64,000 nt of DNA, from NCBI RefSeq assembly GCF_003751945.1, contig NZ_RJKL01000001.1:1488001-1552000 (forward strand). Direction: 5' to 3'. The notes beneath the pieces were generated by a model. The model saw only the letters and a list, made by a program, of their open reading frames with translations, did not search any database and was not told the origin of the DNA. Source of the stretch: Couchioplanes caeruleus. Its GTDB lineage: Bacteria; Actinomycetota; Actinomycetes; Mycobacteriales; Micromonosporaceae. Numbering within the stretch: position 1 is the stretch's first letter; the number at the start of each line of letters is the position of its first letter. Made by a program: the position numbers and the translations under genes. Below, one piece after another: positions 1-64,000 of this stretch.

Positions 1-490
1 GCGCGGTCGCGGCCTGAAAGACGGCGAGGAGTACGCCCAGGGCGAGCGTGTCCACGCACCGGGTGTCGGCGAGGACCCGCTGCACGAGGTCGCCGGTCGG
101 CCGCGCGGAGCGCCGTGCCAGGGAGCCGCGTTGCAGCCGGTCGAGGACGTCCATGGCGAGGTCGGCGCTCATCCGCTGCCCGGCCGTGCGGCGCATCACC
201 CGCTGGACCCCGGCGAGGACCGACCGGGCGGCGACCAGGACCACGGAGGCGGCGGCGAGCAGCGCCAGCATGCCCGCGGGCGTGCCGAGCCCTGGCACGC
301 GGGTGAGCCAGGCCGCCCAGCCCGGCAGATCCTCGCCGCGCAGCGCGGAGTCGACGGCGAGCTTGGCGGGCCACGGCAACGCCGCCGCGACGGCGGCGAG
401 CGCGACGTCGAGGAGAGCGATGACGGCGAGCGCAGTGCGGTGCCGCAGTGCGTACGCCATCGGCATGCGCCACCACGGATGCCGGTTCAC
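1..490 (-). CDS. ABC exporter transmembrane domain (partial, runs off left edge)
   Basis: The first 163 codons are visible and have no stop; the C-terminal part, including any ATPase domain, lies outside the window. The N-terminus has a short basic stretch (NRHPWWRMP), a hydrophobic segment around residues 20-38, a second around 75-95, then a soluble region with RMSADLAMDVLDRLQRGSL and a following TGDLVQRVLAD, which matches the first intracellular loop of type-I ABC exporters. The start is GTG and overlaps the stop of the upstream ABC gene as GTGA, so the two are probably translated together and may form a heterodimeric exporter. The substrate is unknown; the operon context suggests a glycosylated or hydroxylated small molecule or an envelope precursor (inference). 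Confidence 0.8.
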   Translation of the reverse strand, partial: MNRHPWWRMPMAYALRHRTALAVIALLDVALAAVAAALPWPAKLAVDSALRGEDLPGWAAWLTRVPGLGTPAGMLALLAAASVVLVAARSVLAGVQRVMRRTAGQRMSADLAMDVLDRLQRGSLARRSARPTGDLVQRVLADTRCVDTLALGVLLAVFQAATA

Positions 491-2280
491 GGGGTCACCC
501 CGAAGTGGAGGCGGTGGTAGCGGGCGTAGGTGCCGCCGGTGGTGAGCAGTTCGGTGTGGGTGCCGTGTTCGATGATGCGCCCGGCGTCGAGCACGACGAT
601 GCGGTCCGCGCCGCGGACGGTGCTGAGCCGGTGGGCGATGACCAGCACGGTGCGCCCGGCGGCGGCCCGGGCGACGGCGGTGACCAACGCCGCCTCCGAC
701 TCCGGATCCAACGCCGCGGTGGGCTCATCCAGGATCAGCACCGGCGCGTCCTTCAACAACGCGCGGGCGATGGCCAGCCGCTGCTGCTGACCACCGGACA
801 ACGTGCTGCCGTGTTCACCCAGCACCGTGTCGTAACCCTCGGGCAACGCCTCGATGAAGTCATCGGCCAGAGCGTGGCGGGCGGCGTGCTCGACGTCGCG
901 ACGGCTGGCGTCGGGACGCCCGTAGGCGATGTTCTCGGCCACCGACACCGGCAGCAGCAACGGCTGCTGCCGCACCACCGACACCCGACCACGCCACTGC
1001 GACAACCGCGCCGACCGGGCATCCACACCATCGAGCAGCACCCGCCCGGCCCACGGGTCGACCAACCGCGGCACCAACGACACCAGAGTCGACTTGCCCG
1101 CACCGGTCGGCCCGACCAGAGCCACCGTCTCCCCCGCCTCCACGCGCAGGTCGATGCCGTGCAGCACCGGCCGACCCGGCCGGTATCCGAACACCACACC
1201 GTCGAAGACCACCGCCGACCCACGGCCCACCACGGGCAGGACCGCCGGACGGGGACACTCCGGCAGATCCCGCGCCGACTCCACGACCTCCAGGACGCGC
1301 TCCAACCCCGCTTCGGCCACCCGGAGTTCCCGCTGGACCTGGAGCAGTCCCCGGGCCTCGCCCTCGATGGTGCGGGCGTAGACGAGGAAGACGAGCAGGG
1401 CCCCGACGGTGAGCTGGCCGCGCAGCACCTGGTGGCCGCCGGCGAGGAGCACGATGGCGACCGCGGCGGCGCTGACCAGGCCGCCGACGGACTCCGCGAC
1501 CGTCTCGGTCGTCGCGGCCCGCCGTCCCGCGGCTACGGCACCGTCCACCCGGTCGCGCATGGTGTGCAGATTGCGGTCCTCGGCGGTGTACGCCTGCACG
1601 ACCGGCAGCGCGTGCAGCACCTGCGTCACGAAGGCGACGAGCGCGGATTGGGCGCGCCGGAATCCGAGTGCGCGTCCCTTCACCCGCGTGCCGAGACCGT
1701 GCGCGATGACGGCGAGCACCGGCGCGGCGGCGAACAGCACCAGGGTGAGCGGAGAGTTCAGCCGCCACGCGGACAGCCCCACGGCGACCAGTGTCAGGAC
1801 ATGCAGGAGCGGACCGACGAGCACGGCATGGGTGGCGGCATAGACCGCATAGCTGTCCGTGCTGAGTCGGCTCATGGAGTCGCCGGCGGGCCGGGTGACG
1901 TGGAAGCCGGAGGACTGGCGCTGGAGGCGGTCGAACATCTCGACGGTGACGGCCCGGGTCAGGCGCAGGCCGGTCGTCTCGACGAGCCACGCCGTGGCCG
2001 CGTGCACGGTCGTGGCGAGCATGGCGATCAGGCCCGTGAGGACGGCCGTGACCAGGACGATGGACCGGGCGGAGCCGTCGAGGCCCAGGGCGGCGAACGC
2101 CGCGCCGACGGGACCGGTCAGCGGACGGCCGGAGAGGCCGTTGTCGACCAGCAGCTTGAGGGGCAGCGGCTGGAGGGCGGCCAGCGTCGCCGACAGTGCG
2201 GTCGCGACGGCGAGCACCGACAGTCTCCGCCGCTGCGCGCGCGGATAGCGCAGCAGGCGGCGGTACCGTCCGGCGCGCAC
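487..2280 (-). CDS. ABC exporter, fused transmembrane and ATPase domains
   Basis: A 597-residue half-transporter of usual length. An N-terminal transmembrane region (about residues 1-320) is followed by an ATPase with Walker A GPTGAGKST (about 390-398), signature LSGGQ (about 494-498), Walker B VLILDEP (about 514-520) and switch His in VIAHRL. The open frame extends further upstream, but GTG at 2278-2280, two bases after the stop of the flavoenzyme gene, fits operon structure. Its stop overlaps the GTG of the next ABC gene, so the pair probably forms a heterodimer. This family exports lipids, peptides or small metabolites across the inner membrane; the actual cargo cannot be read from sequence. 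Confidence 0.9.
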   Translation of the reverse strand: MRAGRYRRLLRYPRAQRRRLSVLAVATALSATLAALQPLPLKLLVDNGLSGRPLTGPVGAAFAALGLDGSARSIVLVTAVLTGLIAMLATTVHAATAWLVETTGLRLTRAVTVEMFDRLQRQSSGFHVTRPAGDSMSRLSTDSYAVYAATHAVLVGPLLHVLTLVAVGLSAWRLNSPLTLVLFAAAPVLAVIAHGLGTRVKGRALGFRRAQSALVAFVTQVLHALPVVQAYTAEDRNLHTMRDRVDGAVAAGRRAATTETVAESVGGLVSAAAVAIVLLAGGHQVLRGQLTVGALLVFLVYARTIEGEARGLLQVQRELRVAEAGLERVLEVVESARDLPECPRPAVLPVVGRGSAVVFDGVVFGYRPGRPVLHGIDLRVEAGETVALVGPTGAGKSTLVSLVPRLVDPWAGRVLLDGVDARSARLSQWRGRVSVVRQQPLLLPVSVAENIAYGRPDASRRDVEHAARHALADDFIEALPEGYDTVLGEHGSTLSGGQQQRLAIARALLKDAPVLILDEPTAALDPESEAALVTAVARAAAGRTVLVIAHRLSTVRGADRIVVLDAGRIIEHGTHTELLTTGGTYARYHRLHFGVTP

Positions 2281-2282
2281 CG

Positions 2283-3644
2283 TCAGCCTGCCAACTGGGC
2301 CAGCTCGTCGCGGATGAGGGCGTCGACGTGGCCGCCGACCTCTCGCGCCCGGATCGCCGGGTGCTTCATGAGGCGGTCGAGCATCTCTTCCTGGCGGGCC
2401 TGGCGGCAGCGGACCTCCGTGTAGGGCCGCCGGGAGAAGGCCACCATCGTGTAGAGGGGGACGAACCGGTCGGGGTCCAGCCGGTACGCCCGGTCCTCCA
2501 GCCACTTGCGGACCCGGAACAGGGGGTCGCGGGCCCGGACCGCCAGCTCGTCGTAGTGCTGTTCGGCCAACTGGATGACCGTCTCGCAGTTCGCCGTACG
2601 GTCCTGTTCGTAGCGCCGCAGGGCGGCGTGCCAGTCACCGCCGCTCTCCTCGATGCACTCGAGAAGCACGGTGCAGTCCTCGAAGCCCGCGTTGAGTCCT
2701 TGCCCCAGGAACGGCACCAGCGCGTGCGCGGCGTCGCCCACCAGGGCCAGCCAGTCCTCGTGGATCCACGGCCGGCAACTACTGCTCACCAGCAACGACG
2801 GCGGGCGGGCGAAGAAGTCCTCCACCAGAGCGGGTGAGGCGGCGAGCAGGTCGGGGCATTCGCTGAGCAGGAACCGGGTCAGCTCCGGCGGCGTGGTCAA
2901 CGCCGCGAACGACTCCTCTCCGGTCAGGGGCATGAACACCGACACGGTCGCGCTGCCGTCGAGGTTGGGGAAGCCCACCAGCATGCACTGCCCGCGGGGC
3001 CACAGGTGCAGGGCCTCGCGGCGGGCAAGGTCCCCCGTGAGACCGCTGCGGGGCACTCGCAGCTCCCGGTAGAGCATCGGCGACAGACGCTGGAAGAAGC
3101 TGCCGCCGTGCGCGCGCAGCAGCCCCCGCCGCACAGTGGACCAGGCGCCGTCGGCGGCGAAGACATGCCGTGCGGCGACCGTCGTCGTCACGCCGCCCGG
3201 GCCGAGCAGGTGCAGACGCCGGCCGGCGAAGTCCGGTTCCAGGCACCGGTGGTCGAAGTGGATGCGCACGGCCGGATGCGCACGCACCATCTCCAGGAGC
3301 AGGTCGGTCAGCTCGGTGCGGGACGCGGAGTAGATGGCGTCGTGCCGGCTGGTGTACGGCTGGAACGCGCAGGCGCCGTACGGGGAGTGGATCATGCGGC
3401 CGTACAGCGGCACGCAGATCTCGTGGACGGCGGCGTCGGCGTCCACCGCCCGCAGGGCGTGCCAGCCGCGCTCGGCGAGGGTCAGGTTGATGGACCGCCC
3501 CGGCGGCGCCGGGAGGCGGCGCGGATCGGGCCGGCTCTCGTAGACGATCACCTGGTGGCCCCGGCGGGCGAGCAGCAGCGCGAGCAGCGAGCCCACCGGT
3601 CCGGCACCCACGACCACGGTCTGTGCGGCAACGGTACGGGTCAT
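2283..3644 (-). CDS. FAD-dependent monooxygenase, kynurenine 3-monooxygenase-like
   Basis: The 453-residue protein has the dinucleotide-binding motif GAGPVG at residues 13-18, an early RSINLTLAERG segment and the second flavin motif VGDAAHALVPFLGQG near 301-316. Length and these segments are typical of kynurenine 3-monooxygenase, an aromatic hydroxylase using FAD, NADPH and O2. The ATG overlaps the upstream glycosyltransferase stop as ATGA, and the ABC gene begins two bases after its stop. No other kynurenine-pathway gene is visible, so the real substrate may be another aromatic acid or an aryl-decorated glycan or lipid (inference). The C-terminal membrane-associated helix known in eukaryotic KMO is not obvious here. 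Confidence 0.82.
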   Translation of the reverse strand: MTRTVAAQTVVVGAGPVGSLLALLLARRGHQVIVYESRPDPRRLPAPPGRSINLTLAERGWHALRAVDADAAVHEICVPLYGRMIHSPYGACAFQPYTSRHDAIYSASRTELTDLLLEMVRAHPAVRIHFDHRCLEPDFAGRRLHLLGPGGVTTTVAARHVFAADGAWSTVRRGLLRAHGGSFFQRLSPMLYRELRVPRSGLTGDLARREALHLWPRGQCMLVGFPNLDGSATVSVFMPLTGEESFAALTTPPELTRFLLSECPDLLAASPALVEDFFARPPSLLVSSSCRPWIHEDWLALVGDAAHALVPFLGQGLNAGFEDCTVLLECIEESGGDWHAALRRYEQDRTANCETVIQLAEQHYDELAVRARDPLFRVRKWLEDRAYRLDPDRFVPLYTMVAFSRRPYTEVRCRQARQEEMLDRLMKHPAIRAREVGGHVDALIRDELAQLAG

Positions 3645-6088
3645 GTCGGTTCCCCGGAGGCACGACGGGGCGAGGCGGTCGGCGCCACCTGCCGGGTGGT
3701 GTGGGCCAGGCCGGCGCGAACACGTCGGCCCAGCAGCAGCGCCTCGCATCCGAGCGCGACGCCCGCCGCACCGGCGCCGGCAGCCGCCACCGCGAGGTCG
3801 ACGACGGCCAGCACGGAGAGGACCGCGAGCAGCAGCGGGAGGGTGAGCCGCAGCGACCACCGGACCCGGTGCGCCGGCTGCCAGCGCCACAGCACGGCGG
3901 TGACGATCCGGGCGGTCAGGAACGGTCCGACGGTCGCGGCGACGTCCCAGGTGCTGAACGGGCTGCTCCGACGCACGGCGCACCGGCGTGCCCTGAGGTC
4001 GTCCTCCAGGAGCCGCAGCCAGGTGAGCCGGTCGCCGGACCAGGTGGATCCCTGCGGGGGCGGCCCGCTCAGCGGACGGCCTCGAAGCCGGCCCCACAGC
4101 CGGACGAACGGCTGCAGCACGTGCAGGGCCGCGACGAGCAGTCGCAGCGCCACCGGCCGCGGCTCGCCGTCAGGCACCGCGAGGGTGGTGGCGACGAGGA
4201 GCGCGTAGCCCAGCACGGCGACGACCGCGGTGGCGACGACCGGCAAGGCCCAGGACGACACCGGCATGATCAACAGGCCGGCGACGACCGGCGGCAGGGT
4301 CAGCGGCAGCAACACACCGCCGTACTGCGCCGCGGCCTCCGCCCGCCGCCGGGCGACCGGCTGGTACGGCGCCGTACCGGCGTAACCGTGATAGACCACC
4401 GGCCGCAGCATGCGGGCGGCGATGCGGGCTCCCCCGTAGACGAAGCCGGACCAGCGGGCCTGGCCGAGGCGGTTGAAGCGGTGCGGATGAGCACCGGAGA
4501 GCATGCGTTCGGCACGGCCGTAGCCGCGCTGCTGGCGCAGGTATCCGGTGACGGTGTCGCGCCGATGGTGATACACCTGCGCGGCCCCCGCGAAGGCGAT
4601 CTGGCGCCCCTCGTCGAGCAGCTTCCAGCACACGTCCACGTCGTCGCCGGCGGCGGTGTACGCCGGCCGGAACCCGCCGACGGCGCGCAGCGCCTCGCGC
4701 CGATATGCCATGTTACAGCCCGGGACGTGCTCGGCCCGGTCGTCACCGATCAGCACCTCGGTGGGGGCACCGGGCGACAAGGCCACCGCCCGCTCCACGA
4801 TGCCGGCGCCCGGACACGGCAGGTTGGGGCCGCCGGTGGCGGCCACCCGCGCGTCGTCGAAGGACAGCACCAGGTGGTGCAGCCAGTCCGGATGACACGC
4901 GGCATCGGAGTCGAGGTAGGCGATGATCTCCCCGGTCGCCGCGTCGAGCCCGGCGTTTCGCGCGCAGCTCAGGCCGGCATGTGGCAGCGACAGCAGCCGG
5001 AACGGGTACCGCGCCGCGATCTCCGCCGTCCGGTCGGTGGAGCCGTCGTCGCAGACCAGCACCTCGAAGTCCGGGTAGCCGCACCGCAGCAGCGACGCCA
5101 GGCATTCGTCGATGGTCTTCTCCGCGTTGTACGCACAGACGAGCACGCTGACCCGCGGCCACGCCGGACGCAGGTCGGCGAGCCCGGCGGCCGCCCATCG
5201 GCTCACCACTTCCAGGCCCGGCCGTGGACGGCGCGCGGTGTCCGTGAGGCCGAAGCCCCAGCCCTGCACGGGTTTCCCGGCGACCGACCACTCGTCGGTC
5301 CAGGAGAAGACCGTGGCTCCCGCACAGCCGGTCTCGTCCACGATCGGGAGCTGGGCGGCGAGCGACGCCGCCTGGGCGGTTTCGCCGTGCACCAGGGCAG
5401 GAACGCCGAGCTCGCCGACGACCAACGGCCGGTCGCCGGCCACGACGCGCAGGTGCCGTAGGTACGCCCGCAACCGCGGGGCTTCGTCCAGGAAGACGTT
5501 GTAGCAGACCAGGTCCTGACCCTCGACGTCGAGGAACTCGGTCGTCGGGAAATTGCCGTAGGTGACCAGCAGCTCCGGGTCGCCCGCGTGGCAGCGGGAC
5601 ACCAGGTCGGCGAGGCCGTCCGCGACGGCACCGGCGCCGTGCAGCCGTACGACGTCGCACGGGTACTCGTTGCCGACGACGAGGGCGAGGATCCTCGGGT
5701 CCCCCGCGTACGACTCGAGCGCCGCGTCCACCGCCTGCCGTCCGGCGTCGCGGACCCGCCGCCGCGCCGCCCGTCCGGCCCGCGGCTCCATCCGCCAGTC
5801 GTGGTGGTGCAGCCCGGCCAGCACCCGCAGGGAAAGCTCACCGGCGAGGTCGAGGAAGTCGTCGGGGACCGGATCGTACGTGCGTACGGTGGTCAACCCT
5901 GCCTCGGCGATCGCCACCAGGTCGCGCTTGAGCACGGCGTGCTCCGGGAAAGCGGCGCCGTCGCGACGAGCGGCGAAGCCTCCGTAGGTGACGCCCCGGA
6001 CATGGAAGACCTCGTCGGCGACGCGCAGGTGACGCCCGTCGGCCCGGACGCGCGAGCAGTGGTGTGTCGACATGCCCGGCGCCGTCAT
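3641..6088 (-). CDS. Glycoside hydrolase-like domain fused to family 2 glycosyltransferase
   Basis: An 815-residue two-enzyme protein. Residues about 15-310 look like a clan GH-A TIM barrel: VVGNEYP carries the Asn-Glu pair typical of the acid/base and VVGELGVP a Glu in the nucleophile position. From about 315 a GT2 domain begins with VSVLVCAYNAEKTIDECL, followed by CDDGSTDRT, the metal motif YLDSDAACHPDW, GDDVDVCWKL and QQRGYGRAERML (Q/RxxRW-like). Several hydrophobic helices follow from about residue 570 to the end, so the protein is probably membrane-bound. Start ATG 6088 overlaps galE as ATGA, and the stop overlaps the flavoenzyme ATG. Acceptor and product are unknown; galE next door suggests UDP-galactose or a related donor (inference). 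Confidence 0.85.
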   Translation of the reverse strand: MTAPGMSTHHCSRVRADGRHLRVADEVFHVRGVTYGGFAARRDGAAFPEHAVLKRDLVAIAEAGLTTVRTYDPVPDDFLDLAGELSLRVLAGLHHHDWRMEPRAGRAARRRVRDAGRQAVDAALESYAGDPRILALVVGNEYPCDVVRLHGAGAVADGLADLVSRCHAGDPELLVTYGNFPTTEFLDVEGQDLVCYNVFLDEAPRLRAYLRHLRVVAGDRPLVVGELGVPALVHGETAQAASLAAQLPIVDETGCAGATVFSWTDEWSVAGKPVQGWGFGLTDTARRPRPGLEVVSRWAAAGLADLRPAWPRVSVLVCAYNAEKTIDECLASLLRCGYPDFEVLVCDDGSTDRTAEIAARYPFRLLSLPHAGLSCARNAGLDAATGEIIAYLDSDAACHPDWLHHLVLSFDDARVAATGGPNLPCPGAGIVERAVALSPGAPTEVLIGDDRAEHVPGCNMAYRREALRAVGGFRPAYTAAGDDVDVCWKLLDEGRQIAFAGAAQVYHHRRDTVTGYLRQQRGYGRAERMLSGAHPHRFNRLGQARWSGFVYGGARIAARMLRPVVYHGYAGTAPYQPVARRRAEAAAQYGGVLLPLTLPPVVAGLLIMPVSSWALPVVATAVVAVLGYALLVATTLAVPDGEPRPVALRLLVAALHVLQPFVRLWGRLRGRPLSGPPPQGSTWSGDRLTWLRLLEDDLRARRCAVRRSSPFSTWDVAATVGPFLTARIVTAVLWRWQPAHRVRWSLRLTLPLLLAVLSVLAVVDLAVAAAGAGAAGVALGCEALLLGRRVRAGLAHTTRQVAPTASPRRASGEPT

Positions 6089-7110
6089 CGGTCGTAGCCG
6101 GCGGGGTTGAGCCGCTGGAAGCGCCAGGTGTCCTGGCACATCGTCGCGAGGTCGTGCCGGGCGTACCAGTTCCATTCGCGGGCCGCCCGGCCCGCATCCG
6201 CGACCAGCTCGGCGACGTCGCCCGGACGACGGCCGACGAACCGGTACGGCAACTCACGCCCGCAAGCCGTCGAGAAGGCGGCGATGAGCTCGAGAACGGA
6301 GGTGCCGGCGCCCGTTCCGAGGTTGTAGACCCGCAGCCCGGTCCGGTCACCGAGGTGTTCCGCGGCGAGTCGGTGGCCGTCCGCGACGTCGGCCACATGG
6401 ACGTAGTCGCGGATGCAAGTGCCGTCGCGGGTCGGGTAATCGTGGCCGAACACGTTCAGGTGGTGGCGGCGCCCGACGGCCACCTGCGCCAGATAGGGCA
6501 GCACGTTGTTCGGCACACCCAGAGGGTCTTCACCGAGCAGACCGCTGTCGTGTGCCCCGATGGGGTTGAAGTACCGGAGCGCGATGACCGACAAGTCGCC
6601 GTAGCGTGCGCAGGCGTCGGCCAGGACCAGCTCACACATCCACTTCGACCGGCCATAGGGGCTGGTGGGTGTGCCGGCGTCCGCCTCCACGAGCGGATTG
6701 CGGCAGGGCCGGCCGTACACCGAGCAGGACGACGAGAAGACCAGCTCGCGCACGCCGTAGCGGTACATCACCTCGAGCAGCGTCACCGTCCCGCAGACGT
6801 TGACGTCGTAGTACTGCAGCGGCTTGCGCACCGATTCGCCGACCGCCTTCTTCGCGGCGAAATGGATCACCGCGTCGACCGGGTGCGCCGCGAACACCTT
6901 GGCGAGCTCGCGGCGGTCCCGCAGGTCGACCTGGTAGGCCGGCACCTGCCGGCCGGCCAGCTTCTCCACCCGTTCCACGGCGGCGGGCACGCTGTTCGAG
7001 AAGTCGTCCACCACGATGACCTGATGATCGTGCTCCAAGAGATCCAGGCAGGTGTGACTGCCGATGAATCCGCCTCCGCCGGTCAACAGGAACGTCCTGG
7101 GTTCGGGCAT
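6085..7110 (-). CDS. galE: UDP-glucose 4-epimerase
   Basis: A 341-residue extended SDR enzyme interconverting UDP-glucose and UDP-galactose in the cytosol. The NAD motif TGGGGFIGSHT lies near residues 8-18 and the catalytic Tyr/Lys pair in SPYGRSKWMCE near 145-155; length is standard for GalE. An in-frame extension to 7203 exists, but the ATG at 7110 (MPEPRTFLLTGG) puts the Rossmann motif at its usual place. It is the first gene of the five-gene unit and overlaps the next gene as ATGA, so it probably supplies the sugar nucleotide used by the downstream glycosyltransferase. Confidence 0.93.
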   Translation of the reverse strand: MPEPRTFLLTGGGGFIGSHTCLDLLEHDHQVIVVDDFSNSVPAAVERVEKLAGRQVPAYQVDLRDRRELAKVFAAHPVDAVIHFAAKKAVGESVRKPLQYYDVNVCGTVTLLEVMYRYGVRELVFSSSCSVYGRPCRNPLVEADAGTPTSPYGRSKWMCELVLADACARYGDLSVIALRYFNPIGAHDSGLLGEDPLGVPNNVLPYLAQVAVGRRHHLNVFGHDYPTRDGTCIRDYVHVADVADGHRLAAEHLGDRTGLRVYNLGTGAGTSVLELIAAFSTACGRELPYRFVGRRPGDVAELVADAGRAAREWNWYARHDLATMCQDTWRFQRLNPAGYDR

Positions 7111-7786
7111 GTCGGCTCGCTTCGCAGAATGGTGACCGCCGCGGGGGCGACCGACATCCGGCCACCGTGCCGTCCGGCTGATCTCCATGCATGTACGTGG
7201 CAACTGAGCGGTAACGAAACCGGGCGATCGAAAAGACCGATCCCGCCGGAATGTTCAGGCTGACGGGTGGCGACGTCCCCATATCCTCGAGACGAATAGT
7301 TCGGCGCCCGCCCGGGAAATAGGCAGGATGCATTTCGTAATACTGTTGCTGTTTCACACGTAGCCGCGAAATCGCTTCGTCGCCGATCGTAGTCAACACT
7401 CAGTGTGCGCACAAGCTTCCGCACGGCAATCACCACCGCGCCGACCCACGGTTTTCGAAGGCCGCAGAAAAGGGGACCCGCGCGGCCCGCAAGCCGTCTA
7501 CGGCGTTAAGCAGAGATGATGCTTGCTTGAAGACAATTGCCCAGAATCGTGCATTGGCCTAAATTGTTGGCACTTGGTCCCGCTTTACGCAGGATCGAGA
7601 CGATCCGAACGACGGGAAATGTCGGACCCACGGGGACGATACCCACCCTACCGCCGGAAATGCCGGCGATAGCCACGACGATGAACCCTGACGTCCCGTC
7701 GATATGCGGCCCGGAATCGCTATTGCGGCTCGAAGCGGTCGGCCGACCGCTTCGAGCCGCAAGGCCGGGTGCCGCCGATGCGATTC
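7111..7786. other. Long intergenic region, AT-richer than surroundings
   Basis: About 675 bases between galE and the metalloprotease gene. The stretch from about 7190 to 7720 is visibly less GC-rich than the rest of the window and should hold the promoter of the galE unit, though I cannot place -10/-35 boxes with confidence. A plus-strand reading frame (7537-7851) exists but has no family resemblance and runs through the palindrome into the antisense of the protease gene, so I do not call it. The only strong structure is the 40-bp palindrome at 7723-7762. Confidence 0.6.
7723..7762. terminator. 40-bp perfect palindrome downstream of the metalloprotease gene
   Basis: Two 20-base arms (TTGCGGCTCGAAGCGGTCGG and its exact reverse complement) abut with no spacer. 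It begins 24 bases after the stop of the minus-strand protease gene, where a terminator is expected. There is no run of T after either arm, as is common in actinobacterial hairpin terminators. Confidence 0.7.
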
Positions 7787-8725
7787 CTAGGCACCACCGG
7801 AGCGGAAGGCGACCCAGGCGTCGCTCATCCGGTCGGCCTGGCCGGAAGTGAACATATTCATGCAGGAGTCCTGCGAGTAGTCCATGAAGTTGTGGATCGG
7901 GTCGGCCCCCGGCGCGGCGCAGGAGTCCGCCCCCACCGGACAGTCGAACTGCGGGACCGCCTCCGGGGCGGTGTCCGCCACGAAGTCGCCCGAGGCGGCG
8001 CAGCCGTGCGCGAAGGTGTGCTCCAGCATCAGCCAGTGACCGACCTCGTGGGTCAGGGTGTCGCCCTCGGCGTACTTGCCGGCCGTCCCGCCCGGCATCG
8101 ACTCGTCGAGCAGGACCACACCGTCCAGGTAGTCACGGCCGTTGTTGTAGCCCTTGGGGAAGTACGCCCACCCGAGCAGTCCGTCGCCGATGTTGGCCGC
8201 GTACACGTTCAGCGTCCGCGCGTCCCCGGTGTACAGGGCCTTCTTCATGTCCCGTTCGTTCTTGCCCGGCACGACGGTGTACCACCCGCTGTTCACCGTC
8301 CACGTGGTGTTGGTCAGCGAGAACCGGAACGGGGTGCCGGCGGCGCCCGGCGCCGTGCGTCCACCGAACGAGTTGTTCAGTACCGACATCTGCGCCGCGA
8401 TCATCGAGCTCCAGCGGCTCTTGTCGGCCGCCGTGAACGGGCGATCGGAGACCATGTGGAACACCGTGGGGATGGTGACGCTGCCGTTCGGCAGCCGCGG
8501 TGCATCCTTGATGACCCCGTAGGCGTTGGCCTCGTTCTTCGAGTACAACGCGGGCTCCTGGGCCGTCGCCCCGGCGCGTACCCGAGCCACGCTGTCCGCG
8601 GCGCAGGCCGCGACGCCGGCGGACGCGGTCGCCGCGTACGCGAGTCCGGACGGGCCACTGGTCGCCACGACAGACGCGGTCGCCACGCTCAGGAGTGCCA
8701 GCCGTCGCGTCCAGGATGTGGGCAT
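7787..8725 (-). CDS. Secreted zinc metalloprotease, M43-type
   Basis: A 312-residue secreted enzyme. The N-terminus (MPTSWTRRLALLSVATASVV, then Ala-rich up to LAYAATASA) is a signal peptide. The zinc motif is HEVGHWLMLEH near residue 224; this keeps the three His and the Glu of the HExxHxxGxxH metzincin pattern, but Met stands where Gly is usual. A downstream NFMDYSQDSC supplies the Met-turn. Several Cys (HGCAASGD, FDCPVGADSC, DSCMN) are placed as in pappalysin/cytophagalysin-type M43 proteases. ATG 8725 was chosen because GGAAGG precedes it and the signal peptide starts there. Likely an extracellular nutritional protease. Confidence 0.88.
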   Translation of the reverse strand: MPTSWTRRLALLSVATASVVATSGPSGLAYAATASAGVAACAADSVARVRAGATAQEPALYSKNEANAYGVIKDAPRLPNGSVTIPTVFHMVSDRPFTAADKSRWSSMIAAQMSVLNNSFGGRTAPGAAGTPFRFSLTNTTWTVNSGWYTVVPGKNERDMKKALYTGDARTLNVYAANIGDGLLGWAYFPKGYNNGRDYLDGVVLLDESMPGGTAGKYAEGDTLTHEVGHWLMLEHTFAHGCAASGDFVADTAPEAVPQFDCPVGADSCAAPGADPIHNFMDYSQDSCMNMFTSGQADRMSDAWVAFRSGGA

Positions 8726-9170
8726 CGTTGTGCACCTTCCGTCGAGCTGAACCGACCGGATGGCGTCACCGCGACAGGGATCCGTTCCGGTGTCGCATCG
8801 CGATGGCCGGGGCCGGCGAACACGAACAGACCGTAGGCGTGATCCACATCTCCCCATGGGGGCGCTCCGGACAGAATGCGACGCCGTTCAGATGCGGGAA
8901 GCCCAACTATCAACCGACTGCCGGTCGGCCGAACGGCCAGTCACCGCGCCGGGAGTGACCCGGCATCGGAGCCGCTCCCGTGGATATCAGCCGTCTTCAA
9001 CGGGTCTATCATCCCTTCGCGCATTCTCGCCCTCATCGACGTCGTGCACCGTGCACGACCCTCTTTGTGGTGAGAATAAGCATGAAAACGATTTCGCGGG
9101 TATCGACGGCGAAAGGTAGAGGGATCGGGAGAACCGGCCCTTTGGCTGCGATCCCCCGCGATGCCGTGTC
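8726..9170. other. Intergenic region between protease and asparagine-synthetase-like gene
   Basis: About 445 bases with several short overlapping frames on both strands but none with recognisable protein features. It should contain the protease promoter (minus strand, near 8730-8850) and the 3' end of the 9171-10847 transcript. Nothing else is supported. Confidence 0.5.
9121..9155. terminator. Possible hairpin terminator after the asparagine-synthetase-like gene
   Basis: GGGATCG (9121-9127) pairs with CGATCCC (9149-9155) around a 21-base loop, 16 bases past the stop of the minus-strand gene ending at 9171. The stem is only 7 bp and there is no T tract, so the call is weak. Confidence 0.3.
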
Positions 9171-10847
9171 TTACGGCGTCGTCGAAAGAAGAGGTACCTC
9201 GTGCGTGAGCCGCGACGCGTACACCGAGCGCCATACCGCAAACATCGTGACCGCCTGCAGCATGGCCAGCAGGCCGGACTGTGATCGCAGCCGCTCGTTG
9301 CCGGCCGGGGTTTCCAGCGCGGCGCGCATTTTCGGCCCGATCATGCGGCGGACGGCGTCGTCGTTGTCGATGGTGGCGGCCATCCAGCTCACGGCCTGCG
9401 CGCTGGCCTGTCGCCGGTAGCCGAAGGGCCGCTTGGGCCTTGGGTCGTTGGTCGAGGGCAGTTGCCCCACCTCCGACCCCACTGCCACGTCCAGCAGCTC
9501 GCGGTAGTAGCCGCCGCCCATCTTGCTGTGCGCCGGCACCTGCAGCGCGGCGGTCAGCACTTGCGGGTCCACGAACGGAAGATGTACGTCGCATTCGGGA
9601 GCGAAGAGCAGCATCGGAGAGATCGCCACGCCGCGCATGGTACGGCTCAGCAGGACACTCAGGGTCGCAGCGGCCGGATGCCCGTCCAGGTGCCCGGAGA
9701 CCTCGTCGAATGATTCTCGGCTCAGCCCTTCCAGCCGCGCCGCGGTCTCGGGGGCGAACATGCCGGGCAGGCTCACCCGGCCCCGCGACAATGACTCCCA
9801 CAGCCGCGCTCGCAAGGCGGCGGGCGTCCGGCTGTCCACCACCTCCGGGGTCACGAACAGGCTCTTCAGGAGAACGTCGCCGGCGAGGCCGTCGACCAGT
9901 GGCCCGCGGGCGCGGTGCAGGCGGCGGGCGAGCGGCATCAACCAGGTGTGCATGGAGGCCTGGTACTGAACCCGCTGACCGACTTCTCTGACGTCCTGCA
10001 GCCACGCCTGGTCTGCGGGCACGACCGACTTGTGTCTCATGCGCAGCGCTCTTGCGACCGGGCCCGCCAGCTCGAGGTCGTCGTCGCGGCCGTCGTCCGC
10101 GCTGGTCGTCCATGCCCGGGTCCGCCGGCCCGATCGTGCGAGCAACCCTGCCAGCAGCCGGGAGTCCCAGCCGCCGCTGAGGGTGCTGTGGACCGAACCC
10201 AATCGCGGTGCCCGGGGCATCTTGTCCCTCAACAGTGCCGACATGTCCGACGGGCCGAGGCGACCTTCCGCCTCCGCATCGAGGTATCGCGGCGCGAACG
10301 CACGACGCTCGAGCTTGCCGGCCGCCGCCCGCCAGGCCGTGGCAGCCCCCATGCGTCGCACCTCGGCGAAAGGTGTCGCTTCCCCCAGTGGATAGCCCAG
10401 GCAGATGATGCTTGCCCAGGCTTGCTCGTCGGGATGCAGCATCGACTCGTCCACGTGCAGCAGCGGCTCGATGCGGGCCGAGAAGTACACGGCCGCCCCC
10501 AGCCGTCGTACGTACAGTTCCTGCATTCCCAGCGCGCACGTGTGCACCATCGCCGACTCCGGCGTGACGACCACCCCCGCCGCGAGCCGGTCCTGCGCGG
10601 CGTCCCGCCACGACGACGGGGCCGACCCGGCGGCGCTCGCCGCCCAGAAGAACCCCTCCTCGGCCCCGCGCCGCCACTGCTCGAGATCCCTCGATGCCCA
10701 CAGCCGGAGATGGTCTGTGCGAACAAGCTCCCGGAGGCCGCGGGGGGAGCGCTGGAGGAGACGGGTTGATGCAGCCGGAGACGCTGTTCCGAGGACGCCG
10801 CATACATACGGCCGAGAACGGAACGCAGGCTCACCTGTGGCAGTCAC
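9171..10847 (-). CDS. Asparagine-synthetase-like ATP-dependent enzyme, orphan
   Basis: A 558-residue protein with the ATP-pyrophosphatase loop TLSGGWDSRLLAG near residue 222, characteristic of asparagine synthetase, beta-lactam synthetase and lasso-peptide cyclase families. The N-terminal half looks like a remnant Ntn-amidotransferase fold: YVCGVLG (Cys16) resembles the MCGIxG start of class-II amidotransferases but is preceded by 15 residues, so Cys would not be the N-terminal nucleophile from the GTG start used here. AWASIICLGYPLGEATPFAEVRRM is typical of orphan and cyclase-type members. No lasso B1/B2 genes or precursor are visible nearby. It lies 38 bp after the TetR gene on the same strand and may be co-transcribed with it. 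Substrate unknown. Confidence 0.75.
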   Translation of the reverse strand: MTATGEPAFRSRPYVCGVLGTASPAASTRLLQRSPRGLRELVRTDHLRLWASRDLEQWRRGAEEGFFWAASAAGSAPSSWRDAAQDRLAAGVVVTPESAMVHTCALGMQELYVRRLGAAVYFSARIEPLLHVDESMLHPDEQAWASIICLGYPLGEATPFAEVRRMGAATAWRAAAGKLERRAFAPRYLDAEAEGRLGPSDMSALLRDKMPRAPRLGSVHSTLSGGWDSRLLAGLLARSGRRTRAWTTSADDGRDDDLELAGPVARALRMRHKSVVPADQAWLQDVREVGQRVQYQASMHTWLMPLARRLHRARGPLVDGLAGDVLLKSLFVTPEVVDSRTPAALRARLWESLSRGRVSLPGMFAPETAARLEGLSRESFDEVSGHLDGHPAAATLSVLLSRTMRGVAISPMLLFAPECDVHLPFVDPQVLTAALQVPAHSKMGGGYYRELLDVAVGSEVGQLPSTNDPRPKRPFGYRRQASAQAVSWMAATIDNDDAVRRMIGPKMRAALETPAGNERLRSQSGLLAMLQAVTMFAVWRSVYASRLTHEVPLLSTTP

Positions 10848-10885
10848 GGCGCGACTATAGGGCCTTATGTCCGGTTATGCGAGCT

Positions 10886-11515
10886 TCAGCGGCGCGGCAT
10901 GTCTGCGCCGGGGCCGAGCAGCGCGATGCAGGCCTGGATGGCGAACTCGGTGTGATCGCTGAGGCGGCCGCCGTCCTCCCACGTCGTGGCCGTCAGCTCG
11001 CGGAGCCCGCCGTGCAGCATGATCGCGAGTTGCCGGGACACCGGACCCGCGCGGACGGCGCTCCACATGCCGGTGCCGCAGAGCGTCTGGATCATGGCGA
11101 CGAAGGCATCCCGGTGGTCCCGCTGCAGACGTCGGGCCGCCGGGCCGAGCGAGGGCACCTCGCGGATCCAGCTCAAAGTGATCGCGGGCCGCGACTCGGC
11201 GCAGGCGATCCAGGCCTCGACCGCCTGTCGTACCTGGGTGGTCCAGGGCGCGGCCCCGTCGACGGCGGCGGAGATCTGGCTGATCATCTGCGCATTCGCG
11301 TCGCTGAGCAGCGCGACGAAACAGGCCTCCCGGTCCGGGAAGTGCGCGTAGAAGGTCCGTCGTGAGGTACGCGCGCGCCGCACGATGTCGGCGACCGTGG
11401 TGTTGCGGTAGCCGACCTCCACGATCGACGCGGACAGGCCGTCGAGCAGCCGCCGGCGGAAATCACCGCTCTCGTCCGGTGCGGACGCCAAGGCCCGTTG
11501 CCGCACGGTCGTCAT
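10886..11515 (-). CDS. TetR-family repressor
   Basis: A 209-residue regulator. The N-terminal helix-turn-helix region runs through VGYRNTTVADIVRRARTSRRTFYAHFPDREACF, a canonical TetR DNA-binding segment (about residues 36-70), followed by an all-helical ligand-binding domain. It is transcribed away from the P450/flavin monooxygenase/MFS operon, and the 133-bp divergent region carries two matching palindromes, so it very likely represses that operon and itself until a hydrophobic substrate binds (inference from arrangement). Confidence 0.9.
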   Translation of the reverse strand: MTTVRQRALASAPDESGDFRRRLLDGLSASIVEVGYRNTTVADIVRRARTSRRTFYAHFPDREACFVALLSDANAQMISQISAAVDGAAPWTTQVRQAVEAWIACAESRPAITLSWIREVPSLGPAARRLQRDHRDAFVAMIQTLCGTGMWSAVRAGPVSRQLAIMLHGGLRELTATTWEDGGRLSDHTEFAIQACIALLGPGADMPRR

Positions 11516-11552
11516 GCCCCACCCCTCACCCGGCCGGACCCTTGTCCAAAGT

Positions 11553-11591
11553 GGTACGCAAGCGTACCGTGACGTGGTACGTGCGCGTACC
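11553..11591. promoter_or_regulatory. Twin TetR operators between repressor and P450 operon
   Basis: GGTACGCAAGCGTACC (11553-11568) and GGTACGTGCGCGTACC (11576-11591) share the palindromic frame GGTACG-N4-CGTACC with centres 23 bp apart, roughly two helical turns. Their position in the divergent promoter region points to the adjacent TetR protein. Confidence 0.8.
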
Positions 11592-11640
11592 AGGCCGAGA
11601 AGATGTACCAGGCCGAGAAGGTGAACCAGGCCCAGAAGGT
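11587..11640 (+). repeat. Three tandem 18-bp repeats before the P450 start
   Basis: Three consecutive 18-base units (11587-11604, 11605-11622, 11623-11640) built on ACCAGGCCGAGAAG; the third has one C for G change in the core and an altered first base pair of the unit. The last copy supplies the AGAAGG ribosome-binding site of the P450 gene and the first overlaps the second TetR operator. Confidence 0.8.
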
Positions 11641-11648
11641 GTTGTCAG

Positions 11649-12995
11649 ATGACAGCCATCACGCTTCCTCCAGGTCCGACGGCTCCCCAATTCGTTCAGG
11701 CTCTCCAGGCACTGGCCGCTCCCCGGCGCGGGATGCACCGGCTGCGGGACCGCTACGGCGACGCCTTCACCGTCAATGTGCCCCCGTACGGCCGGGCCCT
11801 GGTCATCAGCGATCCGGCCGAGGTCAGGCAGCTTTTCCTGGCGGGCTCCGACGCCGCGGACAAACCGGACCGGAACCTCGGGCACGTGCTCGGTCCGGGG
11901 TCGTTGTTCGCGCTCATGGGCGAGGAGCACCGCCGGCAGCGCAAGTTGCTCGTCCCGCCGTTCCACGGCCGCCGGCTGACGGCGTACGAGAAGACCGTCG
12001 AAGAGGAGACGGTGCGTGAGCTGGCGTCCTGGCCGCAAGGCCGCGGCTTCGCCACCCTGCCGTCGATGACGCGGATCACGCTGAACGTCATCCTGCGGGC
12101 GGTGTTCGGCGCCGAGGGTGCCGAGTTCTCCGAGCTCCGCGAGCTGTTGCCAAGGATGATCAAGCTCGGTTCGTGGTTGACGCTGCTGCCCGGGCCGAGG
12201 GCAGAGCTCGGACGCCTCAGCCCATGGGGACGGTTCCGGGGGATGCGCCGCGAGTACGACGCCATCGTCGCACGGCTGATCGCCAAGGCTGAGCGGGACG
12301 ACGCCCTGGACGAGCACGACGACATTCTTGCACTGATGCTGCGCAGCCGCTACGACGACGGCACCGGGATGAGCCGCGGTGACATTGCCGACCAACTGCT
12401 CACGCTGCTCGCGGCAGGGCACGAGACGACCGCGACGACCCTCGCCTGGGCGGTCGAGCGGCTGCGCCGCCACCCGGCCGTCCTGCGCGCGCTCGCCGAC
12501 GAGGTGGACGCCGGCGGCAGCGCCCTGCGCGAGGCGACGATCCTCGAGGTGGAACGCACCCGTCCGGTGATCGACCTCGTGGCGCGGCAGGTCAGGGCCG
12601 ACGGCCTCCGGGTGGGCCGGTGGACGGTGCCGCAGGGGTACGTCGTGGCGGTCAGCATCGCGCTGCTCCACGACGACGAGTCGGTCTTCCCGGACGCCCG
12701 GACGTTCGATCCCGCGCGGTTCCTCGATGCCCGGCCGGACCTGTACCAGTGGATCCCGTTCGGCGGCGGCATCCGGCGCTGCCTCGGCGCCGCGTTCGCG
12801 AACCTGGAGATGAACGTCGTCCTGCGCACCATGCTTCGTGACGTCGTCCTACTGCCGGCCGTCGAGCCGGATGAGCGGTGGCACTCACGGGGGGTCGCCA
12901 ACGCTCCGGCCCGGGGAGGCCGTGCGGTCGTCCGCCGCCGCGCCGACGCCGCGCCGACGCCCACCGTGGCCACGACCACCGCAGCGCGCTCATGA
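11649..12995 (+). CDS. Cytochrome P450
   Basis: A 448-residue cytosolic haem monooxygenase. The I-helix oxygen-binding motif is AAGHETTATT (about residues 255-264), the ExxR pair is in ILEVERTRP, and the haem loop is FGGGIRRCLGAAFA with the axial Cys. The Arg/Ala-rich C-terminus is an unusual tail. It heads a three-gene operon and overlaps the next start as ATGA. Start ATG 11649 has AGAAGG 9-14 bases upstream. The combination with an FMO and an MFS pump under TetR control suggests oxidation and export or degradation of a hydrophobic compound; redox partners are not encoded here. Confidence 0.93.
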   Translation: MTAITLPPGPTAPQFVQALQALAAPRRGMHRLRDRYGDAFTVNVPPYGRALVISDPAEVRQLFLAGSDAADKPDRNLGHVLGPGSLFALMGEEHRRQRKLLVPPFHGRRLTAYEKTVEEETVRELASWPQGRGFATLPSMTRITLNVILRAVFGAEGAEFSELRELLPRMIKLGSWLTLLPGPRAELGRLSPWGRFRGMRREYDAIVARLIAKAERDDALDEHDDILALMLRSRYDDGTGMSRGDIADQLLTLLAAGHETTATTLAWAVERLRRHPAVLRALADEVDAGGSALREATILEVERTRPVIDLVARQVRADGLRVGRWTVPQGYVVAVSIALLHDDESVFPDARTFDPARFLDARPDLYQWIPFGGGIRRCLGAAFANLEMNVVLRTMLRDVVLLPAVEPDERWHSRGVANAPARGGRAVVRRRADAAPTPTVATTTAARS

Positions 12996-14473
12996 CGGAG
13001 CATCTCGACGTCCTCATCGTCGGAGCCGGCCTGTCCGGCATCGGGGCGGCGCACCATCTGCAGTCCGCCCTTCCCGACCGGACCTACGCGATCCTCGAGG
13101 CGCGTGACACGATCGGCGGCACCTGGGACCTGTTCCGCTACCCGGGCGTGCGGTCCGACTCCGACATGCACACGCTCGGCTACCGGTTCCGGCCGTGGAC
13201 GCAGGCCAGGGCCATCGCCGACGGTCCCGCCATCCTCGACTACATCCGCGCCACCGCCGCCGAGGCCGGCATCGACCGGCACATCCGCTTCGGACACCGG
13301 ACGGTACGTGCGGAGTGGTCCTCCGCGCAGGCACGCTGGACGGTGGAAGCGGTCCACCGCGGCGAAACCGTACGGCTGACCGCTCGCTTCCTGCACCTCT
13401 GCACCGGCTACTACCGCTATGACGCCGGCTACACGCCGAGCCTGCCCGGCATCGAACGGTTCGGCGGAACCGTCGTCCATCCCCAGCACTGGCCGCAGGA
13501 CCTCGACTACGACGGGAAGAACGTGGTCGTGATCGGCAGCGGCGCCACGGCGGTCACGGTCGTACCCGCCCTGGCCGGGCGGGCGGCACACGTGACGATG
13601 GTCCAGCGCTCGCCCACGTACACCATGACGTTGCCGGCCGAGGACCCGATCGCCACCAGGCTGCGGCGCGTGCTCGGGGTCCGCCGCGCCTATCCGATCG
13701 TACGGTGGAAGAACATCACCATCGCCACGCTGCTCTACCAGCTCAGCCGGCGGCGCCCACACCTCGTCCGGGCGCTGCTGCGACGGGCGGCCGTCCGGCA
13801 ACTGCCGCCCGGGTATCCCGTCGACACCCACTTCCGGCCGCGCTACCAACCGTGGGACCAGCGGCTGTGTTTCGTGCCCGACGGCGACCTGTTCGCGGCG
13901 ATCCGCCAGGGCCAGGCGTCCGTGCAGACCGGCCGCATCGCGGAGTTCACCGAGACGGGACTGCGCCTGGAATCCGGCGCGGAACTCGAGGCGGACATCG
14001 TCGTCACCGCCACCGGACTACGGCTTCTCGCTCTCGGCGGCATCACCCTCGCCGTCGACGGCCGTCCGGTCGCCCTCCCGGAGACGATGGCCTACAAGGG
14101 AATGATGCTCAGCGGCGTACCGAATCTCGCATTCACGGTCGGCTACACCAACGCCTCCTGGACGCTGAAGGCCGACCTGGTCAGCGAGTACGTCGTCCGG
14201 CTGCTGCGGTATCTGGACCGCCACGACCTCGACTGGTGCGTACCGGCGAACGACGACCCCACCGTCACCGAGCGGCCGCTGCTCGACTTCCAGGCCGGTT
14301 ACGTGCTGCGCTCCATCGACGACTTCCCCCGGGCCGGCTCGCGCTCCCCGTGGCGACTCGGCATGAGCTACGCGCACGATCTGCTGAAGCTGCGCCACGG
14401 TGCGATAGACGACGGCGCCCTGCGGTTCTCGCGCCGGTCCGTGGCCCGCGAGGCGGATCCCCGGCCGGCGTAA
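12992..14473 (+). CDS. Flavin-containing monooxygenase, EtaA/Baeyer-Villiger type
   Basis: A 493-residue FAD/NADPH enzyme. FAD motif GAGLSGIG lies at residues 11-18; GTWDLFRYPGVRSDSDMHTL matches the conserved segment of class-B flavin monooxygenases near 45-64; the NADPH motif GSGATAVT is near 185-192; ATGLRL near 340 matches the C-terminal ATG motif. Length and the downstream TLKADLVSEYVVRL segment resemble the EtaA/MymA group. ATG 12992 overlaps the P450 stop as ATGA. It probably acts on ketones or sulfur compounds, perhaps on the P450 product (inference). Confidence 0.9.
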   Translation: MTEHLDVLIVGAGLSGIGAAHHLQSALPDRTYAILEARDTIGGTWDLFRYPGVRSDSDMHTLGYRFRPWTQARAIADGPAILDYIRATAAEAGIDRHIRFGHRTVRAEWSSAQARWTVEAVHRGETVRLTARFLHLCTGYYRYDAGYTPSLPGIERFGGTVVHPQHWPQDLDYDGKNVVVIGSGATAVTVVPALAGRAAHVTMVQRSPTYTMTLPAEDPIATRLRRVLGVRRAYPIVRWKNITIATLLYQLSRRRPHLVRALLRRAAVRQLPPGYPVDTHFRPRYQPWDQRLCFVPDGDLFAAIRQGQASVQTGRIAEFTETGLRLESGAELEADIVVTATGLRLLALGGITLAVDGRPVALPETMAYKGMMLSGVPNLAFTVGYTNASWTLKADLVSEYVVRLLRYLDRHDLDWCVPANDDPTVTERPLLDFQAGYVLRSIDDFPRAGSRSPWRLGMSYAHDLLKLRHGAIDDGALRFSRRSVAREADPRPA

Positions 14474-14476
14474 GCC

Positions 14477-15781
14477 GTGCGACCCTTCTACGCTCGTGAG
14501 CTGGCGCAGTACCCGACCGGTTCCCGCCGGATGCGTTATCTGTTGATGGCCGTACTGGCCAGCCTCATCGTCAACTTCGAGGGCGAGATCTCGCCCCTCG
14601 TGCCGCTGCTGCTCGACGACCTCGGCATGTCGCTGACGACCTACGGCCTCATCGGCGCCCTGGCGGTGGCCGTAGGCGGCGTCTCGGCAGCGATCGGTGG
14701 CCGGCTGGCCGACCGGTACGGCCGCGTCCTGCTTCTGGTACCCGCCCTGCTGCTCGCTGCGATATGCAACTACGCGACGGTGCTGGTGCAGACACCGGCG
14801 CAATTCCTGCTGGTCCGCTGCCTGCTGTTGTTCGTCGAGGGAGCTGCGACCACGACAACCGCCGGCCTGGTCCGGGACTTCTCGCCGAGACTGGGGCGGG
14901 CCACCGCATTCGGGTTCTGGACCTGGGGCCCCATAGGAGCCAACTTCCTGGCCGCCGGCATCGCGGGCCTGACGCTGACGCACTTCGCGAGCTGGCGGTC
15001 GCAGATCATCATCATGGGCACCATCGCGCTGGCGTCCTGCGTCGTGGTCATGTTCTTCATCGCTGACCTGTCGCCGCAGTTACGGGCACGCGTCATCACC
15101 TCGGAGCGGGACATGGCGATTGCGGACGCAGGCGCGGCCGAGCTGCGTCTGACCCGCGGGCTCCTGGCGAACCGGGTGATCTGGGTCCACCTCCTGGGCA
15201 TCACCCTGTGGTTGGTCTGGTTCTGGACGCTGAACATCTTCGGCGCGACGCTGCTGGTGCAGACGTTCGGCCTGACGGAAAGCCTGGCCGCGGTCGTCAT
15301 GGCCGCCACCTGGGGATGCAACATGGTCACGCTGGTCGCGGCCGGGCGGCTCTCCGACCGTCTACAGGCACGCAAGCCCGTCATCCTCACCGGCGCGATC
15401 GGGGGAATCGCCGGCATGGCGTACTTCGTTGCCCTGGTCGACGGCGGCCGGGCCGGCCTGTGGCACCTGATGGGGATCCACGCGCTTCTCGGAATCGCCA
15501 TGGCGGTCACATTCGGACCCTGGATGGCACTCTTCTCCGAAGACGTGGAGGATCTGCGGCCGGACCTGCAGGCGACGGCGTGGGGCGCGTTCGGCCTCTC
15601 CGTCCGGCTGATGATCGTCGGAGTGCTGATCGCGGCGCCGGTGGTCGCGGCCGGCGGCACGGGCTGGAGCCGGTGGCTGTTCGTCGCGATGCTCTGCAAC
15701 CTGCTCTTCGTACCCGCGGTCCTCCTGCTCAGTGGTGGCCGGCGGCCGGTTTCCGCCGCAAGGCGGCCCGGCGGGTGGTGA
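14477..15781 (+). CDS. MFS transporter
   Basis: A 434-residue membrane protein with about 12 hydrophobic segments, beginning after MRPFYARELAQYPTGSRR. The A-motif-like loop GGRLADRYGRVLLL follows helix 2 (about residues 73-86), and a second, GRLSDRLQARKPVI, follows helix 8, as expected for the two six-helix halves. The GTG start is three bases after the FMO stop. As last gene of the TetR-controlled operon it probably exports or imports the compound oxidised by the two monooxygenases. Confidence 0.9.
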   Translation: MRPFYARELAQYPTGSRRMRYLLMAVLASLIVNFEGEISPLVPLLLDDLGMSLTTYGLIGALAVAVGGVSAAIGGRLADRYGRVLLLVPALLLAAICNYATVLVQTPAQFLLVRCLLLFVEGAATTTTAGLVRDFSPRLGRATAFGFWTWGPIGANFLAAGIAGLTLTHFASWRSQIIIMGTIALASCVVVMFFIADLSPQLRARVITSERDMAIADAGAAELRLTRGLLANRVIWVHLLGITLWLVWFWTLNIFGATLLVQTFGLTESLAAVVMAATWGCNMVTLVAAGRLSDRLQARKPVILTGAIGGIAGMAYFVALVDGGRAGLWHLMGIHALLGIAMAVTFGPWMALFSEDVEDLRPDLQATAWGAFGLSVRLMIVGVLIAAPVVAAGGTGWSRWLFVAMLCNLLFVPAVLLLSGGRRPVSAARRPGGW

Positions 15782-15792
15782 CCCGCCGGGCC
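15765..15792. terminator. Bidirectional hairpin terminator
   Basis: GGCCCGGCGGGT (15765-15776) and ACCCGCCGGGCC (15781-15792) form a perfect 12-bp stem with a GGTG loop. It covers the MFS stop codon and precedes the end of the convergent protease gene (15799), so it can serve both transcripts. Confidence 0.8.
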
Positions 15793-15798
15793 CGGAGA

Positions 15799-16653
15799 TC
15801 ACGGCTTGGTGAGCAGGCAGCCCGGAGTGGCCAGGTCGATCGTCCGGCCGCCGGTGAGGCAGGTCGTGAACCAGTACGTCTGCTGGCCGTAGCTCTGCCC
15901 CTGGTAGGCCTGGGTGGTCCCGTCCGCGGCGACCTCGCACGGGTTGTTCAGCGTGCACATCGCGCCGTCCTCGTTGCCGGTGTTGTTGATCCCGACGATG
16001 CGGCCGGTGCTGTCGTCGACGATCGGCGACCCGGAGGTGCCGCCGATGGTGTCGCAGGCGGAGTCGTACCGGATGGAGTCACGCCAGGTCCACCGGTCTT
16101 CCCGCAGCGTGTCGACGAAGGTGTCGACCTTGCAGTTCCAGATCCGGCGCCAGTAGCTGGAGGGGATGCTCATCGAGGTGCCCGCGGCCGGGTGGGTGCT
16201 CGACAGGGTCAGCGCGGTGGTGCCGAATCGATTCTTCAGCGTGGCGAAGGTGCTGGTGAGCCGGTAGAGGGCGACGTCGGTGCCGGTCATCGTCGCGTAG
16301 AGCACGCGGTCGGCGCGGACCGTACCCAGGGAGCCGCCGGTGCTGTTGAGCAGCGTGCCGGTGCGGCTGCTGGGCCGGTTCTGCAGCACCTGCCCGGCGG
16401 CGAGGAAACCGCCCTCGTAGCAGTGCCCGTTGGTGAGCATCAACGCCCGGTCGGTGTTGCTCGAGTTCGGGTAGCGGACCAGGGCGGCGGAGCAGTTGCT
16501 CAACCTGATCGTCGAGGCCAGCGTGACGGCACGGGCAGTCGGCGGAGCGGCGGCCTGCGAGGGCGCAGCCTGCACGGGGGCGGGGCCGACGAGCAGGCCG
16601 CCCGCGGACGCCAGCAGGGCGGCGCCGAGGGTGAGCGCACGACGTAGGCGCAT
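15799..16653 (-). CDS. Secreted trypsin-like serine protease (S1)
   Basis: A 284-residue secreted protease. The N-terminus from ATG 16653 (MRLRRALTLGAALLASAGGL) is a signal peptide ending near VQAAPSQA. The catalytic triad is visible as His in LTNGHCYEGG, Asp in TGTDVALYRL and Ser in GGTSGSPIVDD, the chymotrypsin-fold order. Six or more Cys allow disulfides. The upstream extension to 16725 lacks signal-peptide character. Probably an extracellular degradative enzyme. Confidence 0.9.
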   Translation of the reverse strand: MRLRRALTLGAALLASAGGLLVGPAPVQAAPSQAAAPPTARAVTLASTIRLSNCSAALVRYPNSSNTDRALMLTNGHCYEGGFLAAGQVLQNRPSSRTGTLLNSTGGSLGTVRADRVLYATMTGTDVALYRLTSTFATLKNRFGTTALTLSSTHPAAGTSMSIPSSYWRRIWNCKVDTFVDTLREDRWTWRDSIRYDSACDTIGGTSGSPIVDDSTGRIVGINNTGNEDGAMCTLNNPCEVAADGTTQAYQGQSYGQQTYWFTTCLTGGRTIDLATPGCLLTKP

Positions 16654-16879
16654 GGGGATTCCCTTCTGCCGGGTGCCGCGGCCGGGTCGGCGGCCGTGAG
16701 AACACCACATGATCTCGATGCCCACGATCCTGACATCGATATCGACACATGTAAATCATGCGCGCGAGAGATCCCCGCCGGGATTCACGTTTCCGCCCAC
16801 TTCTCCACGCATGACAACGTCCGATGAAGACACGTCGACATCCCTGGCCGGCCGCCGGCGGCCGGGTGAGGGTGGAGCC

Positions 16880-17665
16880 ATGAGACGAATCGGGATCATG
16901 GCCGCGATCGTGATCGCCGGCCTGGCCACCGCCCTCGCCGGCCCGCCCGCCGCGGCGTCCGCCGGGCCCGCCTGCCAGGCCAGGGGCCTGCTGACCGCGG
17001 ACGGCGAGACCGCGTACGCCACCACCACCGAGCCGGGGCTGGCCGTCTGCTACCCGTTCGAGGGACGACTCGGGCAGGACCTCGTCATCGGCCTCTACAT
17101 CCCGCTCGAGGACGGCACCTGGCGCGGCTACGCGAGCCGCGCGACGGTGCTCGACCCCGGCGGCGCCGTCGTGGCCGCTTTCAGCGCCGAGAGCCCGCAG
17201 GTGCGGCCGACGTTCCGGGTGCCGGTGCCGACCCTGTCGCGGGAGGGCACGTACACGCTGGTGCTGGCGCCGATCCAGGCCACGTCGACCCTGCGGGTCG
17301 CGGCCTCCGTCTCGTCGCGCCAGGTGGCCGGCACGACCCGGGTCGACGGCCCCGGCCGGCAGATGAGCTACGACCGGGTCGGCCAGGACAAGGACCTGCG
17401 CCTTGCGGGTACGTCCGAACAGTTCGTCGCCCTGCGCATCAGCGACTTCGCCATGGCCACGCGCCAGGCGGGCGCGACCCCGGGACTGTGGATCGAGGTG
17501 CACCGGGCGCAGAGCGACGCCGTCGCCTATCGCGGCGTGGCGTTCGGCCCGGGCGACTTCACCGTCGGGCCGCTGCGGGAGGACGGCGAGTTCACCGTCC
17601 GCACGTGGCCGCTGGACGGTTCTCTCGGCCGCGCCACGGTCGGCATCGTGACCTCCCGCCCGTAG
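16880..17665 (+). CDS. Secreted protein of unknown function
   Basis: A 261-residue protein with a clear signal peptide (MRRIGIMAAIVIAGLATALA, cleavage near AASAGPA). The mature part has two Cys in the first 35 residues and alternating beta-rich stretches, which suggests an extracellular beta-sandwich, but I do not recognise a family. Start ATG 16880 follows GGTGGAG and begins the signal peptide; an in-frame upstream extension is not credible. It converges on the next gene with only three bases between the stops. Confidence 0.7.
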   Translation: MRRIGIMAAIVIAGLATALAGPPAAASAGPACQARGLLTADGETAYATTTEPGLAVCYPFEGRLGQDLVIGLYIPLEDGTWRGYASRATVLDPGGAVVAAFSAESPQVRPTFRVPVPTLSREGTYTLVLAPIQATSTLRVAASVSSRQVAGTTRVDGPGRQMSYDRVGQDKDLRLAGTSEQFVALRISDFAMATRQAGATPGLWIEVHRAQSDAVAYRGVAFGPGDFTVGPLREDGEFTVRTWPLDGSLGRATVGIVTSRP

Positions 17666-17668
17666 CCC

Positions 17669-18556
17669 TCACCGGCGCGAGGAGAATGACGGTGGAAGCC
17701 ACGGCCAGAGCCGCGGCCGGTGCCCCCGCCGTACGAGATCGGCCTCGAGGAGGCTCGGACGGCAGCAACCGGGCTCACCGCAGCCGGGCAGCAGCCGACC
17801 GAGGTGTCCCAGCCAGCGTCCGACGTCTCGGCCCGCGTCCAGCCACCGCGCCACGGTCGCCTCCAGATGGCCGGCCTCGACCGCCGCCCGGCGGACCCGC
17901 GGCTCGTCACGCCCGAAGAGTTCGGAGTACGGCCGGTCGAACGCCCGCCCCGGAACCGTCCGGCGGCGTCCCACCTCGTCGACGAAGGGCGCGATCGCGG
18001 GCCACGGGTCCGCGCGCGCCCACTCGGTGGCCGACAAGCTGTCCCGGATCCGGTCCGCCAGGTGGTCAGGGCCCTCCGCCCCGGTATCAAGGAGCGCCGC
18101 GACCCTCTCCCACCACCGGTCGTCGGGGGCGCTCTGCGCCGTACCGAGAAAGTCGGTGAGCATCGACCGCGCCCACCACTCCCCTGCGGCGTACCCGGCC
18201 GTCACGGCGGAGAGCGGCAGGATCTCCCACAGGTCGGCGCCCGGCATTCCCACCTCCGCCGCGATCAGGCCCGCCAGCCGCGAATCGCGCCGGGCCATCG
18301 CCGCGGCGGCCGGCACCCACGAGGCGTCCACCGTCCGCAGCCAGCCGAGCAGCGCCCCGGGGTCCTCATCCGGCCGGTCCCGCGCCAGCAGCAGCTCACC
18401 CACCGCGGCACCGAAACGCTCCGGGTCGGCTCCCGCCAGCCGTTCGAGCCGGTCCAGCGGCGCGGTGCCGAGGAGCTCGTACAAGTCCACGACCGGCATG
18501 TCGATCAGGCCGCGCAGCACCGCGACATCGGCGTCGCCGAGGAAATCGTCGGGCAT
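17669..18556 (-). CDS. Protein of unknown function
   Basis: A 295-residue, Leu/Ala-rich, Trp-containing and probably all-helical soluble protein starting MPDDFLGDADVAVLRGLI. No signal peptide or membrane segment. A Cys cluster CGEPGCC near residue 262 could bind metal. The frame stays open upstream to 18877, but the upstream part reads as non-coding, so ATG 18556 was chosen. I do not recognise the family. It is divergent from the decayed gene at 18629-19290. Confidence 0.6.
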   Translation of the reverse strand: MPDDFLGDADVAVLRGLIDMPVVDLYELLGTAPLDRLERLAGADPERFGAAVGELLLARDRPDEDPGALLGWLRTVDASWVPAAAAMARRDSRLAGLIAAEVGMPGADLWEILPLSAVTAGYAAGEWWARSMLTDFLGTAQSAPDDRWWERVAALLDTGAEGPDHLADRIRDSLSATEWARADPWPAIAPFVDEVGRRRTVPGRAFDRPYSELFGRDEPRVRRAAVEAGHLEATVARWLDAGRDVGRWLGHLGRLLPGCGEPGCCRPSLLEADLVRRGHRPRLWPWLPPSFSSRR

Positions 18557-18628
18557 GTGACGACCTGCCGATCGGCCTGCGGGATTGGGCTGGTCCGGAC
18601 GACCAGGGTACGGCATGATCGCGGGCAG

Positions 18629-19290
18629 ACGGCCGAGGCGGCCTCGGTCGTCGCGACCGCCAAGGGAGCGGGCGCGCGGCTGGCGGCCCTCGGCTGCCTC
18701 GTCGACAGGCTGCCCGACCCGCAGCGCGCCGACGCCGTGGCGGCGGTCGTTCGGCGCGCCGTCAAGGTGCCCGCCGAGGCTCCCGACCTGATCGCCTGGG
18801 CCGCGCCCTACCTGCCGCCGGACCACCTGGTCGCCACGCTTCGCACCTTGGCGCTGCACCAGGTTCCCCGCGCGCACTACCAGTCGCTCCGCTCGACCGG
18901 GCCCTCGACCTGCTGAGCCACCGCAGGTTCGATGACCTCGGAGGCGAGGGTCTGCTGGCGCCTCAGCCCCATCTCTCCCCTGCGCAGCGGTGCCGGGCGG
19001 CGGCGGACCTTCTCTCCCGGATGGTCCGCATCCGGGGCGGGCTGAACCATCCGTCGGCGCTCGCGCTCGCCGGGCTCGCGGGCGACCTCACCGCCGCCCA
19101 GGAGGCGAACGACCGCAGCCGCCGCATCCGCGCACTGGCGGCCGTGGGCGCCACGCTCACCGGAACCCGGCCGGACCGGCCGGCCATCCCACCCGCGATC
19201 CCGGCCGGAACGTCGACGTCTACTACGTAGACCTCGATGCTCGGGCCACCGCGGCCGTCGAGGAACGGATCCGCCACGCGTTCGCCCGGC
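18629..19290 (+). pseudogene. Decayed helical-repeat protein gene, frameshifted
   Basis: Three protein-like pieces lie in successive plus frames. Piece 1 (frame 2, to about 18895) includes ASVVATAKGAGARLAALG and DLIAWAAPYLPPDHLVATL; piece 2 (frame 1, about 18895-19200) includes ALDLLSHRRFDDLGGEGLL and SALALAGLAGDLTAAQEAND; piece 3 (frame 3) includes NVDVYYVDLDARATAAVEER. Piece 1 has no start codon, and stops occur between pieces. The helical Leu/Ala pattern suggests a HEAT-like protein. Either the gene is dead or the assembly has indels here. Confidence 0.5.
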
Positions 19291-19336
19291 CATCGGCTAA
19301 CCTGCCGGGCGGGCCTGTCGACCGGAAGGTTGCCGC

Positions 19337-19912
19337 ATGTCAGTGGACGCGTTGCGCAAACAGCGGGACCGCCTGTGGGCCCGCATTGCCGAAAGCGTGG
19401 ACGGTGCGCTCGGGTTCCTGCCGTTCTGGAAACCACAGCCCGAGCCCGACAGCAGCGTGGGGGCAGGATGCCTGAGTCAGTTCTGGCCGGCACCGTTCAC
19501 CGTCGACGGCACGACGTTTCGCAGCGCCGAGCATTTCATGATGTGGCGTAAGGCGACGTTGTTCGCCGACCCGGACACGGCGCGCCGAATCCTGGCGGCC
19601 GAGGATCCGGCGACGGCGCAGGCCCTCGGCAGACAGGTGCGGGGTTTCACGGAGCCGACGTGGACGGCCACCCGCTTCCCGGTGGTGGTGGACGGGAACC
19701 TCGCCAAGTTCGGCGCACATCCGGCGCTGCGGGATTTCCTGCTCGACACAGGCGATCTCGTCCTCGTCGAAGCAAGCCCCGTCGACCGGGTCTGGGGCGC
19801 CGGGCTGGCCGCCGACCATCCCGACATCACTGTTCCGGGCCGTTGGCGAGGGCAGAACCTCCTCGGGTTCGCGCTGATGGAGGTCCGTGACCGGCTGCGT
19901 GACGGCGGATAG
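19337..19912 (+). CDS. NADAR/YbiA-family protein
   Basis: A 191-residue cytosolic protein. CLSQFWPAPFTVDGTTF followed by RSAEHFMMWRKATLF (about residues 46-78), DRVWGAGLA (about 155) and WRGQNLLGFALMEVRDRL at the C-terminus are the signature blocks of the NADAR (YbiA, DUF1768) family. Characterised members cleave N-glycosidic bonds of riboflavin-pathway intermediates or remove ADP-ribose from guanine opposite DarT toxins. No DarT-like gene is visible here. GGAAGG precedes ATG 19337 by about 10 bases. It ends 125 bp before the dynamin operon, so a functional tie is possible but unproven. Confidence 0.85.
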   Translation: MSVDALRKQRDRLWARIAESVDGALGFLPFWKPQPEPDSSVGAGCLSQFWPAPFTVDGTTFRSAEHFMMWRKATLFADPDTARRILAAEDPATAQALGRQVRGFTEPTWTATRFPVVVDGNLAKFGAHPALRDFLLDTGDLVLVEASPVDRVWGAGLAADHPDITVPGRWRGQNLLGFALMEVRDRLRDGG

Positions 19913-20037
19913 TCGGCTCGAGCGAACTCCACTCCGGGAGCGGTGTATGCCGTGATTCGGGTCGCGGTCGTGGCAGCATCGGAGCGACCGGCGGGCGACT
20001 CGACGGGCTCGCGGTTCGGCGATCATGGAGGGTGTGC

Positions 20038-21936
20038 ATGCCGTCTCCCCGGCTCACCGTCACCCGGGAGCAGCACCGGGCCATCTTCGGCACCGGCGAC
20101 CTGCTCAAGCGGCACGGGCTGGACGACTACGCCGAGCGGGCGCGCGACGGCCTGCGCGAGACCGCCTCGGGGCAGCCGGCCGTCGTGGTCGTCGGTGAGG
20201 TCAAACGGGGGAAGAGCTCGCTGGTCAACGCCTTGACCGGACGCCACGTGTCACCGGTGGACGTGGCCGTGCTGACGGCGGCGTTCCTGCGTGTCGTACC
20301 GCCGTCCACCGAGCTGCCGGATGATGGCTGGGCGCTGGTCGGCCAGGGCACACGGCGCCGGGTCTCGCGGCAGGAGGCGTGGGCCGTGCTGTGCGCGGGC
20401 GCCGACGAAGCGCCCGGCGCGGACCCACCGCCCGGCGGCGACGAGTCGCCCGGGTATGTGGAGGTGGCGGCGGCCAGCCGCTGGCTGCCCGGGTTGACTC
20501 TGGTGGACACGCCCGGGTTCGGTGGCCTGGAGTCGGCGCACACGCGGCTGGCCCGGTGGCTGGCGGCCCGCGCGGGCGGGCTACTCGTGGTCACCGACGC
20601 GGGCCAGGTCCTGACGGCCCCGGAGCTGCGGTTCCTGACGGAGGCGGCCGAGGGCGTCGAGACGGTGATCTTCGCTGTGACCAAGGCGGACCGCTATCCC
20701 GACGGTGGGCGACAGGTCATGGCGGAGAACCGCGCCCTGCTGCGTCTGCACGCCCCCCGGTTCGCCGATGCCCCGATGCTGACCGTCTCGGCGGCGCTGG
20801 CCGGTGAGGCCGCGGCGGCGGACGACCAGGAGATCCGCACGCTGCTGGAGCGCGAATCCCACATCCCCGCGCTGGCCGCGGTCCTGCGCGAACGCATCGC
20901 CGACGGCCGCAGCGTCGGCCTGGCGAACGTGCTGCGCACCGCCGCCTCCGGCCTGGACCGCCTGGCCGCGCACCTCGACGGTCAACTCCGGGGCCTGGCC
21001 GCCGCGGCCGACGCCGGCGACCCGGTGCAGGCCGAGAGGGAGGCGCTCGACGAGCTGCGCGAGCGCGACCGCCGCTGGCGGCTCGACCTGGAACGCGACC
21101 TGGGCCGGCTGCGCCAGTCCGCGGTCCGCGACATCGGCCGCCTGCTCGACGACGTACGGGACCGGTGGCGGCTGCGGATCAGCCGGGAGTGGGCGGGCAC
21201 CACCGAGGCGGGCGCCACCCAGTTGCTCGCCGAGCTGGACAGCGAACTGCGCCTGGTAGCGGCGCATGTCGCCGGGCAGTTGCAGGACGGACTCGTGACG
21301 ATGGCGGCGGAGCTGTTCGGCAGCGTGGACGCCGCCGTCGAGGTGCTGCGGCCGGCGACAGCCGAGCTGGACGGACTCGCCCCGTCCCCCGCGCGCCGGC
21401 GCCCGGATGTCGGCGGCGGGGCGATCGATCCCGCCCTGGCGGGTTCGGCGCTGATGGGCGTGGGCCTGGCCGGGCGGCTCGGCCTGGCCGGAGCGACGAT
21501 GGGACCGCTCGGGCTGGTGTTCGGTGGGGCCTGGTTCCTGGTGAATTTCGGCGCTCGGCGGCTGCGCGTCGGCCGGCAACGGCTGGACGCCGCGCTCGCC
21601 GAATCGGTCACCGCGCTGCGCACCGAACTGGTCGGGGCGGTCGACGCCGCGATCCGCGAGTGCCGTCCGGAACTCGTGATCGGCGTCCAGGAGCACCTCA
21701 CGGCCGAGGTCAAGCGGGTGGAGGCCGTGGTGCAGGCCGCCGAGCGCACGACCCGGATGTCGGCCGGCCAACGCGCGGAACGGGTGGCGGCCGTCGAGCG
21801 GGAACTGGCGGCCGTGACCGCGCACCGGAACCTCGTCGAGCGCCAGCTCGGTGAGCTGTCAACGCCGGGAACATCCGCGGTCGCCGCCGCATCCCACCCT
21901 CAACGACCCACCACCCCACCTCGGGAGACGCCATGA
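20038..21936 (+). CDS. Dynamin-like GTPase with C-terminal membrane region (dynamin A)
   Basis: A 632-residue large GTPase. G1 is GEVKRGKSS (residues 53-61), G3 is VDTPG (156-160) and G4 is TKAD (215-218). The stalk region 270-460 is strongly helical and charged (for example DELRERDRRWRLDLERDLGR). Residues about 470-506 are hydrophobic and glycine-rich (SALMGVGLAGRLGLAGATMG, then LGLVFGGAWFLVNFG), as in membrane-inserting paddles of bacterial dynamins. A second helical stretch and a Pro/Thr tail follow. ATG 20038 has GGAGG six bases upstream; a GTG at 20032 is the alternative. It is the first gene of the six-gene unit and overlaps the next as ATGA. Confidence 0.9.
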   Translation: MPSPRLTVTREQHRAIFGTGDLLKRHGLDDYAERARDGLRETASGQPAVVVVGEVKRGKSSLVNALTGRHVSPVDVAVLTAAFLRVVPPSTELPDDGWALVGQGTRRRVSRQEAWAVLCAGADEAPGADPPPGGDESPGYVEVAAASRWLPGLTLVDTPGFGGLESAHTRLARWLAARAGGLLVVTDAGQVLTAPELRFLTEAAEGVETVIFAVTKADRYPDGGRQVMAENRALLRLHAPRFADAPMLTVSAALAGEAAAADDQEIRTLLERESHIPALAAVLRERIADGRSVGLANVLRTAASGLDRLAAHLDGQLRGLAAAADAGDPVQAEREALDELRERDRRWRLDLERDLGRLRQSAVRDIGRLLDDVRDRWRLRISREWAGTTEAGATQLLAELDSELRLVAAHVAGQLQDGLVTMAAELFGSVDAAVEVLRPATAELDGLAPSPARRRPDVGGGAIDPALAGSALMGVGLAGRLGLAGATMGPLGLVFGGAWFLVNFGARRLRVGRQRLDAALAESVTALRTELVGAVDAAIRECRPELVIGVQEHLTAEVKRVEAVVQAAERTTRMSAGQRAERVAAVERELAAVTAHRNLVERQLGELSTPGTSAVAAASHPQRPTTPPRETP

Positions 21937-22886
21937 CGGACCACGACGACTGGACGGACACTCTGCGGCCGTTCCTCCCCGAGGATCCCACCCCCGAGCC
22001 GCCCGCCGATGATCCGGCGCCGGAGCCGCAGGACGGGTTCACGCTGCCCGAGCCGGCCGGCATGCTGCCGTTCCCCGAGGTGGAGCCGGCCGGCGGCGTG
22101 GCGTGGGTGGTCGGCGGTCAGCTCGTCGGCGACCCGGCCGGCGACGCGGCTCACTGGTTCGAGCAGGCGGCGAACGGTTACTGCGTGCCGTCGAGCATCG
22201 CCCAGATCGTCTCGGAGTACAGCGGCTCGCACCACGCCGACGAGTCGGCGTTCGTGGCCCGCGCCAACGCTCTGCACCTGTTCACGATCGGGCCGGACGG
22301 CGTGCCCAGCATGGGCATCGACGGGGCACACGCGCTCCTGGAGGACGCGGGCGTACCCGCCGACATCGAGATCGGCATCGGGGTCGACACGTTGGTCGGC
22401 TACCTGGCCGAGGGCCGGCGGGTGATGCTGGCGGTGGACAGCGACGAGATCTGGTACGGCCGCGAGGACGAGGCCGCCGCGGATCACGCGGTGGTGCTGA
22501 CCGGCGTCGACACCACCCGAGGTGTGGCGATTCTGTCCGACCCGGGTACGCCGGACGGCAACATGCTGGAGGTTCCGCTGGACGTGCTGGCCGACGCGTG
22601 GGCGGACGGCGGTAACGCGGCGCTGGTGTGCGACTACCCGCCCGGAGAGGTGCCCGGCCCGGCGTTCGTGGACGCGGAGCCGGGCGGGCCGGTCGTCGAG
22701 GTGGTCCCGGCGGTACTGCCCGCCGGGGACGCCCCGGCCGGTGTGGTCACCGGCGCGGCGGTGCCCGGAGCGGCCGATGAACCCTCGGGGCAGGTCGAGG
22801 CCGTCGTGTCGTGGCTGGTGGAACGTCCGTACGTGGTCCTGCCGGTGCTGTTGGTCGGCGGCGCGATTCTGGCGCGTCGCCGGTGA
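21933..22886 (+). CDS. C39-like papain-fold protein with C-terminal membrane anchor
   Basis: A 317-residue protein. An acidic Pro-rich N-terminus (residues 1-50) precedes a domain with Cys in ANGYCVPSSIAQIV (about 84), His in ADHAVVLTGVD (about 182) and Asp in ILSDPGT (about 202), the Cys-His-Asp order of C39/papain-like peptidases. A Pro/Val-rich linker leads to a single C-terminal hydrophobic helix (RPYVVLPVLLVGGAILA) and RRR. There is no N-terminal signal peptide, so the catalytic domain is probably cytosolic and tail-anchored (inference). It overlaps both neighbours (ATGA, GTGA). The substrate could be a dynamin or Hsp70 partner, or the domain may only bind peptides. Confidence 0.75.
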   Translation: MTDHDDWTDTLRPFLPEDPTPEPPADDPAPEPQDGFTLPEPAGMLPFPEVEPAGGVAWVVGGQLVGDPAGDAAHWFEQAANGYCVPSSIAQIVSEYSGSHHADESAFVARANALHLFTIGPDGVPSMGIDGAHALLEDAGVPADIEIGIGVDTLVGYLAEGRRVMLAVDSDEIWYGREDEAAADHAVVLTGVDTTRGVAILSDPGTPDGNMLEVPLDVLADAWADGGNAALVCDYPPGEVPGPAFVDAEPGGPVVEVVPAVLPAGDAPAGVVTGAAVPGAADEPSGQVEAVVSWLVERPYVVLPVLLVGGAILARRR

Positions 22887-23185
22887 CGGGTGCGCTGGAT
22901 CCGGCGCAGGGGGTGCTCGGCGAACCGCCCGCACCCCCGCCGGAGGTGTGGGCGGCGGTGCTCGCTCGGGCGCTGGATCCGCAGGCGCCCCCGATCGACG
23001 CCACGGGTCTGGTTCCCGACCCGGCGCAGGACGACAGCCCGGCGGACGTGGGCGACGACGACACGGGGTGGTCTCACCCACCCGGACAATTGACCGAGGC
23101 CACCGCCGGCGATCACGATGACGCGGAGGATCTCCCACCGCTCGACGAGCCCTGGTCTTCGGGGACCGAACCGGAGATGTACTGA
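22883..23185 (+). CDS. Small acidic protein of unknown function
   Basis: A 100-residue protein translated from GTG 22883, overlapping the upstream stop as GTGA and ending directly against the ATG of the Hsp70 gene. It is rich in Asp, Glu and Pro (for example DDSPADVGDDDTGWSHPPG) and probably unstructured except for PPPEVWAAVLARALD near residue 20. The overlaps and absence of other frames support translation. It may be an adaptor or substrate of the neighbouring Hsp70 or dynamins (inference). Confidence 0.65.
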   Translation: MTGALDPAQGVLGEPPAPPPEVWAAVLARALDPQAPPIDATGLVPDPAQDDSPADVGDDDTGWSHPPGQLTEATAGDHDDAEDLPPLDEPWSSGTEPEMY

Positions 23186-25507
23186 ATGCCCGGCTGGACC
23201 CTGTCGATCGACTTCGGCACCTCCAACACCGCCGCCGCGTACCGCCGCGGCGGTGGCGACGCGGCGGCGATCCGGCTGTCCGATCAGGCCGAACAGATGC
23301 CCTCCGCGGTCCTCGTCACGCCCGATGACATCTGGGTGGGCAGCAAGGCGGTGCGGTCCGCACGGCTGCACCCGGACGGCTTCGAGCGCTCCCCGAAGCG
23401 GCTCATCGGCCAGGACATCGTGCTGCTGGGCGGCCGGGACGTGCCGGTGGTGACGCTGGTCGCCGCGGTGTTGCGAGCGGTGGCGGCCCGCGCGAGCCGG
23501 GTCGGTGGCGACGACCGGCCGGACGAGGTGCTGCTGACCCATCCGCAGGACTGGGCGGAACCGCGCCGCAAGGTGCTGCGGGCGGCGGCCGTCGAGGCGG
23601 GGTTCGCCGGCGAGGCCGTCCGGCTGGTACCGGAGCCGGTCGCGGCGGTCGCCCACTACGCACACACGACGCCGCTGCCGGCCGACCGCGCCGTCGCGGT
23701 GTTCGACTTCGGCGGCGGAACCTGCGATGTGGCCCTGCTGCGCGCCGACCCCGTCGACGGCGCCGACCGGGACGCGACGGCGTTGCGAGTGCTCGCCTCG
23801 GCCGGTGCCGACCCGCTCGGCGGCGACGTCTTCGATCACGTGCTGCTGACCGCGGTGCTGCGCCGGCTGGAGGAGCGTGACCGCGGTGACCTGGTCCAGG
23901 CCCTGGGAGACCCGGCCAACGCCCGAGCGGTGCAGGCGTTGCGCAACGACGTGCGGGAGGCCAAACACGAGCTGAGCGAGCACGAGCATGCCGGCATCCC
24001 GGTCGCGGTCGGCGACGACGAAGAGGTCGTGACGATCACCGCCACCGAGTTCGACGAGCTGATCGCCCCCCACGTGCGACGGGCGATCGACCTGACGACG
24101 CAGACGCTGGCGCAGGCGGGCCTGGCCGCCACGGACCTGCACGCGCTGTACCTGACGGGCGGGTCGTCGTACCTGCGCGCCGTGCAGCGGGAGTTGATAG
24201 CGCTGCTGGGCCGGCCGTTCGCCACGCTCGGGGACCCGAAGCTCGTGGTCGCGCTGGGCGCCCACCACGCCGTCCTCGCCACGGCCCCACCGGCCCTGGC
24301 GGCCCCGGCGGCGGCCCCGGCGGATCCGGCGGCCCCGGCGAAGAAGGCAGCCGCCACCCCGGCGGTGAAGTCCACCTCGGCGGCGAGGCGGGCCGCGACG
24401 CCGGCGAGCGAGGCGGTGCCGGACGCGGCGGACGACCCGAACGGCCTCAGCGCGCCCGCGCAGCGCGTCCTGACGGCCAACCCGGCGCTGGCCGCGGCCC
24501 TGGCGACCACGGCGGACGGCCCGGCGATCATCGACGACACCCTGACGCTGGTGGCGCTGATGTGCGTGCCGGACCTCCTGGAACGCGTCACCGCCGAACC
24601 GGCGCTGCTGGGCCGGCTACGCCGGGAGAACGCGGTCCTCGACGTCGCGAAGGAGCCGCCGAAGGGCGTGCCGCTGCCGGTCCGGGTGTTCCTCGGCGAC
24701 TCCGAGGCCTGGACCGGAGCGTTCCGCGGCGCCGCCACCCGGCGCAAGTGGAATGAAGACCATGGCTCGGGAGCCGGGTGGACCCACCGCATGCTGCGCA
24801 CCTGGTGCACGGCGACGCCGGAGGAACGGCGCCAGATCTTCGACACCCCGAATTGGCACCGGTGGGTGACGACCGAGTCGCACTACCCGGACGGATATCA
24901 CGGCGCTGATCCGTGGGAACCCGACAAGGTCTGCCTGTCGCCCGATACCGTCAGGCCGACGGCGGCCGCGCCGCCGCACCATGACTGGCCCCGCCCGGAG
25001 CATCCCACCGCCCAGCAGAAGCACTACGTCCACGACCTCGCCGAGCTCTACGCCGGCAGCCGGCCGGGCGTGGGTCTGGCCGCGGTCACCGCCCCCGCCC
25101 CCGAGCCTTCGGGACAGGTGATGCAGTTCCTGGGCGACCTGCCGGCGGTGCGACGCCGTCCGGTGGAGGTGATGGGGGTGGGCCTGTCGGGGTACCCCAG
25201 CGAGTTGCTGTTCTATCCCGCCCGGGGCCACCGGCCGCCCGCAGTGGTGATCCCGTTCCGGGGCCTGATGCTGTCCACGATCACCGAGACACCGACATGG
25301 AACGGATTCCCGATCATCCTCACCGCCGACGTGGTGACCGGCGTGGCCATCAAGGTCAACTGGGCGAACGCGCACCGTCGGGTCGTGATCAGCACCAGTG
25401 CCAGGCCCGGGGCCACCTGCCCACCGCCGGGCGCGGAGGTACACCTGCGCGGCGGTCAGCTTCCCGAGCTGGCCGGCCGGATCCGAACCCACCTGGGGCG
25501 GCGTTGA
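23186..25507 (+). CDS. Hsp70-type ATPase with unrecognised C-terminal domain
   Basis: A 773-residue protein. The N-terminal 370 residues are an Hsp70/actin-fold nucleotide-binding domain: phosphate loop 1 SIDFGTSNTAA (7-17), phosphate loop 2 VFDFGGGTCDVAL (171-183) and adenosine motif LYLTGGSSYLRAVQ (about 320-333). An Ala/Pro/Lys-rich linker (about 370-420) replaces the usual DLLLLDVTPLS-type linker and the beta-sandwich substrate domain is absent. The C-terminal 350 residues contain Trp/His-rich segments (WNEDHGSGAGWTHRMLRTWC and similar) and a final beta-rich part; I recognise no family. ATG abuts the previous stop, and the stop overlaps the TTG of dynamin B. It probably chaperones or gates the two GTPases (inference). 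Confidence 0.87.
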   Translation: MPGWTLSIDFGTSNTAAAYRRGGGDAAAIRLSDQAEQMPSAVLVTPDDIWVGSKAVRSARLHPDGFERSPKRLIGQDIVLLGGRDVPVVTLVAAVLRAVAARASRVGGDDRPDEVLLTHPQDWAEPRRKVLRAAAVEAGFAGEAVRLVPEPVAAVAHYAHTTPLPADRAVAVFDFGGGTCDVALLRADPVDGADRDATALRVLASAGADPLGGDVFDHVLLTAVLRRLEERDRGDLVQALGDPANARAVQALRNDVREAKHELSEHEHAGIPVAVGDDEEVVTITATEFDELIAPHVRRAIDLTTQTLAQAGLAATDLHALYLTGGSSYLRAVQRELIALLGRPFATLGDPKLVVALGAHHAVLATAPPALAAPAAAPADPAAPAKKAAATPAVKSTSAARRAATPASEAVPDAADDPNGLSAPAQRVLTANPALAAALATTADGPAIIDDTLTLVALMCVPDLLERVTAEPALLGRLRRENAVLDVAKEPPKGVPLPVRVFLGDSEAWTGAFRGAATRRKWNEDHGSGAGWTHRMLRTWCTATPEERRQIFDTPNWHRWVTTESHYPDGYHGADPWEPDKVCLSPDTVRPTAAAPPHHDWPRPEHPTAQQKHYVHDLAELYAGSRPGVGLAAVTAPAPEPSGQVMQFLGDLPAVRRRPVEVMGVGLSGYPSELLFYPARGHRPPAVVIPFRGLMLSTITETPTWNGFPIILTADVVTGVAIKVNWANAHRRVVISTSARPGATCPPPGAEVHLRGGQLPELAGRIRTHLGRR

Positions 25508-26937
25508 CGCACCCGGTTCCCGCCCGTGTGGCCCGCCTGTGCGAGCAGGTCTCGCCGCTGCTCGACGACGCCGGTCGCGAGGCCGCGGCCGCCGTGCGGG
25601 CCGGCCTGGCCGAACCGCTGCGGCTGGCGGTGGTCGGGCGGGTCAAGGCCGGCAAATCCACGCTGGTCAACGCCCTGGTCGGGCGCAGGATCGCGCCCAC
25701 CGCGGCCGGTGAGTGCACCCGCGTGGTCACCTGGTACCGGTACGGCGCCCCGGAACGCGCCGAACTCCACCTGCGCGACGGCACCCGGCAGGAGCTCCCG
25801 CTGGTGGACGGGCGGCTGCCGGAGAGCCTCGGCGTGCCGGACGCGGACGTCGCCCGGATCGTGGTTCACCTGCAGGCCGGCGCATTGCGCGAACACACGG
25901 TCATCGACACGCCGGGACTGGCCACGCTGACCGCCGCCAACGAGGCCGCCACCCGGGAGGCGGTGCTCGGCGCCGGTGACCCGGCCGCCGGATCCTCCGA
26001 CGCGGGGCAGGCGGACGCGGTGCTGTTCGTCTTCCGCGAGGCGGAACGACAGGACGAGGTCGAGTTCCTCCGGCAGTTCCGCGCCGCCACCGGCGAGCTG
26101 GCCGCCAGCGCCGTCAACGCGGTCGGCGTGCTGTCGCAGGCCGACCTGTTCGACGGCGCCGGCATGGATCCGTTCGACGCCGCGGAGGGCCAGGCGGCGC
26201 GGCTCGCCGCCGCCCGTGTCGCCGACGTGTCGGCGGTCGTCGCCGTCTCGGGCCTGCTCGCCGAGACCGCCCGCACCGGCCGCATCCGCGAGCAGGACGC
26301 CCGTGTCCTCGCCGCCGCGGCGGACGTACCCGAGCAGCGGCTGCGGTTGCGACACCGGATGCCGTTGCCGGACGGTGTCGACCAGGCCGCGCTGGAGCGG
26401 CTGTACCCGGTCCTGGGGAACTACGGCGTGCACCGGGGCCGGGAGCGGGCCGGCGCCGGGGCGCACCGGCTGGTGGGCTGGCTGGAGTCCGTGTCCGGGA
26501 TGGCCCGGGTCGAGGAGCTCCTGCGCCGCAGCCTGCTCAGCCGCGCCCACGCGCTGAAGGCCATGCGGGCGCTGACCGTGCTGACCCGCTCAGCCCAGCG
26601 CGCCGGCGCCGAGGCGGCGCTCGCGCTGATCGAGGAGGCTCGGCTCGATCCGGCGCTGCACCCCGTCCGCGAGCTGCGTGCCCTTCGCCTCCTGGTCGCC
26701 GAGGCACCCGCCTCGCCGCTGCGCGCCGCGCTGGAACAGGTCAGCGCGGACACCACCGACACCGCCCGGCTCGGGCTGCCGCACGAGGCGACGCCCGACG
26801 AGATCGCCGGTGCGGCGCGGCAGCGGGCCGCCGCCGCGCAGTCGCAGTCGGCGTTCGCCCTGATGCCCGCCGAGGTGGAGGCCGGCCGGGTGCTCGCCCG
26901 CTCGTACCAGTTGATCGCCCGGCGGGCCCGGCCATGA
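25504..26937 (+). CDS. Dynamin-like GTPase (dynamin B)
   Basis: A 477-residue GTPase with G1 GRVKAGKST (residues 45-53), conserved Thr in the G2 region (ECTRVVTWYRYG), G3 IDTPG (134-138) and G4-like SQAD (211-214). It is shorter than dynamin A and has no hydrophobic paddle, the long/short pairing known for bacterial dynamin partners such as IniA/IniC. The start is TTG at 25504, overlapping the Hsp70 stop as TTGA; ATG/GTG alternatives would cut into the helical N-terminus. Its stop overlaps the sigma-factor ATG. Confidence 0.85.
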   Translation: MTHPVPARVARLCEQVSPLLDDAGREAAAAVRAGLAEPLRLAVVGRVKAGKSTLVNALVGRRIAPTAAGECTRVVTWYRYGAPERAELHLRDGTRQELPLVDGRLPESLGVPDADVARIVVHLQAGALREHTVIDTPGLATLTAANEAATREAVLGAGDPAAGSSDAGQADAVLFVFREAERQDEVEFLRQFRAATGELAASAVNAVGVLSQADLFDGAGMDPFDAAEGQAARLAAARVADVSAVVAVSGLLAETARTGRIREQDARVLAAAADVPEQRLRLRHRMPLPDGVDQAALERLYPVLGNYGVHRGRERAGAGAHRLVGWLESVSGMARVEELLRRSLLSRAHALKAMRALTVLTRSAQRAGAEAALALIEEARLDPALHPVRELRALRLLVAEAPASPLRAALEQVSADTTDTARLGLPHEATPDEIAGAARQRAAAAQSQSAFALMPAEVEAGRVLARSYQLIARRARP

Positions 26938-27488
26938 GGGCGGGTGACCCCTCACGCGAGACGGGGTCCGACGCCGCGCTCGTCGCCCGGGCCCGGGCCG
27001 GTGACAGCGCCGCGTTCGCGGCGCTGGCCGGCGAGTGCCGCACCCGGGTGTGGGCGATCTGCCTGCGGCTGACCGGCAACCACGCCGACGCGGAGGACGC
27101 CCTGCAGGACGCGTTGACGGCCGCCTGGCAGCACATCGGCACCTTCCGGCAGGAGGCCCGGTTCAGCACCTGGCTGTACCGGATCGCCGCGAACGCGGCA
27201 CTCGGCATCGTGCGGCGCCGCCGGGACACTCCCCTGGAGCCGGAGGCGCACGACTACCTGATCGTGGTCGACGACCACACCGAGGACCACGCCGAACGCG
27301 ACCGGGTGCAGTCGGCGCTGGCACAGGTGCCCGAGCCGTTCCGCACCGCCCTGGTGCTGCGCGAGTACGGCGACCTGAGCTACGAGGAGATCGCCGCGCA
27401 CCAGGGCGTCGGCGTGCAGACCGTCAAGAGCCGGCTGTACCGGGCGCGGGCCGCGATGGCGGCGCTGCTCCGTCCGGAGACGAGCTGA
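26934..27488 (+). CDS. ECF RNA polymerase sigma factor
   Basis: A 184-residue sigma factor. Region 2 spans RVWAICLRLTGNHADAED through FSTWLYRIAANAALG (about 37-85), and region 4 spans VPEPFRTALVLREYGDLSYE to GVQTVKSRLYRARAAM (about 130-178). There is no extra C-terminal domain. No anti-sigma factor gene is adjacent; the gene is last in the dynamin/Hsp70 unit with an ATGA overlap. This suggests that the sigma factor is made together with the system and may amplify it or direct a membrane-stress response (inference). Confidence 0.9.
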   Translation: MRAGDPSRETGSDAALVARARAGDSAAFAALAGECRTRVWAICLRLTGNHADAEDALQDALTAAWQHIGTFRQEARFSTWLYRIAANAALGIVRRRRDTPLEPEAHDYLIVVDDHTEDHAERDRVQSALAQVPEPFRTALVLREYGDLSYEEIAAHQGVGVQTVKSRLYRARAAMAALLRPETS

Positions 27489-27499
27489 CCGCACACCGG

Positions 27500-28456
27500 T
27501 CAATCCGCGCCGACCCGCAATGACGGCACCAGGTCGTCGAGCGTGACGCTCAGCGCCGCATCGTCGTGGAACGGCAGCTCCATCACCAACTGGAACCCGA
27601 TGTCGCCGCGGATGCCCACCACCACGTTGGTCAGCATGCGGCCCCGGCCCGACGGCTGCCAGTCGAAGCGGTACATCCGCGCACGGGTCAGACCGTCGAC
27701 CCGCACCGGACGTTCGCCGAGCGCCCGCCTGCCGCGCAGGAACGGCGCGCGGGCGAACACCTCGTCCGTCCACTCGTCGAGGCCGCCCTGCCAGACCTGC
27801 TCCACGGAGGCGGTGGCGATGCGGTCGCCGGCGTCGAGCTGCAGCGTTTCCTGCCACCACCAGCCGTCGACGCGGACCCAGGTGTGCAGCGCCGCGTCCG
27901 GGCCGGCGGTCGTCGCGAGCGACCAGCCGGTCCCGGCCACCGTGTCGTAGCGGTCCGGTGGGCCGCTGGCCAGCACGACGACGCCGAGCGGCGAGCCCGC
28001 CGTGTCCACCTCGCCGGTGTCGGCGGCAGCGACGAACGCACGGAGCGGGCCGCCGTGACCGTCGGAGAACCGGTCGCACGTTCCCGGCAGCGGGCCGACA
28101 TGGCACCGTTCACGGTCGCCGGTGGGCGTGCTGCCGCGCGGCAGTTGGTTGCGCAGCCGCAGCCGCAGCCGGTCGGCGACCGAGCGGTTCTCGCCCGGAT
28201 CCAGCGCCCGTGCCGGCACCACCGCCCGCAGCAGCGCGAACGGCTCCTCGTCGAGCAGTGCTCCCCCGCCGGACACGCGCATCGGTCCGCGCATCCGGCG
28301 CAGTGAGCTGACCGCCCACTCCGCGCCGAGGTCGACCGTGAGCAGGCCCGGCCACGGCCGGATGACGGCCGGGTCCAGCTCCCGGGCGGGGTCGGTGGGT
28401 GGTGGCGGCGGGCCGTCGGGGAAGCCGGACGGAGGCGGCGGCCGGTCCCGGGCCAT
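27500..28456 (-). CDS. Protein of unknown function, Pro-rich N-terminus
   Basis: A 318-residue soluble protein. The first 35 residues are Pro-rich (MARDRPPPPSGFPDGPPPPP); the rest has predicted alternating beta strands, including GVVVLASGPPDRYDTVAGTG and VRVDGWWWQETLQLDAG. No signal peptide, membrane helix or family that I recognise. It starts five bases after the stop of the repeat protein and is probably its operon partner; it converges on the sigma-factor gene with 11 bases between stops. Confidence 0.7.
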   Translation of the reverse strand: MARDRPPPPSGFPDGPPPPPTDPARELDPAVIRPWPGLLTVDLGAEWAVSSLRRMRGPMRVSGGGALLDEEPFALLRAVVPARALDPGENRSVADRLRLRLRNQLPRGSTPTGDRERCHVGPLPGTCDRFSDGHGGPLRAFVAAADTGEVDTAGSPLGVVVLASGPPDRYDTVAGTGWSLATTAGPDAALHTWVRVDGWWWQETLQLDAGDRIATASVEQVWQGGLDEWTDEVFARAPFLRGRRALGERPVRVDGLTRARMYRFDWQPSGRGRMLTNVVVGIRGDIGFQLVMELPFHDDAALSVTLDDLVPSLRVGAD

Positions 28457-28461
28457 CCGAG

Positions 28462-28917
28462 TCAGGCCCGCCGCGGGTCGCCCGGCGCGGCGTCCCGGTT
28501 GTCGGCAAAGGTGTCGCCGTCGCTGTCCGGGGTGCCGCCGGTGACCTGGCCGGTCTGCTCGGCGATCTCGATGATCAGGCCCGCCGGGCCGTCGAAGCTC
28601 GGCCGGCCACCGACCACCGCGCCCGGCGCTGTCTCGGCCGCATCGGCGATCCCGTTCTCGTTGGCGTCGGCCACCACCCGGTCGAAGACGCCGTCGCCGG
28701 TGTCGTCGAACGCGCCGGCGTCGATCAGGCCGTTCTGATCGGTGTCGACGCCCGCGGCCTCGAAGATGCCGTTCTCGTCGCGGTCGGCGAGGATGACATC
28801 CAGAACGCCGTTGACGTCCCGATCCTGGCCGACACCGTCGATGACGCCGTTCAGATCCGCGTCGGCGGCCACCGTCTCGTAGTAACCGTCTCCGTCGCCG
28901 TCCATGTACTCGAACAT
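28462..28917 (-). CDS. Cytosolic Asp/Asn/Gly 13-residue repeat protein, probably calcium-binding
   Basis: A 151-residue acidic protein. Residues 6-96 form seven units with an exact 13-residue period; the positions D6, D19, D32, D45, D58, D71 and D84 start units of the form DxDxNG(V/I/L)(I/F/L)(D/E)xxxx. This resembles calcium-binding thrombospondin type-3 and EF-hand-loop repeats. DSDGDTFADNRD near the C-terminus is a further degenerate copy. No signal peptide is present, which is unusual since such repeats are normally extracellular. AGGAGG lies upstream of ATG 28917. It is the first gene of the two-gene unit converging on the dynamin/Hsp70 operon. Confidence 0.8.
   Translation of the reverse strand: MFEYMDGDGDGYYETVAADADLNGVIDGVGQDRDVNGVLDVILADRDENGIFEAAGVDTDQNGLIDAGAFDDTGDGVFDRVVADANENGIADAAETAPGAVVGGRPSFDGPAGLIIEIAEQTGQVTGGTPDSDGDTFADNRDAAPGDPRRA
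28630..28902 (-). repeat. Seven 39-bp coding repeats
   Basis: The DNA coding for residues 6-96 of the acidic repeat protein; each 39-bp unit encodes one 13-residue DxDxNG-type repeat. The period is exact at protein level although third-position bases have diverged. Confidence 0.8.
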
Positions 28918-29107
28918 CGGTTCCTCCTGCCTCGTTGTCGAGAGTCTGAGGCGGGAACGACGGCGAATGTTCCCGGCATCGCAGATCGAGCTTCCCACCG
29001 GTAGGTCTCCGCGCGCGATTTGCCCCGCCCTGGGCCGCGAATCCCTTTGCCGCAGGGACGGCCGATTGAAGAGTGCCGGCTCCTCGCCTCCCGTAGCCTC
29101 GAAAAAC

Positions 29108-30613
29108 GTGAGCGACAGCGGGAGTGAGGGGCGGCTCGTCGGCGTCCGCGTACCGCGGTGGGGCGCCCGGGCGGGTGCCTCGCTGGTGCTGCTCACCATG
29201 GCCCTGGCCGTCGTCGCCCTCCTCGCGGCACTGCTCGGTCCTCGGGTGGTGCTGGGCGAGGACACCTGGCGGTATGTGCTCTACACCCTGTCGGTGCTGC
29301 TCTCGGCCGCCGCGTGTCTGTGCCGGGCCGCGGCGACTCCGCTGGAGCGGCCGGCGTGGGCGCTGCTCGGCGCCGGGCTCCTGACGTGGGGGCTGGGCAA
29401 TGTGTACTCGCTGGTGTGGCTGCGCCACCTCGACACGTACCCCGTGTTGAGCTGGGGCGACGCCTTGTGGCTGGCGTGGTATCCGCTCGTCGGCGCCGCG
29501 CTGGTGCTGCTGTTACGTTCCCGGATCTCGGCGGTGCCGCGCAATCTGTGGTTCGACGGCGTCGTCGTGGGCTGCGCCACCGGGGCCGTGTACGCGGTCG
29601 TGGTGATCGGCGCCTACCTGCCCGACGACGCCGCGTCGGTGCGCGGGGTGGACCTGGTGGCGGCGTTCTCCTACCCGGCCGGCGACATCGTGCTGCTGGC
29701 GATGGTCACCAGTGTCCTCGCTGTGCACGGCTGGCGGCTGCACGGTGGCTGGGGTTGGCTGGTCGCGGGCCTGGCGGGCAGCGCCCTGATCGACGGCGCC
29801 TATCTGTCGGCGAACGCCTCCGACCGGGTGTTGTTCGGCGCCTGGCCGCTCGTGGCGGCGGCGCTCGCCCGGGCCGCGTGGAAGGCGGTACGGCGGGTGG
29901 AGCAGGTCGAGGTCACCGGCTGGCGGATGTTCGCGGCGCCCGCCTGCTGTGCACTCGTGGTGCTGGGGGTGCTGCTGCACGCCGCGTCCGGCGACTCCAA
30001 CCCGGTCGCGCTCGTGCTCGTCACGGTCAGTTACCTCGCCTTGATGGCCCGCGTGGGTCTGCTCTTCGCCGACGTGCGCCGCGTCCAGGCGCGGCTGGAG
30101 GCGGCGCGCGCCGCCGCCGACCACCTGTCGCGGACCGACCCGCTGACCGGTGCCGCCAACCGCCGGGCCTTCGGCGAGGCCTTCGACGGGGTACGCCGCG
30201 ACGAGAACTGCGCGGGCATCCTGCTCGTCGACATCGACCATTTCAAGCAGATCAACGACCGGTACGGCCACGAGGCCGGCGACGCCGTCATCGTCGCGGT
30301 GATCGGTCGGATGGCGGCGGCGGTGCGCCGCGACGACGTGGTGGGGCGTTGGGGCGGCGAGGAGTTCTGCGTGCTGCTGGACGCCGTACCGGACGCCGAG
30401 GTGCTGGGGCAGGTCGCGGAGAAGGTCCGCACGGCCGTGTGCGGCGAGCCGGTGCCGCTGCCGGACGGGAGCGCGATCGACGTCACCGTGTCGGTCGGGG
30501 CGGTGCTGCTCGACCACGTCACCACCCTGGACTTCGCCATCAGCACCGCCGACGAGCAGTTGTACGCCGCCAAGCGGGGCGGGCGCAATCAGGTTCGGGC
30601 CACCGCCTTGTAG
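29108..30613 (+). CDS. Membrane-bound diguanylate cyclase
   Basis: A 501-residue protein that makes cyclic di-GMP. Residues about 15-325 contain roughly eight to ten hydrophobic segments of an uncharacterised sensor. The GGDEF domain (about 335-498) begins SRTDPLTGAANRRAF, has metal-site Asp in ILLVDIDHFKQINDRYGH and the active-site GRWGGEEFCVLLD. RRDD sits five residues before GGEEF, the correct place for an RxxD product-inhibition site, so feedback control is likely. The GTG start at 29108 (VSDSGSEG) precedes the first helix. No EAL domain is present. Confidence 0.92.
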   Translation: MSDSGSEGRLVGVRVPRWGARAGASLVLLTMALAVVALLAALLGPRVVLGEDTWRYVLYTLSVLLSAAACLCRAAATPLERPAWALLGAGLLTWGLGNVYSLVWLRHLDTYPVLSWGDALWLAWYPLVGAALVLLLRSRISAVPRNLWFDGVVVGCATGAVYAVVVIGAYLPDDAASVRGVDLVAAFSYPAGDIVLLAMVTSVLAVHGWRLHGGWGWLVAGLAGSALIDGAYLSANASDRVLFGAWPLVAAALARAAWKAVRRVEQVEVTGWRMFAAPACCALVVLGVLLHAASGDSNPVALVLVTVSYLALMARVGLLFADVRRVQARLEAARAAADHLSRTDPLTGAANRRAFGEAFDGVRRDENCAGILLVDIDHFKQINDRYGHEAGDAVIVAVIGRMAAAVRRDDVVGRWGGEEFCVLLDAVPDAEVLGQVAEKVRTAVCGEPVPLPDGSAIDVTVSVGAVLLDHVTTLDFAISTADEQLYAAKRGGRNQVRATAL

Positions 30614-30747
30614 GTCGGTTCGCGCACCGTCGCGCGCTCACCGCCGGGTTGATTAGACAGATTTCGACTCGCGGGTTGATCCGAAGCCGGCCGGACCACG
30701 TATTCCGGCTCACCAGGGACCATTCACGGTCATGGCTGGAGGTTGAT

Positions 30748-31566
30748 GTGTTCGCGATGACGTTACGGTGGCCCCGCCGCCTGTCGGGTGCGGCGCTGGT
30801 CGCCGTCGCTCTGCTTCTGTTCGACCCGCAGGGGGCACGTGCTGAACCCGGCGTACCGGACCCGCCGAACGGGCTGATCACCGACCGGGGCAAGGGCGAG
30901 GTCTCCGACGCCGACCGCGACTTCGCGGTGAAGGTCCGCCTCGCCGGGCTCTGGGAGATTCCCGCCGGCAAGATGGCTCAGGAGAAGTCGGACGATCCCC
31001 GGATCCAGTCCATCGGGCGCGACATCGCCGCCCAGCACGTCGCGCTCGACCAGCTCGTCCGCGACGCGGCCAAGAAGCTGGACGTCTCCCTGCCGAACAA
31101 GCCCAACGCCGACCAACAGGGTTGGCTCGACGAGATGCGCGACGCGGAGGGCGAAGAGTTCGACCGGGTGTACATCGACCGGCTGCGGGCGGCCCACGGC
31201 AAGATCTTCCCGGCCATCGCCACGATCCGGGCGAGCACCCGCAACGACACGATGCGCAAACTCGCCCAGCGCACCAACCAGTTCGTCATGACGCACATGA
31301 CCCTGCTGGAGAGCAGCGGCATCGTCGACTTCGCCGCGCTACCGACCGCACCGCCGCCGGGAGCCCCCACGGGATCGACAAGTACCGCACAGTTGAAGCC
31401 GACGTCATCGTCGGCAGGCGGCACACCGGTGCTGGCCCTCGTCATGGTCGCACTCGCGAGCGCGGCCGTCACGGTCTTCATCTGCCGGCACTTCCTCCTG
31501 GGTTCCCGAACACAGGGCTCTCGAAGGTCGTACCGGCGGCCACAGGGCCGGTACCTCGGGTCCTGA
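30748..31566 (+). CDS. DUF4142 family exported protein with C-terminal anchor
   Basis: A 272-residue protein with a signal peptide (RRLSGAALVAVALLLFDPQG, Ala-Glu cleavage near GARAEPG). The mature part is a four-helix DUF4142/ferritin-like domain: SDADRDFAVKVRLAGLWEI, QSIGRDIAAQHVALDQLVRD and EFDRVYIDRLRAAHGKI. A Pro/Ser/Thr linker and a C-terminal hydrophobic helix (PVLALVMVALASAAVTVFI) plus basic tail anchor it in the membrane. GGAGG (30738-30742) lies five bases before GTG 30748, which decides the start; ATG 30757 is the alternative. Function is unknown in the family. Confidence 0.85.
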   Translation: MFAMTLRWPRRLSGAALVAVALLLFDPQGARAEPGVPDPPNGLITDRGKGEVSDADRDFAVKVRLAGLWEIPAGKMAQEKSDDPRIQSIGRDIAAQHVALDQLVRDAAKKLDVSLPNKPNADQQGWLDEMRDAEGEEFDRVYIDRLRAAHGKIFPAIATIRASTRNDTMRKLAQRTNQFVMTHMTLLESSGIVDFAALPTAPPPGAPTGSTSTAQLKPTSSSAGGTPVLALVMVALASAAVTVFICRHFLLGSRTQGSRRSYRRPQGRYLGS

Positions 31567-31714
31567 CCGGCGCGGGACTGCGACTCATCGGCCACGCGGG
31601 TCCGCAGCAGGCCCACGATCAGCGCGGCGGTCTGTGCAGCGGGCGGTGGCGAGCTCGATCAGCACGGCGCGCCGGTCGCCCGGCCGGGCACCGCGGTGGA
31701 GTCCGTGAGCCGGT

Positions 31715-32944
31715 TCAGCCGCGGACGAGAGCGTCCTCGGCCAGCGCCAGCCAGCCGGAGTCCGCGACGGTCCACGGCCACGGCCGGCCGGCCGCACCCC
31801 AGACGCCGCGGGCGTTGGCGACGTAGGCCTTGGCCCCGGCCAGGTCGCCCTGGACGACCGCGGCATGGGCGAGCACCGCCCACGGGGTGCCGCCGCAGGG
31901 CGCGGCCGACGCCGTCGGCAGGCACGCCGCGGTCCACTCTGGCCAGTGTGCGGTGAACTGCGCCCACAGCCGCTGCCGCTGCTCGGCCGGGCCGAGCCCG
32001 GCCAGGATCGGCCACACCTGACCGACGGCGTTCGACTGGTCCTCGGCGGTGGGATAGAAGCCGGCCCAGGTGGGGCAGCGGCCGCCGGCGGCGCAGGTGG
32101 TCACGGCGCCGACGTCGTTGCCGTACATGCCCGCCGCCGGCGAGTACAGGTGCGTCTGGATCGCGGCGGCCATCCGATCGGCCTCGGCTGCCCAGTGATC
32201 GCCGGCGTAGGCGTTGCCGACCACGTTGCTCATCAGCCAGCTCAGCGCGGCCAGGCCTTGTTGCGCCTCCACGTTGTCCATCAGGTATTTGGCCGGCCAG
32301 TCCGGCTTGGCCCAGGTCAGGTTGTCGGGCTGCTGGGTGGCCTTGATGACGTTGCCGATCGTGTCCAGCAGATATGCCTGCTGCGCGACCCAGCCGGCGT
32401 CGCCGGGGTTGGCCTCGGCGTAGGCCCGCATCGCCACCAGGAACGTGCCGGCGTAGCCGTCCGAGGAGTCGTAGAAGCAGGTGCCGGAGTGTTCGCCGTT
32501 GCCGTCGATCAGGTATTCGGTGTCGGTGGTGACGTCGATCCGGTAATCGCAGACCGTGCCGTGGACGCCGTACTGGTCCGGCCACTGCACGTGGTTCAGA
32601 TACCACGTGAGGTACGCCCGGGCCGCCGGGTAGTAGCGCGGACCGCCCTTGACGAGGCCGGGGATCGCCAGGTTCGCCAGGTACGGCCGCACCAGGGCGT
32701 CGGTGGCGCCGTTGATGCCGCCGGCGGGGATGTTGACCGAGATGGCGCCGCTCGCCCGGCCGTGGCCGTCGGGGACCTGAGCCAGCGAGATCCAGTACGC
32801 CTCGTCGGCGACGGCGGCGGCGTGGTCGGTGCCGTCCGCGGCGGCCGGCGACGCCGGCCCGCCGATCGCGAGCAGGCCCCCGGCGGCGAACGCTACGGCC
32901 AGGGCGCCCCGGGTCAGCCGGGTACGGAACGATGTCAGGCGCAT
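31715..32944 (-). CDS. Secreted all-alpha protein, possible glycan-active enzyme
   Basis: A 409-residue exported protein with a signal peptide (RLTRGALAVAFAAGGLLAI, cleavage near AAADGTD). The mature domain is Trp/Tyr-rich and helical (for example AARAYLTWYLNHVQWPDQYG and QAYLLDTIGNVIKATQ), with several acidic and aromatic clusters resembling an (alpha/alpha)6 barrel such as those of glycosidases or lyases. I cannot assign a family or catalytic residues. ATG 32944 starts the signal peptide; the longer open frame upstream is not credible. Confidence 0.7.
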   Translation of the reverse strand: MRLTSFRTRLTRGALAVAFAAGGLLAIGGPASPAAADGTDHAAAVADEAYWISLAQVPDGHGRASGAISVNIPAGGINGATDALVRPYLANLAIPGLVKGGPRYYPAARAYLTWYLNHVQWPDQYGVHGTVCDYRIDVTTDTEYLIDGNGEHSGTCFYDSSDGYAGTFLVAMRAYAEANPGDAGWVAQQAYLLDTIGNVIKATQQPDNLTWAKPDWPAKYLMDNVEAQQGLAALSWLMSNVVGNAYAGDHWAAEADRMAAAIQTHLYSPAAGMYGNDVGAVTTCAAGGRCPTWAGFYPTAEDQSNAVGQVWPILAGLGPAEQRQRLWAQFTAHWPEWTAACLPTASAAPCGGTPWAVLAHAAVVQGDLAGAKAYVANARGVWGAAGRPWPWTVADSGWLALAEDALVRG

Positions 32945-33206
32945 GGTTTCCCTCGTGAGTTCCGGAACGGAAGTTGAGTTCCGGTGCGGAAGCCGGGTTC
33001 GGGGCTCGGGACGGCCGGCCGGGCGGTGGGCCGACAACCCGGACAAAGCTACGCGCTCACCGTGATCCGGACGTCCACCGATCGGCCGGACGTCGCCGAT
33101 CCGTTCGGATCTTCGCCCCGCGTGGGCACCGGGTCCACGCCGCCGTCCCGCGATCTCTAGGATGCGAGAGCTTCGATGTCTGATGTCTTCACGGGGAGGA
33201 ATCTCG

Positions 33207-34787
33207 ATGCACCACCATTCGGGCCGGCGGTTGCTCGCCGGACTGGCCGCCGCCGGCGCGGCCGTCCTCGGCCTGGCCGCTCCCGCCCAGGCGGCGCCCG
33301 GCGCCACCCTCGGCGTGAGTCTGTCCGCCGTCACCGTCGGGATCGGCGCGCGGACCGAACTCAGGCCCACCCTCTCCGCCGACCGCGAGGTCAGCCTCTC
33401 CGGCGCCACCATGACCTACGAGCTGTCCGGCGACCTTGCCGGAGTCAGCCTCGTCCAGGACGACGACGACTGCGCCGTCGCCTCGCCGGCCAAGCTCACC
33501 TGCACCTTCCCCATCGAGCTCGAAGTCGGTCCCGACTTTTCGCTGGGCGACCTCGACGCCGGGCTCGCGGCCGCCAAGACCGCCGTCGCGGGCTCGACCG
33601 GCACGCTGACCGTGACCTTCGCCGCCGAGGGCGTCACCCCGGTGACCGAGACCGCCAAGGTGACCGTCGCCGACAGCGTCGACCTCACCGCCGACGGGAC
33701 CGACCGGGAGATCAACGTCAAACCCGGCGCGACCTTCACCGCGCCGCTCGCGGTGGCCAACACCGGCGACAAGACCGTGCGCGGCGCGGGCCTGTTCTTC
33801 GCCACCGACTACGCCTTCCAGGCCACCCGGAAGTACAGCAACTGCCTCTACGTCGACGACCGCCTGCGCGGCTGCCTGTTCGACCAGGCGATCGAGCCCG
33901 GCGACAGGTACGGCGTGACCCTGCCCTACCGGCTCCGCAAGGACACGTACGCCCCCAGCTCCGCCGGCGGCGAATTCCAGTGGATGACCACCGAGGATTA
34001 CCGCGACCTCATCGCCGGCCTGCGCGACGTCGGCACCGCCGGCGACGGCCCGGCGCTGACACTGAAGCCGAAGACCGCGCTGCGGGGCACGGCCGCCGCA
34101 CCCCAGACCGACATCGACCCGGACGACAACTGGCAGCGGCTCATCGTCAACGCCACCGGTCAGCAGGGCGCGGACATCGTCGCCGTGGGCGGCCGGGTCT
34201 CCGGTGCGGCCGGCGCCACCGTCGAAGCCGCGGTCGGCCTGCGCAACAAGGGCCCGGCCACCCTGGACAGCAGCCGCCGCGGCGGCCCCACCAGCATCGC
34301 CGTGGTGACCATCCCGGCCGGGACCGAGGTCGTCACCGTGCCGGCCGGCTGCCACCTCGTCGACGGCGAGAACTGGCCCGGCGCCAAGGCGGGGCGGTAC
34401 TACTGCGAGACGGGTTTCGTGTTCCGCGCCGGTGACACCGTGACGTGGAAGTTCGGCCTGCTCGTCAAGAAGGTCGTTCCCGATGCGGCGGGCACGGTCG
34501 AGGCCAACCCGGACTGCCCGTGCGAGCGCTTCACCAAGGACCTGAACAAGGCCAACGACAAGGCCGCCCTGATCGTCAACCCGACCGGCAAGCCCGCCCA
34601 GGGCAAGCCCGCCCAGGGCGACGACAAGCCGGCCAAGGGCGGCGCCGGCGGCCAGGGCGGCGGGACCGGCGGGCTGCCGATCACCGGGCCCCAGGGTGCG
34701 GCGATCGCCGGGGCGGGCACGCTGCTCGTGGCGGCGGGCGTGGCCGTCCTGATGGTGACGCGGCGGCGTACGCGCTCCGAGTCCTGA
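33207..34787 (+). CDS. LPXTG-anchored surface protein
   Basis: A 526-residue wall protein. A signal peptide (RRLLAGLAAAGAAVLGLAAP, cleavage near AQAAPG) leads to a beta-rich ectodomain with several Cys pairs. A low-complexity GKPAQGKPAQGDDKPAKGG linker precedes LPITG (about 489-493), a hydrophobic helix and RRRTRSES, the full sortase signal. Sortase would cut between T and G and attach it to peptidoglycan. The start is the ATG at 33207 after GGGGAGG. No sortase gene is in the window. Ligand or role unknown. Confidence 0.85.
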   Translation: MHHHSGRRLLAGLAAAGAAVLGLAAPAQAAPGATLGVSLSAVTVGIGARTELRPTLSADREVSLSGATMTYELSGDLAGVSLVQDDDDCAVASPAKLTCTFPIELEVGPDFSLGDLDAGLAAAKTAVAGSTGTLTVTFAAEGVTPVTETAKVTVADSVDLTADGTDREINVKPGATFTAPLAVANTGDKTVRGAGLFFATDYAFQATRKYSNCLYVDDRLRGCLFDQAIEPGDRYGVTLPYRLRKDTYAPSSAGGEFQWMTTEDYRDLIAGLRDVGTAGDGPALTLKPKTALRGTAAAPQTDIDPDDNWQRLIVNATGQQGADIVAVGGRVSGAAGATVEAAVGLRNKGPATLDSSRRGGPTSIAVVTIPAGTEVVTVPAGCHLVDGENWPGAKAGRYYCETGFVFRAGDTVTWKFGLLVKKVVPDAAGTVEANPDCPCERFTKDLNKANDKAALIVNPTGKPAQGKPAQGDDKPAKGGAGGQGGGTGGLPITGPQGAAIAGAGTLLVAAGVAVLMVTRRRTRSES

Positions 34788-34803
34788 TCCGCATTCCGAC
34801 ACC

Positions 34804-34839
34804 GATGGGCGCCACCCTCTGCACAGGGCGGCGCCCATC
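34804..34839. terminator. Hairpin terminator after the LPXTG gene
   Basis: GATGGGCGCC (34804-34813) pairs with GGCGCCCATC (34830-34839), and inside the loop CCCT/AGGG can add four more pairs. It lies 17 bases after the stop and just upstream of the GTG of the next gene. Confidence 0.8.
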
Positions 34840-34856
34840 GTGCCTACGGTGGGCCC

Positions 34857-35318
34857 GTGACCATCATCGAGCTCACCACCGTCTTTCCCGTAGCGCCGGC
34901 GCGAGCTTTCGATGTCTCCATCGACGTGGACGCGCACACAGCGTCCATGTCCGGCTCCGGCGAACGGACGGTCGGCGGCGTCCGTTCCGGGCCGCTGGCC
35001 CTGAATGACTCCGTGACTTTCACGGCTCGCCACTTCGGCCTGCCATGGCGCATGACCTCACGCATCACCGAATACGACCGCCCCACCCGTTTCGTCGACG
35101 AGCAGGCACGGGGACCATTCGCATACTGGCGGCACGAACACGTCTTCGTCTGGGACGAGAGCCGGGGCGTGACCGTGGCGCGGGACAAGGTGGAGTTCGC
35201 CGCGCCGCTCGGATTCCTGGGTCGATTGGTCACCCGTCTTGTTCTCGAAGGCTACATGCGGCGACTCTTGTCGAAGCGAAACGAATACCTGGCTTCCTCC
35301 TGCACGGGCGAAGCCTGA
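34857..35318 (+). CDS. START/SRPBCC-like ligand-binding protein
   Basis: A 153-residue protein beginning MTIIELTTVFPVAPARAFDV, the usual first strand and helix of the SRPBCC (polyketide cyclase/START) fold, with YDRPTRFVDEQARGPFAYWRHEH and a C-terminal long helix (LGRLVTRLVLEGYMRRLLSK). The GTG start is 17 bases after the terminator hairpin. Such proteins bind hydrophobic ligands; specific function unknown. It precedes the AraC gene by 31 bases and may be co-transcribed with it. Confidence 0.8.
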   Translation: MTIIELTTVFPVAPARAFDVSIDVDAHTASMSGSGERTVGGVRSGPLALNDSVTFTARHFGLPWRMTSRITEYDRPTRFVDEQARGPFAYWRHEHVFVWDESRGVTVARDKVEFAAPLGFLGRLVTRLVLEGYMRRLLSKRNEYLASSCTGEA

Positions 35319-35349
35319 TGCGGGCGGGCTACTCGAATAGCCTGTAGGG

Positions 35350-36360
35350 GTGTCTCTGGTCCGTTCCGCCGGTTTGCAGAAGTTCCGGCAGGTTGTCGAG
35401 TCTCTCGGCGGTGACGCCGTCGGCTGCGCGCGGCGGGTGGGACTGCCGGTGGAGGCGCTGGACACCGACGAATTGCTGGTCGAGGACTCGAAGCTGGCGG
35501 CGGTGCTCGAGGTGGCGGCGGCCGACCTCGGTTGTCCCGATCTCGGGCTGCGGGTGGGTCAGGCTCAGGATCTGGGCCTGCTGGGACCGCTGGCGGTCGC
35601 GATCCAGCATTCGCCGTCGGTGGCCGATGCCCTGGAGTGCACGTCGCGCTACATGTTCGTGCACGCCCGCGACCAGAGTGTCTCGCTGGGCGAGGACCCG
35701 GACGGGGACCGCGGTGTGGTCGCCCTCCGCTATGCGTTCCCAGGGGTACGGCCGCTACCGCAGGCGACGGACATGACGGTGCTGTTCCTGCACCGTACGG
35801 TGCTGTTCCTCGCCGGCGGCCAGTACGGACTGAAGTCGGTCGACCTGCCGCACGATCCGATCGCGCCCCGCCAGCGGTACGAGGAGGCGTTCGGCGCGCG
35901 CGTGCGGTTCGGTCGTTCCGCGGCGGTGCTGCGGCTGCCGTCCAGCCTGCTGTCGCGCACCTTGGAGGGTGTCGATGCGACCGTACGCGGGCTGGCCCTG
36001 GCCTTCCTGTCGCGGCAGTCCCCCGAAGCGGGCAAGGCCGTGACGTCGCAGGTGCACGCGCTCCTCGATCAGTCGCTGGGCACGGGGTCGACCGAGCTCG
36101 CCGACGTCGCCCGGGTGCTGGCGGTGCATCCTCGGACGCTGCAGCGGCAGCTCGCCGCGGAGGGTACGTCGTTCGGCTCCGTCCTCGACTCGGTGCGCCG
36201 GGCGCGGGCGCGCTCGTACCTCACCACCACGACCATGCCCTTCGCCCAGGTCAGCAACCTGGTGGGCTTCGCCGAGCAGGCGGTGCTGACCCGGTGCGCG
36301 AGGCGGTGGTGGGGACGTACGCCCTCACAACTTCGGCGTGAGGTCCGGAACCGCGACTGA
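35350..36360 (+). CDS. AraC-family regulator (arabinose-binding-domain type)
   Basis: A 336-residue regulator. The N-terminal ~190 residues match the PF12625-type ligand domain (starts with GLQKFRQVVESLGGDAVGC, includes FGPLA-like GLLGPLAVAIQHSPS), as in OruR/VirS-type regulators. The C-terminal helix-turn-helix pair is in DVARVLAVHPRTLQRQLAAE and VSNLVGFAEQAVLTRCARRW. The GTG start gives a typical length. It is immediately upstream of the acyl-CoA operon in the same direction, and is the best candidate for its activator. Confidence 0.88.
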   Translation: MSLVRSAGLQKFRQVVESLGGDAVGCARRVGLPVEALDTDELLVEDSKLAAVLEVAAADLGCPDLGLRVGQAQDLGLLGPLAVAIQHSPSVADALECTSRYMFVHARDQSVSLGEDPDGDRGVVALRYAFPGVRPLPQATDMTVLFLHRTVLFLAGGQYGLKSVDLPHDPIAPRQRYEEAFGARVRFGRSAAVLRLPSSLLSRTLEGVDATVRGLALAFLSRQSPEAGKAVTSQVHALLDQSLGTGSTELADVARVLAVHPRTLQRQLAAEGTSFGSVLDSVRRARARSYLTTTTMPFAQVSNLVGFAEQAVLTRCARRWWGRTPSQLRREVRNRD

Positions 36361-36431
36361 CCTGTCGCCTTGGATCAAATCATTGTCGCGCACGATCAAT
36401 TATTCGCCGGATGGTTGCCTACGCTGAGGGC

Positions 36432-37697
36432 ATGGATTTCACCCCCTCCCCCCGTGCCGCCGAGCTGACGGAGGCCGTCCGCGCCTTCGTCGAGAACGAG
36501 GTGGCCCCGGTCGAGCGCCACCTGCACGCCCGGGAGAGCGAGGCGCGCCGCAACGGCGGAGGCGCCGACCTGTGGCGCGTGTCCGACGAGGTACGCGACC
36601 TGCAGCGCAAGGCACGCGCCCAGGGTTTGTGGAACCTGTTCCTGCCGGCGGGACACGAGGGCCCGTACGCCGAGCGGTTCGGCACCCGCGGCGGTGCGGG
36701 TCTCACCAATGTGGACTATGCGCCGATCGCCGAGGCGACGGGCTGGTCGCCGCTCGCCCCCTACGTGTTCAACTGCAACGCGCCGGACACCGGCAACGCC
36801 GAGCTGCTGCTGCGCTACGGCTCGCCGGAGCAGCGCGAGCGGTGGCTCGATCCCCTGCTCGACGGGCGGATCCGGTCGGCTTTCGCGATGACCGAGCCCG
36901 CGGTGGCGTCCTCGGACGCCACGAACATGCAGTTGACCGCCGTGGTCGACGGGGACGAGGTGGTGCTCGACGGCCGCAAGTGGTGGACGACCGGCATCGG
37001 TCACCCGGACTGCGCCGTCCTGATCGTCATGGGTCTCAGCGATCCGGACGCCCCCAAGCACGCCCGGCACTCGATGGTGCTCGTCCCCCTCGACACACCC
37101 GGCGTGAAGGTCGAGCGGATGCTCGACACCATGGGCTTCCTGGACGAGCCGTTCGGCCACGGCGAGGTGTCGTTCACCGACGTCCGGGTTCCCGCCACCC
37201 ACGTCATCGCCGGTCCCGGCCGGGCGTTCGAGCTCGCGCAGGGCCGGCTCGGCCCGGGCCGGGTGCACCACGCGATGCGCATGATCGGCCTGGCCGAGCG
37301 GGCGCTGCACCTCGCGTGCGAGCGCGGCCTGTCGCGCCAGGCCTTCGGCAAGCCGCTGGTGGACCTCGGCGGCAACAGGGAACGCATCGCGGAAGCTCGC
37401 ATCGCCATCGACTCCGCGCGGCTGCTGATCCTGCACGCCGCCTGGAAACTCGACCGGTACGGCCCGACGGGCGCCTTCAGCGAGGTCAGCGCCATCAAGG
37501 TCGCCGCACCGAACGTGGCCCAGCGGGTCGTCGACTTCGCCATGCAGATCCACGGCGGCGCCGGGCTGTCCAGCGACTTCCCCCTGGCCGGGGCGTGGAC
37601 CGCGGCCCGCGCGGTGCGCCTGGCCGACGGCCCGGACGAGGTGCACAAGGGCGTGGTCGCCCGCGTGGAGCTCGGAAAGCACGGAGCGGTCCGATGA
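36432..37697 (+). CDS. Acyl-CoA dehydrogenase family protein
   Basis: A 421-residue flavoprotein. It has the flavin/substrate segments FAMTEPAVASSDATNMQL and WWTTGIGHPDCAV, the RQAFGKPL motif (about 311) and the C-terminal MQIHGGAGLSSDFPLAGAW. This arrangement is nearest to the ACAD10/11-like group rather than to classical beta-oxidation dehydrogenases. ATG 36432 follows GAGGGC. It heads a five-gene unit with stop-start overlaps; the kinase gene three positions on suggests that this enzyme may remove phosphate from a 4-phosphoacyl-CoA, as LvaC and ACAD11 do (inference). Confidence 0.88.
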   Translation: MDFTPSPRAAELTEAVRAFVENEVAPVERHLHARESEARRNGGGADLWRVSDEVRDLQRKARAQGLWNLFLPAGHEGPYAERFGTRGGAGLTNVDYAPIAEATGWSPLAPYVFNCNAPDTGNAELLLRYGSPEQRERWLDPLLDGRIRSAFAMTEPAVASSDATNMQLTAVVDGDEVVLDGRKWWTTGIGHPDCAVLIVMGLSDPDAPKHARHSMVLVPLDTPGVKVERMLDTMGFLDEPFGHGEVSFTDVRVPATHVIAGPGRAFELAQGRLGPGRVHHAMRMIGLAERALHLACERGLSRQAFGKPLVDLGGNRERIAEARIAIDSARLLILHAAWKLDRYGPTGAFSEVSAIKVAAPNVAQRVVDFAMQIHGGAGLSSDFPLAGAWTAARAVRLADGPDEVHKGVVARVELGKHGAVR

Positions 37698-38506
37698 GCG
37701 GGCGTCGCGTCCTGGTCACCGGCGGCGCCTCCGGCCTGGGCCGGGCGCTCGCCGAACGGCTCACGGCCCGCGGGGAGCGGGTGCTCGTCACCGACCTGGC
37801 GCCGGACCGGGAGGTGCCCGCGGGCGCGCTCTACCAGCGCCTGAACATCACCTCCGGCGACGACTGGGCGGCCACGCTGGACCGGGTCGAGCGCGACCTC
37901 GGCGGCCTGGACCTGCTCGTCAACAACGCCGGCATCGCCGCCGGCGGGCGGGTCGACCGGCTCGACGACGCGCACTGGCGACGGGTCCTCGAGATCAACG
38001 TCCTGGGGACGGTCAACGGCTGCCGCACCTTCGCACCGATGTTCAAGGCACAGAAGCGCGGCCACATCGTCAACGTCGCGTCGATCGCCGGGCTCACTCA
38101 CCCCGCCGCGATGAGCTCGTACGACGCCAGCAAGGCGGCCGTCGTCGCGCTGTCGGAAGGCCTGCGCCACGAGCTGCGCCCGTGGGGTGTCGACGTCAGT
38201 GTCGTCTGCCCGTCGTTCTTCCGTACCAATCTGGCCGCTTCCCTCGGCGGCGACGACCCGCTGATGGAGCGGATCGCCGCCCGGCTGATCGCCCGCGCGC
38301 CGCTCGACGCCACCGAGATGGCCGCCCGGGTCCTGCGTGGCGTCGACGCCGGGCGCTTCCTGGTCCTGCCGGACCGGCCGGCCCGGCGGGCGTTCTGGAC
38401 CAAGCGCCTGGCGCGTCCGCTCTACGACCGCCGGATGATCGCCGCCGGCGCCCGGATCCGCGAGATCGAGCTCCGCGAGGACGCCGCCGTCCAGGAGGCG
38501 CCGTGA
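37694..38506 (+). CDS. Short-chain dehydrogenase/reductase
   Basis: A 270-residue classical SDR. NAD(P) motif TGGASGLG (9-16), NNAG (about 76), Ser in NVASIAGLTH and the catalytic SSYDASKAAV (Tyr-x3-Lys). The C-terminal tail after the core carries basic residues and resembles SDRs found next to acyl-CoA dehydrogenases. ATGA overlap with the upstream gene. It likely oxidises a hydroxyacyl-CoA or reduces an oxoacyl-CoA in the same pathway. Confidence 0.9.
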   Translation: MSGRRVLVTGGASGLGRALAERLTARGERVLVTDLAPDREVPAGALYQRLNITSGDDWAATLDRVERDLGGLDLLVNNAGIAAGGRVDRLDDAHWRRVLEINVLGTVNGCRTFAPMFKAQKRGHIVNVASIAGLTHPAAMSSYDASKAAVVALSEGLRHELRPWGVDVSVVCPSFFRTNLAASLGGDDPLMERIAARLIARAPLDATEMAARVLRGVDAGRFLVLPDRPARRAFWTKRLARPLYDRRMIAAGARIREIELREDAAVQEAP

Positions 38507-39249
38507 CCGGCGGCGTCGTCCTGATCACCGGCGCGAGCTCCGGCCTCGGCGCCGAGATGGCCCGCCAGTTCGCCGCTCTCGGCTACGACCTGGCGCTGTG
38601 CGCGCGGCGCACGGACCGGCTCGACGTGCTCGCCGACCGGATCCGCACCGAGACCGGACGGCGGGTGGAGACGGCCGCACTGGACGTCACCGACGCCGAG
38701 GCGGTCACCAAGGTCTTCCACACCTTCGCCGCCACGTTCGGCAGGCTCGATCGCGTCATCGTGAACGCCGGCATCGGCAAGGGCGCCCCCCTGGGCACCG
38801 GACGGCCCGACGCGAACCTCGCCACGGCGATGACCAACTTCGTCGGCGCCCTGTCGCAGTGCGAGGCCGCCCTGGAGATCTTCCGCGACCACGGGCGCGG
38901 CCACCTCGTCCTCATCTCCTCCATGTCGGCGCTGCGTGGCATGCGCCGCTCGATGACCACGTACGCCGCGACGAAGGCGGGCGTGGCCGCGATCGCCGAG
39001 GGCCTGCGCTCCGAGCGCATCACGGGCCTCGACGTGTCGGTGATCTATCCGGGCTACATCCGCTCGGAGATGAACGCCCACGTCGAGCAGAAGACCCGCT
39101 TCATGGTCGACACCGAGACCGGTGTGCGCGCCATGGTCCGCGCCATCGAGAAGCGGCGCACCAGGGCGTACGTGCCGCAGTGGCCCTGGGTGCCCCTGGC
39201 CGCCGCCATGAAGGTGCTGCCCCTGCGGATCGTCCGGAAGCTCACATGA
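38503..39249 (+). CDS. Short-chain dehydrogenase/reductase
   Basis: A 248-residue SDR with NADP motif TGASSGLG (9-16), VNAG (about 88), catalytic Ser in LISSMSALRGM and MTTYAATKAGVAAIAEG (Tyr-x3-Lys). The NNAG motif is varied to VNAG. GTG start overlaps the upstream stop as GTGA; its own stop overlaps the kinase ATG. The C-terminus is amphipathic with hydrophobic residues (WPWVPLAAAMKVLPLRI), suggesting membrane association. Confidence 0.9.
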   Translation: MTGGVVLITGASSGLGAEMARQFAALGYDLALCARRTDRLDVLADRIRTETGRRVETAALDVTDAEAVTKVFHTFAATFGRLDRVIVNAGIGKGAPLGTGRPDANLATAMTNFVGALSQCEAALEIFRDHGRGHLVLISSMSALRGMRRSMTTYAATKAGVAAIAEGLRSERITGLDVSVIYPGYIRSEMNAHVEQKTRFMVDTETGVRAMVRAIEKRRTRAYVPQWPWVPLAAAMKVLPLRIVRKLT

Positions 39250-40394
39250 GCGACCGGGAGGTTCGCGACGAGGACGCCTTCGACACCCGCGCCATGGCCG
39301 CCTGGCTGGCCGCGAACGCCACCGCCGCCGGGATCGACCTCACCGCGGTTCCCGAGGTGCGCCAGTTCTCCGGCGGCGTGTCGAACCTGACCTACCTGCT
39401 GCGCTACCCCGGCGGCGACCTCGTCCTGCGCCGGCCCCCGAAGGGCAACCACGTCAAGGGCGCGCACGACATGGCCCGCGAGCACCGGATCCAGACCCAG
39501 CTCGCCCGGCATCTTCCCTACGTCCCCCGCACCGTGGCTCTGTGCGAGGACACCTCGGTCATCGGCACGCCCTTCTACGTCATGCAGCGGCTCGACGGTC
39601 CGATCCCGCGCAAGGAGCTTCCCGCGGGCGTACCACTAGATCGCGAGCAGACCGCCGCACTGTGCCGCAACGTCATCGACCTGCTGGCGGACCTGCACTC
39701 GGTGGACGTTGCCGCCACCGGCCTGGGCGATCTCGGCAAGGGCGGCGGTTACGTCGCCCGGCAGGTCGCCGGCTGGTCCGAGCGCTACCGCAAGGCTCGG
39801 ACCCGCAACGTCGGCAGCTTCGAGACGGTGATGCGCTGGCTGGACGAGCATCAGCCCGGGGACCGGCCGCACACACTCGTCCACAACGACTTCCGCTTCG
39901 ACAACGTGGTGCTCGATCGCGCCGATCCGACCCGCCCGATCGGCCTGCTCGACTGGGAGCTGGCCACCGTGGGCGATCCCCTCGTCGACCTCGCCAACGC
40001 GCTGGGCTACTGGGTGCAGCCCGGCGACGGGCCGATGCTGCGGCTCTTCCGCCGCCAGCCCACGCACCTGCCCGGGATGATGACCCGGGAGCAGGTCGTC
40101 GCCCACTACTGCGCCCGGACCGGTGCCACCGTCACCCACGCCGAATGGGCCTGGTACCAGGTCTTCGGCCTGTTCCGGGTCGCCGTCATCGCCCAGCAGG
40201 TGTACCAGCGGTACCTCAGCGGACAGACCACGAACAAGAAGTTCCGGCTCTTCGGGATCGCCGTCGTGGTCCTGGAACTGCGGTGCCGCCGCATCATCCG
40301 CCGCGCCCGCAAGATGTCACCGCGCACCGCCGCGACCCGCATGCACCCGTCCCACCAGGGGCGGCGTCCGACGACCGAGGAGCCCTCCAGATGA
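39246..40394 (+). CDS. APH-type phosphotransferase (ACAD10/11- or LvaA-like kinase)
   Basis: A 382-residue kinase-fold protein. ATP-binding segment RQFSGGVSNLTYLLRY (39-54), LVLRRPPKG with the Lys/Arg-rich strand, catalytic loop HNDFRFDNVVLD (about 213-224) and metal motif LDWELATVGDPLVDLAN (about 234-250). Members next to acyl-CoA dehydrogenases phosphorylate 4-hydroxyacyl-CoA. Here it lies in the same overlapping operon as an acyl-CoA dehydrogenase and two SDRs, which supports that role over antibiotic resistance. The last ~30 residues are basic and variable. Confidence 0.87.
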   Translation: MSDREVRDEDAFDTRAMAAWLAANATAAGIDLTAVPEVRQFSGGVSNLTYLLRYPGGDLVLRRPPKGNHVKGAHDMAREHRIQTQLARHLPYVPRTVALCEDTSVIGTPFYVMQRLDGPIPRKELPAGVPLDREQTAALCRNVIDLLADLHSVDVAATGLGDLGKGGGYVARQVAGWSERYRKARTRNVGSFETVMRWLDEHQPGDRPHTLVHNDFRFDNVVLDRADPTRPIGLLDWELATVGDPLVDLANALGYWVQPGDGPMLRLFRRQPTHLPGMMTREQVVAHYCARTGATVTHAEWAWYQVFGLFRVAVIAQQVYQRYLSGQTTNKKFRLFGIAVVVLELRCRRIIRRARKMSPRTAATRMHPSHQGRRPTTEEPSR

Positions 40395-41404
40395 GCCGCA
40401 TCAACAGTCAGTACCGGCTGGCAGCACGCCCGATCGGGTTGCCGAAGCCGACCGACTGGGAGTACGTCGAGGAACCGGCCGCCGAGCCGGGCGAGGGCGA
40501 ACTGCTGATCCAGACGATCTACCTGTCCCTGGACCCGGCCATGCGCGGCTGGATGAACGAGGGCAAGTCCTACATCCCTCCGGTCCGGATCGGCGAGGTC
40601 ATGCGCGCCGGCGGTGTGGGCCGGGTCGTCGCCTCCCGCCATCCCCGCTTCGCCGTCGGCGACCACGTCTCGGGCGCCCTCGGCGTGCAGGAGTACTGCC
40701 TGTCGGACGGCCGGGGCCTGACCAAGGTCGACCCGACGCTGGCGCCCCTGCCGGTGTACCTCGGTGTGCTGGGCATGCCGGGCATGACCGCCTACTTCGG
40801 ACTGCTCGACATCGGCCTCCCGCAGCCCGGACAGACCGTCGTGGTGTCCGGCGCGGCCGGGGCGGTGGGCAGCGTGGTCGGGCAGATCGCCAAGCTCAAG
40901 GGATGCCGGGTGATCGGCATCGCCGGCGGCGAGCGCAAGTGCCGCCTGGTGGTGGAGGAGTTCGGCTTCGACGCCTGCATCGACTACAAGTCCGCCGACG
41001 TACGCACGGCGCTGCGCGAGGCGGCACCGGACGGGGTGGACGTCTACTTCGACAACGTCGGCGGCGACATCCTCGACGCGGTCCTGACCCGGCTTGCCCG
41101 GGGCGCCCGCATCGTCATCTGCGGCGCGATCTCCCAGTACAACGCGACGGAGCCGGTCAAGGGCCCGGCCAACTACATGTCCCTGCTCATCAACCGGGCG
41201 TCGATGACCGGCATGGTGGTCTTCGACTACGCCGACCGGTACGCCGAGGCCGCCGCCGAGATGTCCGGGTGGCTGGCCGCCGGAGAACTGCGGTCGCTGG
41301 AGGACGTGGTGGACGGCGGCGTGAAGGCCTTCCCCGAGACCCTGCTGCGGCTGTTCCACGGCGAAAACACGGGCAAGCTCGTGCTCAAGGTGACAGATGA
41401 GTGA
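40391..41404 (+). CDS. NADP-dependent medium-chain reductase (MDR), zinc-free
   Basis: A 337-residue MDR enzyme of the prostaglandin-reductase/CurA group: YLSLDPAMRGWMNE near residue 46, LGMPGMTAYFGL (about 131), NADP motif SGAAGAVGSVVGQIAK (about 153-168) and YFDNVGGDILDAVL (about 218). No zinc-binding Cys cluster. Such enzymes reduce the C=C bond of alpha,beta-unsaturated carbonyls, fitting removal of a 2-enoyl intermediate. ATGA overlap with the kinase; last gene of the operon. Confidence 0.92.
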   Translation: MSRINSQYRLAARPIGLPKPTDWEYVEEPAAEPGEGELLIQTIYLSLDPAMRGWMNEGKSYIPPVRIGEVMRAGGVGRVVASRHPRFAVGDHVSGALGVQEYCLSDGRGLTKVDPTLAPLPVYLGVLGMPGMTAYFGLLDIGLPQPGQTVVVSGAAGAVGSVVGQIAKLKGCRVIGIAGGERKCRLVVEEFGFDACIDYKSADVRTALREAAPDGVDVYFDNVGGDILDAVLTRLARGARIVICGAISQYNATEPVKGPANYMSLLINRASMTGMVVFDYADRYAEAAAEMSGWLAAGELRSLEDVVDGGVKAFPETLLRLFHGENTGKLVLKVTDE

Positions 41405-41459
41405 ACTTCCGGGCGAATCCGGGCAAGTCTGACACGCGACGGTCCTGAGCGCCGCAAGG

Positions 41460-43451
41460 ATGGCCGTCGTGGTGTTGACGAACGGTGGCCGCCCCGAGAC
41501 GGTCGATGAGTTCAGCGACTGGAACGTCCGGGAACTGGCACGAGAGCGGATCAGCCGGCGCTCCGTCCTGAAGGCTGTCATGGCGGGCGCCGGCGGTTAC
41601 GCCTTCGCGCAGTTCCAGCTCGCTGAGGCCGCCTTCGCCGCCGGTGGCGGCAAGGCTGGCCGGGCCGGGGTGGTGGTGTCCGGCCGCCACCTGTCGTTCG
41701 TGCCCACCGCCGACGGCGTGCTGCAGCCCGCGATGGCGGTGACGGCCCAACTGGTGAGCAAGACCGGCAACCTGCCGGCCAAGCTGCGGGCGTTCATCGA
41801 CGTCGGCGCGGCACCAGGGCAGTACGGCACCCGGGTCGAGGCGGGCATCAGGCATCTCGTCGGCCGGTACGCGATCCCCGGCGGCCCGATCGGCAGCCAG
41901 TTCTACCTCAAGGCGACCGTCGGCGGACTGCGCCCGGACACGGTGTACCACTACCGGGTCCGACTTTCCGACGGCACCGTCAGCGGCGACGCGCATTTCA
42001 CCACCGCGCCGGCGGGCGGCTCCGCGGTGCCGGCCCCGTTCACCTTCACCGCCTTCGCCGACGTCGGCACCAACACCGCCCCCACCGATCCCCGCTACGC
42101 CTGGGGCCAGAATCCCTCGTCCGTCACCGCCGCCGGCGGCACCTGGCCGGCGGGCGTCTTCGACGACAACTCGTACCTGGCGGACGATCCGGTCGCCGGG
42201 CCACAGGGCACCGACCAGCGTCCCGCGCTGACCCAGACCCTGCTCATGGCCACGCAACGGCCCGTCTTCACGTTGCTGGCCGGCGACATCTGTTACGCCA
42301 ACCCGTCCGGCTCGGGCCTGCCCGCGGACGACACGACGGCGCTCACCCGCAAACCGCCGAAGGGCAAGAACCTCTACAACCCGTACGTCTGGGACGTCTT
42401 CCTCAACCAGATCGAGCCGCTGGCCGCCCGCACGCCGTGGATGTTCGCCACCGGCAACCACGACATGGAACCGCTCTACGGCGACACCAAGTTCCTCGGC
42501 GACAGCCCCACCCACGGATACGGTGGCCTCGTCGAGCGCCTGGACCTCCCGGCCAACGGCCCGAAGACCTGCCCCTCGGTGTACCGGTTCGTCTACGCCA
42601 ACGTCGGCATGATCTCCATCGATGCCAACGACCTGTCCGCCGAGCTGCAGACCAACACCGGCTACTCCGGCGGCGCCCAGGTGAGCTGGCTCAAGCGCAC
42701 GCTGCGGGAATGGCGCACCCGGGGCGAACGGGCGAAGGACATCGACTTCATCGTCGCGTTCATGCACCACTGCGCGTACTCGACGACGAACAACCATGCC
42801 TCCGACGGCGGGGTGCGCGACGCGCTCGACCCGCTGTTCAGCAAGTATCAGGTCGACCTGGTCGTCCAGGGCCACAACCACCTGCTGGAACGCACCGATC
42901 CGATCCGGTACGGCAAGCGGACGCGCTCCGCGCCCGACGGCTCGACGATCGACCCGGCCAAAGACGGCGTCACGTACATCTGCGTCGGGTCCGGCGGCCG
43001 CCCGCGGTACCCGTTCCGCCAGGCGCCGGGTCCCGCCGCGCCGCCTCCCCCCGGCGTCACGCCGACCGGAGCGCAGAAGCTCGCCGCCGGTCAGCGCTAC
43101 CGCGGCTATCGGCCGCCCGGCGGTCCCAACACCGGCGAGAACAACACCGAGAACATCGTCAACAGCTACTTCTGGTCGAAGGAGAAGACCGCGGTCAAGC
43201 CGGCCGGTCATCCGGCGGGCAGCCGGGTCCCCGAGGTGGTCGACTGGTCGCAGGTGCGCTACGACGACTATGCGTTCATCGCTGTCGACGTCGTGCCCGC
43301 CGCCCGGGGAGCGCGCACCACCTTGACGGTGCGCAGCCTCGCCGACGCACTGCCGGGCACCAGGAAGCCCTACACCGAGATCGACCGGATCACCCTGGCG
43401 CGCACCGCCGGCCGCGGTGCCATCACGCCGGACGAGCGACGAGAGACCTGA
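41460..43451 (+). CDS. Tat-exported metallophosphoesterase (purple acid phosphatase-like)
   Basis: A 663-residue enzyme. SRRSVLK at residues 32-38 is a twin-arginine signal, so it is exported folded with its metals. An Ig-like domain with LKATVGGLRPDTVYHYRVRL precedes the phosphatase core: FADVG, LLAGDICY, TGNHD, MHHCAY and GHNHLLERTD supply the metal ligands of the family. A Pro/Gly-rich loop (PGPAAPPPPGVTPTG) interrupts the C-terminal part. ATG 41460 is used; GTGs at 41469 or 41472 would still retain the Tat signal. Probably a phosphate-scavenging esterase on the cell surface. Confidence 0.88.
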   Translation: MAVVVLTNGGRPETVDEFSDWNVRELARERISRRSVLKAVMAGAGGYAFAQFQLAEAAFAAGGGKAGRAGVVVSGRHLSFVPTADGVLQPAMAVTAQLVSKTGNLPAKLRAFIDVGAAPGQYGTRVEAGIRHLVGRYAIPGGPIGSQFYLKATVGGLRPDTVYHYRVRLSDGTVSGDAHFTTAPAGGSAVPAPFTFTAFADVGTNTAPTDPRYAWGQNPSSVTAAGGTWPAGVFDDNSYLADDPVAGPQGTDQRPALTQTLLMATQRPVFTLLAGDICYANPSGSGLPADDTTALTRKPPKGKNLYNPYVWDVFLNQIEPLAARTPWMFATGNHDMEPLYGDTKFLGDSPTHGYGGLVERLDLPANGPKTCPSVYRFVYANVGMISIDANDLSAELQTNTGYSGGAQVSWLKRTLREWRTRGERAKDIDFIVAFMHHCAYSTTNNHASDGGVRDALDPLFSKYQVDLVVQGHNHLLERTDPIRYGKRTRSAPDGSTIDPAKDGVTYICVGSGGRPRYPFRQAPGPAAPPPPGVTPTGAQKLAAGQRYRGYRPPGGPNTGENNTENIVNSYFWSKEKTAVKPAGHPAGSRVPEVVDWSQVRYDDYAFIAVDVVPAARGARTTLTVRSLADALPGTRKPYTEIDRITLARTAGRGAITPDERRET

Positions 43452-43538
43452 TCCCGGTACGCACTGACGCACGCAGGTATCGATGATGATCGAAGGCGGA
43501 TAGCATCGACGGATCTACGTGCGACAGTGGGAGAAGCG

Positions 43539-44936
43539 TTGAAGAAGACACCGCTCGTGCTCGTATCCGTGCTCGTCACCAGCCTCACGACCGCCCTCGC
43601 GGGTCCTGCCGCCGCCGCACCGGCCGCCGTGCCCGGCGACCTGCGGCAGATCCAGACCCGCCAGTCGCTGCTCGGCAGCCACACCTGGTACCAGCAGACC
43701 TACCGGGGAATCCCGGTCTTCGGCGGCTACTACGCCACCCACAGGACCACCGACGGCACCGTGACCACCGCCGACGGCCGCAAGACCGTCACCGGCCTGA
43801 CCGGCACCGCCGCGCGCCTCAGCGAACAACGTGCCCGGTCCACGGTGGCCGGTCGGCTCGGCAGCCAGCCCGCCCGCTCCGAACTCGTCGTCTTCCCGGG
43901 CCCGACCGCCAAGCTGGCCTGGCAGACGCTGACCCCGACCGCACGCGGCACCGTCCGGTCGCTGCTCGACGCGGGCAGCGGGACCGTACTGCTCGAGGAG
44001 AACACGGCCCGCGAGGCCAACGGCACCGGCCAGGTGTTCGACCCGAACCCGGTCGTCGCCCTGCAGGACGAGTCGCTCACCGACCAGGACGACACCGACC
44101 ACCCCGCACTGAAGGCGGCCTACCGGCGGGTCACGCTGCGCCACCTCGACCCGGACAAGGACACCTTGCAGGGCTCGTACGCGAACAACCTCAGCGAGCC
44201 GGCCGTCACCTCCGCCCCCCGCACGTACGTCTACCCGCGCTCGGATCCCGGCTTCGAACAGGTGATGACCTACTACAGCATGACCGCGGCCCAGGACTAC
44301 CTCCACCGGCTCGGGTTCATCGACGTCAACAACGAACCGCAGGACTACAGGACGACCGGCTTCACCGCGGACAACTCGTACTACGACCCGTCGGTGGACG
44401 CGATCACCCTCGGCACCGGCGGCGTCGACGACGCCGAGGACAACGAGGTGATCTGGCACGAGCTGGGCCACGCCATCCAGGACGACCAGGTGCCGGGCTT
44501 CGGCAGCACGGTCGAGGCGGGCGCGATCGGCGAGGGCTTCGGCGACTACTGGGCCGTGACGATGTCCCAGGCGACCAGCCCCGACACCGCCGTCACGCCG
44601 CTGGCCTGCGTCATGGACTGGGACGCCACGTCGTACACCGACGACGAACCGCACTGCCTGCGCCGCACCGACACCGCGAAGCTCTACCCCGGCGACCTGG
44701 TCGGCCAGGTCCACGCCGACGGCGAGATCTGGTCCCACGCCCTCTGGGACATCAACCAGGCCCTGGGCCGCACCAGGGCCAACCGGATCATCCTCGAGGC
44801 CCAGTTCCGCTTCACCCCGGACGTCACCATGCCGCAGGCGGCCGAGGCGACCGTCGCCACCGCCCGCGTCCTGCACGGACCGCGCGCCGCGGCCCAGACC
44901 CGCAAAGCCTTCCAGGCCCGCGGGATCCTCTCCTAG
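43539..44936 (+). CDS. Secreted gluzincin metallopeptidase
   Basis: A 465-residue exported protease. Signal peptide KKTPLVLVSVLVTSLTTALA, then a propeptide-like region (about 30-150) with WYQQTYRGIPVFGGYYATHR as in FTP propeptides of M4/M36 enzymes. The zinc site is WHELGHAIQDD, and the third ligand Glu lies in GAIGEGFGDYWAV about 24 residues on, typical of gluzincins. The catalytic core is short compared with thermolysin. TTG 43539 follows GGGAGAAG and starts the basic n-region; GTG 43527 is the alternative start. Likely an extracellular neutral protease. Confidence 0.85.
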   Translation: MKKTPLVLVSVLVTSLTTALAGPAAAAPAAVPGDLRQIQTRQSLLGSHTWYQQTYRGIPVFGGYYATHRTTDGTVTTADGRKTVTGLTGTAARLSEQRARSTVAGRLGSQPARSELVVFPGPTAKLAWQTLTPTARGTVRSLLDAGSGTVLLEENTAREANGTGQVFDPNPVVALQDESLTDQDDTDHPALKAAYRRVTLRHLDPDKDTLQGSYANNLSEPAVTSAPRTYVYPRSDPGFEQVMTYYSMTAAQDYLHRLGFIDVNNEPQDYRTTGFTADNSYYDPSVDAITLGTGGVDDAEDNEVIWHELGHAIQDDQVPGFGSTVEAGAIGEGFGDYWAVTMSQATSPDTAVTPLACVMDWDATSYTDDEPHCLRRTDTAKLYPGDLVGQVHADGEIWSHALWDINQALGRTRANRIILEAQFRFTPDVTMPQAAEATVATARVLHGPRAAAQTRKAFQARGILS

Positions 44937-44954
44937 GGCGCATCATCGCGTGAG

Positions 44955-44987
44955 TGCCGGCCCGCCGCCGACCGCGGTGGGCCGGCA
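44955..44987. terminator. Bidirectional hairpin terminator
   Basis: TGCCGGCCC (44955-44963) pairs with GGGCCGGCA (44979-44987), with four further inner pairs (one G-T), between the convergent peptidase and VOC genes. Confidence 0.75.
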
Positions 44988-44995
44988 GCTCGGGC

Positions 44996-45418
44996 TCAGC
45001 CCTGCGCTGCCCCCTGGCGCCGCTCCCACTCGTCCTTCTCGGCCTGGCTGCGCTCGACGCAGAACTCGTTGCCGACCGGATCGGCCATCACGATCCAGCC
45101 GCGGCCGTCCGGCTTGCGCTCGTCCGACACCAGCTTCGCACCGAGCTGCAGCAGCCGCTCGTACTCCTCGTCACGGGTGGTCGACGGCTGGACGTCGACG
45201 TGCACGCGGTTACGCTCCGCCCCCTTGGCATCGGGCACCCGGACGAACAGCATCATCGGCCCGCCCTCCACGGCCGGCAGCAGGCCCACCTCGTCGTCCC
45301 CGCGCTCGTCCTCGGGATGCACCGGGCAGCCGGTCACCGCACTCCAGAACTCGGCTAGTTCATAGGGCTCGTACGGCTCGGCGCAGTTCACGGTGATGTG
45401 TCGAATGACAGACGGCAT
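44996..45418 (-). CDS. VOC/glyoxalase-like protein
   Basis: A 140-residue single-domain VOC protein: HITVNCAEPYEPYELAEFW at the N-terminus, NRVHVDVQP mid-protein and the C-terminal IVMADPVGNEFCVERS, the usual strand with metal-ligand Glu. Monomers dimerise to form the active site. Actinobacteria carry many such proteins; the substrate (glyoxalase, dioxygenase or antibiotic-binding) cannot be told. ATG 45418. Confidence 0.88.
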   Translation of the reverse strand: MPSVIRHITVNCAEPYEPYELAEFWSAVTGCPVHPEDERGDDEVGLLPAVEGGPMMLFVRVPDAKGAERNRVHVDVQPSTTRDEEYERLLQLGAKLVSDERKPDGRGWIVMADPVGNEFCVERSQAEKDEWERRQGAAQG

Positions 45419-45525
45419 GCGGGTGACTCCTCGTTCGATCGTCCTGTGCCGACGCCGAACCTAACCCATGCCCGACGAGACCAGGACGCCGCTCGGGAGG
45501 CGCGACGGATCGGTACGCTACGCCG

Positions 45526-45954
45526 ATGAAGATCGCGGTCGAGGGCGGCCTCGGGCGAGACGAGGCCAGTGAGTTGTACGAGTCGGTGGGCTGGTTCGGC
45601 TACACCAGGGACCCGGACAAGCTGGTCCGCAGCCTTGCCGGGTCGCATGTGCTTCTGACCGTACGACAGGAAGACGGCCGGCTGGTGGGACTCGCCAGGA
45701 CCATCTCCGACGGGGAGACGGTCTGCTATGTGCAAGACCTTCTGGTGCGTCCCGAGGCCCAGCGTCGCGGCATCGGCCGAGTCCTGATGGAGGAACTCAA
45801 GCGTCGCTACATCGAGTGCCGTTTCTTCCTGCTCTCCACTGACCATGCCAAGACCGAGGATGCCCGCAAGTCGCACCCTTTCTACCGTTCGTTGGGTCTC
45901 ATCCCCCATGAGGAGCAGGGCATGGCAGCCTTCGGGCTGCCGGTCAAGCGGTAA
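45526..45954 (+). CDS. GNAT-family N-acetyltransferase
   Basis: A 142-residue acetyltransferase. The acetyl-CoA loop is VRPEAQRRGIGRVLMEEL (about 75-92; Q/RxxGxG/A), preceded by the strand VCYVQDLLV. PFYRSLGLIPH near the C-terminus matches the conserved FY-x-x-x-GF motif. Substrate unknown. It stands alone, with a good ATG and no operon partner. Confidence 0.87.
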   Translation: MKIAVEGGLGRDEASELYESVGWFGYTRDPDKLVRSLAGSHVLLTVRQEDGRLVGLARTISDGETVCYVQDLLVRPEAQRRGIGRVLMEELKRRYIECRFFLLSTDHAKTEDARKSHPFYRSLGLIPHEEQGMAAFGLPVKR

Positions 45955-46071
45955 CCCTCGATGGCCGAACGGAACAGCCCGGCGCCGCGTGAGCAAGGAC
46001 GCGGACCGAGCGCGCGTTCTCGGCGGCAGTCGCATACTTCCAGCCTTCGGCATTGTCGGGTCATGGGCTTC

Positions 46072-46968
46072 TCAGCCACGGCCGTACTCCTTTTCTCCAC
46101 GCCAGAAGTAGATGAGGCCGCCGAGTCCGGCGACCAGCGCCCAGGCGAGACCGGTCAACCAGAGTTGCAGCGCCGAACTCGCCAGCGGTACCCCTTCCAT
46201 CAGGGCGTGGCGGACCAGCTCGATGTAGACGAGCAGCGGGTTGGTCTCGACTACTGCCAACGGCCAGCCGGAGAGCAGTTCCTCGAACATGGTGACCGGG
46301 TAGAGCGCGGCTGAGCCGTACATCCAGAAGCGCATGACGAACGGGACAACCTGCCTCAGGTCGATCAGTGTGGAACCCAGCCTGGCGACGGTCAACGCGA
46401 GACCGACGTTGAACAGCGTCTGCATGAGCAGGACCGGCAGCAGCAGCAGCCACTGCAACGTCAGGGGCTCGCCGAAGATGAGGACGATGCCGACCAGCAC
46501 GCTCATCGACGCGATCAGATGCTGTACTTCGATCAGGGTGACCGCGATCGGCAGGCACGCCCTCGGGAAGTGCAGAGCCCGGATCAGGCCCAGGTTTGCA
46601 CTGATCGAGGAGATGCCGGTCGACACCGTCGACTGGGTGAAGATGAAGACGAACACACCGATGCACAGGTAACTGACGAAGTTGTCGATCTGCCGCTTCT
46701 GATCCAGCACCAAGCCGAAGATCAGGTAGTAGAGCACCGCATTGAGCAACGGCATCAGCAGCTGCCAGCCCCGGCCGAGTCGGGTGGCTCCGAGCGACGA
46801 CGACACCCGAGCGTTCGCGTACGACGCGATGAAGTGCCGATAACTCCAGAGTTCCTGGACGTACGCCGGAAGGGTAGGCAGCACACTGGCCGTACGAAGA
46901 CCGTGGCGCGCAGCCAGCTCTTGGAGGCCCGTAGCGGTCTCGGGATCGGCTACCGCCGTCTGTGCCAT
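46072..46968 (-). CDS. ABC-2 type permease (Wzm-like polysaccharide exporter)
   Basis: A 298-residue membrane protein with about six hydrophobic helices. LWSYRHFIASYANARVSSSLGATRLGRGW before helix 1 is the pattern of O-antigen/teichoic acid exporters, and the amphipathic GSAALYPVTMFEELLSGWP with NPLLVYIELVR is typical of the loop after helix 4-5. The start MAQTAV is chosen from conservation of length; longer starts at 47007 or 47106 are open. The ATPase partner (Wzt-like) normally adjacent is absent, so the gene is orphaned in this window. Confidence 0.85.
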   Translation of the reverse strand: MAQTAVADPETATGLQELAARHGLRTASVLPTLPAYVQELWSYRHFIASYANARVSSSLGATRLGRGWQLLMPLLNAVLYYLIFGLVLDQKRQIDNFVSYLCIGVFVFIFTQSTVSTGISSISANLGLIRALHFPRACLPIAVTLIEVQHLIASMSVLVGIVLIFGEPLTLQWLLLLPVLLMQTLFNVGLALTVARLGSTLIDLRQVVPFVMRFWMYGSAALYPVTMFEELLSGWPLAVVETNPLLVYIELVRHALMEGVPLASSALQLWLTGLAWALVAGLGGLIYFWRGEKEYGRG

Positions 46969-47120
46969 GGGTAGGCGCTCCGATCTGCTCGGTTCAATGC
47001 TTGCCATTCGCAGTACCTGCATCGACGGGACGGGCCCGTATCGACGCATCGCCACGCTAGTCGAGGTCACGTCGGAACGCAACAGTATCGTCCTTGCGTT
47101 CGGCATGTCGGGCGCTAACT

Positions 47121-47168
47121 TAAATTATTAATCTAAGCTTGACAGCCGCGCAGGCGCGGCCGCATGCT
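47121..47168 (+). promoter_or_regulatory. Predicted ROK operator and promoter of the mannanase gene
   Basis: TAAATTATTAATCTA (47121-47135) is a 15-bp imperfect palindrome (arms TAAATTA/TAATCTA, one mismatch). TTGACA (47139-47144) and, after 18 bases, CATGCT (47163-47168) make a credible -35/-10 pair. The same block occurs upstream of the ABC transporter operon (58192-58239), which is the evidence for a shared regulator. Confidence 0.75.
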
Positions 47169-47210
47169 GGGCCCGCAATCTCCGGAAGTCCGTCCCCCAC
47201 GGAGGTCCTG

Positions 47211-48212
47211 ATGAAGATTCCCCGCCCTGCCTGGGTCGCCGGCACCGCCCTGGTGCTGCTCGGCGCCGGCATGGTCCACACCGCCCCGCGGGCCGAGGCG
47301 TTCCCGGCCACTCCCCGGTCGGCCGTGACCGGCTATCTGCGGTCGATCACCGGCGCCTCGATCGTGTCCGGCCAGCACAACAAGGAGCCGGCGACCTCCC
47401 CCCGTCAGTACAGTCAGCAGGCCTACGACGTCACCGGTCAGTGGCCCGGGCTGTGGGGCGGCGACATGATGTTCCGGGCCGAGGACATCGCCCATCGGCA
47501 GAGCGTCGTCGACGAGGCCAGGGCACAGTGGTCGGCCGGCTCCCTGGTCGCGCTCACCTGGCACGCCTGCTCGCCGACCGTCGGCGCCACGTGTGAGTTC
47601 GAGGGTGGCGTGAAGACGCAGATCTCCCCCGCGCAGTTCCAGGAGATCGTCACCGGCGGCACGTACCTCAATTCGGTCTGGCGCAGCCGGATGGCGGAGG
47701 TCGTGCCCTTCCTGCGGCAGCTCAGGGACGCCGGCGTCCCTGTGCTCTGGCGCCCGTTCCACGAGATGAACGAGAGCTGGAACTGGTGGGGGGCGCGGCC
47801 CGGCGCGAACGGGGGTGCCAAGATCTTCCAGCAGATGCGCGACTACTTCGACAGCCAGGGGCTCGACAACCTCATCTGGGTGTGGAACGTCCAGGACAAT
47901 CCGGCCGGCGGCTGGGCGTCGTACTACCCGGGGAGCGGCTACGTGGACGTCGTCTCCCTGGACGCTTGGTACAAGAACCATCCGTCCGGTTCGGACTATC
48001 AGCAGATCCAGTCGATCGCGGCGGGCAAGCCGATCGCGATCGCCGAGATGGGCAAGGTGCCGGACGACGCCCTGCTCGCCGGGCAGCCGCGCTGGGCCTA
48101 CTTCATGGTCTGGTCGGAGCAGCTTCGCGGCAACAACTCGAACGCCGAGATACAGGCCGCGTACTTCCACCCCCGGGTGCTGAACCGGGGCGAGGTCCGC
48201 ATCGGAGGCTGA
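47211..48212 (+). CDS. Secreted GH26 beta-mannanase
   Basis: A 333-residue extracellular enzyme that cuts beta-1,4-mannan. Signal peptide ([20 protein letters not shown], cleavage near AEAFPA). GH26 features: SGQHNKEP near residue 48, [11 protein letters not shown], acid/base Glu in [15 protein letters not shown] (about 183) and nucleophile Glu in IAIAEMGKV (about 279). Single catalytic domain, no carbohydrate-binding module. GGAGG lies about six bases before ATG. Its promoter matches that of the mannoside ABC transporter operon 11 kb away, so it probably feeds that importer. Confidence 0.92.
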
Positions 48213-48222
48213 GCTTGGCGTT

Positions 48223-48411
48223 CAACCTGAGGCGCTCCGTGACGTGACCCACGACGAGGACCGCACCGGAACCGGACCCGGGGTCATGGCCGCCCTGGGC
48301 AACGCCGCCATCGGCGCGTTATGCACCGCCGGAATGACCAACATCGCCGCCGCCACCCGGCATCGCGCCCGCGACAGTCGCCGCCCGCTGGCACTCCTCG
48401 GCATCGTCTGA
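48223..48411 (+). pseudogene. Transposase C-terminal remnant (ISAs1-like)
   Basis: In one plus frame ending at TGA 48409-48411 the codons read [58 protein letters not shown]. This matches the C-terminal end of ISAs1-type DDE transposases (TNIAAALRHHARD-like). The rest of the transposase is missing, and a few residues appear deleted within [13 protein letters not shown]. No terminal inverted repeats were found. Confidence 0.65.
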
Positions 48412-48758
48412 CCGACGTTGCCGTGGACCCTGAACGCGCCGGCGTCGTGGCGTCGGTCGAAGCGGGCTCACTCACGCGGGCGGGCGACCCGCCACGGGTT
48501 TACCACCTTGAGGGCGGCCGCCCGGCCAAGCACGGCGGCGAGTTCGTCTTCGGCGACCCCGCCACCTAGGACCTTGAGCAAGTCGCCGGGGTCTCGCGCA
48601 GCCGGCGCAGGGTCTCGGCGGCCGCGACGACCGGGTCGCCGAGCAGCTCGGCCAGATCCGGCCCGCGGGCCAGAGGGCCGCCGGGGGGCGGGCCAGCTCC
48701 CCCAGCAGCGCGGGGTGTTGAGGATCCGAACACCCCGCGCAGCCCTGGTGTTGTCGGT
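48412..48758. other. Gene-fragment region with a possible second transposase scrap
   Basis: About 350 bases without an intact gene. Plus-strand codons around 48480-48569 read AGDPPRVYHLEGGRPAKHGG then EFVFGDPAT, similar to the conserved core of a second, unrelated transposase type, ending at a stop. On the minus strand about 48590-48690 reads PDLAELLGDPVVAAAETL, a possible scrap of another gene. Together with the ISAs1-like remnant this marks an insertion hot spot. Confidence 0.4.
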
Positions 48759-49175
48759 TCAGGCGGTGGCCAGATAGTTGGTGAGGCTGTCCAGCAGCAT
48801 GTTGCTGCCCTGTTCGGCCTGGTCGCGCTCTTCGGCGGCGTCGAAGGTCTGGGAGAGGGTGACCTTGGTGCGGTCCCCGTCGGCGCTCAAGTCGAGGGTC
48901 ATGAGGACCGGCTCCTCGCGGCCGGGCACGGTCATGCCCCACACGAGTCGCTGGTGCGGCACGACCTCGGTGTAGGTGCCGGAGAGCGGGATGCGGGCGC
49001 CGCCGGGAATGACCATGACCGAGCTCCAGGCGCCGCCCGGCCGGACATCGAAGGTGACATCTTCGGCGCCGGTCCACTGCGCGTAGCGGTCGGCGGTGGT
49101 CCAGGCGGCCCACACCTGGTCGACCGGGGCGTCCAGGGTGCGGGTGAGGGTGTACTCGAAACCGGTGCCGGTCAT
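48759..49175 (-). CDS. AHSA1/SRPBCC family protein
   Basis: A 138-residue protein with the activator of Hsp90 ATPase-like fold: FEYTLTRTLDAPVDQVWAAW at the start, RYAQWTGAEDVTFDVRPGG, and DRTKVTLSQTFDAAEERDQA near the C-terminus. The MarR gene is transcribed away from it, and a 33-bp palindrome lies in the shared promoter region. This AHSA1-plus-ArsR/MarR arrangement is common in actinobacteria; the ligand is unknown. Confidence 0.9.
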   Translation of the reverse strand: MTGTGFEYTLTRTLDAPVDQVWAAWTTADRYAQWTGAEDVTFDVRPGGAWSSVMVIPGGARIPLSGTYTEVVPHQRLVWGMTVPGREEPVLMTLDLSADGDRTKVTLSQTFDAAEERDQAEQGSNMLLDSLTNYLATA

Positions 49176-49236
49176 GGTGGTCTCCTTAGTGTGGCGCCAG
49201 TGTGGCGGGGTGCGGATCGACTGAGAAGCAGAGTAT

Positions 49237-49269
49237 AGTCACGAATCTTGACGGTCAAGGTTCGTGACT
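49237..49269. promoter_or_regulatory. 33-bp palindromic operator between AHSA1 and MarR genes
   Basis: AGTCACGAATCTTGAC and its near-perfect inverse GGTCAAGGTTCGTGACT face each other (49237-49269). Only the TCTT/AAGG pair next to the centre and the central base deviate. It lies in the divergent promoter region, so the MarR protein is the expected ligand. A GTG at 49264 sits inside it. Confidence 0.85.
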
Positions 49270-49290
49270 AAGTTTGATGGAGGTGACGTC

Positions 49291-49755
49291 GTGGACGTGG
49301 TGCAGCCGCGCCCCGACCTGGGGGTGCTGACCGGACAGTTGATGCGGGCCTTGCAGGACGAGCTGTTCGCGACCCTCGCCGCACAGGGACACCCGCACGT
49401 GCGTGCGCGGCACGGCACGGTCCTGGCGTATCTCAACGCCGACGGGGCCCGGGCGACGGAGCTGTCGGCTCGTTCCGGCCAGCACAAACAGATCGTCGGC
49501 ACGATCGTCGATGAGCTCGTCGACCTCGGCTACGTGCGTCGGGAGCCCGATCCCGCCGACCGCCGCGCAAAACGCATCGTGCCCACCGCACACGGCCTCG
49601 ACGAGATCGCCAAAGCCCACGCCATCCTGGCCGCCATCGAACACCGCCTCGAACACGCCCTCGGCGAACAGCGCTTCGCCACCTTCCGGGAGGGCTTCGA
49701 AGAGATCACCCACCACCAGCGAGCCTGGCGGCAACACCGCGACCAACCGATGTGA
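49291..49755 (+). CDS. MarR-family regulator
   Basis: A 154-residue winged-helix regulator. LGVLTGQLMRALQDELFATL forms the first dimer helix; recognition segment RATELSARSGQHKQIVGTIV and the wing VRREPDPADRRAKRIVPTA. GTG 49291 is chosen because GGAGGT (49279-49284) is exactly six bases upstream; an upstream GTG (49264) lies in the operator and has no ribosome-binding site. It probably represses the divergent AHSA1 gene and itself. Confidence 0.88.
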   Translation: MDVVQPRPDLGVLTGQLMRALQDELFATLAAQGHPHVRARHGTVLAYLNADGARATELSARSGQHKQIVGTIVDELVDLGYVRREPDPADRRAKRIVPTAHGLDEIAKAHAILAAIEHRLEHALGEQRFATFREGFEEITHHQRAWRQHRDQPM

Positions 49756-49829
49756 CCGCACGCGATACGCCGGCCGAGACGTGGGTCATGGCCGGCTGTG
49801 CTACCGGCACCTGCTCTGTATGTGAAGGA

Positions 49830-49857
49830 ACGGCGGGGCCCCGTGGCGCCCCGCCGT
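49830..49857. terminator. Bidirectional hairpin terminator
   Basis: ACGGCGGGGC (49830-49839) and GCCCCGCCGT (49848-49857) form a perfect 10-bp stem with an 8-base loop, between the MarR gene and the convergent secreted-protein gene. Confidence 0.8.
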
Positions 49858-49887
49858 CCTCACCGTCGGATCGTCCTCGTGCCGGGG

Positions 49888-50250
49888 TTACGAACCCGCG
49901 ACCGGGTAGCCGTGCCAAGCGCCGTAGTAGTTGGTGCTGCTGGAGGGGTTGTCCTCGACCACCCTGAGGTTGGTCAGCACGCTGCTGAGGAACACCGCGT
50001 TGCAGTTGCCGGCGCCGTTGACCGACTCCGTCGAACGCATGCTGGTCGACGCGTCCGTGTAGTAGTTGACCCACACCGAGTGGTTGTCGTCCTCGTAGTC
50101 GCAGTATTCGAAATAGGTGCCGTCGTAGGAGTGCTGCGCATAGTTGCTCCCCTGGTTGACGTTGCTGGCGCTCGCCGGCGCGGCCCACAGACCGGCAAAG
50201 GCCGCGCTGATGACCAAGGCGCCGAGCCCGGCCTTGAGGTTACGTCGCAT
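49888..50250 (-). CDS. Small secreted protein of unknown function
   Basis: A 120-residue protein with a signal peptide (MRRNLKAGLGALVISAAFAG, cleavage near ASASNVN). The mature ~90 residues are rich in Tyr, Asn and Ser with two Cys, and look beta-rich (for example YCDYEDDNHSVWVNYY). AGAGGA precedes the ATG. I do not recognise the family. It follows the lipoprotein gene by 49 bases on the same strand. Confidence 0.75.
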   Translation of the reverse strand: MRRNLKAGLGALVISAAFAGLWAAPASASNVNQGSNYAQHSYDGTYFEYCDYEDDNHSVWVNYYTDASTSMRSTESVNGAGNCNAVFLSSVLTNLRVVEDNPSSSTNYYGAWHGYPVAGS

Positions 50251-50299
50251 GTCAGGTCCTCTCTTCGTTTCCGGATCGTGCTGTCCTGTTCCGCTGCCC

Positions 50300-51256
50300 T
50301 CACGCGGAGCTGTCCCGCTCGCCTTCTGCCGAAGGGGAAAGGGCCGTCGGTTCCGCGGAGAGCGCCTCGGCGACGTTCCGCGCCCGGGTGTTCTCCAAGC
50401 GCTTCAATCGGCTGAGTTCGGTGGCATGACGGCTGATCAGCTCGCGCTGATGCTCCGCCGTCACGTCGATGAGGGTGGGCAGGTAGCGGGTCTTGTTCTG
50501 GCATCGGACGTCCGCCAGCGCCACGGCTCGCTCCGCTTCGGTGGAGGTGCTGGCGCCCTTCCACCGGGGGTCGTCCGCGGCGGCCTTGGGCGAGGCGTAG
50601 CGGTGGCCGGCGCGTTCCATGCAGGAGGCCCACGCACGTAGGACCGCGGCAAGTCGGGGATCCTGGACGCTCGCCGCCACCGCTTGCTGCTCCAACCGGG
50701 CTGGAAGGCTCCGGTCCACGCTGGGCTCACCCTTCATGAGCCGGGCGGCCGCCTCGGCCCGGCACCCGCCCGTGGGGACGCGCTGACCGCCGTACTGCGA
50801 TGCGAGGCCGTAGAGCACCTTGTTCAGCTCGGTTGGCGTGTCGTGGTGGTGCTCGGTCAGGGCCGCGCGCACGCCGGGGTCGCGTGCGCTCCACGGCGGC
50901 GCCTGGTATCCGTGCCGAGCGGCCTGGTCCTCGTCCACCACCCCGAACCGCGCGGCACGCTCCGACGCGATCGACCGTGAGCCGAAGTCCAAAGCCGACT
51001 CTCCCGGCCCCTCCCAGCGCAGCCCGAAGCGGGTCAGACAAGCGCGCTCCAGCGTCGCCTGAGCACGGTCCGACCGGGCCTGCTCGTCGGGCGATGGCCG
51101 GTACCCGTCCAGGGGAAGTGCGGTCCCCGGCCGGGGCGGCGGTACGGGAGGCAAGGATAGCGGCGAGTCCCCCGGACTCCGCTGAATACCGCATCCCGCG
51201 ACCAAGCACAGCAGGAACACGGCCGCTCCTGCCGCGCCACCACCGATTCGTCGCAT
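50300..51256 (-). CDS. Lipoprotein of unknown function
   Basis: A 318-residue exported protein. FLLCLVAGCG is a lipobox with Cys at residue 22, so the mature protein is lipid-anchored. A Pro-rich linker (SLPPVPPPRPGTALPLDGYR) leads to a helical domain with paired Cys (ACLTRFG, GGCRAEA, ASCMERAGH, VRCQNKTR), a pattern common to actinobacterial lipoproteins of unknown role. ATG 51256 gives a proper signal peptide; the open frame continues upstream to 51298. Confidence 0.8.
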   Translation of the reverse strand: MRRIGGGAAGAAVFLLCLVAGCGIQRSPGDSPLSLPPVPPPRPGTALPLDGYRPSPDEQARSDRAQATLERACLTRFGLRWEGPGESALDFGSRSIASERAARFGVVDEDQAARHGYQAPPWSARDPGVRAALTEHHHDTPTELNKVLYGLASQYGGQRVPTGGCRAEAAARLMKGEPSVDRSLPARLEQQAVAASVQDPRLAAVLRAWASCMERAGHRYASPKAAADDPRWKGASTSTEAERAVALADVRCQNKTRYLPTLIDVTAEHQRELISRHATELSRLKRLENTRARNVAEALSAEPTALSPSAEGERDSSA

Positions 51257-51460
51257 CACGTTGCTCCCTCGTCCGTCGGCACCCGTGGTGCCGGCCACCG
51301 CACGAGCGCCGGCTGTACCGCCGCTCCCGCCGGAGAATCACTCTTCGCCACTGGCCGGGACCCAAAGGCGTGGTCGCGAGGAGTGTTCGCGGGATCAATG
51401 CTTTGGACTGCGATGCGGGAGCGTCAATAGCCGGCCGCTGTCCCGGACAAGGCCCTCGCC

Positions 51461-51739
51461 GTGACCAGCTCAGACAACGTTGTCCCGGACAGGCGACTCC
51501 GTCCCGAACAGGCTCCCGCCGCGGAGCCGGCCAAGGACCGGCTGCTCGCCGGTGCACCGACCGGCGCCAGGGCGTTCTGGGCCTTCGCGCACGGCATGGT
51601 GCTACTGGAGCTCGCCGGCCGCTTTCCGCCAGACGCGGACCTCGACACCACTTGGCGGGTCGGCGTCGGCGCCTTCCGGCCACCGGCACCGTCCAGGTGG
51701 GACCGCCGCGCCGCAGCCGGGGAACGCGAGGTCCGATAG
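51461..51739 (+). pseudogene. C-terminal fragment of a TetR-family regulator
   Basis: The plus frame reads PTGARAFWAFAHGMVLLEL followed by AGRFPPDADLDTTWRVGVGA, the typical last helices of TetR regulators with a WHG-type C-terminal domain. No DNA-binding domain is encoded upstream. The preceding 30 codons do not look like TetR. Probably a truncated relic of a regulator of the SDR gene that begins 40 bases later. Confidence 0.55.
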
Positions 51740-51778
51740 CCGCCGGACCGGGACCCGGTGATGGGTCACGATGGCGTC

Positions 51779-52522
51779 ATGAGCATGATCCTTGCGGACA
51801 AGGTGGCAGTGGTGACGGGCGGCGGCCGAGGGATCGGCGCCGGTGTGGCGCTCCGGCTGGCCCGGGACGGTGCAGACGTGGCCGTGACCTATCAGCACCG
51901 GGGTGACGACGCCGCCGCGGTGGTGGAGCAGATCGAGGCGCTCGGGCGCCGCGCGTCGGCGGTGCGAGTGGACAATGCCGACCCCGCGGCGCTGACCGCC
52001 GCGGTCAACGAGCTCGCCGCGCGGTTCGGCAGGCTGGACATCCTGGTCAACAACGCGGCGGTCTTCTTCGTCGGCCCCGTCGAGGAGCTGGGCGTGGCCG
52101 AGTTCGACCGAATGATGGCGGTCAACGTCCGGGCGCCGTTCGTCGCGGCGAAGGCGGCGCTGCGGCACCTCGGCGACGGCGGGCGCATCATCACCATCGG
52201 CAGCAACATGGTGGAGCGGACCGTCTTCCCCGGCTTCTCGCTGTACTCGATGAGCAAGACCGCCCTCGTCGGCCTGACCAAGGGGCTCAGCCGGGACGTC
52301 GGGCCGCGGGGCATCACGGTCAACCTGGTCAACCCCGGCCCGATCGACACGGAGATGAACCCGGCCGACGGCCCGGCCGCCGGCACGATCAGCCAGTTCA
52401 CCGCCGTCGGGCGGTACGGGACGCCGGCCGACATCGCGGCGGCCGTGGCCTACCTCGCCAGCGACGACGCCCGGTACGTCACCGGCGCCACGGTCAACGT
52501 CGACGGCGGCTTCACCGTCTGA
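51779..52522 (+). CDS. Short-chain dehydrogenase/reductase
   Basis: A 247-residue classical SDR: NADP motif TGGGRGIGAGVA (13-24), NNAA in place of NNAG (about 90), Ser in TIGSNMVER and catalytic SLYSMSKTALVGL (Tyr-x3-Lys), and C-terminal YVTGATVNVDGGFTV. The last segment and length match the 3-oxoacyl-ACP reductase (FabG)-like group. ATG 51779 (MSMILADKVAVV) is chosen over upstream ATG/GTG codons because it puts the Rossmann fold in its normal place. Substrate unknown. Confidence 0.9.
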   Translation: MSMILADKVAVVTGGGRGIGAGVALRLARDGADVAVTYQHRGDDAAAVVEQIEALGRRASAVRVDNADPAALTAAVNELAARFGRLDILVNNAAVFFVGPVEELGVAEFDRMMAVNVRAPFVAAKAALRHLGDGGRIITIGSNMVERTVFPGFSLYSMSKTALVGLTKGLSRDVGPRGITVNLVNPGPIDTEMNPADGPAAGTISQFTAVGRYGTPADIAAAVAYLASDDARYVTGATVNVDGGFTV

Positions 52523-52630
52523 CCGGGGCCGGACCCGAACGTTTCCACACGATCCGCCATCGAGGAGTACCTCCTACCAGCAGAACAAGGTTCAAAGACA
52601 GGCACTGACCCTCCCCCGGCCGGGGATCGG

Positions 52631-52664
52631 CGAGGCCGTCCGGAAGGTGACCCGGACGGCCTCG
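52631..52664. terminator. Bidirectional hairpin terminator
   Basis: CGAGGCCGTCCGG (52631-52643) and CCGGACGGCCTCG (52652-52664) form a perfect 13-bp stem with an 8-base loop between the convergent SDR and beta-mannosidase genes. Confidence 0.85.
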
Positions 52665-52673
52665 TGCATTGCC

Positions 52674-55136
52674 CTACCGGCGCAGTACGGAGGGCAGGTC
52701 GGTGAGCACCCAGGGCGCCTTGACGAGCCCGGCGTCCAACTCCACGGGCGCGCGGACGTGGAACACGGTGGACTCGCCGGCCAGGAGCGTGACAAAGCCC
52801 CGGTCCACCACCGCCTCCGGATGGACACGGTCGGGTTGCAGCAGGACGTCGCGCGCCAGGCCTACCGCGTGGACGTGCACGTCGAGCCCGCAGGGGACGG
52901 GCTCGACGTCGACGGTGAGCGCCGGATCGTCGTACGAGAAGTCCCGATCCTCCACCGCGAACCACAGGGCGCGGGCCGCGTCGAGCCGGGCGACCAGCAG
53001 CTCGGCGACGGGATCACCGAAATCGGCCACGGCGGCCGGCACCGGCACCAGCGCCACCGACCGACCGGCCACCGACACGCGCTCGGTCGCGGTGGCCCGT
53101 ACCGCGCCCCCGGTGTCCTGGCGTTCGATGAGCAGCGTGGCGGTCCATTCCTCGGCGTGGTCGTTGAGGACGGCCACCACGAGGCCGCCGTCGCGGGGCT
53201 GGATCGTCACGGCGCGCTCGGCGTACAGCTCCCGGAGGGCGAAGGAGAGCGGCTTGTGCCTTCCGGCGCCGTCGATCGCCGCCCACGAGGTGACCGGCCA
53301 CAGGTCGTTGAGCTGCCAGAGGATGGTGCCGCCGGTGTGCGGCCAGTGTGAGCGCCAGTGCTCGACGCCGGTGCGGACCGCCCGTACCTGATTGAGCTGG
53401 GTCAGGTAGTGCCAGGCCTCGGTGCTCGCCGGCTCGCCGAAGTGGGGAGCCAGGCCGCGGGCCAGCTTGCCGTTGCCGTCCTCGGCCTTCTGATGGTGCA
53501 GCACGCCCGGGGAGTCCGGCAGCAGCGGCTCGTCGGACACCGCGTCGCGCAGCGTGGTCCACGCCGGCGGTGCCTGCCAGCCGAATTCCGCGACGAACCG
53601 CGGCGCCGAGTCGCGGTAGTGCGTGTAGTCCTGCCGGTTCCAGACTTCCCAGGAGTGGTGGGTCTGGTGGTCCGGGTCGTTCGGCGGATGCTCCCAGCCG
53701 CCCGACCACGGGCTGCCCGCCTGGTACGGTCGGGACGGGTCCAGCTCGGCGACGATGGCCGGCAGGGTCTCCAGGTAGTACTTCTCGCCCCAACTCGACT
53801 CGCCGCCGGGCTTCCCGGGCCAGCCGGAGGGTTCGCGCAGCCACAGGTTCTCGTTGTTGCCGCACCACGTGATCAAGCTGGGGTGCGGCGCGAGACGGCG
53901 CACGTTCTCCCGGGCCTCGGCGACCACTTCCGAGTAGAGCGGTTCCTCCTCGGGATAGCAGGCACAGGCGAAGAGGAAGTCCTGCCAGACCATCAGACCC
54001 AGCTCGTCGCAGACTTCGTAGAAGGCGCGATCCTCGTAGATGCCGCCACCCCACACCCGGATCAGGTTGACACCGGCGTCGGCGGCCTCGCGCAGGCGCC
54101 GCTCGTAGCGCTCCCGGCTCATCCGTGCCGGGAAGATGTCGTCCGGGATCCAGTTCACGCCCTTGATGAGCACGGGCTCGCGGTTGACGTGGAACACGAA
54201 TCCGCCGCCGGTCCGGTCGATCGCCACGGTGCGGAAGCCGGTGCGGCACTCCCACCGGTCGAGCGTCCGGTCGCCGTCGAGCAGTTCCACGGTCAGGTCG
54301 TACAGCGCCGGTTCGCCGTGCCCGCGCGGACTCCACGGCGTCACCTCGCCGGCGTCGGCGACCGCGTGCGCGACCGTCGCGCCGCCCGGCAGGTCCAGGC
54401 CGGCGATCTCCCGCCCGTCGAGCAGTACGCGGGCGCGAAGGTCGCATTCCCGGGTGCGCTGCACGTCGACGGTCAGGTCCAGGCTGCCCGTGCCGTCGTA
54501 CGTCGCGAGTGGACGGACGGCGGCCAGCCGGGCCGTGCTCCAGCCCTCGAGCCGCACCGGTCGCCAGATGCCCGCGGTGACCAGCGTCGGTCCCCAGTCC
54601 CAGCCGAAGCTGCAGGCCATCTTGCGGATGAAGTTGAACGGCCCGGGGTACGCGTTGGGTCGCGGTCCGAGCAGCTCGCGAACCCGCTCCGCCTCGGTGT
54701 ACGCCGACGTCAGGCGGACGGTGAGCGGCCGCGGGACCCCGTCGAGCAGCGTCGTGACGTCGTACCGGTAGCTCCGGTGCATGTTGCGGGTCGAGCCGAG
54801 GGCGACGCCGTCCAGCGCGATGTCCGCCACCGTGTCGATTCCCTCGAACACCAGGTCGATCCGCTCCTGCGCCGGCCCGCTCCAGGACACGTCGCGGCGG
54901 TACTGCCAGTCGGTGCGCCCGATCCAGGCGGCCGCGATCTCGTTGTCGTCGCGGAACGGATCCTCGAGCCGGCCCTCGCTCATCAGGTCGGTGTGCACGC
55001 ATCCCGGCACCCACGCGGGCACCGTGACGCCGGCCAGTGCCTCAGCCTGCTCCGGAACCGGGCCGTGGGGGGCGACCCGCAGATCCCATGTCCCGCCGAG
55101 TTCGTCGACGTGCGGCATGCGGACGTCCTTTCTCAT
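52674..55136 (-). CDS. GH2 beta-mannosidase
   Basis: An 820-residue cytosolic exo-glycosidase releasing mannose from the non-reducing end of beta-mannosides. N-terminal jelly-roll (GGTWDLRVAPHGPVPEQAEA to about 180), Ig-like domains, then the TIM barrel with acid/base in WCGNNENLW (about 427) and nucleophile Glu in FVAEFGWQAP (about 516). Length fits GH2 mannosidases. ATG 55136 overlaps the permease stop (ATGA); ATG 55118 (MPHVDELGG) with AAGGA upstream is an alternative. No signal peptide, so it acts on oligosaccharides imported by the upstream transporter. Confidence 0.92.
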   Translation of the reverse strand: MRKDVRMPHVDELGGTWDLRVAPHGPVPEQAEALAGVTVPAWVPGCVHTDLMSEGRLEDPFRDDNEIAAAWIGRTDWQYRRDVSWSGPAQERIDLVFEGIDTVADIALDGVALGSTRNMHRSYRYDVTTLLDGVPRPLTVRLTSAYTEAERVRELLGPRPNAYPGPFNFIRKMACSFGWDWGPTLVTAGIWRPVRLEGWSTARLAAVRPLATYDGTGSLDLTVDVQRTRECDLRARVLLDGREIAGLDLPGGATVAHAVADAGEVTPWSPRGHGEPALYDLTVELLDGDRTLDRWECRTGFRTVAIDRTGGGFVFHVNREPVLIKGVNWIPDDIFPARMSRERYERRLREAADAGVNLIRVWGGGIYEDRAFYEVCDELGLMVWQDFLFACACYPEEEPLYSEVVAEARENVRRLAPHPSLITWCGNNENLWLREPSGWPGKPGGESSWGEKYYLETLPAIVAELDPSRPYQAGSPWSGGWEHPPNDPDHQTHHSWEVWNRQDYTHYRDSAPRFVAEFGWQAPPAWTTLRDAVSDEPLLPDSPGVLHHQKAEDGNGKLARGLAPHFGEPASTEAWHYLTQLNQVRAVRTGVEHWRSHWPHTGGTILWQLNDLWPVTSWAAIDGAGRHKPLSFALRELYAERAVTIQPRDGGLVVAVLNDHAEEWTATLLIERQDTGGAVRATATERVSVAGRSVALVPVPAAVADFGDPVAELLVARLDAARALWFAVEDRDFSYDDPALTVDVEPVPCGLDVHVHAVGLARDVLLQPDRVHPEAVVDRGFVTLLAGESTVFHVRAPVELDAGLVKAPWVLTDLPSVLRR

Positions 55137-55954
55137 TTCGTCGCTCCGGCGGTGATGCCGTTGTAGATGAAGCGCTGCAGCAGCAGGAAGACCACCACGG
55201 TGGGCAGGATGACGATCATGGTGCAGGCGGCGATCGTCTCCCACTGCGCGCCGTACGGCCCCTTGAAGCGGAACAGCGCGGTCGAGATGACGGTGAGGTC
55301 GGGCGATCGCATGTACAGGAACGGTATGTAGAACTCGTTGTAGACGGCGATCCCCTTGATGATCACCACGGTGGCGATCGCCGGCTTCATCAGCGGCAGC
55401 ACGATCCGGCGGTAGACGGTGAACCGGTTGGCACCGTCGAGCATCGCGGCCTGGTCCAGGCTTCGGGGAATCGACTGCATGAACTGGATGAAGATGTAGA
55501 TGGACACGATGTCGGTGCCCATGAAGAGGACGATGGCCGACCACGGGGTGTTGACCAGGCCCATGGATTTGACGATCTGGTAGGTGGCCACCTGGGTGGT
55601 GACCCCGGGCACGAGCGCGGCGACCAGGAACAGGCCGAGCACCAGGCGCTTGAAGGGGAAGACGAAACGGCTGATCGCGTACGCCGCAAGCGTGCCGACC
55701 GCGACGGTGCCGGTCAGCGACACCACGAGGATGACCGTGGTGTTCCAGAAACCGCGCAGCATGTGCCCGTCGTTCCAGGCGGTGACGAAGTTGCCGACGT
55801 TGAGCCAGTTCCGCGGTGGCGTGAGTGGACCGGTGGTGTGGTATTCCGCATGCGTCTTGAAGGCGGCGAAGAGGACCACCACGAGCGGAACGAGAACCAC
55901 GATCGACGCCAGGACGAGAGAGGTGTACTTGGCGAAGCGCGCCATGGTGCTCAT
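55133..55954 (-). CDS. Sugar ABC transporter permease (MalG-type)
   Basis: A 273-residue inner-membrane protein with six helices. The conserved EAA loop reads SLDQAAMLDGANRFTVYRRI (about 180), which couples to the ATPase. It overlaps the first permease as ATGA and the beta-mannosidase as ATGA. As with many actinobacterial sugar importers, no ATPase is encoded in the operon; a shared MsiK-like ATPase elsewhere is expected. Confidence 0.92.
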   Translation of the reverse strand: MSTMARFAKYTSLVLASIVVLVPLVVVLFAAFKTHAEYHTTGPLTPPRNWLNVGNFVTAWNDGHMLRGFWNTTVILVVSLTGTVAVGTLAAYAISRFVFPFKRLVLGLFLVAALVPGVTTQVATYQIVKSMGLVNTPWSAIVLFMGTDIVSIYIFIQFMQSIPRSLDQAAMLDGANRFTVYRRIVLPLMKPAIATVVIIKGIAVYNEFYIPFLYMRSPDLTVISTALFRFKGPYGAQWETIAACTMIVILPTVVVFLLLQRFIYNGITAGATK

Positions 55955-56820
55955 GACAGGGTCACCTCGTCGTCGGGAAGGAGCCGGCGCTGGATCCAGG
56001 TCAGAGCGAGGACGACCAGGAGCAGCACGACCGCCATGGCCGAGGCCAGGCCGATCTGCCGGAACTGGAAGGCCGTCTCGTACGCCTGGACGACGAACGT
56101 GCGGGTGTCGTTCGCACCGCCGGTCATGATGAACGGGATCTCGAAGACCGAGAGGCTGCCGGAGATCGCCAGAATGAAGGACAGGCTGAGAATTCGCCGG
56201 ATGCCCGGGGCGATGATGTGCCGGAACTGGTGCCACCTGGTCGCGCCGTCGATCTCCGCCGCTTCATAGATCTCGCCGGGGATCGACTGGATCGCACCGA
56301 GGAACAGCACGAAGTTGAGTCCGGTGAACCGCCAGATCGACGTGCCGGCGAGCGAGATGTTCGCGACGTCCGGGTCGCCCAGCCACAGCTTGCTGTGCTC
56401 GCCCAGCCCGATCAGCCGCAACACCGAGTCGAGTGTGCCGTCGGGCTGGAACAGATAGAGGAAGACGAAACCGACAGCGACGCCGTTCAGCAGGTACGGG
56501 AAGAACAGGATGCCCTTGAAGAGGTTGCGGAACCGCACGCGGAACGAGAGCACGACCGCGAAGTACAGAGCGATGGCGATCTGCGCGAACGACGCGACGA
56601 AGTAGTAGAGACTGATCAGGAAGACTCGCCAGTACCGTTCGTCGGTGAAGACCCGGACGTAGTTGTCCAGGCCCACGGAGTCCATCACCGGGTCCAGGCC
56701 GTCCCACTTGTGGAAGCTGTAGACCACCATGTTGCCGACCGGCACGTACGTGAAGGTGATCAGAAGAACGAGCGCGGGCGCGAGGTACGGCCACGGGCTG
56801 CGCCGGAGCCGACCGATCAC
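55951..56820 (-). CDS. Sugar ABC transporter permease (MalF-type)
   Basis: A 289-residue membrane protein starting at GTG 56820 (VIGRLRRSPWPYLAPALVLL), overlapping the binding-protein stop as GTGA. Six helices; EAA loop EIYEAAEIDGATRWHQFRHI (about 190). Partner of the following permease in importing an oligosaccharide, probably manno-oligosaccharide given the adjacent beta-mannosidase and shared operator with the mannanase gene. Confidence 0.92.
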   Translation of the reverse strand: MIGRLRRSPWPYLAPALVLLITFTYVPVGNMVVYSFHKWDGLDPVMDSVGLDNYVRVFTDERYWRVFLISLYYFVASFAQIAIALYFAVVLSFRVRFRNLFKGILFFPYLLNGVAVGFVFLYLFQPDGTLDSVLRLIGLGEHSKLWLGDPDVANISLAGTSIWRFTGLNFVLFLGAIQSIPGEIYEAAEIDGATRWHQFRHIIAPGIRRILSLSFILAISGSLSVFEIPFIMTGGANDTRTFVVQAYETAFQFRQIGLASAMAVVLLLVVLALTWIQRRLLPDDEVTLS

Positions 56821-58130
56821 TGCATGACCCGGGACCGGGCGGCGCCCCAGCGCTTGTTCAGCTCGGCGAAGTACGAATCCTTGTCGCCCTCGGCGGCACC
56901 GCGGGCGATGTCGACCAGCTTCTGCCGGTAGATGTTGCCCTTGAGGTCGATCTCGGACTCCTTGATGATCTCGTCCTCCTTGCCGGCGTTGGTGGTGGCC
57001 TCCGGAACCTCGAGCAGTTCGACGCCGGTGGCGGTGAAGGCCTGCAGGGTGGCGGGCAGCGGCTGGTCCAGGGCGGGCGGGATGGCCTGCTGGTCCGCGG
57101 CGAATCCCGACTCGGTGACGAACCAGTCCAGCCAGGCCCGGGCGGTCGCCTTGTTCTTCGAGGTCCTGCTGACCGCCGCCTTGTAGTCGCCCTCGATGCG
57201 GGCGTGGAACCTCCCGCCCGTCTGGAATGGGAACGGCCAGAACGCGATGTCGCCGGGGTCGGCCTTGACCGCCGTGGCGGCGTCCCTCATCTGCGGGACG
57301 GCCCAGGAGCCGAGCAGCATGGTGGCGACCTTGCCGGTGGCGATCATCGGCTTGGCGCCTTCCCAGTTGGTGGTCAGCGGATCCTTCTCGCTGAGCCCCG
57401 CGCGCACGATGTCGAAGAGCAGGCCGTCGGTGATGTACTGGATCTTGCCCGGCTGCCACGGGTTCGCGTCGGTGGGGAAAGCGTCGGTGATCCGGGGATC
57501 GGCGAAGATGGCCCGCTGGTTGTTCCACATGCTCAGCGGCCAGCCGTCCTTGTAGTTGGTGTAGTACGGCACTGCATCGGTCTTGCCGGCGATCGCCTCG
57601 AGCCCCGCCAGGAACGCCTCCGGGGTTGTCGGCGGCGCGGTGATCCCGGCCTGGGCCCAGATCCGCTTGTTGATCACGAAGCCGTTGGCGACGCCGCCCG
57701 GCGAGAGGCCGTACACCTTGCCGTCGTACGCCTTCTCGTCGACGAACCGGTATGTGGCCTTGAGCTCGTCCACGCTGCCGAGCGGCGCGAAGAACTGCGA
57801 GAGCTGGTCGACGGCCACGGTGTTCGGGATCAGGAGCACGTCACCGTAGTCGCCCGAGCCGAGCTGGGTGGTGACGTCGCGCTCGTAGTTGGTGACGGCC
57901 TCGAACGTGACCTCGGTGCCGGGGTGCTCGGCCTCGAACCTGCGGGCGTACTCCGACAGCTTCGTGTTCACCAGGTCTGTCCGGTTCGTCAGCACCGTGA
58001 TGGCGCCCTCGACCTCGCCGGAGAAGTCGCCGCTCGCCGCGGTCTCGTCGCCCGCGCCTGCGGTGCAGCCGGCCACCAGGGCAAGGGCGACGGCCACGCC
58101 GATGCCCGCAAAGGACCTTCTCTTGATCAT
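56817..58130 (-). CDS. Sugar ABC transporter substrate-binding lipoprotein
   Basis: A 437-residue extracellular binding protein. Lipobox LALVAGC with Cys22, then the mature domain ITVLTNRTDLVNTKLSEYAR and PGTEVTFEAVTNYERDVTTQ as in family-1 sugar-binding proteins. Many Trp residues (for example NYKDGWPLSMWNNQ) fit sugar stacking. It is the first gene of the operon SBP-permease-permease-mannosidase and lies behind the predicted ROK-controlled promoter. Confidence 0.92.
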   Translation of the reverse strand: MIKRRSFAGIGVAVALALVAGCTAGAGDETAASGDFSGEVEGAITVLTNRTDLVNTKLSEYARRFEAEHPGTEVTFEAVTNYERDVTTQLGSGDYGDVLLIPNTVAVDQLSQFFAPLGSVDELKATYRFVDEKAYDGKVYGLSPGGVANGFVINKRIWAQAGITAPPTTPEAFLAGLEAIAGKTDAVPYYTNYKDGWPLSMWNNQRAIFADPRITDAFPTDANPWQPGKIQYITDGLLFDIVRAGLSEKDPLTTNWEGAKPMIATGKVATMLLGSWAVPQMRDAATAVKADPGDIAFWPFPFQTGGRFHARIEGDYKAAVSRTSKNKATARAWLDWFVTESGFAADQQAIPPALDQPLPATLQAFTATGVELLEVPEATTNAGKEDEIIKESEIDLKGNIYRQKLVDIARGAAEGDKDSYFAELNKRWGAARSRVMQ

Positions 58131-58191
58131 GTCGATATCCGTCCTGCCGGTTCGACGGGGGTGGATGCGTCAACCGCCCGCTGGAGCGCTC

Positions 58192-58239
58192 AGCATGAGA
58201 CGGCCGTTCCGCGGCTGTCAAGGTTAGATTACTAATTTA
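58192..58239 (-). promoter_or_regulatory. Predicted ROK operator and promoter of the transporter operon
   Basis: Read on the minus strand: TAAATTAGTAATCTA (58239-58225), TTGACA (58221-58216), 18 bases, CATGCT (58197-58192). The block differs from that upstream of the mannanase gene at only one base of the 15-bp palindrome; downstream, the -35 box, the first bases GCCGCG, the spacing and CATGCTG are identical. It is in the divergent region between the ABC operon and the ROK gene. Confidence 0.8.
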
Positions 58240-58347
58240 TTTTACGCTCACGACACCGTGGCGCTGGTGAGAGGCATGTTCGGCGACAGGTACGGTGTCG
58301 GGGGCGAGAATCACCGCTCACGGCAGAAACCGGAGACATCACCCGCC

Positions 58348-59553
58348 ATGGCACGTCGAGAATCGCCCGCGGCCGGGCCGGGGAGCCGCGCCCTCATCGT
58401 CGACGTCATCCGTTCCGCGGTGACCATCAGCCGGGGTGAGCTCGCCCAGCTCACCGGGCTCACTCAGCCGTCGATCTCCAACATCGTCCGCGATCTCATC
58501 GCGGACGGCATCATCCACGAGATCGGCTCCACCGACTCCACGCTCGGCAGGCGGCGCAAGCTCATCGCCATCAACCCCGGCAGCCGGTTCGGCATCGGTT
58601 TCCACCTCGGCCCGGAGACGCTGACCTGCATCGCCGTCGATCTCACCGGCGGAGTGGTCGGCCGCGAGGTCGTCCCCCGGCCGCCCGCCGAGCCGTGGAG
58701 CGCGGACCGGCTGGCCGACCGGTTCGACGACTTCACGGCCGGCCTCGATCTCCCCCGGGGCCGCATCGAGGGCCTGGCGATCGTCGCGCCGGCCCCCGCA
58801 CCCGGATCCGGAGAGCGCGGCGCCGAACCGGCCGGCGTGCGTGCCGAGCTGGCGGAGCGGATCGGCGTGCCGGTGCTGGTGGAGAACGACGCCGCGGCCG
58901 CGGCGCTCGGTGAGTTCTGGAGCCGCCGCGTCTCGCGGGAACAGGCGTTCGGGTGCGTCTACCTGTCCTCCGGGATCGGCGCCGGCTTCGTCTTCGGTGG
59001 AGCGTTGTTCCGCGGCGTGAGTTTCGGCGCCGGCGAGCTCGGCCACGTGTCGATCCACCACGAGGGACGCTCGTGCCCGTGCGGCAACCGGGGCTGCGTG
59101 GAGCAGTACGCGTCGACGCGGGCGACGGTGAGCGCGGCCCGGGAGAACGCGGCGCTGCGGGCCCGGCTGCCGCTGGACGGCAGCGAGTCCGACGCCTACG
59201 ACGCGATCGCCCGGGCCGCGGTCAGTGGCGACCCGGCCGCCTACGAGGCGTTGGACCAGGCGGCCGCATGGCTGAGCGTCGCCGCGACGTCGGTGGTGAA
59301 CCTGCTGGATCTCGGGCGCCTCGTGCTCACCGGGCCCGGCGTCGCGCTCGCGGGATCGATCTTCGCCCGCCGGCTGCGTAACCACCTCGGCGACACGGCG
59401 CGCTCCCGGCGGCGGCACACCGTGTCCGTCGAACTCTCCGCCCAGCCTCGCGACGCGGCCGGCATCGGCGCCGCGGTGCTCGTGGTCCAGGCGTCCGTCG
59501 CCCCGGGCCACACCCCGGGGCAGGCGCTACCGTACCTGTCGGCCATCGGGTGA
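58348..59553 (+). CDS. ROK-family transcriptional repressor
   Basis: A 401-residue regulator. The N-terminal helix-turn-helix is SRGELAQLTGLTQPSISNIV (about 27-46) with the wing LGRRRKLIAINP; the ROK sugar-binding domain follows with VENDAAAAALGEF (about 178), GAGFVFGGALFRG and the zinc motif CPCGNRGCVEQYA (about 248-260). The start at ATG 58348 gives a normal length; a frame extends to 58258. It is divergent from the sugar transporter and probably represses both that operon and the mannanase gene, with a manno-oligosaccharide or mannose as effector (inference). Confidence 0.9.
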   Translation: MARRESPAAGPGSRALIVDVIRSAVTISRGELAQLTGLTQPSISNIVRDLIADGIIHEIGSTDSTLGRRRKLIAINPGSRFGIGFHLGPETLTCIAVDLTGGVVGREVVPRPPAEPWSADRLADRFDDFTAGLDLPRGRIEGLAIVAPAPAPGSGERGAEPAGVRAELAERIGVPVLVENDAAAAALGEFWSRRVSREQAFGCVYLSSGIGAGFVFGGALFRGVSFGAGELGHVSIHHEGRSCPCGNRGCVEQYASTRATVSAARENAALRARLPLDGSESDAYDAIARAAVSGDPAAYEALDQAAAWLSVAATSVVNLLDLGRLVLTGPGVALAGSIFARRLRNHLGDTARSRRRHTVSVELSAQPRDAAGIGAAVLVVQASVAPGHTPGQALPYLSAIG

Positions 59554-59566
59554 TGCGGAGAATGCG

Positions 59567-60403
59567 GTGACTCAGGCACCAGGGCGAATCGGTCTCGTGC
59601 TGACCCGGGCCTCCCAGGTTCTCGGGGAGGAGCCCTACTACCACGAGTTCCTCGAGGGACTCGAACGCGTGCTGACGCCCGCGGGATTGTCGGTGCTGGT
59701 CAAGGTCGTCACCGATCGCGCGGCCGAGCACGCCACCTACGAGCAGTGGGCCGCCCGGCGGCAGGTCGGCGGCGTGATCCTGGTCGACCTCAGCCCGGAC
59801 GACGACCGCGTCGACCTGGTGCGCGGGCTCGGCCTGCCGGCCGTCGTGATCGGCGACCCGTCGACCGCGTCCGGGCTGCCCACCGTCTGGACCGACGACG
59901 CGGGATTCGCCCGCGAGGCGGTCCGCTTCCTCGCCGGCCGGGGACACACCGTGCTGGGCCATGTGTGCGGACCGCTCCTGTTCGCGCACACGCAACTGCG
60001 CCGCGGCGGCTTCGAGGCCGAGGCCGCCGACCTCGGCCTGACCCTCGTCACCGCCGAGGGCGACTACTCTCTGGACTCCGGCCGCGCGGCCACCGCGGAG
60101 ATGCTGGCCTCGCGCCCGGTGCGGCCCACTGTGATCGTCTACGACAACGACGTCATGGCGCTCGGCGGCCTGGAGACGATCAGGGATCATGACCTCGACG
60201 TTCCGGCCGACGTTTCCGTGGTCGCCTGGGACGACTCCGCCCAGTGCCAGCTCGCCGCGCCGGCCCTCTCCGCGATGAGCCACGACGTCGGCCGGATCGG
60301 CGAACTGGCGGCCGGCGCGGTCCTCGACGCGATGCGGGGAGCCTCCGCCGACATCTACGAGGCGCCCCGGGCCCACATCGTCGTACGCGACAGCACCCGA
60401 TAG
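59567..60403 (+). CDS. LacI-type effector-binding domain lacking a DNA-binding head
   Basis: A 278-residue protein that begins RIGLVLTRASQVLGEEPYYH, exactly where the periplasmic-binding-like domain of LacI/GalR regulators starts after its HTH and hinge. The later segments GVILVDLSPDD, FLAGRGHTVLGHVCG, IVYDNDVMALGGLETIRDHD and DVSVVAWDDSAQCQLAAPAL match LacI family sensor domains. The usual ~60-residue HTH is not encoded upstream. It starts 13 bases after the ROK gene, so it is probably in the same transcript. It may sense sugar and act through ROK or as a dimer partner (inference). Confidence 0.8.
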   Translation: MTQAPGRIGLVLTRASQVLGEEPYYHEFLEGLERVLTPAGLSVLVKVVTDRAAEHATYEQWAARRQVGGVILVDLSPDDDRVDLVRGLGLPAVVIGDPSTASGLPTVWTDDAGFAREAVRFLAGRGHTVLGHVCGPLLFAHTQLRRGGFEAEAADLGLTLVTAEGDYSLDSGRAATAEMLASRPVRPTVIVYDNDVMALGGLETIRDHDLDVPADVSVVAWDDSAQCQLAAPALSAMSHDVGRIGELAAGAVLDAMRGASADIYEAPRAHIVVRDSTR

Positions 60404-60423
60404 GGGTGTCACCCCCAGCCTCC

Positions 60424-61044
60424 TCAGCGGCCGGCCTCCCCGACGAAGGCGCGAAGGAGCGTCGTGATCGCCATGGTGAGGTCCGCGCGATTAGCCGCCG
60501 TTCCGGGCGCAGGAGCGGTCCGGGCGCCGGCGCCGATCAGCCGGTCGAGCAGCAGGCCGTCGATGCAGGCGACGAGGTGGTCGCCGGCCCGAGCCGGGTC
60601 CCGGGCACCGGCGGCGGCCAGCATCGACCTCGCCTGGGCGCGGGACGCGTCACCGTGCCGCAGGATGGTCCGCAGCTCGGGATGGTGCGTGGCCTCGAGC
60701 AGGCAGGCGTAGCGGGCCAGCGTCCGGTTGCGGGCGGTGCTCATCCAACGGTCGAGGATCACCGCGATTCCGGCGGCCGCCGCGTCGACATCGGCCATCG
60801 TGGCGGCTGCCGCGTCCGCGTCCAGGGGCGGCCGGCTCTCCGCCAGGTCCACCCGGTCGAGGTCGGCGATCCGGCGCACCACCGCCTCGATGAGCGCCTT
60901 GCGGGTGCGGAAGTAGGCGGACGTGGTGCCCTGGGGCACTCGGGCCCCGGCGTCGACGGCGCGGTGTGTCAGACCGCGCATGCCCCGTTCGGCGAGTAGG
61001 TCGATCGCCGCGTCGGTCAGCACCGCGAAGCGGTCGGTCGGCAT
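60424..61044 (-). CDS. TetR-family repressor
   Basis: A 206-residue regulator with HTH in MRGLTHRAVDAGARVPQGTT followed by SAYFRTRKALIEAVV (about 22-56) and an all-helical ligand domain. GGAGG precedes ATG 61044. It is divergent from an FAD monooxygenase gene, and two CTACA-NN-TGTAG palindromes lie between them, so it likely represses that gene. Confidence 0.9.
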   Translation of the reverse strand: MPTDRFAVLTDAAIDLLAERGMRGLTHRAVDAGARVPQGTTSAYFRTRKALIEAVVRRIADLDRVDLAESRPPLDADAAAATMADVDAAAAGIAVILDRWMSTARNRTLARYACLLEATHHPELRTILRHGDASRAQARSMLAAAGARDPARAGDHLVACIDGLLLDRLIGAGARTAPAPGTAANRADLTMAITTLLRAFVGEAGR

Positions 61045-61058
61045 GGCGCGCCTCCTTT

Positions 61059-61091
61059 CTACAGTTGTAGTATTCCCCTCTACAGATGTAG
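61059..61091. promoter_or_regulatory. Twin TetR operators
   Basis: CTACAGTTGTAG (61059-61070) and CTACAGATGTAG (61080-61091) share CTACA-N2-TGTAG, centres 21 bp (two turns) apart, in the 60-bp space between the divergent TetR and monooxygenase genes. Confidence 0.85.
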
Positions 61092-61104
61092 AAGGAGGGC
61101 CAGG

Positions 61105-62250
61105 ATGACTCGGACGGCAGTGGTGGTCGGCGCCGGAATCGGGGGGCTGGGCGCGGCCGTCGGCCTGCGCCGCAAGGGTTGGCAGGTGACCGTGCTCGAC
61201 CGCGTTCCCGCCTTCCGCCCGGTCGGCGCCGGCCTGGTGCTCCAGGCCAACGGACTGCGCTGCCTCGCCGCACTCGGCCTCGGCGCGGCAGTGCGAGAGC
61301 GCGGGCTTCCCGACATGTCCGCCGGCACACGCCGCTCCGACGGCCGCTGGCTGACCCGCGTCAGGGCCGGCGACCTGGCGCACATGCTCGGCACGTCGGC
61401 CGTCGGCATCCACCGCGCCGCCCTCCACGAGATCCTCCTCGGCGCCCTGCCCGAGGGCACGGTGGTGACCGGCGCCGACGTCGAGGCCGTCACCGAGGAC
61501 GGCGACGTGACCTGGCGCGGCCCGGACGGGCTCGTCCGGGTCCGGGCCGATCTCGTGGTCGCGGCGGACGGCATCCACAGCCCGGTGCGACGGAGGCTGT
61601 GGCCGGAGGCCGCCGGCCCGGTGCGCATCGGCGTGACGGCGTGGCGGGGCGTCACCCGGATCCCCGACGACGACCTCGTCGTCGGGATCACCTGGGACAG
61701 GGGCGCCGAGTTCGGCATGGTGCCGCTCATCGACGGCCGCGTGTACTGGTATGGCGCCGTCAACGCCGCCGCCGAAGCCGCGGCGGCCGAGCCGGGCGAC
61801 GAGGCGGGCCGGGTGCGTGCCCGGTTCGGGAGCTGGCATGACCCGATTCCGGCCCTCATCGCCGCGACCGGCACGGTCCTGCGCGACGACCTCGCCTGCC
61901 TCGACGAGCCGCTGGCGACCTACGTCAAGGGGCGGGTCGCCCTGGTCGGCGACGCTGCACACGCCATGACACCGCATTTGGGGCAGGGCGCCAACCAGGC
62001 CCTGGAGGACGCCGTCGTCCTCGCCGCCGTCGCCGACCGGCCGGGCGGGCTCGCCGAGTACGACCGGCAGCGCCGCCCCCGCAGCCAGCAGGTGGCCAGG
62101 GCGTCCCGCGCGATCGGCCGCTTCGGTCAGCAGGCGCACCATCCGGTCGCCGCGGCCGTCCGCAATGCGATCCTGCGCCTGACGCCGCCGCGGCTCGCGC
62201 TGCGCTCGATGGCCCGCTTCGCCGACTGGCAGCCGCCATCGCTCGAATGA
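61105..62250 (+). CDS. FAD-dependent aromatic-ring-hydroxylase-type monooxygenase
   Basis: A 381-residue flavoprotein: VVGAGIGGLGAAVGLRRKGW (7-26), NADPH/FAD motif VVAADGIHSPVRRRLWP (about 150-166, DG motif) and GD motif VALVGDAAHAMTPHLGQGAN (about 280-299). It is most like the salicylate hydroxylase/TetX-like group. The gene has an AGGAGGGCCAGG ribosome-binding region. Under TetR control with twin operators, so it probably inactivates or degrades an aromatic or antibiotic-like inducer; the substrate is unknown. Confidence 0.88.
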   Translation: MTRTAVVVGAGIGGLGAAVGLRRKGWQVTVLDRVPAFRPVGAGLVLQANGLRCLAALGLGAAVRERGLPDMSAGTRRSDGRWLTRVRAGDLAHMLGTSAVGIHRAALHEILLGALPEGTVVTGADVEAVTEDGDVTWRGPDGLVRVRADLVVAADGIHSPVRRRLWPEAAGPVRIGVTAWRGVTRIPDDDLVVGITWDRGAEFGMVPLIDGRVYWYGAVNAAAEAAAAEPGDEAGRVRARFGSWHDPIPALIAATGTVLRDDLACLDEPLATYVKGRVALVGDAAHAMTPHLGQGANQALEDAVVLAAVADRPGGLAEYDRQRRPRSQQVARASRAIGRFGQQAHHPVAAAVRNAILRLTPPRLALRSMARFADWQPPSLE

Positions 62251-62288
62251 TGCGCACCCGACCCAGCCGGCCGTCCGGCGGTCGCATC
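62249..62288. terminator. Possible bidirectional terminator
   Basis: GATGCG (62249-62254) pairs with CGCATC (62283-62288), enclosing an inner CCGG/CCGG hairpin. It spans the monooxygenase stop and the end of the convergent gene. Confidence 0.4.
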
Positions 62289-63171
62289 AGGTCGTGAAGA
62301 CGGTGAAGGCCACCTGGTGCACGGCGCCGTCCGCGCGGAACTGCAGGAACATCCGCTTGTCGCCGCGTTCGGCGAAGGCGGCGTGGAAGGAGAGGACGCC
62401 GTCGGCCGGCGCGTCGCCGGTGGCGTTGGCCGGCAGGGGGTGCAGGTGCTTGAGGCCCTGGGTGCGGACCTCGAAGGTGGAGAGGTGGGCGTAGGCGCCG
62501 AGGTACGGCTCGAGCGTCGCGGGGCGGCCGCCGCGGGTCACCTGGAACTGCAGCGCCGTCTGGGTGCCGGAGGCCACGTCGGCCGTGCCGTCGAGGCGGC
62601 GCACGGTGTACGGGCCGGAACGCGCCAGCGCCCGAGGGGCGGGAACCGGGACCATCGTGGTGTCGCCGGCGATGACGAACGGCACGCCGAGAACGGTGGG
62701 GTCGGCGCCCGCGGGCCGGTCGTGCGGGACGAACTCGGCGTACACCCGGTAGGCGCCGCCATCGGTGAGGGTCACCGGGGCGGTCCACGCGCCGTCGACG
62801 ACCTCGGGGTGCAGATGCTGGTAGCCGGACAGATCGTCGCGCAGCACGTACATGTGCATCGGCTTGGTGTGCACGTGCCGGAAGTCGGTGGCCGGCCCGT
62901 CGGGGCCGGTGATGCGCAGGGACACGATGCCCGGGCCGCGGACGGTGGGCAGGGACAGCGCCTCGGCGCGGAAGCCGTCGTAGGCGTCGGAAAGGCCGTC
63001 GTGGTGATAGGTGACCGGCGGGAGGGCCGGCGCCCGGGCCGGGCCACGGCTGTCGGCGACCAGGTAGGCGGCCGCGACGAACGCCGCGAGCACCACCGCC
63101 GCGCTCAGGCGGCGATGCCGGCCGGTGCCGGCGCGGACCGTACGGTCCGCGCCGGCGAGCCGACTGGTCAG
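62287..63171 (-). CDS. Secreted Met/His-rich protein, probable metal-related
   Basis: A 294-residue protein from a CTG codon (63171-63169) that overlaps the upstream stop as CTGA; the n-region RTVRAGTGRHRRLSAA and signal-anchor AVVLAAFVAAAYLVA follow. The mature part has two similar beta-rich halves with FRHVHTKPMHMYVLRDDLSG, YQHLHPEVVDG and LKHLHPLPAN, His/Met clusters found in actinobacterial proteins near copper resistance genes. GTG 63096 would be the first usual start but loses the basic n-region. Coupled to the gene before it. Function unknown; metal binding is inferred from His/Met content. Confidence 0.7.
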   Translation of the reverse strand: MTSRLAGADRTVRAGTGRHRRLSAAVVLAAFVAAAYLVADSRGPARAPALPPVTYHHDGLSDAYDGFRAEALSLPTVRGPGIVSLRITGPDGPATDFRHVHTKPMHMYVLRDDLSGYQHLHPEVVDGAWTAPVTLTDGGAYRVYAEFVPHDRPAGADPTVLGVPFVIAGDTTMVPVPAPRALARSGPYTVRRLDGTADVASGTQTALQFQVTRGGRPATLEPYLGAYAHLSTFEVRTQGLKHLHPLPANATGDAPADGVLSFHAAFAERGDKRMFLQFRADGAVHQVAFTVFTT

Positions 63172-64000
63172 CGGACGGCCGCCGCGCCGGTGGGCCGCAC
63201 CAGGTACAGGCCGACGCCGATGCTCTGGACCGCGACCACCCCGTCCTTCAGGTACGGCAGGACCATCCACGTGGCGCTGTAGCCCTTGGCGTTGGAGGCC
63301 GGGTCGGTGTCGAAGTAGCCCACCTCGGGCAGCCGGGCGGAGGCGGCGGAGGTGGTGTCGAGGATGCGCAGGCCGCCGCGGTAGGAAGCCTGGAAGTGCC
63401 GGTTGCCGACCGTGTAGCCGTTGTGGTTGACGAAGGTGCCCCGCGTGGCGACGTCCTTGCCCACGTACCGGGCGGCGTCGAGCCGTTCGATGTTGTAGAC
63501 GAAGTCGGGACTGCCGCCCCGGGTGCTGATCGTCTCGTCGTTGACGATCATGTGCTTGTAGTCGGTGGTGGCGAAGCCCTGGTGGATGAAACTGGCACCC
63601 GGGTGGGCGACGCTGGACAGGACCTTGATGTTCGACTTGTCGGTCACGTCGAGGATCTGGAACCGCTTGCCCTGGCCGGTGTAGTTGAACGCGATCTCGC
63701 GCCCCGTGAACCGGGTGTCGGGACCGGCGTAGTTCACCACGATGGACTCGTGCGAGTAGACCTCCCGGTCGTAGCACGCCGCATGCTTCAGGGTGAGTGG
63801 CGTCTTGATGTCGTAGATGGTCAGGCCCTTGCGGCACGTGTTCGCGCCGGAGACGTACAGGAAGCCGGTGCTCTGGTTGATCCAGAGAGTGTGGCTGTTC
63901 GTCAGGCCGGTGAAATGAGCGTCCGGGGTGAACGTCTGAGTGGTGGTCACGCCGCGCAACCTGTTGAGGTCGAAGATCTGAATGCCGTGCGAGACCGAGT
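63168..64000 (-). CDS. LVIVD/choice-of-anchor-B-like surface protein (partial, start beyond right edge)
   Basis: The visible 277 codons run in from the right edge: SVSHGIQIFDLNRLRGVTTT, followed by repeats of the LVIVD type such as GFLYVSGANTCRKGLTIYDI, RFQILDVTDKSNIKVLSSVA and GGLRILDTTSAASARLPEVG, giving a beta-propeller pattern. HESIVVNYAGPDTRFTGREI matches the conserved block of choice-of-anchor B proteins. The N-terminus with a presumed signal peptide lies outside. Function unknown; the family is extracellular. Its stop overlaps the next gene (CTGA). Confidence 0.8.
   Translation of the reverse strand, partial: SVSHGIQIFDLNRLRGVTTTQTFTPDAHFTGLTNSHTLWINQSTGFLYVSGANTCRKGLTIYDIKTPLTLKHAACYDREVYSHESIVVNYAGPDTRFTGREIAFNYTGQGKRFQILDVTDKSNIKVLSSVAHPGASFIHQGFATTDYKHMIVNDETISTRGGSPDFVYNIERLDAARYVGKDVATRGTFVNHNGYTVGNRHFQASYRGGLRILDTTSAASARLPEVGYFDTDPASNAKGYSATWMVLPYLKDGVVAVQSIGVGLYLVRPTGAAAVR

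What the first reader, a model, noticed from the sequence alone, without database searches (positions are those of the whole stretch)
20038..28917. Six-gene dynamin/Hsp70/C39/ECF-sigma unit with a convergent repeat-protein pair: candidate undescribed system
Seen directly: two dynamin-like GTPases (one with a hydrophobic paddle, one without), a tail-anchored Cys-His-Asp protein, an acidic 100-residue protein, an Hsp70 ATPase domain without its substrate domain, and an ECF sigma factor, joined by ATGA, GTGA, TGA-ATG, TTGA and ATGA junctions. Known: bacterial dynamins usually act as pairs on membranes (IniA/IniC, DynA/DynB, LeoA-C). Inference: the Hsp70 half gates the GTPases, the C39-like protein processes or tethers a partner, and the sigma factor links membrane stress to expression. 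A repeat protein that may bind calcium lies convergently and could belong.
Basis: partly seen in the sequence, partly recalled or inferred. Interest (0 to 1): 0.9.

Follow-up and report, generated by a model that had tools for sequence, protein, structure and literature searches.

The report
Sigma-factor-linked dynamin–Hsp70 membrane module
Next to each other in a soil actinomycete lie genes for two dynamin-like membrane proteins, a chaperone motor, a protease-like enzyme, a probable calcium-binding repeat protein and the switch that seems to turn them on; the set recurs in other actinomycetes and on plasmids and looks like a cousin of the drug-induced ini genes of mycobacteria.

Summary
All six genes and five tight junctions are present. 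The set recurs, partly reordered, in 7 of 8 other loci compared, and most of it on Rhodococcus plasmids. The convergent repeat protein (13-residue D-x-[DN]-x-[DN]-G repeats) belongs: GGGAACAT, followed by a GCATC-like box (GCMTC in 12 of 16 sites), lies 56-75 nt before both the C39 and the repeat gene in 8 of 8 loci. In the window the C39 site is buried in the first dynamin gene. The full pattern has 3 matches in this genome, two of them these sites; a reversed control has 4. The GTPases are kin of mycobacterial IniA and IniC. Hsp70 lies near DynB in 20 of 21 DynB-found loci. So this is a variant of an Ini-type dynamin module: an ECF sigma factor stands in for IniR, and C39, acidic and repeat proteins for IniB. 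Most likely job: membrane remodelling after envelope damage (0.55). No function was tested. It is rare (C39: 7 of 200 family genomes). The literature check is incomplete.

The parts
20038..21936 (+). DynA, IniA-type dynamin-like GTPase, 632 aa; its 3' end contains the promoter-like element for the next gene (encoding the peptide PGTS)
   Evidence: Pfam; best PDB hit IniA 6j72 E 4.9e-15; tree; alignment
21867..21893 (+). ECF-type promoter-like element GGGAACAT-N14-GCATC, inside dynA, 66 nt before the C39 start
21933..22886 (+). C39/BtrH-superfamily papain-like Cys-His-Asp protein, 317 aa, C-terminal hydrophobic segment 290-308
   Evidence: Pfam (below cut-off); alignments; model and Foldseek; hydropathy
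22883..23185 (+). acidic 100-aa protein with the motif P-x-x-V-W-x-x-x-L-x-x-A-L-D-P; beside the ECF gene in several relatives; candidate anti-sigma or co-regulator (inference)
23186..25507 (+). Hsp70 nucleotide-binding domain with an unrelated C-terminal half (about residues 420-773) in place of the substrate-binding domain
   Evidence: Pfam; alignments; PDB
25504..26937 (+). DynB, IniC-type dynamin-like GTPase, 477 aa, TTG start (overlap TTGA)
   Evidence: Pfam; tree; junction
26934..27488 (+). ECF sigma factor, 184 aa
   Evidence: Pfam, NCBIfam; conserved in relatives
28462..28917 (-). Rep: acidic protein of 13-residue D-x-[DN]-x-[DN]-G repeats, probable calcium binder (inference)
   Evidence: such repeats are fused to C39 proteins in relatives
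28948..28974 (-). ECF-type promoter-like element GGGAACAT-N14-GCCTC, 57 nt before Rep
27500..28456 (-). g27.5, protein of unknown family downstream of Rep; accessory, seen in only part of the Actinoplanes-type loci

Best explanation
It is an inducible membrane-remodelling module of the Ini kind. A dedicated ECF sigma factor, once freed or activated, recognises the GGGAAC-N16-GCATC-like promoters in front of C39 and Rep, raising C39, the acidic protein, Hsp70, DynB and its own synthesis (positive feedback) together with Rep; DynA is read from upstream. DynA and DynB act as a pair on the cytoplasmic membrane (as IniA does in vitro) to pinch, seal or shed damaged membrane. The Hsp70 ATPase, in relatives accompanied by a GrpE-like exchange factor and carrying its own membrane segment, remodels or recycles the GTPase assembly. 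The C39 protein, probably tail-anchored, cuts or modifies a partner; Rep is a calcium-loaded scaffold or sensor taking the place of IniB. Shown here: gene content, conservation, homology to IniA/IniC, a shared promoter-like element. Inferred: recognition of that element by this sigma factor, envelope damage as signal, every biochemical step.
For: Set present in the window and 7 of 8 other loci and largely on Rhodococcus plasmids. Element before both C39 and Rep in 8 of 8 loci: 17 occurrences of GGGAACAT in 12 sequences searched, 16 at these places; a GCATC-like box at a 16-nt spacer in 15 of 16 and 17 nt in one, the spacer 16 being tried first, the box GCATC in 9, GCCTC in 3, CTCTC, CCCTC or GTCTC in 4; 3 matches of the full pattern in 8.4 Mb, two of them these. 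Loci not used to build the matrix: best sites lie before Rep, acid-ECF, Hsp70 and a lipoprotein in L201, Rep, lipoprotein and DynA in L202, Rep and DynA in L204; in L187 one before Rep and one in the 3' end of DynA. L024 has such an element 73 nt before DynA. DynA groups with IniA-type and DynB with IniC-type proteins with mirrored branching; the DynA-position protein of ini-type locus L142 is IniA or a close ortholog (1013 bits to 6j72). Hsp70 in the same stretch in 20 of 21 DynB-found loci. GrpE domains in 8 of 10 neighbours of Hsp70 or the dynamins tested, one below cut-off. IniA cuts membranes in a GTP-dependent way (PMC6715688, passages); iniBAC answers ethambutol and isoniazid (PMC5760070, passages).
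Against: No expression or phenotype data. In the Actinoplanes-type loci DynA itself lacks the GGGAAC element. The number of genome matches (3) is no higher than for the reversed control pattern (4), so only position and conservation support the element. Five of the eight training loci are closely related. L183, L186 and L206 show no good site near a gene start, L182 only a weak one (13.5) before DynB; the best site of L205 (29.5) and of L182 (24.1) is not before any called start; in Gordonia L203 the two best sites lie before a hypothetical gene and an MspA porin and have GCAAC boxes. Shuffled sequence reached up to 19.0, above several of the held-out sites named here. The window's locus has no GrpE. 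Patchy spread and plasmid carriage fit a mobile accessory function rather than core envelope repair.
Confidence: 0.55

Rival explanations
1. It is a defence or conflict system: sigma-controlled dynamins, a papain-like enzyme and Hsp70 that stop phage-induced lysis or kill the infected cell.
For: Patchy spread in the family (7 of 200) and on plasmids; DynB fused to a caspase-like CHAT domain in Salsipaludibacter (PF12770 E 4e-28); DynA and DynB match PADLOC's LeoA/LeoBC models (E 2.5e-16 to 5e-6) and Hsp70 a candidate model, PDC-M61B (E 4e-7).
Against: LeoA/LeoBC are dynamin models and DynA's best solved relative is IniA; no PADLOC match for C39, acid, ECF, Rep or g27.5; promoter-like elements before porin and lipoprotein genes on plasmids look like surface physiology. 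Whether the loci lie in defence islands was not examined.
Confidence: 0.2
2. It is a plasmid- and mating-linked surface module: membrane remodelling, porins and lipoproteins that aid or limit cell-cell DNA transfer in actinomycetes.
For: DynB relatives in 34 plasmid records (Rhodococcus 16, Prescottella 12, Gordonia 5, Nonomuraea 1; 22 predicted mobilizable and 1 conjugative of 34) and C39 relatives in 27 (Rhodococcus 14, Prescottella 12, Anabaena 1); MspA porins beside the units of L201 and L203 and lipoprotein-like genes beside all four read, some with the promoter-like element.
Against: The window copy lies on the 8.3-Mb contig; no gene is annotated as a transfer gene in the four plasmid stretches read, whose gene tables are incomplete; large plasmids carry many unrelated functions.
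Confidence: 0.15
3. The genes are a loose operon of unrelated functions kept together by chance.
For: High-GC genomes have many short overlaps; each domain is common on its own (recalled).
Against: Conservation of content with rearranged order, gene fusions of repeats to C39, and the shared element at two places.
Confidence: 0.03

Closest known systems
iniBAC-IniR locus of mycobacteria (isoniazid-inducible genes)
   Same: Paired dynamins homologous to IniA and IniC; dedicated regulator; an acidic or repetitive third protein; Hsp70-like gene in the neighbourhood (dnaK-like gene noted for M. smegmatis in PMC5760070, section 10).
   Different: Regulator is an ECF sigma factor, not the AAA/LuxR protein IniR; no IniB N-terminal domain found; adds C39-like, acidic and D-repeat proteins; Hsp70 within the operon.
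LeoABC and other bacterial dynamin pairs (Nostoc BDLP; Campylobacter DLP1/2; Bacillus DynA recalled)
   Same: Dynamin-like GTPases; PADLOC LeoA/LeoBC models match; BDLP is a PDB match of both.
   Different: None of these is known to me with Hsp70, C39 and ECF genes (recalled, not searched).
C39 and BtrH_N papain-like enzymes
   Same: C84, H185, D203 and a papain-like fold; nearest solved structure a C39-like peptidase, 3erv, Foldseek E 8.7e-7, profile E 2e-4.
   Different: Probable tail anchor, not fused to an ABC exporter; in relatives fused to D-x-[DN]-x-[DN]-G repeats.
Hsp70/DnaK with GrpE
   Same: Hsp70 nucleotide-binding domain; GrpE domains nearby in several relatives.
   Different: No substrate-binding domain; C-terminal half of unknown fold (model pLDDT 44), or a linker and membrane segment in L021-L024.

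Membership tests
Ini-type dynamin module (iniBAC) | adjacent IniA- and IniC-type dynamins | tested here: met
   PDB hit; tree with three other dynamins of the same genome: A rows on one side of a branch (93), B rows (99) (one of the three, L196, sits beside the B rows at 86). In the window the two genes are in one operon, three genes apart
Ini-type dynamin module (iniBAC) | IniR-type AAA/LuxR regulator in the locus | tested here: not met
   No IniR profile match in window 10001-40000; ECF instead
Ini-type dynamin module (iniBAC) | IniB-type protein with its N-terminal domain | tested here: not met
   No IniB N-domain match in window 10001-40000 among called genes
Ini-type dynamin module (iniBAC) | induction by cell-wall inhibitors | not testable with these tools
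   needs expression data
Hsp70 chaperone | ATPase (nucleotide-binding) domain | tested here: met
   PF00012 E 8.8e-32
Hsp70 chaperone | substrate-binding domain | tested here: not met
   Best Pfam stretch stops at residue 359; C-terminal half unrelated in sequence
ECF sigma factor | sigma regions 2 and 4 only | tested here: met
   PF04542 and PF08281
ECF sigma factor | conserved promoter-like element before its own operon | tested here: met
   Element before C39 in 8 of 8 loci; ECF lies downstream on the same strand in the five Actinoplanes-type loci, elsewhere ECF is placed apart; recognition by this sigma factor not shown
ECF sigma factor | cognate anti-sigma factor | tested here: inconclusive
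   No anti-sigma family among the matches in the unit; acidic protein is a candidate by position only
C39 peptidase | papain-like fold with Cys, His, Asp | tested here: met
   Pfam scores below cut-off
C39 peptidase | cleavage after double glycine | tested here: inconclusive
   By eye, GG is present in some Rep proteins (window, L011, L021, L024) but not in L012, L013, L014 (sequences)
Known anti-phage system (PADLOC) | complete match to a described system | tested here: not met
   only dynamin (LeoA/LeoBC) matches and one Hsp70 match to a candidate model

The most novel reading that the evidence does not exclude
A bacterial counterpart of calcium-triggered membrane wound repair: calcium entering through a breach loads the 13-residue D-repeats (free in Rep, fused to the enzyme in relatives), this switches on the membrane-tethered papain-like C39 enzyme, much as calpain joins a papain-like protease to calcium-binding domains; C39 removes the acidic protein that holds the ECF sigma factor, and the resulting burst of dynamins and Hsp70 seals or sheds the damaged membrane.
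Probability: 0.1. Interest if true: 0.92.

Novelty: new variant of a known kind. Interest (0 to 1): 0.72.

Why it matters
The ini operon answers front-line tuberculosis drugs (PMC5760070, passages), and how its dynamins are controlled is, as far as I recall, open. This work ties such dynamins, over many actinobacterial loci, to a nearby Hsp70 (in some with a GrpE) and shows a soil relative in which the same kind of dynamin pair is wired to an ECF sigma factor with a readable promoter-like element. That makes a partner and a control circuit testable outside pathogens, and the C39 plus calcium-type repeat pairing suggests a sensing chemistry that I do not know of for bacterial dynamins.

Tried and rejected
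Considered and set aside: g27.5 as core part (fragments in L011, no match in L014); double-glycine processing of Rep by C39 (motif not conserved, by eye); a sigma-70-type promoter or a terminator in 19800-29200 (none found); an RNA element in 19000-30000 (no Rfam match); an assignment of the Hsp70 C-terminal half (model from three sequences has pLDDT 44, so no fold search was made). The upstream regions of DynA: no GGGAAC element in the five Actinoplanes-type loci, which share CGTGGCA[GC]CATC instead, unexplained. C39-like hits with a Pseudonocardia query at order level: 25 of 397 genomes, many of them probably other proteins: of 7 stretches fetched, 4 had dynamin or Hsp70 genes with the C39 or repeat gene (L182, L183, L186, L187), 3 had none (L184, L185, L188). 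DynB hits not followed: G103 and G664 of the 23 places. My gene caller missed real genes (Rep in the window, ECF in L022, DynB in L011, DynA in L021), so absences in that table are weak.

Literature limits: only paper searches were answered; searches failed. Absence from print is therefore weakly supported.
Full report
What is there. The window is part of an Actinoplanes-type chromosome (G000, 8.43 Mb in two contigs; nearest named relatives A. italicus and A. flavus). Reading from 20038, six genes on the + strand overlap or abut: DynA, a C39-like protein, an acidic 100-aa protein, Hsp70, DynB, ECF sigma; all five junctions were re-read. Pfam confirms Dynamin_N in both GTPases, Hsp70 over the nucleotide-binding domain only, and sigma regions 2 and 4. 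The C39 match is below the Pfam cut-off (E 0.012), but His and Asp are invariant and Cys at least 90% kept in 47 aligned rows, and a model with a confident core (block means 90-98 over residues 71-240; whole model 78.5) has a papain-like fold, nearest 3erv, a C39-like peptidase (Foldseek E 8.7e-7). Convergently lie g27.5 and, beyond it, Rep, 151 aa with D-x-[DN]-x-[DN]-G motifs at residues 6, 19, 32, 45, 58 and 84.

Conservation. Eight further loci were compared first: L011-L014 (whole-genome stretches) and L021-L024 (named records). Seven have DynA, C39, Hsp70, DynB, ECF and Rep; the acidic protein is seen in six of these seven, not in L022. The orders are changed in Spirilliplanes, Jidongwangia and Herbiconiux, and Rep lies apart in L014. 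The eighth, Salsipaludibacter, shows only Hsp70 and DynB, the latter fused to a CHAT domain. In Spirilliplanes, Jidongwangia and Herbiconiux, and in C39 relatives named as from Tenggerimyces and Rhodococcus, the C39 protein itself begins with D-repeats (by eye): a fusion that ties Rep to C39. C39 relatives number 111 at E 1e-5 among the 7997 candidates scored.

Spread. Hsp70 C-half: 5 of 120 relatives, the own genome included. C39: 7 of 200 genomes of the family, own included, two of them weak; in a phylum sample 1 of 396, the own genome, at E 1e-25 with a Tenggerimyces C39 query; at order level 25 of 397 at E 1e-10 with a Pseudonocardia query, many probably other proteins. DynB at E 1e-20: 19 of 396 phylum genomes. 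On plasmids: DynB in 34 records, C39 in 27; of the 20 DynB records listed, 14 are also among the 20 C39 records listed. Four plasmid regions, three Rhodococcus and one Gordonia, were read: all have DynB, Hsp70, ECF and an acidic protein; Rep and C39 were found in the three Rhodococcus regions; DynA is annotated in three, not in L201; in Gordonia acid-ECF lie about 8 kb from Hsp70. The acidic protein matches the profile at E 3e-6 to 3e-5 in the Rhodococcus regions; in Gordonia only the motif search sees it.

A shared promoter-like element. The 8-mer GGGAACAT occurs 17 times in 12 sequences searched (whole window, L011-L014, L021, L022, L024, L147, L148, L017, L129); 16 of the 17 lie 56-75 nt before the C39 start or the Rep start, two in each of the eight loci that have both genes (the window's Rep distance, 57 nt, is from its coordinates). 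Fifteen of 16 have a GCATC-like box after a 16-nt spacer (tried first), one after 17; the box is GCATC in 9, GCCTC in 3 and CTCTC, CCCTC or GTCTC in 4. In the window the C39 site lies inside dynA, where it encodes PGTS; that peptide is in 6 of 8 aligned DynA rows, the other two being L022, whose site lies after dynA, and L013, whose row was cut short. In the whole genome the pattern has three exact matches (control, the pattern reversed: four); two are these sites, the third lies antisense inside what reads like a cyanophycin synthetase gene (by eye, not searched). Because the count is not enriched, the weight rests on position and conservation. A matrix built from the 16 sites was tried on loci not used to build it: in L201 the best four places lie before Rep, acid-ECF, Hsp70 and a lipoprotein-like gene; in L202 the best three before Rep, a lipoprotein-like gene and DynA; in L204 the best two before Rep and DynA; in L187 one in the 3' end of DynA and one 118 nt before Rep; in L148 the second best 61 nt before DynA; in Gordonia L203 the third best before acid-ECF, the two best, by their coordinates, before a hypothetical gene and an MspA porin gene. 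Shuffled versions (three of each of the four plasmid loci) reached up to 19.0, so the weaker sites count only by place. Against: L183, L186 and L206 gave no site near a called start, L182 one weak site before DynB; the best sites of L182 and L205 are before no called start. Six ini-type loci used as contrast gave best scores of 8.5 to 19.5; of the four places printed for each, only two low-scoring ones (L131, L138) lie before a called start.

Kinship with ini. DynA's best solved relative is IniA (E 4.9e-15). Of the 23 DynB places, 21 were looked at; 20 have an Hsp70 gene in the stretch (exception L129; the window, L017 and L023 had also been found through Hsp70). Many of these carry an AAA/LuxR protein like IniR and an IniB-like N-domain protein; the DynA of one, L142, matches IniA's solved sequence with 1013 bits. 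Across 34 loci scored, ECF, C39 or Rep occur in 14 and IniR or IniB-type matches in 18; only L014 and L183 show both, each by a shorter IniR match (216 and 439 aa); four (L023, L133, L136, L144) show neither. These loci were chosen by different queries, the IniR and IniB profiles were built from some of them, and the gene caller missed some genes, so the split is suggestive. In a tree of 63 GTPases the A and B proteins form two halves, each split in the same way into ini-type and C39-type, with L129 (ini label) falling among C39-type rows in both halves and L147/L148 apart (several long branches). With three other dynamins of the same genome added, A rows stay together (93) and B rows too (99), one of the three sitting beside the B rows at 86. 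The genome has eight PF00350 genes: the window pair, an ini-like pair about 84 kb away (L017), a third pair (L129), one beside another Hsp70 and a GrpE gene (L018) and one more.

Chaperone side. Genes near Hsp70 or the dynamins in L021, L024, L022, L023 and L186 encode GrpE C-terminal domains (E 3.5e-13 to 5e-4, the L022 one below cut-off), with hydrophobic N-terminal stretches by eye; longer GrpE matches occur in L144, L136 and L018; two of ten tested (L132, L133) had none. A similar gene lies between DynA and DynB in L202 and L204 (by eye). The window's unit has no GrpE. The C-terminal half of its Hsp70 matches only L011-L014 and L186 among loci scanned and could not be folded; in L021-L024 it is replaced by a linker and membrane segment.

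Mechanism. Shown: composition, conservation, kinship, a shared and conserved promoter-like element. From known families: IniA is a GTP-dependent membrane fission protein binding through a loop, 480-492, in a region that aligns with DynA's hydrophobic and basic stretch (PMC6715688, passages; alignment); ECF factors commonly read GGAAC-type -35 boxes (recalled). Inferred: sigma recognition, feedback, envelope damage as signal, Hsp70 control of the dynamins, C39 acting on Rep or the acidic protein. The acidic protein's motif is found in 13 of 29 loci scanned, all ECF- or C39-type or kin, in none of the 8 ini-type loci scanned, and not in 8 other C39-type or related loci (the pattern was drawn from members already seen). 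It sits beside ECF in L024, L147, L148 and L201-L204, which makes it the candidate anti-sigma factor.

Verdict. A real, conserved unit with a shared promoter-like element; a new variant of the Ini-type dynamin module. Function unproven. Paper searches answered (listings only, apart from passages of two papers and one section of one) showed no description of the unit, but eight searches failed, so novelty in print is not settled.

Noticed in passing
L023:12437-15313 (Salsipaludibacter albus): DynB fused to an N-terminal CHAT (caspase-like) domain, next to an Hsp70 and a GrpE-like protein: a hint of a conflict-type version.
   Followed up: partly
L017 (G000:C1:1414001-1434000) and L129 (G000:C1:185501-205500): The same genome holds an ini-type locus (Hsp70-DynB, LuxR-type regulator, IniB-like protein, DynA) about 84 kb from the window's unit and a third dynamin pair beside a LuxR-type regulator.
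   Followed up: partly
L018 (G000:C1:4263001-4283000): Two P-loop proteins in tandem, one a PF00350 match, divergent from an Hsp70 with a GrpE gene: a fourth, distant dynamin-Hsp70 neighbourhood.
   Followed up: partly
L145:6075-10103: A 1342-aa frame with Hsp70 and RCC1 repeats in an ini-type locus (start uncertain).
   Followed up: no
L203 (Gordonia plasmid pGKT3) and L201 (pUSK13_1): MspA porins and lipoprotein-like genes lie beside the unit; some have the same promoter-like element, so the sigma factor may control surface proteins as well.
   Followed up: partly
window 19900-20037 and L011-L014 upstream of DynA: Conserved CGTGGCA[GC]CATC before DynA in 5 of 5 Actinoplanes-type loci, without the GGGAAC box: another promoter type, unexplained.
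   Followed up: no
window 28904-30613: The longest frame of the divergent GGDEF gene starts inside Rep and covers Rep's promoter-like element; its true start is probably further downstream.
   Followed up: no
window 19337-19912: NADAR-domain protein (E 1e-51) just upstream of the unit; of the eight loci only L013 shows a NADAR match near the unit.
   Followed up: no
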